Below, piece by piece: positions 1-34,387 of a stretch of DNA of 34,387 nt. The position numbers and the translations under genes are program-made. How positions within the stretch are numbered: position 1 is the first letter of the stretch; each line of letters begins with the position of its first letter. The notes beneath the pieces are model-generated. The model saw only the letters and a list, made by a program, of their open reading frames with translations. It was not told where the DNA came from and made no database searches. The stretch is from Acidiferrobacteraceae bacterium (lineage in GTDB: Bacteria > Pseudomonadota > Gammaproteobacteria > Acidiferrobacterales > SZUA-150), in assembly GCA_003228915.1 (NCBI GenBank), contig QIGL01000101.1, positions 1-34,387 of the forward strand, written 5' to 3'.

Positions 1-84
1 AAGTGGTTGTTGGGCCATATAGAAAAATGGCTGAATCAGGCTGGCAATAATGTCCTAACCGGAACCGCGCCTAATATCCCATAA
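1..84 (+). CDS. 3' end of an upstream gene (27 codons, partial)
   Basis: The first frame of the window is open from base 1 to a TAA at 82-84 and would encode a 27-residue C-terminal tail (starts KWLLGHIEKW, ends GTAPNIP). The other two forward frames hit stops sooner. The tail looks like an amphipathic helix followed by a short loop, which is plausible protein, but too little is present to name a family. A long reverse-strand frame over the same bases is low-complexity, rich in Ala/Pro/Ser, and looks spurious. That this is a real gene end is inferred from its position and openness only. Confidence 0.3.
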   Translation, partial: KWLLGHIEKWLNQAGNNVLTGTAPNIP

Positions 85-282
85 ATACTAGTGGGAACCA
101 AGGGATTTGACGATAAAAGGCCTATAATAGACGCTGAAAATAACTTGAGTAATGATTTGACGTTTTGTTGCGGTGCCACTGCCGGGTAATATGCCGATAT
201 GATAAAAATCAATCTACATGCAGACATGAAACTCTTAAACAGTAAGCACGTCATACCCGCGGACGACTGCATGGACGCAGGA

Positions 283-361
283 GGTAGGGCGACGCACGAC
301 TCCAGGGATGGAGGAGGTAGAGCAACGCATGGAGCAGTTGCCGAGGAAGCCAAAGCCGAGG
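283..361. repeat. Dispersed repeat with GGTAGRGCRACGCA motif, two direct copies
   Basis: The motif GGTAG-GGC-GACGCA occurs at 283-296 and again as GGTAG-AGC-AACGCA at 316-329, 33 bases apart. It is followed by GCCAAAGCCGAG at 349-360. The same two blocks recur in the same order at 27309-27322 and 27327-27339, so this is a dispersed intergenic repeat. The short reading frames crossing it give low-complexity proteins and are not convincing genes. The rest of 85-535 shows no gene. Confidence 0.55.
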
Positions 362-425
362 CGTGTATCCAGGGCTGCAAACCAGAATGACTAGATTCTG
401 ACCGCCAGGAAGGCGGAAATGCAAT

Positions 426-462
426 AGAATTGTCGGGAACAATTCTTGCCCGTTTCCACGGG
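426..462. repeat. Two adjacent hairpins; second is a CCCGT-TTCC-ACGGG dyad
   Basis: Bases 426-433 (AGAATTGT) pair with 439-446 (ACAATTCT) around a 5-base loop. They are followed by CCCGT (449-453), loop TTCC, ACGGG (458-462). The second dyad has the same core and loop as palindromes at 29425-29452, 31524-31543 and, with loop TGCC, 16336-16355. It is a degenerate member of a short palindromic intergenic family. Confidence 0.55.
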
Positions 463-535
463 AATGACGGAGTTGTGTCTCAGGCCCTGTTGATCCGTCA
501 ACAAAATATGATCCAGTAACTAACAGTGATTAAAA

Positions 536-817
536 ATGCAAGAACTTGAAATTGAAGATATAACATTAGGTGAAGGCCAGGAAGCAACGGGTCGCGGCCA
601 AACTGTGATTGTCCATTATACCGGCTGGCTTGAGGACGGCACTAAGTTTGATTCCAGTCTCGACCGGAATGAGGTCTTCCAGTTTCCGCTTGATGTTTCA
701 TATGTCATTAAAGGTTGGGACCAGGGTGTCGTGGGCATGAAGGTCGGTGGCAAACGAAAATTAACCGTCCCGTCACATCCTGGTTACGGTGAAAACGGCG
801 CGGGTGAGCCACCCTGA
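536..817 (+). CDS. FKBP-type peptidyl-prolyl cis-trans isomerase, 3' end frameshifted
   Basis: This is an FKBP-fold peptidyl-prolyl isomerase. The sequence shows the family pattern: [18 protein letters not shown] near residues 23-40, [20 protein letters not shown] near 57-77, then [12 protein letters not shown]. The frame stops at 815-817 after GAGEPP, giving 93 aa, where small FKBPs usually run to about 108-115. The missing C-terminal strand is still present in another frame: 814-849 reads [11 protein letters not shown] and a stop, exactly the normal FKBP ending. The loop before it also lacks residues (usual form: IPPNATL). A small deletion around 806-814 therefore removed part of the loop and shifted the frame. 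The lost strand is in the core of the sheet and carries a pocket aromatic residue, so the 93-aa product is probably inactive, unless this is an assembly error. Confidence 0.8.
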
Positions 818-880
818 TTTTTGAAATTGAACTACTTGAGATTGCTTGATTGACCTGAATATTTACTGGAGAAAAGCCCT

Positions 881-1459
881 ATGGTGTTAACCCCTTCTAC
901 CATGCTCGAACTTGGCACAGCGGCGCCGGATTTTTCCTTGCCTGGTACAAACGGAAAAACAATATCACTGGCAGATTTTTCTGACAAAAAAGCCTTGCTG
1001 GTGGTTTTTATGTGCAACCACTGCCCTTATGTGATTCATTTAAAATCTGCCCTGGCGACATTCGCCCGGGACTATGAACCCAAAGGCCTGGCAGTGGTGG
1101 GTATTAACAGTAACGATGTTGAGAATTATCCCGACGATAGCCTGGAAAAAATGGCACTCGATGTTAGCGAGCTAGGTTATGGTTTCCCCTATCTCCTGGA
1201 TGAGAGCCAGGCAGTTGCCAAGGCCTACCAGGCGGCCTGCACGCCTGATTTTTTTCTGTTCGATAAAAACAGGGTGCTTGTTTATCGCGGCCAGTTTGAT
1301 GGCAGTCGTCCCAATAATAATGTACCCGTGACCGGCAAAGACCTGGGCGCTGCGGTCGAAACGTGCCTGGCAGGGCAACCCCTTGCCAAGGAACAACTTG
1401 CCAGTATGGGCTGTAATATTAAATGGAAACCCGGCAATGAACCGGATTATTTTGGTTAA
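881..1459 (+). CDS. Thioredoxin-fold protein of the AhpC/TSA-like (PRX-like) family
   Basis: 192 aa, matching the single-domain redoxin family often annotated as thioredoxin family protein. Residues 10-45 read as a peroxiredoxin start (LGTAAPDFSLPG, then VVFMCNHCPY) with a CxxC pair at Cys45 and Cys48. The C-terminal SMGCNIKWKPG segment is typical of this family. No signal peptide is seen, so a cytoplasmic thiol-disulfide or peroxide role is expected; the physiological substrate is unknown. ATG at 881 lies 31 bases after the end of the displaced FKBP frame, and the Nudix gene follows 35 bases downstream, so the three may be co-transcribed. Confidence 0.85.
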   Translation: MVLTPSTMLELGTAAPDFSLPGTNGKTISLADFSDKKALLVVFMCNHCPYVIHLKSALATFARDYEPKGLAVVGINSNDVENYPDDSLEKMALDVSELGYGFPYLLDESQAVAKAYQAACTPDFFLFDKNRVLVYRGQFDGSRPNNNVPVTGKDLGAAVETCLAGQPLAKEQLASMGCNIKWKPGNEPDYFG

Positions 1460-1494
1460 TTAAATATGTATAAAATAAACGAAGCATTAACGTC

Positions 1495-2076
1495 ATGAAA
1501 TATTGTAATCAATGTGGCGCCCCGGTTGAGATAAAAGTGCCCGCGGGCGATAACCTGCCCAGGCATGTGTGTGTTTCCTGCGACATTATTCATTATCAAA
1601 ACCCGAAAGTGGTGGCGGGGTGTATTCCGGAAATGGATGGAAAAATTCTTTTATGCAAACGTGCAATTGAACCCCGTTACGGGCTGTGGACTTTGCCGGC
1701 AGGATTTATGGAAAACAATGAAACCACGGCGCAAGCGGCTGCCCGCGAGGCGCTCGAGGAAGCAAAAGCACGGGTAACCATCCTGAGTCTCTATACCATG
1801 TTTAGCCTGCCCCATATTGACCAGGTTTATATCATGTACCGTGGCAAACTGGAAAATGCTGATTTTGGTCCGGGCAGTGAAAGCCTGGAAGTTGAGTTAT
1901 ATGAAGAAAAAGATATTCCCTGGGAGTCGCTGGCGTTCCCGGTGATTACGGAAACATTACGATTGTATTATCGTGAATCTGCGGCAGGCCGGTTTACAAC
2001 ACACAGCGGAGATATATGGAAAACATCTCGTGCGACTAAAGACTACCGGCTCGAGATGCTGAAAAAAGACAATTAG
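1495..2076 (+). CDS. Nudix hydrolase with N-terminal zinc ribbon
   Basis: 193 aa. A zinc ribbon at the N terminus is shown by two Cys pairs (CNQC at 4-7 and CVSC at 26-29). The Nudix box follows at residues 70-92: G70, E76, R84-E85, E88-E89. The usual Gly of REUXEEXGU is Lys91. This layout (Nudix_N_2 ribbon plus Nudix) is that of bacterial ADP-ribose/NAD-type pyrophosphatases related to NudC-like enzymes. The reaction is hydrolysis of a nucleoside diphosphate linked to X; the exact substrate cannot be read from the sequence. The catalytic glutamates are intact. It is cytoplasmic and follows the redoxin gene by 35 bases. Confidence 0.88.
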   Translation: MKYCNQCGAPVEIKVPAGDNLPRHVCVSCDIIHYQNPKVVAGCIPEMDGKILLCKRAIEPRYGLWTLPAGFMENNETTAQAAAREALEEAKARVTILSLYTMFSLPHIDQVYIMYRGKLENADFGPGSESLEVELYEEKDIPWESLAFPVITETLRLYYRESAAGRFTTHSGDIWKTSRATKDYRLEMLKKDN

Positions 2077-2135
2077 TGAAAAATGATTAAAGAAAAATTA
2101 TAAAACTCAAACTTAAGCTTTAACTTATATAAAGA

Positions 2136-2327
2136 TTATACCGGCAGTACGTTTGTCCAGAATTCAACATCAGATTTGAACTGGATATATTTCCAGGCTT
2201 TGCTGGCGAGATAACTCGCAGCAGAAATCGTCGACATGGCAATCACGATTAACATGGCGGCTTGATTGAATTCATTGGCAGAGTTGCCAAGTACCCAAAG
2301 TAAAACATCATATTCTTCTTTTGACAT
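2136..2327 (-). CDS. Possible small membrane protein (63 aa)
   Basis: A 63-residue reading frame with one hydrophobic segment (AAMLIVIAMSTISAASYLA, residues about 23-41), an acidic start (MSKEEYDVLL) and a mixed tail. The composition looks like a real inner-membrane miniprotein and it is not a shadow of a larger gene. No good Shine-Dalgarno sequence precedes ATG 2327 (upstream reads CGGCAAAAACTT), which lowers confidence. No family recognised. The bases 2328-2631 between it and the PilZ gene hold no convincing gene; they contain a run of eight T followed by a G-rich tract (2527-2549). Confidence 0.4.
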   Translation of the reverse strand: MSKEEYDVLLWVLGNSANEFNQAAMLIVIAMSTISAASYLASKAWKYIQFKSDVEFWTNVLPV

Positions 2328-2631
2328 AAGTTTTTGCCGTATTTATTATCCAGTTGCACTGAGCTAGTGTTTGCTTGCAGGGTTCTTATAGTAACGCGAT
2401 TAGGGCGTGTGGTAACAACAAAAACCCCTTGGATCGATAAGCTGTATCGCTCCTGCGACGAATGACCCTGTAACCCTGAAAATACTGTGCGAAAGACAAC
2501 AAGGACATCCAGTAAATGGATTAATGTTTTTTTTGGGGGAGGAGGGGGTATTAAAAAGGTGTAACGGGTTATTACTGGCCAAGTCCTTTTGGCCGCTTTA
2601 TTTAATATAGGCCTTGTCAATATTTACCAGC

Positions 2632-3036
2632 TTAATTCCAGAAAGTATGACCGCCTGGTACATCAGTTGGTTTGGCTTTCGACTCTTCCGGCATTCTTAA
2701 TGCCGCTTTCGACATCCAGGAAAACATCAAGTCAGCCAGGAGGTCAAAATCCTGTGCGCTCATGTTAATGAACTTGATGCCGCAGCCCTGTTCTTCCGTG
2801 TAAGTAACTTGTCCTTCAAGTGCGATCATGGGCAGGCCGTTATTATCCAGGATACTTACATTAATGATTGAGTCAGCTGGAGGTGGACTAACAGGCATGT
2901 CAATATAACCACCGCCAAAGCCAACATTACGCGTAGTACAGCCTGATACCGGCATATTATTAAATATAATTGCCGCTTTCATGGCCGTGGCCCGACGCGG
3001 ATTTTGACGACGTTCGCCGCCGTTGAATCTTGTCAT
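2632..3036 (-). CDS. PilZ-domain protein (probable c-di-GMP receptor)
   Basis: 134 aa, a single PilZ domain. The N-terminal arginine motif of PilZ (RxxxR) is seen as RRQNPRR near residues 9-15. The second motif, normally D/NxSxxG, appears as TRNVGFGGGYID around residues 36-47, with Val in place of Ser. The following strands (ALEGQVTYTEEQGCGIKFI) fit the PilZ barrel. PilZ domains bind cyclic di-GMP and usually alter motility, adhesion or envelope functions. A membrane GGDEF protein and an HD-GYP protein lie in the same window. It is transcribed divergently from the DUF2333 gene. Ligand binding is inferred from the motifs. Confidence 0.82.
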   Translation of the reverse strand: MTRFNGGERRQNPRRATAMKAAIIFNNMPVSGCTTRNVGFGGGYIDMPVSPPPADSIINVSILDNNGLPMIALEGQVTYTEEQGCGIKFINMSAQDFDLLADLMFSWMSKAALRMPEESKAKPTDVPGGHTFWN

Positions 3037-3266
3037 AATTATCCCCGTGCACTTTGCAAAAACACCCGGCTCTCATGACCGTTGATGGTGTAATTGCACC
3101 CCGATTTACAAAATGGCTTACACTGTAAAACTTGCCTGATTGTTCGCCATTTACCCCACTTTCGAGCCAAATGATAACACAGCGAACTTACAGCGAGCTT
3201 ACAACTTTAAAAAAAGTTTTAATTGATGTAGATCAGGTAAAATTGCAGAGCCACAGTAAATCAGTC

Positions 3267-3275
3267 TGTTATAAT
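3267..3275 (+). promoter_or_regulatory. Extended -10 promoter element upstream of the DUF2333 gene
   Basis: TGTTATAAT at 3267-3275 is a perfect extended -10 box (TGnTATAAT). No good -35 hexamer sits 17 bases upstream, as is common for extended -10 promoters. Transcription would begin near 3282, about 68 bases before the start codon at 3350. An apparent 76-codon reading frame at 3132-3362 overlaps this promoter and looks spurious. Confidence 0.5.
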
Positions 3276-3349
3276 CGCAACTTGGACAATTTTGTTACAC
3301 TTGCCTGTGATCGGGGCTACAAAAAGAACACAAAAGAGAACGCATTCAT

Positions 3350-4351
3350 ATGGATTATTTAAGCAAATTTCGTAATTTGAAGGGTTGGTCAGGCCTGGTC
3401 CTTGGCCTGGTTTTACTCGGGTCAGGCGCGATCGTAATATTTGGTTGGTTATGGAGTAGCGAGCCCATCGCCTTTGATGTGACAGAGAATGCGCTGCAAC
3501 ATGCCGGTATTACCGAAAATAAGTTGGTGCCGGGTTATGTAATTGGTGCGACATTAAACAGGGTTGCCAGCACCATGCTTGATAAGCCCGGGGGATATAT
3601 TAGTAATGATGTATTCCCGCCCGGGGTGTTTCTCGACAATATATCCAACTGGGAGTTTGGCGTACTGGTCCAGGTCAGGGATTTGGCCCGCGTGATGCGT
3701 AACGATCTTAGTCGTTCACAGTCCCAGTCGGCAGAGGATACGGATTTGGCCAAGGCCGAACCCCTGTTTAATTTCGATAATGAATCGTGGATATTCCCTG
3801 CTACCGAAGACGAATACCGGAAAGCAATATCATCGATAGATCAGTATCTTGGGCGCCTGCAAACGGGAGAGCCGAACCGCGCCCTGTTCCATGCCCGGGC
3901 AGATAACCTGCGTGACTGGCTGGGAATTATTGATAAACGATTGGGTAGTTTGGCGCAAAGACTCAGTGCCAGTGTTGGCCAGGTCAGGGTGGATATGGAT
4001 TCAGCGGCCAAAAAGGGTGCTGGCGAACCCAGCCTGATCGAGGTTAAGACCCCCTGGCTTGAAATTGATGATGTATTTTATGAGGCACGTGGCAGCGCAT
4101 GGGCATTGATCCAATTCCTGCAAGCGGCTGAGGTTGATTTTGCAGACGTGCTTGAGAAAAAGAATGCTGCCATTAGCCTGAAACAAATAATCAGGGATCT
4201 GCAGGCAACCCAGGATACGGTGTGGAGCCCGATGATCCTAAATGGCCGGGGATTTGGCCTGGTTACCAACTACTCGTTGATTATGACCTCGTATATTTCG
4301 CAGGCCAATGCGGCGGTAATTGATTTACGAAACCTGTTGGCCCAGGGTTAA
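3350..4351 (+). CDS. DUF2333 family protein
   Basis: 333 aa, with one transmembrane segment at about residues 15-35 (LVLGLVLLGSGAIVIFGWLW) and a large domain behind it, so probably an inner-membrane protein facing the periplasm. Features that match the DUF2333 family are the post-TM stretch PGYVIGATLNRVASTMLDKPGGYISNDVFPPG (key residues: VPGY, KPGGYI, D, PPG), the LDNISNWEFGVLVQVRD block, and a helical C-terminal half. Family function is not established; it is largely found in gammaproteobacteria. The start at 3350 is supported by an AGAGAA stretch upstream. The gene is divergent from the PilZ gene. Confidence 0.85.
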   Translation: MDYLSKFRNLKGWSGLVLGLVLLGSGAIVIFGWLWSSEPIAFDVTENALQHAGITENKLVPGYVIGATLNRVASTMLDKPGGYISNDVFPPGVFLDNISNWEFGVLVQVRDLARVMRNDLSRSQSQSAEDTDLAKAEPLFNFDNESWIFPATEDEYRKAISSIDQYLGRLQTGEPNRALFHARADNLRDWLGIIDKRLGSLAQRLSASVGQVRVDMDSAAKKGAGEPSLIEVKTPWLEIDDVFYEARGSAWALIQFLQAAEVDFADVLEKKNAAISLKQIIRDLQATQDTVWSPMILNGRGFGLVTNYSLIMTSYISQANAAVIDLRNLLAQG

Positions 4352-4485
4352 ATTAGTAAAGCTGTTAAACCAGTAAAACTGGTTGCCGAGTAAAGCTGAC
4401 GAAAGCGTTGTATTGTGGCAATTGCCATCAGAATTGGCGTAATCAGAACAGGGAGTTTGTTGTTTTTGTGGGGGTCGTAGTACGT

Positions 4486-4525
4486 CACTGTCGCGGACAG
4501 TGTCTGCGGTAACATAAACTGTTAC
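4486..4525. other. Two tandem short hairpins
   Basis: CACTGTC-GCG-GACAGTG at 4486-4502 and GTAACA-TAAAC-TGTTAC at 4509-4525 are perfect dyads. They lie between the 3' ends of the DUF2333 gene (plus) and the 47-aa gene (minus). Neither has a U-run on either strand, so they are not typical intrinsic terminators. They could still protect or end convergent transcripts. Confidence 0.5.
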
Positions 4526-4560
4526 AGCGAACTACTTGGCCTGAATGATTTCGGCCGGAA

Positions 4561-4704
4561 TTACTTCGTTAGGTGGCTGTGTTCTCCGCCGGCAATCTTG
4601 GTGGTGATTTCACGATCAGTATAATTACTTGATCTTCTGGCCATACTGCCAAAAACCATTGCCACTACAATTGCGACGATAAGCCAAGCTGCTAAAATCC
4701 ACAT
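4561..4704 (-). CDS. Small membrane protein, 47 aa
   Basis: A short gene missed by a length cut-off. On the minus strand a Shine-Dalgarno sequence (AAGAGGAACGTAAT) precedes ATG 4704 with good spacing. The product begins MWILAAWLIVAIVVAMVFG, a clear single transmembrane helix. A basic, polar tail follows (SMARRSSNYTDREITTKIAG) and ends at TAA 4561-4563. The pattern of N-terminal helix with a positively charged cytoplasmic edge is that of inner-membrane miniproteins. No family recognised. The real ribosome site, hydrophobic helix and clean charge distribution make it likely to be translated. Confidence 0.6.
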   Translation of the reverse strand: MWILAAWLIVAIVVAMVFGSMARRSSNYTDREITTKIAGGEHSHLTK

Positions 4705-5063
4705 ATTACGTTCCTCTTTTTTATGTCCCTATTTACCCACTGATATTGGGTCATTTAATTATTTTTAAATGCTCCAGTCCGTTGTGGGATGAAAATACTC
4801 CCTTTTCTGGAATAATTCCAATTTTATGACCATAAGAAACTGCTGATTTTACCTGTATTGCCAGGTATGTGATTAATGGGTATTGCGAGCAGATCAATGG
4901 TAGGCAATAAAACCATAAAAAACAGTATGTTATGTAATGTTTAGGCTGCTTTACCCGTGTTGTTCAGGAGATACAGTTTATATCTACATTAATTATTTTG
5001 AGTCGACTGGATGGGCTTGGCAGCCTCGGGTAAGGTTGTGACAAATCCTCTGAGAATTAAGCT
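4705..5063. other. Intergenic region, no gene seen
   Basis: AT-rich, with no coding frame or strong repeat. It must contain the divergent promoters of the 47-aa gene (minus) and the acyl synthetase gene (plus), but no single box pair stands out. Confidence 0.4.
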
Positions 5064-6581
5064 ATGCAATTACATCTTAAATTTATTGAGACCGCCAAAC
5101 GTCAAGGCAACAAACTGGCGTTTATAGATCGATCCAGAGATAAACGGGTCACTTACCGGCAGGCGCTTATTGGCAGCCTGTTACTCTGGCGCCATTTCAA
5201 AAAATTAGATGAACGTTACGTCGGTATTTTGATGCCGAATTCTGCTGGTTGTGGTCTTTCGATCCTGGCCGTACTCATGGCAGGAAAAATCCCCGTCATG
5301 ATTAATTATGCAACCGGCGCCGAACAAAATATTAAATTCGCCAGGCGCAAGTGTGGATTTCAAACCGTCTTAACATCGGGCGCTTTCCTGGAAAAAATCC
5401 AGTGCCCAAAAAGTGACGGCATGGTTTTTGTTGATACCATCGCTAAAGGGGCGAGTGTTTTTGAAAAACTCAGGGCGGCGATAATAAGTGCGATGCCTGC
5501 TTCCCTGATTAAACGAAAAGTTTGCTCGGGATCCGACGACGATATCCTGTTAATACTGTTTACCAGCGGCAGTGAAAAAGAACCAAAAGCAGTACAGCTC
5601 AGTCATCGAAATATTAGTAGTAATAATGATGCCTGTACCGAGTTGTATGCGTGTAAATCTGAAGACATCATGCTTTCGGTGCTGCCCATGTTTCATGTTT
5701 TTGGACAATCGATCACATTCTGGCTGCCGATTTGCATGGGCATGACTATTGTCACCTATGCCAATCCCCTTGATTTCAAAACCATTGCCAGGATTATCAG
5801 GGATGATCGTCCAACTATTATAGTAGCGACGCCATTTTTTCTGGCTGGGTTTGTTCGCCAGTCAAAACCGGGTGATTTTACCTCCATTCGTTTTGCTATT
5901 GCCGGGGCCGATAAACTCCCGGACTGGTTGCGGGAAGAATATAGAACCAAGCACCAGGTAGAACTGTTTGAAGGCTACGGGGCCACGGAAACTTCACCTG
6001 TCATCACCGCTAATAGCCCGGGATTCAATAAACCTGGCAGTATTGGCAGGCCCTTGCCTGGTGTCCAGGTCAAAATTGTTGACATTGATAGCGGTAAATT
6101 ACTTAACCAGGGCCAGGAAGGTAAAATTCTTGTCAAAGGCGAGCTCGTGATGAAGGGTTACCTTGGCGATCTCGAAGAAACCGCCTTGCGAATTGAGGAC
6201 GGTTGGTATGAGACGGGTGATATGGGTCTGGAGGATGAAACGGGCTATTACTGGCACCGCGGGCGATTGAAGCGTTTTATTAAAATCGGCGGTGAAATGG
6301 TATCGCTGGTACAAGTTGAGGCAGTGCTGGAAAACGTACTGCCGGCAGCGTGCGAATGCTGTGCCGTGGAAATACCGGATAAACGTAAAGGCGCGATTGT
6401 CGGGGTCGCGTTATCCGAAGCCATTGATGAAACGGCAGTTCGCAATGCCATTAGTAAATTATTACCCGCGATTGCTATACCCCGCCATTTTTTAGTGATG
6501 AAAGAATTACCAAAAATGGGTAGTGGTAAAGTAGATTTTCGAACGACCCAGATTTTGTTTCAGGAAAAACTCACTGGTTAA
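5064..6581 (+). CDS. Acyl-ACP/acyl-CoA synthetase, AMP-forming (Aas-type ligase domain)
   Basis: 505 aa, an adenylate-forming ligase. Motifs in order: phosphate-binding LFTSGSEKEPKAVQLSH near residue 170, GYGATE near 309, YETGD near 380, RLKRFIKIGGEMVSL near 400-415, and MGSGKVDF near 488-495 with the catalytic Lys. The TSGSE loop and the FIKIGGEMVSL hinge are closest to the C-terminal acyl-ACP synthetase half of Aas, here without the acyltransferase half. It should activate a fatty acid with ATP to acyl-AMP and pass it to ACP or CoA, for example to recycle fatty acids or lysophospholipid. It is cytoplasmic or membrane-associated. The substrate is inferred. It converges with djlA, 38 bases between stops. 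Confidence 0.82.
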   Translation: MQLHLKFIETAKRQGNKLAFIDRSRDKRVTYRQALIGSLLLWRHFKKLDERYVGILMPNSAGCGLSILAVLMAGKIPVMINYATGAEQNIKFARRKCGFQTVLTSGAFLEKIQCPKSDGMVFVDTIAKGASVFEKLRAAIISAMPASLIKRKVCSGSDDDILLILFTSGSEKEPKAVQLSHRNISSNNDACTELYACKSEDIMLSVLPMFHVFGQSITFWLPICMGMTIVTYANPLDFKTIARIIRDDRPTIIVATPFFLAGFVRQSKPGDFTSIRFAIAGADKLPDWLREEYRTKHQVELFEGYGATETSPVITANSPGFNKPGSIGRPLPGVQVKIVDIDSGKLLNQGQEGKILVKGELVMKGYLGDLEETALRIEDGWYETGDMGLEDETGYYWHRGRLKRFIKIGGEMVSLVQVEAVLENVLPAACECCAVEIPDKRKGAIVGVALSEAIDETAVRNAISKLLPAIAIPRHFLVMKELPKMGSGKVDFRTTQILFQEKLTG

Positions 6582-6619
6582 GAGGCCGGCTATGCAGAAA
6601 CCCGGACTGGAATCCCGAC

Positions 6620-7420
6620 CTAGAATCCACGGCTCTCACGAATAGTATTATATGCGACCTTGATTTCGTGGGTTTTTTGGCCAGCGAGTTTCATCATTTC
6701 TTCCGGTAACCCCTTTGCCACCAGTTTGTCAGGATGGTGCTGGCTCATGAGGCGACGATATGCTTTTTTGATTTCTGCAGGTTTACTGGCCGCGCTTATA
6801 CCCAGCACATTGTAAGCCTCCTGGATCCTGGTTTTTGAAGATTTTCCTGCCGGACCCGAACCGGTAAAATGTGACTGGGACTTGACCATGGCTTCGAGAC
6901 GGGCAAGATCCTGCTGGCTGAATCCAAGCGCATCACAAACATCTCGCAGGACTTTTTGTTCAGCTGGATGAATTACACCATCGGCATAGGCTGCATGGAT
7001 TTGTATTTCGAGAAACATTTGCATGAGCGTATGGCGCCGCCGGCATTCCCTGCGAAATTGTTCCAATACTGCTTTAAACGGGAATGTTGATGATTTACCT
7101 TCACTGAATAAACGTTTGGCAGCCACTTGCTGGTCAGGCGACAACTGCATTTGATCCATCACGGATTGCGCCAGCTGAATTTCGTCCTGGGTCACTTTGC
7201 CATCTGCCTTGCAAATATGGCCCATAACAGAAAATGTTGCGGCAAAAAAAGCGCTTTGAATACGTTCACGATTGGCTGGTCCACCCAGGCTTTCACGACC
7301 TTCCTGGCCCTGGCTACTACTGTCAAACTGATGACCAAGTGACGCACCCAGGAGTGCGCCCAGCGGCCCACCCAGCATGAAACCAAAAGTACCACCCAGA
7401 ATTTTCCCCCACCAGCTCAT
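6620..7420 (-). CDS. djlA: Membrane-anchored J-domain co-chaperone DjlA
   Basis: 266 aa, matching DjlA in size and order. A glycine-rich N-terminal transmembrane helix (residues about 7-29, GGTFGFMLGGPLGALLGASL, with GxxxG spacing) is the dimerising anchor. A TerB-like helical domain spans about 55-180 (HICKADGKVTQDE and HAAYADGVIHPAEQ repeats). A C-terminal J domain spans about 200-266 with the HPD tripeptide at 229-231. DjlA stimulates DnaK ATPase from the cytoplasmic face of the inner membrane and is linked to envelope stress. The start MSWWGKILGG is the family norm. It converges with the acyl synthetase gene. Confidence 0.93.
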   Translation of the reverse strand: MSWWGKILGGTFGFMLGGPLGALLGASLGHQFDSSSQGQEGRESLGGPANRERIQSAFFAATFSVMGHICKADGKVTQDEIQLAQSVMDQMQLSPDQQVAAKRLFSEGKSSTFPFKAVLEQFRRECRRRHTLMQMFLEIQIHAAYADGVIHPAEQKVLRDVCDALGFSQQDLARLEAMVKSQSHFTGSGPAGKSSKTRIQEAYNVLGISAASKPAEIKKAYRRLMSQHHPDKLVAKGLPEEMMKLAGQKTHEIKVAYNTIRESRGF

Positions 7421-7565
7421 CGGCCAGCACTCCGCATAGCAAGATTTTTATGATTTTTATAAAGGGGCATGTAAACTCGCATAAAATATTATCCAGGGCT
7501 TGTAAATTATCAGAGAAGATACCATATTCAATACCCGTATTACCTCTTAAATGTTGGAGCACATA

Positions 7566-7985
7566 ATGGACGAAGAATTAAAACAAAATATTACAGAACA
7601 CGGCACGTGGATACGTGTTTTTTACATGGCCATATTTTTTCTTATTTATAGTGTCGCTGAAGCCGTATTGGCAGCCGTCGTTGTATTTCAGTTTCTCTCC
7701 AGGTTAATTACTGGAAATATTAATGAAAAGCTATTGACGCTTGGCGCAAATCTTAGTTTATTTGCCTACGAAATCTTGATGTTTCTGACCTACAACTCGG
7801 AAATAAAACCTTTTCCCTTCGGCGAATGGCCGCAAAATTCTAATACGGCCAATGATAATAATAGTCCTGCAAAAAACGTAGCAAAAGGTAATCCCAAAAA
7901 AAAATCTCCTAAAGTAACGACTATTAAAAAAGATAGTTCCAAAAAAGATAATTCCAGTGATGATGCTGAAAATAGCGGTATTTAA
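7566..7985 (+). CDS. DUF4389 membrane protein
   Basis: About 140 aa. The first 90 residues match DUF4389: two transmembrane helices (about 19-45 and 60-78), the QFLSRLITG turn, and the conserved FLTYNSEIKPFPFGEWP end. The remaining 50 residues are a disordered Lys/Ser/Asn-rich tail typical of the family in gammaproteobacteria. The start is placed at ATG 7566 rather than ATG 7551. The Shine-Dalgarno GGAG at 7556-7559 lies six bases before 7566 and would be inside the gene with the earlier start. Function unknown. It is divergent from djlA. Confidence 0.85.
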   Translation: MDEELKQNITEHGTWIRVFYMAIFFLIYSVAEAVLAAVVVFQFLSRLITGNINEKLLTLGANLSLFAYEILMFLTYNSEIKPFPFGEWPQNSNTANDNNSPAKNVAKGNPKKKSPKVTTIKKDSSKKDNSSDDAENSGI

Positions 7986-8348
7986 CAGGGCGGCCAAGCG
8001 CCGTAACTAATGGGTTTAGCCTGATTTAGCCAGACTTCAACCAGGTCATTGGGTCAGCACAGAATAATGTTGGCCACCCGAACGACCAGGCAGGTATTTG
8101 ATATTTTCCTGTCTTGCCTGGGTTTTGCCTGGGTCCTGCCTGAATAACGACTGAATTTTCCACCGCTAATGCCAATGCTTGCGACCCATTTCCGAGGCGT
8201 GCGCAGGTACCGGCCGGATACCAGGATCGGGCCTGTCTGGTCGTTTTTCAGACCAATAAATTCAATAAAAAAAGAAAGTGATATATCGCAGTTAGCCACA
8301 CCCATGCTGGCACGATGTATGGCATGAATATTGTATATGTTTGTGACA

Positions 8349-8441
8349 TAGGTCATAGGTATTCACAGCAATTGCCCGCCATTTGTCTGTGAATCAAGTA
8401 CTTACAGGACAATATGCTGGCAGGCATTGGCCTATGACCTA
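8349..8441 (+). promoter_or_regulatory. Nested inverted repeats upstream of the diguanylate cyclase gene (possible structured leader)
   Basis: TAGGTCATAGG (8349-8359) is a perfect inverted match to CCTATGACCTA (8431-8441). One base inside it, ATTCACAG (8361-8368) pairs with CTGTGAAT (8387-8394). ATGC (8414-8417) can pair with GCAT (8424-8427). Together these draw a closing stem with two hairpins. It does not match the c-di-GMP-I riboswitch consensus. CATAGGT also occurs as a tandem 7-mer here, so a protein operator is an alternative. The wider gap 7986-8348 shows no gene. Confidence 0.35.
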
Positions 8442-8447
8442 AACTTA

Positions 8448-8486
8448 AAGGGTGGTGGTTTAGTCGCGCTGCACTAAATCACCCTT
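8448..8486 (+). promoter_or_regulatory. Strong hairpin just upstream of the diguanylate cyclase gene
   Basis: A long imperfect stem forms between AAGGGTG..GGTTTAGT (8448-8464) and ACTAAATCACCCTT (8473-8486) around an 8-base loop. It ends 35 bases before the TTG start at 8522. There is no U-run after it, so it is not a canonical terminator. It may be part of the leader RNA of the gene. Confidence 0.45.
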
Positions 8487-8521
8487 CAGTAACCATATAT
8501 TGATCAGCAGGGTTATTCATT

Positions 8522-9781
8522 TTGTATATGACAATCACTAATTCACAGGAATTGCTGAAACGCTCATTACTGCGCGCGGCCAATGCGCTGGTGATACCGT
8601 TAGTCCTGATTTCCCTGACCTATTATTTTTCGTCAAAAATGGTAGTGACACAAAAAGTCCTGCTTGACCTTGCTTACTACGTACCATATTTATTTTTATT
8701 ACCCGCTGCCGGCCTGGCATGGCGCTTTAACCGGAGCCGGGCATTTTTCATTGCCCTGTTGTTTGCCGCCGCACATTTTTTATTAAACGAACCTGTGTTG
8801 GCAGGCGTTAAGATCGAAAGCTCTATTGCGGCATTATTTCTTTCATACCTGGTTCCATTCAATCTTGCCTTGCTGGTATTTTTAAAAGAGCGTGGAATAT
8901 TTACCAGGCATGGATTAATTAGATTCTCGTTATTTATTTTCCAGGCCTTACTGGTTGTGTCTTTAGTTTACTGGGATCAGGACATGACCATAAAAATTCT
9001 GGCTTACCCGTTAATTTCAGAATCAATATTAAAATCGTCACCGGTTCCGCACGGCGCCATTGTGGTAAGTTTTATTTCAATTGTTTATTTATTTACAGAT
9101 TTACTTCAACATCCTTCGTCACTAGCCGCCAGTAAAGCAGGAATACTGGTGTTGTTTTTGCTCGCCATGATGAATATCGATCAATCATTAAGTGGCGTGC
9201 TTTTATTTTCAGTGACAGGCATATTAATCGTTTTGGCGCTGGTCCAGGATTCCTATTTCATGGCTTACCATGACCAGCTAACCGGCATGCCTGGCAGGCG
9301 CGCACTTGATGAGCAGTTATTAAAGCTTGGTGGTAAGTATGTATTGGTGATGGTGGATATTGATTATTTTAAAAAATTTAATGATCGATTCGGTCACGAT
9401 GTAGGCGACCAGGTATTACGTTTTATTGCGGTCAAGCTGGAAAGTATTGCCGGCGGTGGCAAGGTATTCAGGTATGGCGGTGAGGAATTTACAATATTAT
9501 TTCCTGGCAAAACCACCTGGGATGTCGAGTCACATTTGAAGGTTACTCATGAAATGATTAGTAACTCACGATTTTATGTTCGTGATCGCAGCCGGCCCAA
9601 AGATGTGCCTGATGAATCCAGCCAGCCGACCAATCGAAAATTAAGAAAAGTTAAAATCACAGTCAGCATGGGCGTTGCTGAAAAATCTGATGATCACGCA
9701 AACCCGGGGGACGTAATGAAACAGGCCGATCAGGCCTTGTACCGGGCCAAAAACAAAGGCCGTAACCGAATCAGTACATGA
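8522..9781 (+). CDS. Membrane-bound diguanylate cyclase (GGDEF protein)
   Basis: 419 aa. Seven to eight hydrophobic helices fill residues 20-245, followed by a GGDEF domain from about 246 to 419. The catalytic motif is RYGGEEF (GGEEF at 319-323), with VDIDYFKKFND for metal and nucleotide binding near 278-288 and a proper C-terminal MKQADQALYRAKNKGRN. It makes cyclic di-GMP from two GTP. The usual inhibitory RxxD site before GGEEF is absent (SIAGGGKVF there), so classical product inhibition is not expected. The N-terminal membrane region has no named sensor family that I recognise. TTG 8522 has a CAGGG nine bases upstream; ATG 8528 is an equally possible start. Confidence 0.88.
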   Translation: MYMTITNSQELLKRSLLRAANALVIPLVLISLTYYFSSKMVVTQKVLLDLAYYVPYLFLLPAAGLAWRFNRSRAFFIALLFAAAHFLLNEPVLAGVKIESSIAALFLSYLVPFNLALLVFLKERGIFTRHGLIRFSLFIFQALLVVSLVYWDQDMTIKILAYPLISESILKSSPVPHGAIVVSFISIVYLFTDLLQHPSSLAASKAGILVLFLLAMMNIDQSLSGVLLFSVTGILIVLALVQDSYFMAYHDQLTGMPGRRALDEQLLKLGGKYVLVMVDIDYFKKFNDRFGHDVGDQVLRFIAVKLESIAGGGKVFRYGGEEFTILFPGKTTWDVESHLKVTHEMISNSRFYVRDRSRPKDVPDESSQPTNRKLRKVKITVSMGVAEKSDDHANPGDVMKQADQALYRAKNKGRNRIST

Positions 9782-9911
9782 TGGCCTGATTGTCACTAAT
9801 GGGCTAAACCCCGGCAAATCACCCTACATTCTCTAAGACCTCTGCTCTATTGTATTCTGGCCAGTTGGCCCTTTATACTGCCCCTCCTGAAAATTACCAG
9901 TGAGTGTGTTT

Positions 9912-11090
9912 ATGTCAGTGTCCTCATTTAACCCGCCCGTAAGAACATTAATGGGTCCCGGCCCGTCGGATGTACATCCGCGAATATTGTCTGCCCTGGC
10001 AAGACCGACTATTGGTCATCTTGACCCGGCATTTGTACAAATGATGGATGAGCTTAAATCGCTCCTGCAATATGCCATGCAAACAAAAAATGAATTGACC
10101 ATTCCAGTTTCGGCGCCCGGGTCTGCCGGCATGGAAACCTGTTTTGTTAATCTCGTAGAGCCTGGGGACAAGGTTATTGTTTGCCAGAACGGTGTTTTCG
10201 GTAGCCGCATGAAAGAAAATGTTGAGCGTATTGGCGCCACAGCGATTATGGTGGAAGATGACTGGGGCCATGCTGTTGACCCGGACAAGCTGGAGTCGGC
10301 ACTGAAGAAAAATAAAGATGCCAGCATTGTCGCCTTTGTCCATGCCGAAACATCGACTGGCGTATTATCAGACGCCAAGACCCTGGCCGCTATTGCCAGG
10401 AAACATGATTGCCTGTCAATTGTTGATGCGGTGACATCCCTGGGTGGTTCCGAGTTAATGGTCGATGAGTGGGGAATTGACGCTTTATATTCCGGTACCC
10501 AAAAATGTCTTTCCTGTACGCCCGGTTTATCCCCTGTTACTTTTAGTGACAGGGCCGTAACTCGTATAAAAGAAAGAAAAACCAAAGTGCAAAGCTGGTT
10601 CCTGGATTTGAATCTTGTCATGGGTTACTGGGGTGAGGGTGCAAAACGAGCTTACCATCATACGGCGCCGGTTAATGCGCTTTATGGATTGCACGAAGCA
10701 TTGGTATTGTTAAAGGAAGAGGGACTGGAGAATGCGTGGACCCGCCACCAGCAACATCACCGCGCATTGAGAGATGGTTTTGAGGCCATGGGTTTGAATT
10801 TCCTGGTTAAACCCGAGCACCGTTTGCCACAACTAAACGCAGTGAGTATTCCTGAAGGCGTGGATGAGGCAGAAGTCCGTAAAAGGTTATTGCTTGACTA
10901 CAATCTTGAAATTGGCGCTGGTTTGGGCGCCCTGGCAGGCAAGGTCTGGCGGGTTGGCCTCATGGGTCATGCCTGTAATATGAAAAATATAATTTTTTGC
11001 CTGGGTGCAATCGATAGCGTCTTAACTGATATGCAAGCGCCTATCAATAGCGGTGCTGCGGTTAGTGCAGCAAAATTGGCAGCCAGTTAA
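9912..11090 (+). CDS. Class V aminotransferase (alanine-glyoxylate / serine-pyruvate type)
   Basis: About 392 aa, a fold-type I PLP enzyme. The start LMGPGPSDVHPRILSALARP is the hallmark of the alanine-glyoxylate/serine-glyoxylate aminotransferase group. The PLP-binding region is seen at VDAVTSLGG (Asp for the pyridine nitrogen) and SGTQKCLS (Schiff-base Lys, residue 202 counted from the GTG at 9900). The conserved HHTAPVNALYGLHEAL follows. Probable reaction: transfer of an amino group between alanine or serine and glyoxylate or pyruvate. Two starts are possible, GTG 9900 and ATG 9912; neither has a good ribosome site, and ATG 9912 gives the usual family N terminus. It leads a compact set with the next two genes. 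Confidence 0.86.
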   Translation: MSVSSFNPPVRTLMGPGPSDVHPRILSALARPTIGHLDPAFVQMMDELKSLLQYAMQTKNELTIPVSAPGSAGMETCFVNLVEPGDKVIVCQNGVFGSRMKENVERIGATAIMVEDDWGHAVDPDKLESALKKNKDASIVAFVHAETSTGVLSDAKTLAAIARKHDCLSIVDAVTSLGGSELMVDEWGIDALYSGTQKCLSCTPGLSPVTFSDRAVTRIKERKTKVQSWFLDLNLVMGYWGEGAKRAYHHTAPVNALYGLHEALVLLKEEGLENAWTRHQQHHRALRDGFEAMGLNFLVKPEHRLPQLNAVSIPEGVDEAEVRKRLLLDYNLEIGAGLGALAGKVWRVGLMGHACNMKNIIFCLGAIDSVLTDMQAPINSGAAVSAAKLAAS

Positions 11091-11096
11091 AGACTG

Positions 11097-11420
11097 ATGG
11101 AAAGGCCTTTATTTCAATCAGCGATTCCGAAAAAACGCTATCAAATTGGTGAGTTTACTGCCGTGGTGCTCGGGGATATTGAAAGTGAAAGTAATAAAAA
11201 ATATGTCTACATCATGGCTATTGTAAAAGAGGGTGCGAAAAACCCGGCACTTTATGTCACCCTGGAAAATAATAATTTGTCTGTGATTGGCGAAAATATT
11301 AACGAGAATCTGGGCTCAGATTCGAAATGGCGAGATCAAAAGTTGTTTACCGCATCTGCTATGAATATTGTTATCGAAGTTCTGGGCCTGAAAGATGAAA
11401 TGCCAGTACCGCTATCTTGA
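11097..11420 (+). CDS. Conserved-looking small protein of unknown function (107 aa)
   Basis: The ATG at 11097 lies six bases after the aminotransferase stop, so translation is probably coupled. The product is soluble, with alternating beta-like segments (GEFTAVVLGDIES, YVYIMAIVKEG, ALYVTLENNNLSVIGE) and a final helix. No signal peptide or membrane segment is seen and I do not recognise a family. Its position between an aminotransferase gene and yjbQ, with spacings of 6 and 17 bases, implies one operon. Any metabolic role is only by association. Confidence 0.7.
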   Translation: MERPLFQSAIPKKRYQIGEFTAVVLGDIESESNKKYVYIMAIVKEGAKNPALYVTLENNNLSVIGENINENLGSDSKWRDQKLFTASAMNIVIEVLGLKDEMPVPLS

Positions 11421-11437
11421 TCCCCGGTAATTAAAAA

Positions 11438-12109
11438 ATGATTAGTCGACTGACCGTCAAAACAACAGGCCAGGGGTTATATGATTTTACCAGTGAATTA
11501 AATGGTGTTATCAGGAATGCAGGCATCGACGAGGGTTTATGTACGATAATGGTGCAGCACACGTCTGCCAGCCTGGTTATTCAGGAAAATGCCGACCCCG
11601 CTGTCCAAAACGACCTGGTATCGTGGATTAATCGATTGGTACCAGAAGGCGATAGCCATTACACTCATACTAGTGGTCTAACAAGTTGGTATTGATAGGC
11701 TCAGTTGGCCTGTCAGCGTTCAGGGCAAGGCAAGGCTTGAAGCGAATGGCCATAGTCCTTTGCGAAAGGCGTAACGTAGCCATGAACGCTGACGGGCCAA
11801 CCCTTCGGGCGCTTCTGTGGTGTCCCGCGACGGTGTTGCCGTGCTTGACAAGGACTAGCCATTGCCTGCGCACAGCGTCTGGCCGCGAAACACCACAGGA
11901 GCGCTGAACTTATCAATACCAACTTGTTAGACCACTGGGAAGGGCCTGATGATATGCCTGCACATATTAAATCTGCGCTAACTACAACCAGTTTATCGAT
12001 ACCGGTTATGGATGGGAAACTGGCCCTTGGTGTTTGGCAGGCTATATATCTTTGGGAACATCGCAGGATTGGCAGTTCCCGTTCCATGGTCGCGCATATT
12101 AGTTCTTGA
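11438..12109 (+). pseudogene. yjbQ: yjbQ (UPF0047 family), split by a 265-bp inserted element
   Basis: The YjbQ fold is read in two pieces. The 5' piece (11438-11671) gives MISRLTVKTTGQ through MVQHTSASLVIQENADP to SHYTHT. The 3' piece (11939-12109) resumes with EGPDDMPAHIKSALT and runs to EHRRIGSSRSMVAHISS. Together they make about 134 aa, matching the roughly 138 aa of E. coli YjbQ. Between them lies a repeat element (11672-11936) whose left terminal repeat supplies an in-frame TGA at 11693-11695. The insertion falls just before the conserved EGxDDMPxHIK loop, so neither piece is a full domain. YjbQ proteins have been linked to a secondary thiamine-phosphate synthase activity. The gene is inactive unless the element is removed; no point decay is visible, which suggests a recent event. 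Confidence 0.88.
11672..11936. mobile_element. 265-bp MITE-like element with a three-way-junction fold
   Basis: Perfect 26-bp terminal inverted repeats: 11672-11697 (starts AGTGGTCTAACAAGTTGG) and 11911-11936. The pairing continues inward to 11703/11905 with one mismatch and one wobble, a 32-bp stem. Immediately inside is hairpin A, 11704-11722 with 11783-11801 (19 bp, one G-U). A 7-base linker follows, then hairpin B, 11809-11823 with 11890-11904 (15 bp, one G-U). The two hairpin loops contain complementary blocks (11745-11760 and 11850-11863). It holds no credible protein gene; the short frames crossing it differ on every strand and end at random. No clear target-site duplication is seen, so exact ends may be a few bases off. 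It is probably moved in trans by a transposase not in this window. The family is unknown to me. Confidence 0.82.
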
Positions 12110-12123
12110 TTATAATATCAAGA

Positions 12124-12250
12124 AAGCTCTGATTGATATATGTTTGTCATTCCGACCAAAGTGGAGGAATCTTGTTACTTCCTGATACTATCGAAGTTCC
12201 GTGGGTTTAGATCTCTCCACTGCGGTCGAGATGACAATTGATCAGAGCTT
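12124..12250. repeat. 127-bp imperfect palindromic intergenic element
   Basis: Nested inverted arms: AAGCTCTGAT (12124-12133) with ATCAGAGCTT (12241-12250), exact; GTCATTCCGACC (12146-12157) with GGTCGAGATGAC (12224-12235), 10 of 12; AGTGGAGGAATCT (12160-12172) with AGATCTCTCCACT (12209-12221), 11 of 13. The inner arms have the form of the widely scattered bacterial repeat beginning GTCATTCCGACC. It fills most of the gap between yjbQ and the HD hydrolase gene and is non-coding. Confidence 0.65.
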
Positions 12251-12296
12251 CCTTAGGTCTTAATCTCATACTTGTTTTTAACCTGGCGGAGAAAAT

Positions 12297-12848
12297 ATGT
12301 CCAAAGAGATTTGGGAATATGATGATACCGGATTGGTCCTGAAGGCACTGGCGTTCGCTGCTGAAAAGCACCGCGATCAACGACGAAAAGGCATCGAGGC
12401 CTCTCCCTACATCAATCACCCGATAGACCTGGCCAATACGCTTTGGCAATTGGGTGGCGTGACTGATGCAGTGGTGATCGCCGCCGCTCTGCTTCATGAC
12501 ACCATAGAAGATACCAATACCACGCCTGATGAACTCCAGGATTTATTCGGTGACCAGGTAAAGAACATTGTGCTTGAGGTTACCGATGATCAATTATTGT
12601 CACCTGTTTTGCGAAAAAGATTACAGGTTATCAAGGCGCCCCATAAAAGCCACATGGCAAAGCTGGTCAAGCTTGCTGATAAAATTTGCAACATCCAGGA
12701 TATTCTCCATTCTCCACCAGCAGGCTGGGACCTAAGACGCAAACAGAAATATTTTGATTGGGCAAAAGAAGTTGTCGATGGTGCCCGTGGCACCAATTCC
12801 CGTCTCGAGCAGGCTTTTGATGAGGCTTATGCAAAAAAGCCAAAATAA
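12297..12848 (+). CDS. MESH1-type HD-domain hydrolase (small alarmone hydrolase-like)
   Basis: 183 aa, a single HD domain of the RelA/SpoT-hydrolase class without synthetase or regulatory domains. It aligns by eye with MESH1 across its length: SPYINHPIDLANTL, AAALLHDTIEDTNTT, LEVTDDQLL, RKRLQVIKAPH, AKLVKLADKICNIQD. Metal-binding residues are His41, His67-Asp68 and Asp128. Expected reactions are removal of the 3'-pyrophosphate from (p)ppGpp and, by analogy with animal MESH1, possibly the 2'-phosphate of NADPH. It is cytoplasmic. ATG 12297 follows GGCGGAGAAAAT, a good ribosome site. The S9 peptidase gene follows 29 bases downstream and may be co-transcribed. Confidence 0.87.
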   Translation: MSKEIWEYDDTGLVLKALAFAAEKHRDQRRKGIEASPYINHPIDLANTLWQLGGVTDAVVIAAALLHDTIEDTNTTPDELQDLFGDQVKNIVLEVTDDQLLSPVLRKRLQVIKAPHKSHMAKLVKLADKICNIQDILHSPPAGWDLRRKQKYFDWAKEVVDGARGTNSRLEQAFDEAYAKKPK

Positions 12849-12877
12849 CCAACCAGGCATAATTTAAAACATTCCAC

Positions 12878-14815
12878 ATGAGAAAAAAAACAGCACCTTG
12901 CGGTAGTTGGTGCTCACCATTATCCGCGTATGACCTGGCAGCAGCAGCAATTTCCTTTGGTGATATTGTGCTTGATGGCGAAGACATCTACTGGAATGAA
13001 TCAAGACCTTCTGAGGATGGCCGGTCAGTGATTGTTTGCCAGCGTGCAAATGGCGAGATTCACGATATGACCCCTGCAGCATTCAGCGTCCGCAGCAGGG
13101 TGCACGAGTATGGCGGCGGTGCTTTTACCGTGGCCGAAGGAAATATTTACTTTGTTAATAACCAGGACCAACAGGTTTACAAACAAGAGAAAGGACAGCC
13201 GGCCCAAGCCAGGATTATTACGGCCAAAAAGAATTGCCGTTATGCCGATTTGCAATATGATAAAAAACACAAACAATTAATTTGCATAGAAGAAGATCAT
13301 GCAAACGAAAAAGAGGTAATGAACAGGCTGGTTGCAATCTCTTTATCAGGAGATTTTAAAGTTTCTGTCCTTGCCAGTGGTCGGGATTTTTATGCCTCAC
13401 CCGCCCTGAATCCAGGGTGCGATCAACTGGCATGGCTGTCATGGGATCATCCCGATATGCCCTGGGAGAGTAGTAAATTATGGTGTGCCGGGTTATTAGA
13501 AAACGGTTCAATTGGTAAACCAAGGCTGGTTGCAGGCGGTGAGAATGTATCTGTTTTTCAGCCACAATGGTCGCCAACAGGTGAATTGTTTTTTGTTTCC
13601 GACCAGTCAGGCTGGTGGAATTTATACCGCGAGATTGATAAAGAATTAAAATGCCTGGTACCAGCAGAGGCAGAATTCGGATTACCGCAATGGGTTTTTG
13701 CAATGTCAACTTACGGGTTTCTCGATTCGGGCTCCATTATATGTTGTTTCAACAAACTCGGTACCTGGCATCTTGCCGTACTGAATATTGAAAACGGCAA
13801 ACTAAGAGAGTTGGAGTTTCCATTTGTATCCCTGTCTGGCATCAGGGCCCAACAAGGCCGCGCTGTATTTATTGGCTCTACCAGTAAAAACGTACCCGAG
13901 TTAATTAAAATTGATGGTGATGTAAAAAAATACAGGGTCGTAAAAAAATCCAGCAATAATGATTTACCTGAAGCCTGGATATCATTACCAGAAAAAATAA
14001 GTTTTGCTACTGGCGAAAATTCACAAGCGCACGGATTTTTTTATAAACCGGTTAACGGGGAGTTTTCGGTAGCGGATGATGAATTACCGCCGTTGCTTGT
14101 TAAATGTCATGGCGGGCCAACTGCCGCAACCAGCGCCGCCTACAACCAGAAAATTCAATACTGGACCAGCCGGGGATTTGCTGTCCTGGATGTTAACTAC
14201 CGCGGTAGTACAGGTTATGGCAGGGAATACCGGCAGTCTCTCGCAGGTCTTTGGGGTCTGGCCGAGGTTGAAGATTGTGTGCGTGGTGCCGAGTACCTGG
14301 CCGATATGAAGCGGGTAGATGTGAATCGATTAGCGATTAGTGGCAGTAGTGCCGGTGGTTATACTGTTTTATGCGCGCTTACTTTTTACGATGTATTCAA
14401 AACAGGGGCAAGCCTTTATGGTATCAGTGAGCTGGAGGCCCTGGCAAAAGATACCCACAAGTTTGAATCCCGGTATATGGATAAACTCGTTGGCCCGTAC
14501 CCCGCAGAAAAAAAAGAATATTTCAACAGATCGCCAGTTAATTTTACCGGGAAGTTATCCAGTGCCATTGCTTTTTTTCAGGGCAGTGACGACAAGGTCG
14601 TGCCGCCTGATCAGGCTGAAATGATGGTTAATGCCCTCGACAAGAAAGGATTAGCGGTTGCCTACGAATTATATGACGGCGAACAGCACGGTTTTCGTAA
14701 GGCAAGTAATATTATTCGGGCCCTGGAAGGGGAGTTGTATTTTTATGCAAAAATACTTGGATTTGATATTTGCGGAGAAGTGCATAAAATTGAAATCAGA
14801 AATCTTCCGCAATAA
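12878..14815 (+). CDS. S9 family serine peptidase (prolyl-oligopeptidase / acylaminoacyl-peptidase type)
   Basis: 645 aa. The N-terminal 400 residues look like a beta-propeller, with repeated strands such as QPQWSPTGELFFVSDQSGWWNLY. The C-terminal alpha/beta-hydrolase domain carries the triad: Ser491 in GSSAGG, Asp572 in GSDDKVVPP and His604 in GEQHGF. The HGGPTA oxyanion loop and GFAVLDVNYRGSTGYGREYR block are typical of the S9C group. It should cleave short peptides, and no signal peptide is seen, so it is cytoplasmic. The specificity cannot be set from sequence. It follows the MESH1-like gene closely. Confidence 0.9.
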   Translation: MRKKTAPCGSWCSPLSAYDLAAAAISFGDIVLDGEDIYWNESRPSEDGRSVIVCQRANGEIHDMTPAAFSVRSRVHEYGGGAFTVAEGNIYFVNNQDQQVYKQEKGQPAQARIITAKKNCRYADLQYDKKHKQLICIEEDHANEKEVMNRLVAISLSGDFKVSVLASGRDFYASPALNPGCDQLAWLSWDHPDMPWESSKLWCAGLLENGSIGKPRLVAGGENVSVFQPQWSPTGELFFVSDQSGWWNLYREIDKELKCLVPAEAEFGLPQWVFAMSTYGFLDSGSIICCFNKLGTWHLAVLNIENGKLRELEFPFVSLSGIRAQQGRAVFIGSTSKNVPELIKIDGDVKKYRVVKKSSNNDLPEAWISLPEKISFATGENSQAHGFFYKPVNGEFSVADDELPPLLVKCHGGPTAATSAAYNQKIQYWTSRGFAVLDVNYRGSTGYGREYRQSLAGLWGLAEVEDCVRGAEYLADMKRVDVNRLAISGSSAGGYTVLCALTFYDVFKTGASLYGISELEALAKDTHKFESRYMDKLVGPYPAEKKEYFNRSPVNFTGKLSSAIAFFQGSDDKVVPPDQAEMMVNALDKKGLAVAYELYDGEQHGFRKASNIIRALEGELYFYAKILGFDICGEVHKIEIRNLPQ

Positions 14816-14861
14816 AATGTAACTTTATCCTGGATATAAAATCCTGTTGTTTATGCAGAAA

Positions 14862-15704
14862 TTACCGGTTAAATCCCCAGAAGTCTTTTAGCAATACCTC
14901 GAGCCCTTTATAGGATTTTACCTTGGCAGGTTGTAAGTTTTTGCCTTTTGCATATCTTTTTAAGAAGGCCTGCATGGGAACAGCAGCAGCTGGCGATAAT
15001 AAGGCCTCTTTTATTTTTCTGACATCATCTTTTCCAATACTTTGGCTGACTGAAAATGCCTGGCTGGGCAAAGCCCTGGTTTTAAAAATTGTTCGGGTAA
15101 GATTTTGACTGTCAAACTTTTTTATCATGACATCACGCAACACAGCAGCCACGCACTTTCCTGCAAGCAATTTTTCGTAACTTTCCTTAAAGCTATTTGT
15201 TTTATATAAAGAAGGTTCCCGGTAGGCGCCAAACTGTGCATTCACGGATAGTGTCGCCAGGTTTGGCGGGGCCAGCCCACAAAGTCTGCGGCCAGCAAGT
15301 TTTTTGATATTTTTTGGTGCTGATTCATCGCGACGGGTAACTATGACAAAAGAAAGGCTTCCCGGGAGCCTGGCAACAGGGGCATGATCAATTTTTGCCA
15401 TGCGCCAGGCCACAAAATGCGGACCATCAAAAACTATGTCGTACTTCTTTTTTTGCATATATGCCTGGTAGATGCCCCAGGAACCCGCATGTTTATAAAC
15501 GACCTGTTGACCTAACGCTTTGGAAAGATATTCCGCAACCGGCTTGTAGATTCTTTTGCCTTCTTGTTTGGTCTCACGGGGCGGCGAAGAAAACGTTAGC
15601 ACGGCCATGGCCTGGGAGCTAATGATAAACAGTGTTATTGCCAGGAAGGAACGAATAGGCACTAGTTTATGTTTAATTCCATTTTTATTATTATTTGCTT
15701 CCAT
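14862..15704 (-). CDS. PhnD-like periplasmic substrate-binding protein
   Basis: About 280 aa from ATG 15704, a periplasmic binding protein of the phosphate/phosphite/phosphonate (PhnD) type. A signal peptide is present (basic KHKLVPIRS, hydrophobic FLAITLFIIS, ending SSQAMA). The family opening then reads LTFSSPPRETKQEGKRIYKPVAEYLSK, with YDIVFDGPHFVAWRM and FKESYEKLLAGKCVAAVLRD further on. No ABC permease or ATPase lies beside it, so it may act as a stand-alone sensor or orphan binding protein. The start at 15704 is chosen because GGAG (minus strand, 15712-15715) sits seven bases upstream. The frame could extend to 15764, which would overlap the upstream gene and spoil the signal peptide. 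Confidence 0.8.
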   Translation of the reverse strand: MEANNNKNGIKHKLVPIRSFLAITLFIISSQAMAVLTFSSPPRETKQEGKRIYKPVAEYLSKALGQQVVYKHAGSWGIYQAYMQKKKYDIVFDGPHFVAWRMAKIDHAPVARLPGSLSFVIVTRRDESAPKNIKKLAGRRLCGLAPPNLATLSVNAQFGAYREPSLYKTNSFKESYEKLLAGKCVAAVLRDVMIKKFDSQNLTRTIFKTRALPSQAFSVSQSIGKDDVRKIKEALLSPAAAVPMQAFLKRYAKGKNLQPAKVKSYKGLEVLLKDFWGFNR

Positions 15705-15760
15705 TATATTGCTCCATCGTTTTTGAACACTTAAAATTATATGTAACATACTATTTAACA

Positions 15761-16189
15761 TCATTCGTCCGCTTCAGCCATTTGGTACCATTTTTTTGCC
15801 TCGGCACTGTCTTTTTCAACACCAGTACCTTGTTCGTACATCATGCCCAGCGTCATTTGCGATCCTGCCAGCCCCTGGTTAGCGGCAAGGATTAACCATT
15901 TTAATGCCGTCTGTTCGTTTACCGCGACCCCCTCGCCATGCAGGTAAGCAAAACCCATTCCGTGCTGAGCAAGGGCATGATCCTGGTCAGCGGCCAGTTG
16001 CATCCATTCCAGCCCTTTTTCCTTGTTCTCAGCGGCACTTAACCCGTTCTGAAAAATGATTGCCAATCGGTACTGGGCTTCGGCATTGCCGGAGTCAGCC
16101 AATGGTGAAAGTAATTGTTGTGCCTTGGAAAAATCCTTGGCCTCAAAAGCGGCAATACCACTTGTCAAATCCATTGTTGTATCATTCAT
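15761..16189 (-). CDS. Sel1-like (TPR-type) repeat protein
   Basis: 142 aa made of helical pairs. Sel1 repeats are seen around residues 36-70 (AEAQYRLAIIFQNGL), 72-106 (ALAQHGMGFAYLHGEGVAVNE) and 108-140 (AGSQMTLGMMYEQGTGVEKD). Sel1 proteins are usually scaffolds for protein contacts. There is no signal peptide. It is upstream of the PhnD-like gene on the same strand with a 56-base gap, so the two may form one transcript. The partner is unknown. Confidence 0.85.
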   Translation of the reverse strand: MNDTTMDLTSGIAAFEAKDFSKAQQLLSPLADSGNAEAQYRLAIIFQNGLSAAENKEKGLEWMQLAADQDHALAQHGMGFAYLHGEGVAVNEQTALKWLILAANQGLAGSQMTLGMMYEQGTGVEKDSAEAKKWYQMAEADE

Positions 16190-16335
16190 AGGGAAATCTC
16201 GAATTTCGAATTAAATTTTTTCGTTGAAGGTGATTATTTTCGCACATATCGCGATGGGATTACAGAAAGAAACGATACTCCTAATATAAATAGAAATGTT
16301 ACTTCGGAACGGTAGATTCGGGTTTGTAGCCCTGG

Positions 16336-16355
16336 ATACCCGTTGCCACGGGTAT
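16336..16355. repeat. Short palindrome ATACCCGT-TGCC-ACGGGTAT
   Basis: Perfect 8-bp arms (16336-16343 and 16348-16355) around a 4-base loop. It has the same core CCCGT-NNCC-ACGGG as palindromes elsewhere in the window and is a member of a short REP-like family. Confidence 0.55.
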
Positions 16356-16398
16356 GACGTACGTCCTGTTTTAGTAAGCGTGTGTAGATATTTACGGC

Positions 16399-16605
16399 TG
16401 TTGGGCTTCATGCCTCAGCACCAACCTGCGACACAATCTTTTTTCATGCGGGGGATTCTAATAATGTTGTGCTTTTGTAGGTCGGGGTGAAGCATGAAGC
16501 CCAACAATGGAACGTATAATTATACTACTAATATATCGTATATTTTTGTAGGTTCGTGCTTCAGTAGCCAAGCTGCGACATGGCCTTTTTTCATGTCCAG
16601 CTTAA
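16399..16605. repeat. Inverted-repeat element TGTTGGGCTTCATGC plus a related direct copy
   Basis: TGTTGGGCTTCATGC starts an arm at 16399-16429 that is mirrored, with a few mismatches, at 16477-16506 (ends GCATGAAGCCCAACA). A second, diverged copy of the left part (GTGCTTCA..CTGCGACA..CCTTTTTTCATG) lies at about 16556-16595. The sequence is of the kind scattered between genes in many gammaproteobacteria. The gap 16190-16729 holds this repeat, the palindrome before it and no gene. Confidence 0.55.
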
Positions 16606-16729
16606 TTTGATTGCCATCAAGGAATCATAGATATTATATTTAGCTGATGGGGCAACAGTGGGTTAGATTAGAATTAAGCGGCGGAGTTAAATTCTTCGTC
16701 CGTTAATTGCCCGGGATCACAAAAGTGGC

Positions 16730-18022
16730 TCAGGCTTCCAGGGCAGTCGGTAAATATTTGTGTGGGTTGATGTGGTATTTTTCAGCCTCAACAACTGCGC
16801 CAATATCAAACAGTTTACCTTTTTCTGAACGATCTTTTGTTAAGTCAATGATTTTTGCAGCAATATAGGGTTTGTGGTCAGGTTTCAAGATCAGTCTTAT
16901 TTTAGGTTTCAGGCGTCGCTCGCGATTGATATTAGTGACGACGCCAATATCACCGGAGTTTAATTCCACGACACTGCCGATAGGATAAACACCAATGCAC
17001 TGGATAAACTGCTCTACCAGGTGGGGGTCAAAAGCCTGACCACGTAACTTATACATTTCACGTAACATTACGTGGGCTGGAATGCCTTTTCGGTAACAAC
17101 GATCGCTGGTAACGGCATCATAAAAATCTACAATACCGCCTATGAGTCCAAACTGGCCGATGGTGTCGGATTTGATGCCTGACTTGTAGCCAGTGCCATC
17201 ATAGCGTTCATGGTGACAACGAACGACTTCCATAGAGGGATCAGGGATACCGCCTGAGTTTTCAAGAATCTCAACGCCCAGGGGAACATGGTCTTCCATT
17301 ATATGCGCTTCTGCCTGGGTTAGCTCACCGGGCTTATTTAGAATTTCCAGCGGGGTTTTCATTTTGCCCACATCGTGCAGCAGGCCACCCGTACCTAAAA
17401 GTTCAAGGTGGGCTTTATCCATTCCCAGGTGACGTCCAAACACCATTGCCAGGATAGAAACACGCATACTGTGCTCAGCAGTGTACTGATCGTGGTTCTT
17501 CAATTGGGTATAGCAAGTAAGGGCATCGGGGTTGCGAATAACGCTTTCAGCCATTTCGGTCACGACTTGCCTGACGCCGCCAATATTGATGCTGCGACCC
17601 AGGCGGGCATCGTCCATAATTTCAGATATCAGGCCTTTGGCAAATTTAAATGTTTTGGAAACGCGGCCGACTTCTTCATCCAGTGTGGTGATGTCCTGGT
17701 AAGCCTGATCTTGTTTCGGGGCAACTGACTTCTTGAGGATTTCGAATTCAATTTTTTTGTCCCGTATCGGACGAACCCCTTCTTTAATCGTGCTTTCAGG
17801 AGTCTGAGCCTGAGCCTGAGCCTGGGCATGGGCATTGGTCAGTGAGCCGGGTCTTGATTGGTCGGCATCAATAAAGACAAATTTACAGTAACGACCCAGT
17901 TCCTCTATGTCGGAATCGTCCATGATCTCGAAACCCTGGAACAGGAAGGGTGTTTCCAGCCAGGGACGATCCAGTTCGGATACGTACATGCCAACGGTCA
18001 GATCTTGTATATTTATGCGCAT
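16730..18022 (-). CDS. HD-GYP domain protein with N-terminal DUF3391 (probable c-di-GMP phosphodiesterase)
   Basis: 430 aa. DUF3391 occupies residues 1-100 (MRINIQDLTVGMYVSELDRPW is its signature opening). An Ala-Gln-rich linker follows at 64-74, and the HD-GYP domain lies around 170-370. Key residues are HDVGK at 216-220 and HHERYDGTG at 270-278. The proline of GYP is replaced: it reads GYK at 278-280. The HD dyad and the other metal-binding histidines are in place, so hydrolysis of cyclic di-GMP is likely, though the GYP change may alter partner or substrate contacts. It is cytoplasmic. A ribosome site (AAAAGAG) precedes ATG 18022. Confidence 0.9.
   Translation of the reverse strand: MRINIQDLTVGMYVSELDRPWLETPFLFQGFEIMDDSDIEELGRYCKFVFIDADQSRPGSLTNAHAQAQAQAQTPESTIKEGVRPIRDKKIEFEILKKSVAPKQDQAYQDITTLDEEVGRVSKTFKFAKGLISEIMDDARLGRSINIGGVRQVVTEMAESVIRNPDALTCYTQLKNHDQYTAEHSMRVSILAMVFGRHLGMDKAHLELLGTGGLLHDVGKMKTPLEILNKPGELTQAEAHIMEDHVPLGVEILENSGGIPDPSMEVVRCHHERYDGTGYKSGIKSDTIGQFGLIGGIVDFYDAVTSDRCYRKGIPAHVMLREMYKLRGQAFDPHLVEQFIQCIGVYPIGSVVELNSGDIGVVTNINRERRLKPKIRLILKPDHKPYIAAKIIDLTKDRSEKGKLFDIGAVVEAEKYHINPHKYLPTALEA
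17804..17833. repeat. Hexanucleotide repeat (CTGAGC)n inside the HD-GYP gene
   Basis: Three exact CTGAGC units (17804-17821) and two variant units (CTGGGC, ATGGGC) encode the Ala-Gln/Ala-His linker on the minus strand. The unit is six bases, so copy changes keep the frame and would only change linker length. Confidence 0.7.
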
Positions 18023-18355
18023 AGTGGTGCTCTTTTAAATTCAGTCCATGATTTCACTATTATTCCATGCAATAAATACACCATCATCTGGCTGAAGAGT
18101 ATATATTGTTGTAAAAATAGGTATTAATTAATTATATTATTATAAACAAAGAGTTACCACCCTATGAACAAGCTCGATTGTAACGGTATTTGCTAATATT
18201 CTAATAAAAAATAGACGCTGAACGGCAACAAAGCACCATACTGCCAAAATTTGGACCTTAATTCACTTAATCTTTGGCTGTTTTTTAGGGTCTTGTATCA
18301 TAGTCACATCCGGGCTAGCTTACAGCGAGCGATTAACAGGACAACCAAACCATTC

Positions 18356-19399
18356 ATGCAAAATTCATATCAACTGGTAAAAACCCATCTTCAGGAGAAG
18401 CTTGATAACGAGGTCGTACGTTGTCATTTATGCCACTGGCGCTGCAAGCTGGTTCATGGTCAGCGAGGGTTTTGCCAGGCCCATGTCAATCGTCACGGGA
18501 CATTATATAACCTGTCCTATGGCATTTTGTCAGCAATCGATGTCGGGCCGATAGAAGACAAACCCGTCAAACATTTTCGTCCCGGTAGCCAGATACTTTC
18601 TGTTGGTAGTTATGGTTGTAATTTTCGCTGTGGTGGTTGCCATAACCTGGAAATCTCCTGGGGCGTGGAGGCGCTTGACGAACTGGCCAAGGGCGAATCC
18701 AGGTCGGCCTATGCCAGCCCTGAAGATTTGATTAAAAGTGCGTTGCGTTTGAATGTGGATGGCATTGCTTTTACCTACTCCGAACCCGCTGTCTGGCTGG
18801 AGTACGTGATCGAGGTATCGCGCCTGGCCCGGGAAGCGGGCCTGTTTACGGTTTATGTTTCCAACAGTTTTGTAACGAAAGAAGCGCTCGAGCTAATGGC
18901 GCCCTGGATTGATGTTTTATGTTCTGATATTAAAAGTTTTGACGATAAGTTTTATAAAGACATTTGTTCCGTTGCCAGCGTAGACCAGGTGCTGACTTCA
19001 ATAAAAACTGCCCACCAATTAGGCATCCACGTCGAGACCCGCACCAATATTATCCCCGGTAAAAATAATAACCCGGAAACCTATCGCGCTATTGCCAGCT
19101 GGATTAAGCAGAATTTAGGCATAGATAGTCCGTGGCACATTACACGTTTTTTCCCCGCATATAAGCTGGCGCATATACCGCCAACTTCATTATCGGACCT
19201 GACCCAGGCAATTGAGGTGGCCAGAGAGGTAGGGCTTAAGAATGTGTATGTTTATGGTGACAAGGGTTGTGACTGTGCAGAAGAAAATTTACCCGTGTCC
19301 AGCTACCTGTCCGCCGACGAAAATACAATTAATGAAATTAAAAAATGTGCTGCATCCTGTTGCGGTGATGAGGGCGTGTTGTTAAAAAAATATGAATAA
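18356..19399 (+). CDS. amrS: AmrS-like radical SAM enzyme (AmmeMemoRadiSam family)
   Basis: About 347 aa. The radical SAM cluster motif CxxxCxxC is seen as CNFRCGGC. Before it is the family's Cys-rich N terminus (VRCHLCHWRCKLVHGQRGFCQ), and after it the barrel with FTYSEPAVWLEYVIEV and ETRTNIIPGKNNNPE. This is the layout of AmrS of the AmmeMemoRadiSam system and of related pyruvate-formate-lyase-activase-like enzymes. The AMMECR1 and Memo partners are not within the window. It also has extra C-terminal cysteines (GCDCAEENLP, CAASCCGDE). The frame extends to a TTG at 18251, but ATG 18356 gives the normal family start. The reaction is not established. Confidence 0.8.
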   Translation: MQNSYQLVKTHLQEKLDNEVVRCHLCHWRCKLVHGQRGFCQAHVNRHGTLYNLSYGILSAIDVGPIEDKPVKHFRPGSQILSVGSYGCNFRCGGCHNLEISWGVEALDELAKGESRSAYASPEDLIKSALRLNVDGIAFTYSEPAVWLEYVIEVSRLAREAGLFTVYVSNSFVTKEALELMAPWIDVLCSDIKSFDDKFYKDICSVASVDQVLTSIKTAHQLGIHVETRTNIIPGKNNNPETYRAIASWIKQNLGIDSPWHITRFFPAYKLAHIPPTSLSDLTQAIEVAREVGLKNVYVYGDKGCDCAEENLPVSSYLSADENTINEIKKCAASCCGDEGVLLKKYE

Positions 19400-19435
19400 G
19401 TTTTTTTAGACCAGGCTCAATCCAGGAAAGATCAA

Positions 19436-20833
19436 TTATTTTTGCAAATAATTCCATGCGTCGAGGGCGGCAATTTTATAGGCGCCTGCCAATGTTGGGT
19501 AGTTGAATATATTATTCAAAAAATAATCCAGCTTACCCTCCAGTTTGATGACAGACTGACCAATATGGATGAGCTCGGTGGCGTTATAGCCCATAATATG
19601 AACACCAAGCAGCTGTCGGTCGGTTGCGCTAACCAAAATTTTAAGCATCCCTGATTGCAGTCCGAGTATTTGTCCCCGAGCAGTTTCCTGGAAGCGGGCC
19701 TTGCCCGTGACGTAAGAAATGTTTTCTTTCTGTAATTCAGTTTCCGTTTTACCGATCATGCTTATTTCCGGAACTGAAAAAATACCATAAGGGATGTTTA
19801 CCATGTCACAGTCTTTTTCATAACCAAACGCGTTTAGTGCAACTGTCCTGCCTTGCTCCATTGACGTAGAGGCCAGGCTCGGGAAGCCAATGACATCACC
19901 GGCAGCAAAAATATGTGGCACGTCCGTCTGGTAATTTTCGTTTACTTTTATCAGGTGACGCTTGTTGGCATTAAGGCCGGCATTCTCAAGTTTGAGCGAA
20001 GAGGTGCAACCGGTTCGACCGGCCGTAAAAATGAGGACTTCACTTTCATATTTTTCACCATTTTCCAGGGTGGTGATAACTGTTCCAGTATTTGTTTTCA
20101 GGATTGATTGAATTTTTATCCCTGAATAAAAGTTCATACCATGATCTTTTTGATGTTTCAGGAATTCCGTAAGAATTTCCCTGTCAACAAATGGCAGAAT
20201 GTTAGCGCTTTCATTGATAAGTGTTACCTCAATCTCAAGGGCATTGAGCATGGTTGCGTACTCAACACCAATGACACCTGCCCCGATAATAGTGACAGAT
20301 TCTGGAAGCCCCGTGGCATTTAACAAGCCATCTGCATCGGTAATAGAAGTATCATCAAAATCAATATTGTCGGGACGACGAGGCCGGGTACCCGTGGCGA
20401 TCAGGAAATAATCGGCTGATAAGCTTAGTGAGCTACCGTCCTCTTTGTCTATTTTAATAGTGTGCGGATCAACAAATGATGCGGTTCCGTGTATTACTTC
20501 AATACTATTTCTTGCTAATTGCTTGCGAATCGTTTCCAGCTCATGCTGTATAGTTATATCCAGTCTTTGCCTTAAATCTTTAACAGTAATCTCTGACTTG
20601 AGGCGGTAATCATTACCATAAAAACCACGCTGACCCCAACCGGTCAGGTATAGAATGGCTTCACGCAATGTTTTGCTGGGGATAGTGCCCGTGTGCAGGG
20701 CAACACCACCGATAACATTATTTCTTTCTATAATCACTGCGCGCTTTCCGAGCTTGGCGGCCTGGATGGCTGCCCGTTGTCCGGCCGGGCCGCTGCCAAT
20801 GACTATTAGATCAAATTTTTGTTGTTGTTTCAT
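19436..20833 (-). CDS. sthA: Soluble pyridine nucleotide transhydrogenase (Si-specific)
   Basis: About 465 aa, a flavoprotein of the disulfide-reductase superfamily. The FAD-binding GSGPAGQRAAIQAAKLGK is near residue 15. The segment that holds the redox disulfide in relatives is GGVALHTGTIPSKTLR, without the two cysteines. That loss is the signature of SthA, as opposed to lipoamide or glutathione reductase. The NAD(P)-binding IGAGVIGVEYATML and the AAGDVIGFPSLAS FAD motif follow. It moves hydride between NADPH and NAD in the cytoplasm. ATG 20833 is preferred over the TTG six bases upstream. It lies 36 bases from the convergent AmrS gene and is downstream of the unknown helical protein on the same strand. 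Confidence 0.93.
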   Translation of the reverse strand: MKQQQKFDLIVIGSGPAGQRAAIQAAKLGKRAVIIERNNVIGGVALHTGTIPSKTLREAILYLTGWGQRGFYGNDYRLKSEITVKDLRQRLDITIQHELETIRKQLARNSIEVIHGTASFVDPHTIKIDKEDGSSLSLSADYFLIATGTRPRRPDNIDFDDTSITDADGLLNATGLPESVTIIGAGVIGVEYATMLNALEIEVTLINESANILPFVDREILTEFLKHQKDHGMNFYSGIKIQSILKTNTGTVITTLENGEKYESEVLIFTAGRTGCTSSLKLENAGLNANKRHLIKVNENYQTDVPHIFAAGDVIGFPSLASTSMEQGRTVALNAFGYEKDCDMVNIPYGIFSVPEISMIGKTETELQKENISYVTGKARFQETARGQILGLQSGMLKILVSATDRQLLGVHIMGYNATELIHIGQSVIKLEGKLDYFLNNIFNYPTLAGAYKIAALDAWNYLQK

Positions 20834-20869
20834 TTGCAATGGTTGTTAGGTTGGAATTGGAGAAAATTA

Positions 20870-22063
20870 TCAGAGCTGGGCTTCGGCATTAATTTTACTG
20901 TTAATCAACCCGTGTTGAATATCAAGCCAGGGACAGTCAGTGGTATCAATTAGTTTTGACAGTGCAATTGTAAAATTTTTATAGCTTAATTTTTCCATTT
21001 GATTTAATTGCAATGATGCTATTTGTAAAAAATCTATTAGCGATTCAAGCCTGCGTGATTTCAGCACGACATCACGAATATGATTATAATCAGATTTTGT
21101 CTGAAAATATGCATCGGAGTCACCGACAATTGATGCCAGTGAATTATTGAGCTTGTATAAATCATCAAGGAATATATTGTGTGAGTGCTGGAATAGCCTG
21201 AACACTTGCAGTAAATTTTCTTTTCTCTCGGCAATAAATGGAAATTCCTCTACAGCGTGTGTGTACCTGGCGTGCAGGTCCTCGTAGGGCGCTTTATTAT
21301 AATTAACCAGACCTTCAGACCGCTCCCTTAACGATGGGTGAGTGACCATCTCGCACATCATTTTGATATCATTCAGGCAGTCATTAACCCGTTGCGTGTG
21401 GTGTTTTAATGACTGGCTTGCAGACTGGTAGCGGGCGTCAATTTTAGCAAAATCAAGTTCATCAATGACCAGCTCACTTGCATGCGCCTGCTGAGTTGGA
21501 ATCATGCCTAATTGTTCCGACAATTTTTCCTTGATTAATTGACGTTTCTTTAATGCCCCGTGGAATTGGTTGGCGTACCGTGATTCAGTTTCCCTGGCTT
21601 GTACATACAGAATGAGTTCTGCCTGGAAGCCTCTTATTTTTTGTTTGAAATCCCTGGAAAATGAAAACAGGTCGCCCAGGAATCCGGCGTGTACATTTGC
21701 CGGCGGGTTGTTATCCAGTAAGGCCTGTTTCGCATTATTAATTTTCTGCTCAATGTTATTGATGCTCGTATCAACTTCACTGAGGTTATTGTCAATTTTT
21801 ATATAGGTCAGGTTCAGGCTGCGGTTAACCTGCAAGATATCTGATAAATGTTTCAGGGCCTCGTGAATGTGCATGGTGTGTTTTGTTAAAGCCTTAAAAT
21901 CAGCTCTTGCTTTAGCTAGCTGTTTGGCTCCCAGCAGACGTTCATCCTCAATAAATAATATTGCTGTTAACAGGATAAGCGACTCGCAACGGCTGGCCTC
22001 TGTATCAACCGGATTGCCGGTGATTTTGAGGTCACGCTGTTTAGGCGGGTTTGTATTTTTCAT
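20870..22063 (-). CDS. Uncharacterised helical protein (397 aa)
   Basis: A soluble, almost wholly helical protein. It has likely coiled coils around residues 55-125 (INNIEQKINNAKQALLDNN) and 155-240, no signal peptide, and one moderately hydrophobic stretch (SLILLTAILFI, 28-38) that is probably a buried helix. I recognise no family. The length, the good start (ATG 22063) and the lack of overlap with other frames support it as real. It lies 30 bases upstream of sthA, on the same strand, so the two could share a transcript. Confidence 0.72.
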   Translation of the reverse strand: MKNTNPPKQRDLKITGNPVDTEASRCESLILLTAILFIEDERLLGAKQLAKARADFKALTKHTMHIHEALKHLSDILQVNRSLNLTYIKIDNNLSEVDTSINNIEQKINNAKQALLDNNPPANVHAGFLGDLFSFSRDFKQKIRGFQAELILYVQARETESRYANQFHGALKKRQLIKEKLSEQLGMIPTQQAHASELVIDELDFAKIDARYQSASQSLKHHTQRVNDCLNDIKMMCEMVTHPSLRERSEGLVNYNKAPYEDLHARYTHAVEEFPFIAERKENLLQVFRLFQHSHNIFLDDLYKLNNSLASIVGDSDAYFQTKSDYNHIRDVVLKSRRLESLIDFLQIASLQLNQMEKLSYKNFTIALSKLIDTTDCPWLDIQHGLINSKINAEAQL

Positions 22064-22678
22064 GAATAATTATAGTACTCGGGTTTACTGGGAAACAATA
22101 TCAGAGACGAATTCGTCCGTACCGCCACCATTATTGTCTCTCATAAACTAATCCCGCCCTGATCTAAACCTGGATTTTAGCGAAAAAACAAAGTGCTGGT
22201 TATATAATGGCAGGACCTGGCAAGTAATGCCTGCTGTGGTTACCCCTGGGATGTTTGCTCGGCAAGCAATTCTGGTAATGTAATCGGTAGATTTTGGTAA
22301 AGTTATCAAAAGGTTATCATACTTTCCAGGCTACAAACCTATTTTTAGTAAGTTATAACTTATTGAATATAAATAAGACTTTATTTGGATTGCCAGATAA
22401 ATCTTTTGAAGAATTTAGCAACTGAGAGCCAGTTCACATAATAACTCATCAAATTGAACTAAAATTGTAAGTTAGGTGTAAGCCAGTTTTGTTAGCATGT
22501 CACGCATAGAGGCGGGATTCTAAGGCGCTAAATATGGGTAATTTATAGAAATTTACGGTGAGAGTGCAATTTATTAAATTTTTTTAGGGTAAACACGTTG
22601 CTTAATGGGCTGTTTGCCATATATTTAATTAGTATATAGAACAGAATTTGGCTCAGGATATTTTAACAGGAGCCTCCG
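22064..22678. other. Long intergenic region between divergent genes
   Basis: It holds no gene I can support. A 19-codon frame (22085-22144, minus) precedes the helical protein and may be a leader or chance. A 14-base AT-rich palindrome TAAGTTATAACTTA lies at 22349-22362, and nearby GTTATCA-type repeats (22297-22319) could be regulator sites for the lipoprotein gene downstream. No clean -35/-10 pair stands out. Confidence 0.4.
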
Positions 22679-25453
22679 GTGGCAATAATTAAGGCAGTAC
22701 TCAGGGGTATTAACAGTATGACAACAGATAACAGCAGCAATATAGCAATAGTAAAGCGAATGGCTATAGGATTGGCACTATTCACATTAGCGGCGGGTTG
22801 TTCACCTAACCCAGAAGGCGATGGCAGTGTCAGTGGTGGTGTATCTGGCCTGGAAATGGCCACAACCATGAGCGTTGTAACGCCTGTCAGTGATCCCCCA
22901 TCCGGGGCTGCAAACCTGGTTGGTTTAAGTAGCGCCCAACAAAATTTATCAATTATTAAGCCTTACCTGGTAAATGAAAATTTCCCCGTGGGATCCGACT
23001 ACGCAAGTGACAATACCAGCGTCTATGCCTGGAATGACTCCATGGAGCAAATGGTGGTCGTAAACTTTGTGTTGTGTTTACTGGACGATGCCAATGTGAG
23101 CGGCATGGTGAATCAAGGCCCCTATGTGGCCCTGATAAATTTTACAAGTTGCGCAGATGAAGCATTTGGGGATTCCAATGACCAGGAACAATTAGTTAAG
23201 GTTGTGGTTACCTCGGTTCGCGCCTTTGATAGTAGCCCCCAGTTTGTTCGTATCTGGTTGCCACTGGCGGGTAATGATCCACAGGCAACTGCGGATGGCG
23301 TTATAGGCGGGGCGCTCCTGCAACTGGTCATAAATGAGGCGCCCAGCGCTACCGCACCTTTTGGTCGTTTTAATCTTAGCTTTGCACTTGAAGCGGATGA
23401 CCCAACTGGAAATTTTTCTATCCCGGATAATTTAGGCACAATCAAAACCATCAGTCGTGGTGATGGCAAAAGTCAATTTAATTTTGTATTTGAGCTGGGG
23501 GATCGCCTGGTACTAACAGATGATTATCAGATTCAGTTGGCCAGTGCACTGCTTGACGATGCAGCAGGCACCTCAGGTGTAGCTAAAACATTCGACCGCT
23601 CTATTAGTAATGGTACCGTATTTGATAGCGGTGGCGTTGGCTCGCCAGGGCTAGTGATTAATCAGCAAAGCAATGAAGTTGCCTATGATGCAAGCTTGTT
23701 TTACAGAAACAAGATTGGCTTTGATACTGGCGCAGGATCAAGCACATCAGATCAAGAGTGTTTTGACCGGGCCAATCCATATTTTGATGCCAATGATTAT
23801 AATCTCTACCATGAAACCGCCGGCACATTTAATGGTAAATTAGTTAAAGCCGGTCAGCGAGTTGACCTGACAACCAATCTTTATTTTGATTATGTTCAGG
23901 CGGGTACCGGTGCGCAGTTTTATGGCGATCTAAGTAATAGCAGTTTCTGGTGGAATGGTGATTTGGATGGCGATGGCAATATTGATCTAATTCCAGATCC
24001 TTCCACAGTACAGGTGACAGACTGGGATACCAATGTCACTAGCGATTATGTCATTCATAGCTCCGAAGGAAAACTAGACCGCCGTACCGGAAAAGTCGTA
24101 TTGGTTTCAAACCTTGCTGGCCAAAAAATGACTTATGGGGGCCCTTACAGCGGCACGCCCAGTGCGATTGGCGGCGGCATTACCTGGGATGGTTTGGGTC
24201 GCTATCCTGCCAACTTTGGCTTTGAGCAGTGGGAAGTTGAGATAGATGGCGGCAATAATTTTGTGATCACTGGCGGCAAAGTTTATAACACCGTTACCTA
24301 TCAGGAAGATATTACACCAGTCACATCAGCGAACATAAATCAGCCTGTTAATAATGATGTCATCGATGCACCCGGTGTGATTAGTGGCCAGCCCCTGCAA
24401 ATAAGTGCACCCTCAATTGGCAGCCTGACTTATAAAGAAATCGGAGCCGTCGTCGCCCTTCGTCGCGCCTCTTATGTCGTTTACCGTCCAGTTGCGCCTT
24501 ATGAACCAGGACTAAATAGTACCGTGTTATATTGTTATAGCCGTTGCCCAATAGGCGGCATTGCAGCACCGCAAGATACGCTTCCAGCCGGCGCTAATTA
24601 CTGGAGGTACCCGGCATTTTCAGCGCCCGTTCCCGGTGGTACCAATCTTGATGCCACTTTTAATTTGGCCGCAAATCAGGGTGGCGCCCGAACCTATACG
24701 GTACAAGTAAATGCAGCCGGCACTAAATATCAGCTTACAGATAATACCAATGGCTTAACGGTGGCCACCACTGATAGCACCAATGTCACATACAGTTCGA
24801 TTTATAGTGACCAGATGATCCTGATGCCATTGCTAGATGTATATCACCCCGTAGAAAATAATATCGCGCCTTATAACAGTCCCTATGATGTGAATAACCT
24901 GACTGCTGGCCAAAGCAGTTATCAATGGGCAACGGGTACGGATAACTGGAATTTGGCTCATACGGCAACAGTAGGTACTGCAGTGGGCCCAGTTGTAAGA
25001 TTTGATGAGCCATTAAAATTTAATCATACCAACATTTTGGCCGAAGACCGCAACGTGCTTCTTGGCGATGCAACCGTTAACTCCTATGATGGCCAGATAC
25101 TTAATTTAACTTATGATAACTGGTTGAGTGGGCTGCCCTGGCATTATTTGCCTAATATGGATACGCAGGTTTCGGTGAGCTCAGTCAATTTTGTTAATGG
25201 TGTGCAGTTGATAGACACCAATGGCAATAATTTTGTGGCCAAAACCCGCCGATTGCAGGAAGTGTTATTACCCATTGTTGACGCTATGGGGGTTTCGGAT
25301 TTAACAAGCTGCCAGGGCGCCCTGGATCTCACCGTGATTGATACCTTAACTTTACCCGGGACAGATGATCTGGAACCAATGCTATTTAATTTTTCGGATA
25401 TGCCCATAGGCATTGATGGACCACCAGCGGTAGTTGAGGGCAATATTCTGTAA
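22679..25453 (+). CDS. Large outer-membrane-type lipoprotein of unknown function (924 aa)
   Basis: A Shine-Dalgarno AGGAG (22669-22673) precedes GTG 22679 at a good distance; ATG 22718 is a second possible start. A lipoprotein signal follows (IVKRMAIGLALFTLAAGC, lipid Cys at residue 41). Ser at +2 favours the outer membrane. The mature part is rich in Asn, Asp, Gly and Thr with many predicted strands. One Ca-binding-like loop, DLDGDGNIDL, lies near residues 427-436. Eight or more further cysteines are spread out, including CYSRC, but there is no CxxCH heme motif. I recognise no named domain. It is alone between a long upstream gap and its own terminator, so probably monocistronic. A diverged remnant of a related leader lies just downstream (25586-25675). 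Confidence 0.8.
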   Translation: MAIIKAVLRGINSMTTDNSSNIAIVKRMAIGLALFTLAAGCSPNPEGDGSVSGGVSGLEMATTMSVVTPVSDPPSGAANLVGLSSAQQNLSIIKPYLVNENFPVGSDYASDNTSVYAWNDSMEQMVVVNFVLCLLDDANVSGMVNQGPYVALINFTSCADEAFGDSNDQEQLVKVVVTSVRAFDSSPQFVRIWLPLAGNDPQATADGVIGGALLQLVINEAPSATAPFGRFNLSFALEADDPTGNFSIPDNLGTIKTISRGDGKSQFNFVFELGDRLVLTDDYQIQLASALLDDAAGTSGVAKTFDRSISNGTVFDSGGVGSPGLVINQQSNEVAYDASLFYRNKIGFDTGAGSSTSDQECFDRANPYFDANDYNLYHETAGTFNGKLVKAGQRVDLTTNLYFDYVQAGTGAQFYGDLSNSSFWWNGDLDGDGNIDLIPDPSTVQVTDWDTNVTSDYVIHSSEGKLDRRTGKVVLVSNLAGQKMTYGGPYSGTPSAIGGGITWDGLGRYPANFGFEQWEVEIDGGNNFVITGGKVYNTVTYQEDITPVTSANINQPVNNDVIDAPGVISGQPLQISAPSIGSLTYKEIGAVVALRRASYVVYRPVAPYEPGLNSTVLYCYSRCPIGGIAAPQDTLPAGANYWRYPAFSAPVPGGTNLDATFNLAANQGGARTYTVQVNAAGTKYQLTDNTNGLTVATTDSTNVTYSSIYSDQMILMPLLDVYHPVENNIAPYNSPYDVNNLTAGQSSYQWATGTDNWNLAHTATVGTAVGPVVRFDEPLKFNHTNILAEDRNVLLGDATVNSYDGQILNLTYDNWLSGLPWHYLPNMDTQVSVSSVNFVNGVQLIDTNGNNFVAKTRRLQEVLLPIVDAMGVSDLTSCQGALDLTVIDTLTLPGTDDLEPMLFNFSDMPIGIDGPPAVVEGNIL

Positions 25454-25480
25454 CCCTGGCAAATGACAACCTAAATAAAA

Positions 25481-25507
25481 GGCAGGCTTGTTAGCCTGCC
25501 TTTTTTT
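25481..25507 (+). terminator. Intrinsic terminator of the lipoprotein gene
   Basis: GGCAGGCT (25481-25488), loop TGTT, AGCCTGCC (25493-25500), then seven T. It sits 28 bases after the stop codon. Confidence 0.92.
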
Positions 25508-25585
25508 GAATTTCTCCAATAGCAGTCTATGCTTAAATAGATGGTGTAGGGGTAATTCAAATGATTGTGTTAGGCAAGAAATTAA

Positions 25586-25675
25586 GAAATTTTACGATTA
25601 CTGGTGCAGGTAGGCGCACTGTTTGGATTGCCTGGCTATTCTCCCAGTCCTGAAGGGGATGGCGAACTGCAGTAA
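25586..25675 (+). pseudogene. Remnant of a second lipoprotein leader related to the 924-aa protein
   Basis: An open stretch with no start codon reads GALFGLPGYSPSPEGDGELQ and stops at TAA 25673-25675. It lines up with LALFTLAAGCSPNPEGDG of the lipoprotein just upstream (residues 32-49): ALF, L, G, SP, PEGDG are shared. In the DNA most differences fall at third codon positions and one codon is missing. The lipid cysteine has become Tyr (TGT to TAT). This is best read as the decayed end of a duplicated gene that diverged under selection before breaking. It is flanked by terminators on both sides. Confidence 0.65.
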
Positions 25676-25709
25676 AGACACTTATTTTTAGAAAACATAC
25701 CTCTACAGG

Positions 25710-25739
25710 AACCCCATCTTTCCGGCGGGGTTTTCTTTT
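25710..25739 (+). terminator. Second intrinsic terminator
   Basis: AACCCC (25710-25715) pairs with GGGGTT (25727-25732) and TTTCTTTT-type bases follow. It lies after the lipoprotein-leader remnant and before the symporter gene, consistent with it once ending a gene there. Confidence 0.7.
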
Positions 25740-25848
25740 GCTTGCCTGAATGGCCTGTTATTGATTATGCTGCTGTGAAACAAAAACAAACCAACCGCGC
25801 TAAAAAATTTTTCTGAAGTATCTAAATTTTCAGGGGACATCTGAAACA

Positions 25849-27117
25849 ATGATCAAGTTGAAATTACACTGGCAAATAATTATTGCCATGGGTCTGGCGG
25901 CGCTTGCCGGTGCCATGACAGAAATGGACAGTAGTATTATTGGTATAAATACTTATGCCATTTATGATTTTTTCGGGCAAATGTTTCTCAATGCCCTGAA
26001 AATGATTATTGTTCCCCTGATTGCGGCATCGATTATTACCGGTATGGCCGGCGCCGGACAATCATCGGCATTTGGGCGCCTGGGTCTCAAGACGCTTACT
26101 TACTATGTAGCGACTAGTTTGATTGCCATCACAATTGGCCTGGTGCTGGTAGAAATTATTTCACCCGGCGAGATTAATGGCGTCCCGATCAAAGACCAAA
26201 TTGGCCTCAGTGCCGATACCTCCGAAACCCTGGCCAAAACAGAAGGCAAAGGCGCTGCCGATGTAGCCCAGGTATTTATTCGCATGATCCCGACTAACGT
26301 AATTGCCGCTGCCGCCAATGGTCAATTACTGGGGCTCATTTTCTTTTGCCTGTTGTTTGGATTTTTTATCACAAAAATAAAAGGACAATATAAAAAAGCA
26401 TTGCTCGATTTCTGGCAGGGCGTATTTGAAGTCATGATGTTATTAACGGACTGGGTGATGAAGTTTGCGCCCATTGGCGTCTTTGCGCTGGTTGCCGGGA
26501 TCGTAACTAAAACCGGGCTGGAAGTTTTTATTCCCCTGTTCTGGTTTGTGTTAACTGTGCTGCTGGCACTGGCGACCCACATGTTTGTTGCTATGCCGCT
26601 ATTGTTAAAATTTATAGGCCGCGTTAGCCCGGTACGCCAATACCAGGCCATGGCACCGGCCATGCTAATGGCATTTTCGACGGCATCTTCATCGGCAACT
26701 TTACCATTGACCATGGAGTGTGTTGAGAAAAAAGCCGGCGTGTCCAATCGAACCACCAGTTTTGTTTTGCCCTTGGGAGCAACGGTCAATATGGATGGCA
26801 CCGCTCTCTATGAATGTGTGGCAGCGATTTTTATCGCCCAGGCCTATGGTCTGGAAATGACCTTTGCTACCCAGTTTACGGTTGTATTGATTGCCCTGAT
26901 GACATCAATTGGTGTTGCCGGTATCCCGGCAGCCAGTCTGGTGGCAATTGTCGTGATACTGGGATCGATTGGACTACCGGCAGAGGGCATTGGTTTAATC
27001 CTGGCGGTGGATCGTATCCTGGATATGTGTCGTACCAGTGTCAACGTATTCAGTGACTCATGTGGCGCCGTGATTATTGCCAGGACCGAAGGTGAGCAGG
27101 ATATTTTGACACGGTAG
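25849..27117 (+). CDS. Dicarboxylate/amino acid:cation symporter (DAACS family)
   Basis: 422 aa with about eight transmembrane helices and two re-entrant hairpins. Family marks are the serine-rich hairpin tip STASSSATLPLT, NMDGTALY in the middle (cation site), and DRILDMCRTSVNVFSD at the end, where the Asp, Arg-Thr and Asn bind substrate. The arginine in RT favours an acidic substrate such as glutamate, aspartate or a C4-dicarboxylate, over neutral amino acids. It is in the inner membrane, driven by Na+ or H+. ATG 25849 follows AGGGGACA at a somewhat long distance. It is not clearly in an operon. Confidence 0.9.
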   Translation: MIKLKLHWQIIIAMGLAALAGAMTEMDSSIIGINTYAIYDFFGQMFLNALKMIIVPLIAASIITGMAGAGQSSAFGRLGLKTLTYYVATSLIAITIGLVLVEIISPGEINGVPIKDQIGLSADTSETLAKTEGKGAADVAQVFIRMIPTNVIAAAANGQLLGLIFFCLLFGFFITKIKGQYKKALLDFWQGVFEVMMLLTDWVMKFAPIGVFALVAGIVTKTGLEVFIPLFWFVLTVLLALATHMFVAMPLLLKFIGRVSPVRQYQAMAPAMLMAFSTASSSATLPLTMECVEKKAGVSNRTTSFVLPLGATVNMDGTALYECVAAIFIAQAYGLEMTFATQFTVVLIALMTSIGVAGIPAASLVAIVVILGSIGLPAEGIGLILAVDRILDMCRTSVNVFSDSCGAVIIARTEGEQDILTR

Positions 27118-27136
27118 CTGGCTTTGCTTACCTGGC

Positions 27137-27165
27137 CTTGAATTTCCGGTATTTCAACCCTATGT
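27137..27165 (+). promoter_or_regulatory. Weak sigma-32-like promoter far upstream of hslVU
   Basis: CTTGAAT at 27137-27143 and CCCTATGT at 27158-27165 with a 14-base spacer resemble the heat-shock consensus (CTTGAAA, CCCCATNT) with three mismatches. It would give a 5' leader of about 320 bases holding the repeat at 27266-27413. hslVU is a heat-shock operon in enterobacteria, so some such promoter is expected. Confidence 0.35.
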
Positions 27166-27265
27166 AGTTATTTTGGTCTCCTCGTCAGTGCCTGGGCAAT
27201 ACATAGGGGGCTGAGTCTGTAAAATAGTCGGAACTGAATGTAACGGGCGCTTTATAATAGAAATT

Positions 27266-27413
27266 CCTTCTCCCTCAGGGAGAAGGCTACGACTACACGG
27301 ATGTAGTCGGTAGAGCGACGCAGGACGCCAAAGCCGAGGATGAGGGGACAATAAATTTGGGCAGTTTTTTTGCTTTGATCCCCTCACCCTAACCCTCTCC
27401 CGGTGGGAGAGGG
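27266..27413. repeat. 148-bp intergenic repeat with three perfect hairpins
   Basis: CCTTCTCCC-TCA-GGGAGAAGG (27266-27286), GACTACA-CGGA-TGTAGTC (27291-27308) and CCCTCTCCC-GGT-GGGAGAGGG (27393-27413) are each perfect. TGAGGGGA (27341-27348) pairs with TCCCCTCA (27379-27386). The right end, CCCCTCACCCTAACCCTCTCCC-like, is a well-known type of scattered proteobacterial repeat. The internal motif GGTAGAGCGACGCA with GCCAAAGCCGAGG recurs at 283-361. It is non-coding. Confidence 0.7.
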
Positions 27414-27488
27414 TAATTGCAGAAGCACTCTATTTAACTTAAACGGTCAATAATAAAGACTTAACAAACTCATAAAAAGGCATTTATT

Positions 27489-28028
27489 TTGGAACAATAC
27501 CGCGGCACCACGATTTTATCTGTACGCAAAAATAACAAGGTAGTGATTGGTGGCGATGGCCAGGTATCCATGGGTGATACCGTTATGAAGGGTAATGCCC
27601 GCAAGGTGCGCAGGCTATACAAAGACCAGATCATTGCCGGGTTCGCTGGCGGCACAGCCGATGCCTTTACGTTATTTGAACGCTTCGAAGGCAAGCTGGA
27701 AAAACATCAAGGCAACCTGATGCGGGCAGCAGTAGAATTGGCCAAGGATTGGCGGACCGACAAAATGTTGCGTCATCTTGAGGCCTTACTTGCCGTGGCC
27801 GATAGCGAGGCCTCCCTGATTCTTTCGGGAAATGGCGATGTCATTGAGCCTGAAGATGGTTTGATGGCAATTGGATCTGGTGGTAATTATGCCAAGGCGG
27901 CTGCCCTGGCCCTGAAAGAGAATACCGAGCTTGATGCAAAACAGATTGTCGAAAAAGGGCTGGGTATTGCCGCGGATATTTGTATTTATACAAACAATAA
28001 TTTAGTGATCGAAGAACTGGAATATTAA
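27489..28028 (+). CDS. hslV: ATP-dependent protease peptidase subunit HslV
   Basis: 179 aa, matching the known family through its length. The start is TTG 27489, with AAAAGG eight bases upstream. It gives MEQYRG before TTILSVRK; the first Thr after MEQYRG (residue 7) becomes the catalytic N-terminal nucleophile after the propeptide is cut. Family blocks: [68 protein letters not shown]. It forms a two-ring hexamer of proteasome type, opened by HslU. It is followed by hslU after five bases, as in other bacteria. Confidence 0.96.
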
Positions 28029-28033
28029 TCATT

Positions 28034-29392
28034 ATGTCGGAAATGACACCTCGTGAAATTGTTCAGGAGCTTGATAAACATATTGTTGGCCAGGATGAGG
28101 CCAAGCGCGCTGTTGCCATTGCCCTGCGCAATCGTTGGCGTCGTGCCCAGGTGCCCGATCCCGAATTACGCACCGAAATTACACCTAAAAATATTTTAAT
28201 GATTGGTCCTACCGGTGTTGGCAAGACTGAAATCGCCCGTCGTTTGGCCAAGCTTGCAAAAGCACCTTTTATTAAAGTTGAAGTGACAAAATTTACCGAA
28301 GTGGGTTATGTCGGCCGAGAAGTAGATTCCATTATTCGTGACCTGGCAGATATGGCGGTCAAGATGCTTCGGCTTGAGGCCATGGAACATGTCCAGCATC
28401 GTGCCCACGATGCGGCTGAAGAACGGGTGCTGGATATATTATTACCCCCGGCGCGGGAAGTTGGTTTTGCTGCCGGTGACAACACTACGGGTAATGAATC
28501 CGAAGGCGCAGCCCGGCAAAGGTTTCGTAAAAAATTACGCGAAGGCGAACTTGATGAAAAAGAAATTGAGGTCGAGTTAACCGCCGCCAATGTTGGTGTT
28601 GAAATTATTACACCACCGGGTATGGAAGAAATGACCAGCCAGTTGCAGGGTATGTTCCAGAATATGGGTAACCGACGCACGACCACGCGCAAAGTAAAAG
28701 TTAAGGAAGCTATCAAACTGCTTACCGAAGAGGAAGCAGCGGACCTGGTGAATGATGATGATATCAAGGCCAATGCCATTGAACGCGTCGAACAACACGG
28801 CATTGTTTTCCTGGATGAGCTCGATAAAATTATTGGCCGCAGTGAAGGTAACGGTCCGGATGTATCGCGAGAAGGTGTGCAACGTGATTTATTACCCCTG
28901 GTTGAGGGCTCCACTGTTTCGACCCGCTACGGTACCGTCAAAACAGATCACATTCTTTTTATGGCTTCCGGTGCATTTCACCTGGCCAAACCCTCGGATC
29001 TGATCCCGGAATTACAGGGACGATTACCGATTCGCGTCGAGCTGCAGGCCCTGACCGCAGATGATTTTGTTCGCATCCTGACCGAGCCCGATGCCTCCCT
29101 GACAGAACAATATAGCGCATTACTGAAGACCGAAGGCTTGCAGCTGGTTTTTAGCCAGGACGGGGTGCAGCGTATTGCCGAGATTGCCTGGCAGGTTAAC
29201 GAGCGCATAGAGAATATTGGCGCCCGTCGATTGCATACTGTTATGGAACGCCTGCTTGAAAAGGTTTCATTTGAGGCTGCCGACATGGCGTCGGGCCAGG
29301 ACGGAAAACCAGTCAAGGTTGATGCGACCTACGTGAATGATCACCTTGATGACCTGGTTCAGGATGAAGATCTCAGTCGCTATATTTTGTAA
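28034..29392 (+). CDS. hslU: ATP-dependent protease ATPase subunit HslU
   Basis: 452 aa, an AAA+ ATPase. The Walker A is GPTGVGKT (residues about 58-65) and the Walker B is [11 protein letters not shown] (near 253-263). The intermediate (I) domain insertion lies between them. The sensor/arginine end [17 protein letters not shown] and the C-terminal EDLSRYIL tail, which docks into HslV, are intact. It unfolds substrates and feeds them to HslV in the cytoplasm. It is translated right after hslV in one operon. Confidence 0.97.
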
Positions 29393-29424
29393 ATGTAGTG
29401 CGAGCTTTGCCCACCTCTACTTCA

Positions 29425-29472
29425 CGTCATTCCCGTTTCCACGGGAATGACGCGTGGGGAGGTATTCCCCAC
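29425..29472. repeat. Palindrome CGTCATTCCCGT-TTCC-ACGGGAATGACG and adjoining hairpin
   Basis: Arms 29425-29436 and 29441-29452 are perfect (12 bp). GTGGGGA (29454-29460) with TCCCCAC (29466-29472) follows. It lies 33 bases after the hslU stop and could end or protect that transcript, but no U-run is present. It is the longest member of the ACGGG dyad family in the window. Confidence 0.7.
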
Positions 29473-29597
29473 TGTCATGGGCTTTGCATTTTTATTGATG
29501 GACAGCGCCCAACCAGGTTTAACCACTGACTGACACCCAGCCATGGCGATCGCCAGGATTTGAGCCCCCGGTTATTCAAATTATTCACACCTGAAAC

Positions 29598-29626
29598 CTT
29601 GAAAATTTCTACCTGTATCCCCATCC
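29598..29626 (+). promoter_or_regulatory. Sigma-32 heat-shock promoter of the Hsp20 gene
   Basis: CTTGAAA (29598-29604) is an exact -35 box. CCCCATCC (29619-29626) matches the -10 consensus CCCCATNT at seven of eight, with a 14-base spacer. Transcription would start near 29632, giving a leader of about 77 bases before ATG 29709. The gene is a small heat-shock protein, as expected for this sigma factor. Confidence 0.82.
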
Positions 29627-29660
29627 AAAGAAACAGCAGTAGGTAAACTTAATAATCAAC

Positions 29661-29688
29661 GCATGCAAAACATAAAAATTTTGCATGC
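29661..29688 (+). promoter_or_regulatory. Perfect hairpin in the Hsp20 leader
   Basis: GCATGCAAAA (29661-29670) and TTTTGCATGC (29679-29688) pair exactly around an 8-base A-rich loop, nine bases before the Shine-Dalgarno AGGAG (29698-29702). It does not cover the ribosome site, so it is not a simple ROSE-type thermometer. It may be a stability element or an operator. Confidence 0.6.
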
Positions 29689-29708
29689 AATTGATACAGG
29701 AGAATATT

Positions 29709-30164
29709 ATGAATATTGTAAGCAAATATCCGACCAGGAATACAATCAGCAGCAGGCCATCATTTTTTAATGATGAAATTTTCAGCAACCTGTTTAAACC
29801 ATCCCAGCTGATCGAAGAAGCACAAAGCACAGACCAGACCCCGTCAATCGATATCAGGGAACGTGAGCACGACTACCTTGTCAGTGCCGATATGCCCGGC
29901 GTCAAAAAGGACAACATTGATGTCCAGATTGAGAATGGCGTATTAACCGTTACCGGTGAAGTTGAGCGCAACAGTGAAGAAAAAGAGGGTGAACGTTTGT
30001 TGCGCCAGGAACGCTATTATGGAAAATATGTCAGGAGCCTGCGACTGGGCAAACAAATCAATTCTGACAAAATTGAGGCATCCCTGAAAGATGGCGTGCT
30101 TGAATTAACTTTGCCCAAGGCAGAGGAAGTCAAACCGAAAAAGGTCGCTATCAAAGTCGCCTGA
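29709..30164 (+). CDS. Hsp20/alpha-crystallin small heat-shock protein
   Basis: 151 aa. The N-terminal arm is about residues 1-45. The alpha-crystallin domain spans about 46-140 (SIDIREREHDYLVSADMPGVKKDNIDVQIENGVLTVTG, key residues S, D, ADMPG, I, GVL). GVLELTLPKAE ends it, and a C-terminal IKV-type tail (KKVAIKVA) follows. It is a cytoplasmic ATP-independent chaperone that holds unfolding proteins. Start chosen at ATG 29709, which has AGGAG six bases upstream. An upstream in-frame ATG at 29685 lies inside a hairpin arm with no ribosome site. It has its own sigma-32 promoter and terminator, so it is monocistronic. Confidence 0.93.
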   Translation: MNIVSKYPTRNTISSRPSFFNDEIFSNLFKPSQLIEEAQSTDQTPSIDIREREHDYLVSADMPGVKKDNIDVQIENGVLTVTGEVERNSEEKEGERLLRQERYYGKYVRSLRLGKQINSDKIEASLKDGVLELTLPKAEEVKPKKVAIKVA

Positions 30165-30224
30165 TCCAGGGCAAACTTGCCAGGCAGGCATGAACTACCT
30201 GCAGGTTGACCTGATATATAACAG

Positions 30225-30257
30225 GGGCCGCCCGTTAGTGGGGCGGCCCTTTTTTTA
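30225..30257 (+). terminator. Intrinsic terminator of the Hsp20 gene
   Basis: GGGCCGCCC (30225-30233), loop GTTAGTG, GGGCGGCCC (30241-30249), then a run of T. GC-rich and complete. Confidence 0.93.
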
Positions 30258-30273
30258 TAATTTTATTTCATGG

Positions 30274-30430
30274 CCGTTCCCGCACGTCCTGTGCTCCACG
30301 GCACCTGCACATCCTTGTGCAATGACCGTTCCCGCACATCCCTGTGCTCCACGGCACCTGCACATCCTTGTGCAATGACCGTTCCCGCACGTCCTGTGCT
30401 CCACGGCACCTGCACATCCTTGTGCAATGA
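30274..30430. repeat. Three tandem copies of a 52-bp repeat
   Basis: Units at 30274-30325, 30326-30378 (one extra base) and 30379-30430, nearly identical. Each begins CCGTTCCCGCAC and ends CCTTGTGCAATGA. Each has two small dyads: GCAC-GTCCT-GTGC and TGCACA-TCCT-TGTGCA. There are no spacers, so it is not a CRISPR. A diverged relative lies at 32996-33040. Short frames through it on both strands are low-complexity and not genes. The array lies between the Hsp20 terminator and argB. Confidence 0.85.
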
Positions 30431-30486
30431 AGTAAGTACTGACTTCTTTTCCTGAATGCGGTAGTTTTGAGTCTAAATATAGATAA

Positions 30487-31413
<927 letters not shown>

Positions 31414-31442
31414 ATGATGGATAAATTTTATCCAGTACATAA

Positions 31443-31543
31443 CAGGGTGGGCTCAGCTCAACGAAAGATCCAGTATGAGCAAAACGGTTAATGGTGAACA
31501 ATGCTCACCCTGCACGATTCGTCATTCCCGTGGAAACGGGAAT
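31443..31543. repeat. Inverted repeat and ACGGG-type palindrome beside the insertion sequence
   Basis: CAGGGTG (31443-31449) pairs with CACCCTG (31506-31512). ATTCCCGT-GGAA-ACGGGAAT follows at 31524-31543, with perfect 8-bp arms. The latter is another of the window's ACGGG dyads, with loop GGAA, the complement of the TTCC loop. No gene lies in 31414-31574. Confidence 0.6.
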
Positions 31544-31574
31544 CCAGGCATTCTGGGTACTGACCGGCCACAAT

Positions 31575-32831
31575 GGTAACAGATCAAACCGGGCACATGG
31601 GTAACAGGTAATAATGCATTGGCAAAATAAGGAGACGCCAATGCCCTGGAAAGAGACCTGTACCATGAATGAACGAACCTTCTTCATCGAAGCCTGGTTA
31701 AGCCAGCACTTTAGTGTTGTTGAACTGTGTGCGCGTTTTAACATATCACGAAAGACCGGCCACAAATGGATCAACCGTTTTAAAGAAGCAGGCATACCGG
31801 GTTTGGTCGAACAAAGCCGTGCCCGAAAGCGTCAAACACACCAGACATCAGCAGCCGTGGAGACAAAAATACTTGAACTTAAATACCGCTATCCAAGCTG
31901 GGGTCCGGTGACGATTCGGTCGGCCTTGTACCGTCAAGAGGCAGACTATGCCTGGCCCGCCAGCAGTACGATTGGAGAGATTCTAAAACGTCATGGGCTG
32001 GTTAAACCCAAACGGCCACGTCAAAAGACGCCGCCACACTCACAACCTTTAGCCCATGCGACACAACCAAACGAAGTATGGAGTGCCGATTATAAAGGGC
32101 AATTTAAATTAGGGAACGGCCAATGGTGTTACCCGCTGACGCTCACAGACAACTGCAGTCGGTTACTTATCCGTTGCAAGGGATTACACGGCCCACATTT
32201 AAAGCCTTCATTAAAGGTTTATGAACAGGCTTTTCGTGAATACGGCTTGCCAAAACGAATTCGAACAGACAATGGTTGGCCGTTTGCCATGAATACATTA
32301 GGCGGGTTAACACCGTTAACCATTTGGTTGTTGAAACTGGGTGTTTATCCAGAACGTATTGCCCCGGGTTGCCCACAACAAAACGGTCGACATGAACGCA
32401 TGCATCGAACTCTAAAAGCGGCCACATTAAAACCGCCGAAGGGAAATCTATCCGCACAACAACGCGCCTTTAACCGGTTTATACACGAATACAACGAGGA
32501 ACGCCCACATCAAAGCCTGGGATTGGGCCAGTGCCCCATTGATGTGCATCGAACTTCTCCACGCTCGTTTCCAAAAAACTTGCCGGGAATGCGTTATGAT
32601 CATAATTTTGAAGTTAGAAAAGTGAAGTGCGGTGGTTATATCAAGCTACATGGCCATCCCATTTATACAACACGTCAACTTGTAGGAGAGTATGTCGGAT
32701 TAGAGCCACTTCGACATGATCGTTGGCAATTGTATTTTGGAACACTTAAGCTCGGGATTGTAGATGAACGAATAGGACGGGTAATCCGGCCAACATAGGG
32801 GTTACCCATGTGCCCGGTTTGATCTGTTACC
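31575..32831 (+). mobile_element. Intact IS481-type insertion sequence, 1257 bp
   Basis: Perfect 31-bp terminal inverted repeats: 31575-31605 (GGTAACAGATCAAACCGGGC onwards) and 32801-32831. One transposase gene fills the inside. I see no direct target duplication at the edges (left flank ends CCACAAT, right begins TATCTGG). The sequence TCTGGGT appears in both flanks but not at the ends. It is inserted between argB and slmA. Confidence 0.93.
31641..32798 (+). CDS. IS481 family transposase
   Basis: 385 aa from ATG 31641. The AAGGAG at 31629-31634 lies six bases upstream, and MPWKETCTMNERTFFIEAW is the family's usual start; an ATG at 31614 is in frame but lacks a ribosome site. A helix-turn-helix lies near residues 20-60 (VVELCARFNISRKTGHKWINR), and an rve/DDE integrase core follows: Asp in VWSADYKGQF, Asp in IRTDNGWPFA, Glu in GRHERMHRTLK. 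All three are intact, so the enzyme should be active. It is the only protein coded by the element. Confidence 0.94.
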   Translation: MPWKETCTMNERTFFIEAWLSQHFSVVELCARFNISRKTGHKWINRFKEAGIPGLVEQSRARKRQTHQTSAAVETKILELKYRYPSWGPVTIRSALYRQEADYAWPASSTIGEILKRHGLVKPKRPRQKTPPHSQPLAHATQPNEVWSADYKGQFKLGNGQWCYPLTLTDNCSRLLIRCKGLHGPHLKPSLKVYEQAFREYGLPKRIRTDNGWPFAMNTLGGLTPLTIWLLKLGVYPERIAPGCPQQNGRHERMHRTLKAATLKPPKGNLSAQQRAFNRFIHEYNEERPHQSLGLGQCPIDVHRTSPRSFPKNLPGMRYDHNFEVRKVKCGGYIKLHGHPIYTTRQLVGEYVGLEPLRHDRWQLYFGTLKLGIVDERIGRVIRPT

Positions 32832-32901
32832 TATCTGGGTGGTACGACATGATTTTCTCAGGTTATGACAAAGAAGTTAAAAGTTCATTTATAATTTCTG
32901 G

Positions 32902-33040
32902 ATGCCGGATCAAGTCCGGCATGACAGGCGCAAGGAAGCCAGGGCAGGGTGGATAATATCTGCCCTACAGGATCAAGTGATAAAAAATAGACAGGCCGCT
33001 CCTGTGCGTCCTGCACCCGCGGCATTTGTACATCCGTGTC
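32902..33040. repeat. Palindrome ATGCCGGA-TCAAG-TCCGGCAT and a diverged copy of the 52-bp repeat
   Basis: Perfect 8-bp arms at 32902-32909 and 32915-32922, of a widespread type in proteobacteria. AGGGCA (32941-32946) pairs with TGCCCT (32961-32966). At 32996-33040 is a diverged relative of the tandem unit at 30274-30430 (CCGCTCCTGTGCGTCCTG.. GCATTTGTACATCC). The gap 32832-33147 holds these and no gene. Confidence 0.5.
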
Positions 33041-33147
33041 TTCAGATTCACAGGATTGTTATGATTTTGATGGGTTAGTTCATAAAGCTTAATCCTGTCT
33101 ATAAAGAAAGTATTTTAATTTTTAATTAAAATAAAGGAGAAAATATT

Positions 33148-33738
33148 TTGGTAGTAGCAGTGCGCGGTGAAAGACGGCAAATGATTCTTGAAACCCTGGC
33201 GCGAATGCTGGAAGAGAATCAGGGTGCGCCGATTCGAACTGCGGCACTGGCAAAATCAGTCGGGGTATCCGAAGCAGCATTGTATCGGCATTTTCCCAGC
33301 AAGGCCAAAATGCTCGAGGCCCTGATAGAGTTCATTGAGGAAACATTATTCACCCGTATTAATATTATTCTGGCAGAAGAAAAATCTGCAAAAATTCGCT
33401 TGCAACAAATTCTGACACTGTTCCTGACGTTTGCAGAAAAAAATCCCGGCATTACCCGGTTGTTACAAGGCGATATACTGGTCGGCGAAACAAAACAGTT
33501 ACATGATCGTGTTGCCCAGTTGTTTAATCGGCTGGAGACCCAGATAAAACAAATCCTTCGGGAAGGCGAGGTCCAGGGTTTGGTCAAGTGCCCGATAACA
33601 GAGACAGCCCGTTTATTGCTGGCCGTCGGGGAAGGCAGAATTTCACATTATGTACGTTCCGGGTTTAAGGGTTCACCGATAGATGGTTGGGCCGAGCAGT
33701 GGCAGATTCTTGAAAAAGGGATATTTGAGCAGATTTGA
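33148..33738 (+). CDS. slmA: Nucleoid occlusion factor SlmA (TetR family)
   Basis: 196 aa, a TetR-type regulator that matches SlmA throughout. The DNA-binding HTH is residues about 24-55 (AALAKSVGVSEAALYRHFPSK). The family follows with ALIEFIEETLFTRINIILAEEK and QLFNRLETQIKQILREGEVQG. SlmA binds DNA near the nucleoid and blocks FtsZ assembly there, so division avoids the chromosome. The start is TTG 33148, supported by a strong AAAGGAG (33133-33139) eight bases upstream. It is the only gene on its strand after the insertion sequence and converges with the M67 peptidase gene. Confidence 0.95.
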   Translation: MVVAVRGERRQMILETLARMLEENQGAPIRTAALAKSVGVSEAALYRHFPSKAKMLEALIEFIEETLFTRINIILAEEKSAKIRLQQILTLFLTFAEKNPGITRLLQGDILVGETKQLHDRVAQLFNRLETQIKQILREGEVQGLVKCPITETARLLLAVGEGRISHYVRSGFKGSPIDGWAEQWQILEKGIFEQI

Positions 33739-33766
33739 TATAGACAAGATCCGGGTAATTCCGGGA

Positions 33767-34210
33767 TTAGCCCTGAATGCTTATTTCGATTTCCTGCACT
33801 TCTTTGCCCTCCAAACACCTATTTTCTAAAGACTCGCTAAAAAAATCATAAGCACGTAACTCCAAAATACCTTTTGTGCCCAGTGAGATAATCAGGTAAA
33901 TAACGTCCTCATAAGCAGCCCGCTGGATATCTTTAAGCGAAGGACAGGCAGCGGTAGTAGGGTGACTATGATAAATGGCCTTAAAAATTGCTTTTTCTTC
34001 CCGAATCAAACGCATGGTTTCCAAAAGCTGCCTGGGTTCCATTTCGAAACGTGTTTTTTGATCCAGTGCAATATTTTTTACCGGGAAACATTTATCCAGA
34101 ATGCCTTCTTTCCCTGAAACAAGCCCGCAGATTTCATTTTCAGGCGATTTTTGTGCCAAGGTTAAAAGTTTATTGGAAAGCGCGCGCGTTAAGACAATAG
34201 ACTGTTTCAT
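33767..34210 (-). CDS. M67 family metallopeptidase (JAB/JAMM domain)
   Basis: 147 aa, a single MPN+ domain. The zinc motif is complete: Glu in NEICGLVSG (about residue 26), His-x-His in YHSHPTTA (about 80-85), then SxxxD in CPSLKDIQRA (Asp about 94). Such proteins are metallo-isopeptidases or cysteine-thioester hydrolases that process sulfur-carrier or ubiquitin-like proteins in bacteria. It lies 12 bases after the end of a ThiF/MoeB-type enzyme on the same strand, which supports a joint sulfur-transfer role. The start ATG 34210 has only a weak ribosome site (ACAGATT), so coupling to the previous gene is likely. The partner protein is not seen. Confidence 0.85.
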   Translation of the reverse strand: MKQSIVLTRALSNKLLTLAQKSPENEICGLVSGKEGILDKCFPVKNIALDQKTRFEMEPRQLLETMRLIREEKAIFKAIYHSHPTTAACPSLKDIQRAAYEDVIYLIISLGTKGILELRAYDFFSESLENRCLEGKEVQEIEISIQG

Positions 34211-34222
34211 AATCTGTAAAAA

Positions 34223-34387
34223 TTAACCACAGACCGGGCATTCAGGGTCAGGGTTAATTTTAATAATACGCCATTCCATTGTCATGGCATCCAGTAATAA
34301 TAATTTTCCAATTAAAGGTTCGCCTGTTTTAAGTAAAATTTTTAAGGCCTCACATGCCTGGATGCTGCCAATGATTCCGACGACCGG
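34223..34387 (-). CDS. ThiF/MoeB/HesA-type adenylyltransferase, C-terminal part
   Basis: The frame runs off the right edge of the window. The 54 residues seen read PVVGIIGSIQACEALKILL, then GEPLIGKLLLLDAMTMEWR, and end NPDPECPVCG before TAA 34223-34225. This is the family's C-terminal signature, with the zinc CPxCG pair at the very end. The full enzyme activates the C terminus of a small sulfur-carrier protein (ThiS or MoaD type) with ATP. The two genes are a pair with the M67 gene. Confidence 0.85.
   Translation of the reverse strand, partial: PVVGIIGSIQACEALKILLKTGEPLIGKLLLLDAMTMEWRIIKINPDPECPVCG

Follow-up and report, generated by a model that had tools for sequence, protein, structure and literature searches.

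Probable remnant of a tandem lipoprotein gene, lost by internal deletion, in an Acidiferrobacteraceae genome

The short stretch at 25586-25675 of the window (the whole 34,387-nucleotide stretch of DNA analyzed here, from an Acidiferrobacteraceae bacterium) is real, and lies between an intact lipoprotein gene (gene 1) and a sodium:dicarboxylate symporter gene. We conclude, with a probability of roughly 0.93, that it is the pseudogene remnant of a tandem second lipoprotein gene (gene 2) that underwent an internal deletion at short repeats and then drifted. Both ends of the remnant are homologous to the two ends of a gene in a relative, the surrounding gene order is the same, and the junction carries a short repeat; because all of these are kept, a pseudogene formed by internal deletion and subsequent decay is the indicated reading. 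The remnant presumably has no present function, and is a well-supported, ordinary pseudogene. The features of the locus are collected in Table 1.

Table 1. Coordinates in the window of gene 1, the gene-2 remnant, and flanking features
Feature	Position	Strand	Basis and remarks
Gene-1 5' region and leader, C6-like	22462..22861	+	84-95% identity; three-way alignment, 100-base steps
Gene 1, intact 911-aa lipoprotein paralog, surviving member of the pair	22718..25453	+	ORF; alternative start GTG at 22679
Terminator after gene 1	25477..25504	+	-19.8 kcal/mol, z -5.0; counterpart L011 3833-3868
5' untranslated region of lost gene 2, still recognizable	25525..25560	+	Alignment with C3 and C6 gene 2
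Gene-2 leader remnant	25561..25663	+	Start codon kept; indels broke frame; lipobox Cys to Tyr
Putative deletion junction GATGG(CG)	25658..25664	+	Single copy here; two in relative, 2334 bp apart
Last codons of gene 2 (…GELQ-stop)	25663..25675	+	Relative's 3' end; family C-terminal motif
Terminator of gene 2	25705..25736	+	-11.7, z -1.7; kept
Sodium:dicarboxylate symporter gene, synteny anchor	25849..27117	+	Pfam PF00375 (SDF)

The remnant and its counterpart in a relative

Translated in frame 3 from 25586, the stretch gives EILRLLVQVGALFGLPGYSPSPEGDGELQ-stop, with a tyrosine in place of the lipobox cysteine; the in-frame reading of the remnant ends ...ALFGLPGYSPSPEGDGELQ-stop. The initial annotation had taken it for the decayed leader of a second member of the lipoprotein family of gene 1, differing from that of gene 1 mostly by silent changes and lacking the lipid cysteine, and all three points hold. 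Compared as a peptide with the gene-1 leader, the remnant scores 51, which none of 5000 shuffles equals, and ranks second among the 1748 open stretches in the window, gene 1 itself being first. The residues common to the two are mostly specified by different codons, and in DNA comparison with the window's gene 1 alone the best match (13/15 identical) is not above chance, 158 of 1000 shuffles being as good. When the family leaders were compared, a hidden Markov model of five intact leaders, from which the remnant was left out, nonetheless found it with E=2e-11. A leader-core model was also run on six genomes with a cut-off of E<0.01. In the window's own genome (G000) it matched only the leader of gene 1 (4.6e-29) and the remnant (1.5e-4); two further matches (0.175 and 0.691) do not rise above noise. 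The tyrosine codon is what would be expected in a pseudogene. The rest of the gene had also been called lost, which is true of the body, including the C-terminal VIxGxxQ motif, but not of the GELQ-stop codons or of the 5' untranslated region. The homologous stretch is longer than first reported, running from 25525 in the 5' untranslated region, with an ATG at 25561, past 25675 into the terminator.

Comparison within the genus relies on one genome, G001 (MAG CAJVXY01, an uncultured Acidiferrobacteraceae bacterium). Its name includes the run DRR093004, which is described as coming from massive sulfide deposits on the deep-sea floor in the Southern Mariana Trough (PMC6946796). In contig C3 of G001 an orthologue of gene 1 (85% amino acid identity) is followed by an equivalent terminator and then by a second gene of the family, whose leader is MINLSKNLRNYTILPALAGALLVLAGCSPSPEGDG and whose body is open up to the contig end (L011 3910-5058). 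This is exactly the place, between the two terminators, where the initial annotation had proposed to look for an intact second gene, and its proposal therefore does not fall for want of such a gene in relatives. Contig C67 (L022) has the 3' end of the second gene (...PPAVIDGVLQ-stop), then an equivalent terminator and an adjoining symporter gene whose product is 92% identical to that of the window. As gene 2 of G001 is split across contigs, its full length was deduced from overlaps: exactly 127 bp are common to C3 and C67, which gives an implied gene of 2451 nt and 816 aa. The same 127 bp are also common to C67 and a second G001 contig, C6, so that C67 may continue either the C3 or the C6 haplotype; the 127-bp overlaps look like the assembler's graph overlap.

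On its 5' side the remnant has 78% DNA identity with gene 2 of C3 (110/141) and 75% with that of C6 (107/142), values reached by none of 1000 shuffles in either case. On its 3' side the alignment with the relative begins at the last codons, spans the terminator, and reaches the region upstream of the symporter; both ends are collinear with the relative at the same place. Gene 2 of G001 has one GATGG in its leader and another, in frame with the first, among its last codons, 2334 bp (778 codons) away, although a junction repeat of 5-7 bp is easily met by chance as well.

Bacterial pseudogenes can arise by deletion between short direct repeats, as in the classic lacI deletion studies. The remnant resembles such cases in its large deletion, in the single junction copy that matches a repeat at both ends in the relative, and in its later drift; we see no notable difference, the mechanism of the remnant being read from end states. 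The gene lost would have been one of ~816 codons, in tandem behind gene 1. Slippage or illegitimate recombination between two direct repeats in the same frame, of the sequence GATGG or perhaps GATGGCG, the first situated in the leader just 3' of the lipid-attachment site and the second five codons ahead of the stop, may have removed ~2.3 kb (about 2,334 bp) and left the 5' region, leader, last codons, and terminator. Such an in-frame deletion would at first have yielded a 38-codon mini-lipoprotein frame, and small indels that broke the leader frame and the change of the lipobox cysteine to tyrosine would belong to later drift; this is the order of events that we infer. A single internal deletion that keeps both gene ends is most simply the route of the collapse. 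The remnant is a clean example of the death of a tandem gene in which both ends of the deletion can be identified.

Could the stub still be functional, either as a short transcript from promoter to terminator or as a leader donor for conversion of gene 1? In favor of this, the stub retains its start codon as well as the 5' untranslated region ahead of it and the terminator behind it, and other leaders at the locus look converted between genes (see below). We nevertheless regard a function as very unlikely, since the leader frame and lipobox are broken and no long DNA tract is common to the gene-1 leader of the window and the remnant (best 13/15). As the initial annotation had it, the remnant lies between two terminators, the upstream one strong; that on the downstream side falls short of its equivalent in the relative (-11.7, z -1.7 vs -15.4, z -3.2), which also speaks against a function. 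That the deletion is an artefact of assembling a repetitive locus is scarcely credible: the window does come from a draft genome of 116 contigs and the contigs of the relative break inside gene 2, but a mis-join would lack the many substitutions and indels, Cys to Tyr included, that separate the remnant from intact leaders, and G000 holds no second family body, its one match being gene 1.

The lipoprotein family and the copy that was lost

Gene 1 matched no Pfam or NCBIfam family above cut-off, and a PDB sequence search with it returned no solved relative; its predicted structure (three rows) has a mean pLDDT of 24.7. The only NCBIfam match, for locus L013, was far below cut-off. The gene-1 family was present in four of the 41 genomes searched first (G000 included). 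Profile searches placed it in 4/57 genomes of the order, 24/369 drawn from the class, and 9/398 drawn from the phylum, the window's own genome being counted each time. Its members are open frames of about 740-1840 aa, from Gammaproteobacteria and in some cases from elsewhere in the phylum, and are marked by a lipobox leader, a GLxMxxxMSVV segment, and VIxGxxQ near the C-terminus (of 17 proteins compared, 15 have VIxG and 14 have Q three residues further on).

In the order search tandem copies occurred only in the window's genus; the other two family-bearing genomes have one copy each, and the single-copy homologues there are 813 and 815 aa long. In the searches of the class and the phylum no more than two candidates were scored for each genome, and these searches so cannot show tandem copies. 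At seven family loci outside the genus that were read with their flanks (L013, L014, L080-L084), none had a second copy.

Which of the two copies died? In a tree of 17 proteins of the family, built on the 472 columns for which C67 has sequence, a split separates the gene-1 types (window, C3, and C6) from gene 2 and all other genera with 100% support, and gene 2 is 38-40% identical to the homologs of G002 and G036 but only 27-29% identical to the three gene-1 types. The window therefore lost the canonical family copy and kept a divergent paralog, gene 1. The initial annotation had proposed a tandem duplication of which one copy collapsed; the tandem pair is indeed found in the relative, with the refinement that the lost copy was the canonical one and not a young duplicate of its neighbor.

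The tree also bears on a further alternative, that a short leader-like stub is ancestral and that the relative gained the full gene by insertion. Each state is found once in the genus, and the same-family genomes G002-G004 have no lipoprotein gene directly upstream of the symporter; in that place their loci (L024, L025, L026) have genes that we take to be msrP/msrQ-like. An ancestral stub is still highly implausible, given that the remnant bears both gene ends together with a broken frame and a mutated lipobox, and that gene 2 represents the canonical type of the family, which the tree sets apart from the gene-1 types with full support.

In C6 the leader and body of gene 2 (L012 1-1067, minus strand) are in different frames, through either a frameshift or an assembly error, and the genus may therefore be able to do without gene 2. 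Our literature searches turned up nothing related on tandem lipoprotein paralogs with pseudogenes, on uncharacterized tandem lipoproteins, or on lipoprotein pseudogenes of Acidiferrobacteraceae.

Recombination and the question of a variable surface protein

The neighborhood of the stub holds slightly more interest than the stub itself. Within its first 27 kb, C6, probably a co-binned relative, is collinear with the window over the part that lies upstream of the lipoprotein genes; it is also collinear with C3, to which its DNA identity is about 83-86%. Past the C6-like stretch at the start of gene 1 (Table 1), the identity of the window to C6 drops to about 43%, the bodies being of different types. 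Identity to C3 is 53-80% over that stretch (22462-22861) and afterwards mostly 72-89%, with one step at 64%. The switch from C6-like to C3-like sequence marks a crossover at the leader/body border of gene 1, at about 22862-22880. The gene-2 bodies of C3 and C6 share 96.6% DNA identity (258/266 aa), far above the flanks, and the gene-2 leader of C6 is, from the lipobox onward, 83-84% identical to gene-1 leaders vs 75% to gene 2 of C3, an apparent leader conversion between genes of the locus.

C6 also holds another decayed orphan leader piece, behind its gene 1 (L012 2610-2536, minus strand; E=2.4e-6 with the leader model), which stands between gene 1 and a Lamin Tail Domain gene (L012 1160-2386, Pfam LTD). 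Taken together, the crossover, the apparent leader conversion, and the further orphan leader show that the locus is recombinogenic, and that its lipoprotein genes were swapped and lost repeatedly in relatives.

The initial annotation, whose interpretation is partly supported as a whole, had suggested that this might be a variable-surface-protein locus. Mycoplasmas and Borrelia carry arrays of variable surface lipoproteins, which the present locus resembles in its adjoining lipoprotein genes with alike leaders and unlike bodies, its leader/body crossover, and its orphan leaders. Alike leaders do precede exchanged bodies here, as seen at the gene-1 crossover and in the gene-2 leader of C6, and the mosaic structure supports recombination. 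Unlike those arrays, the locus belongs to an environmental gammaproteobacterium and has one or two family genes per haplotype, and no switching element was found. The gene-1 body also gave no sign of diversifying selection: its dN/dS between the window and C3 is 0.065, at a dS of 1.26 that is near saturation, and the symporter has a similar value (0.07). This ratio points to strong purifying selection on gene 1 and counts against antigenic diversification. A variable-surface-antigen locus is only hinted at by these comparisons.

It is conceivable, if rather doubtful, that the conserved promoter-leader module serves in this genus as a recombination handle, behind which unlike bodies are exchanged between species and between tandem genes, orphan leaders such as the present one being the scars. 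If true, this would mean traffic in bodies in a marine bacterium of the environment for which no animal host is apparent. A body-swapping lipoprotein array would be of greater importance because the family matched no Pfam or NCBIfam model above cut-off, sequence searching found no solved relative, and the family is spread across Gammaproteobacteria.

Other features of the window are of note. Where G002-G004 have the msrP/msrQ-like genes, the window's genus has, ahead of the lipoprotein pair, a pyridine nucleotide-disulphide oxidoreductase gene and an unknown 397-aa gene (18251-22063 in the window). Between the symporter and an hslV-like gene there is an intergenic repeat-like stretch (27265-27420) with 'ctcaccctaaccctctcc' and a palindrome. 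Short DNA repeats at 30255-30730 lie upstream of an argB-like gene and extend into its start; their reverse frames repeat CTRMCRCRGAQ. The open reading frame at 31614-32798 presumably encodes an integrase-type transposase with a helix-turn-helix start.
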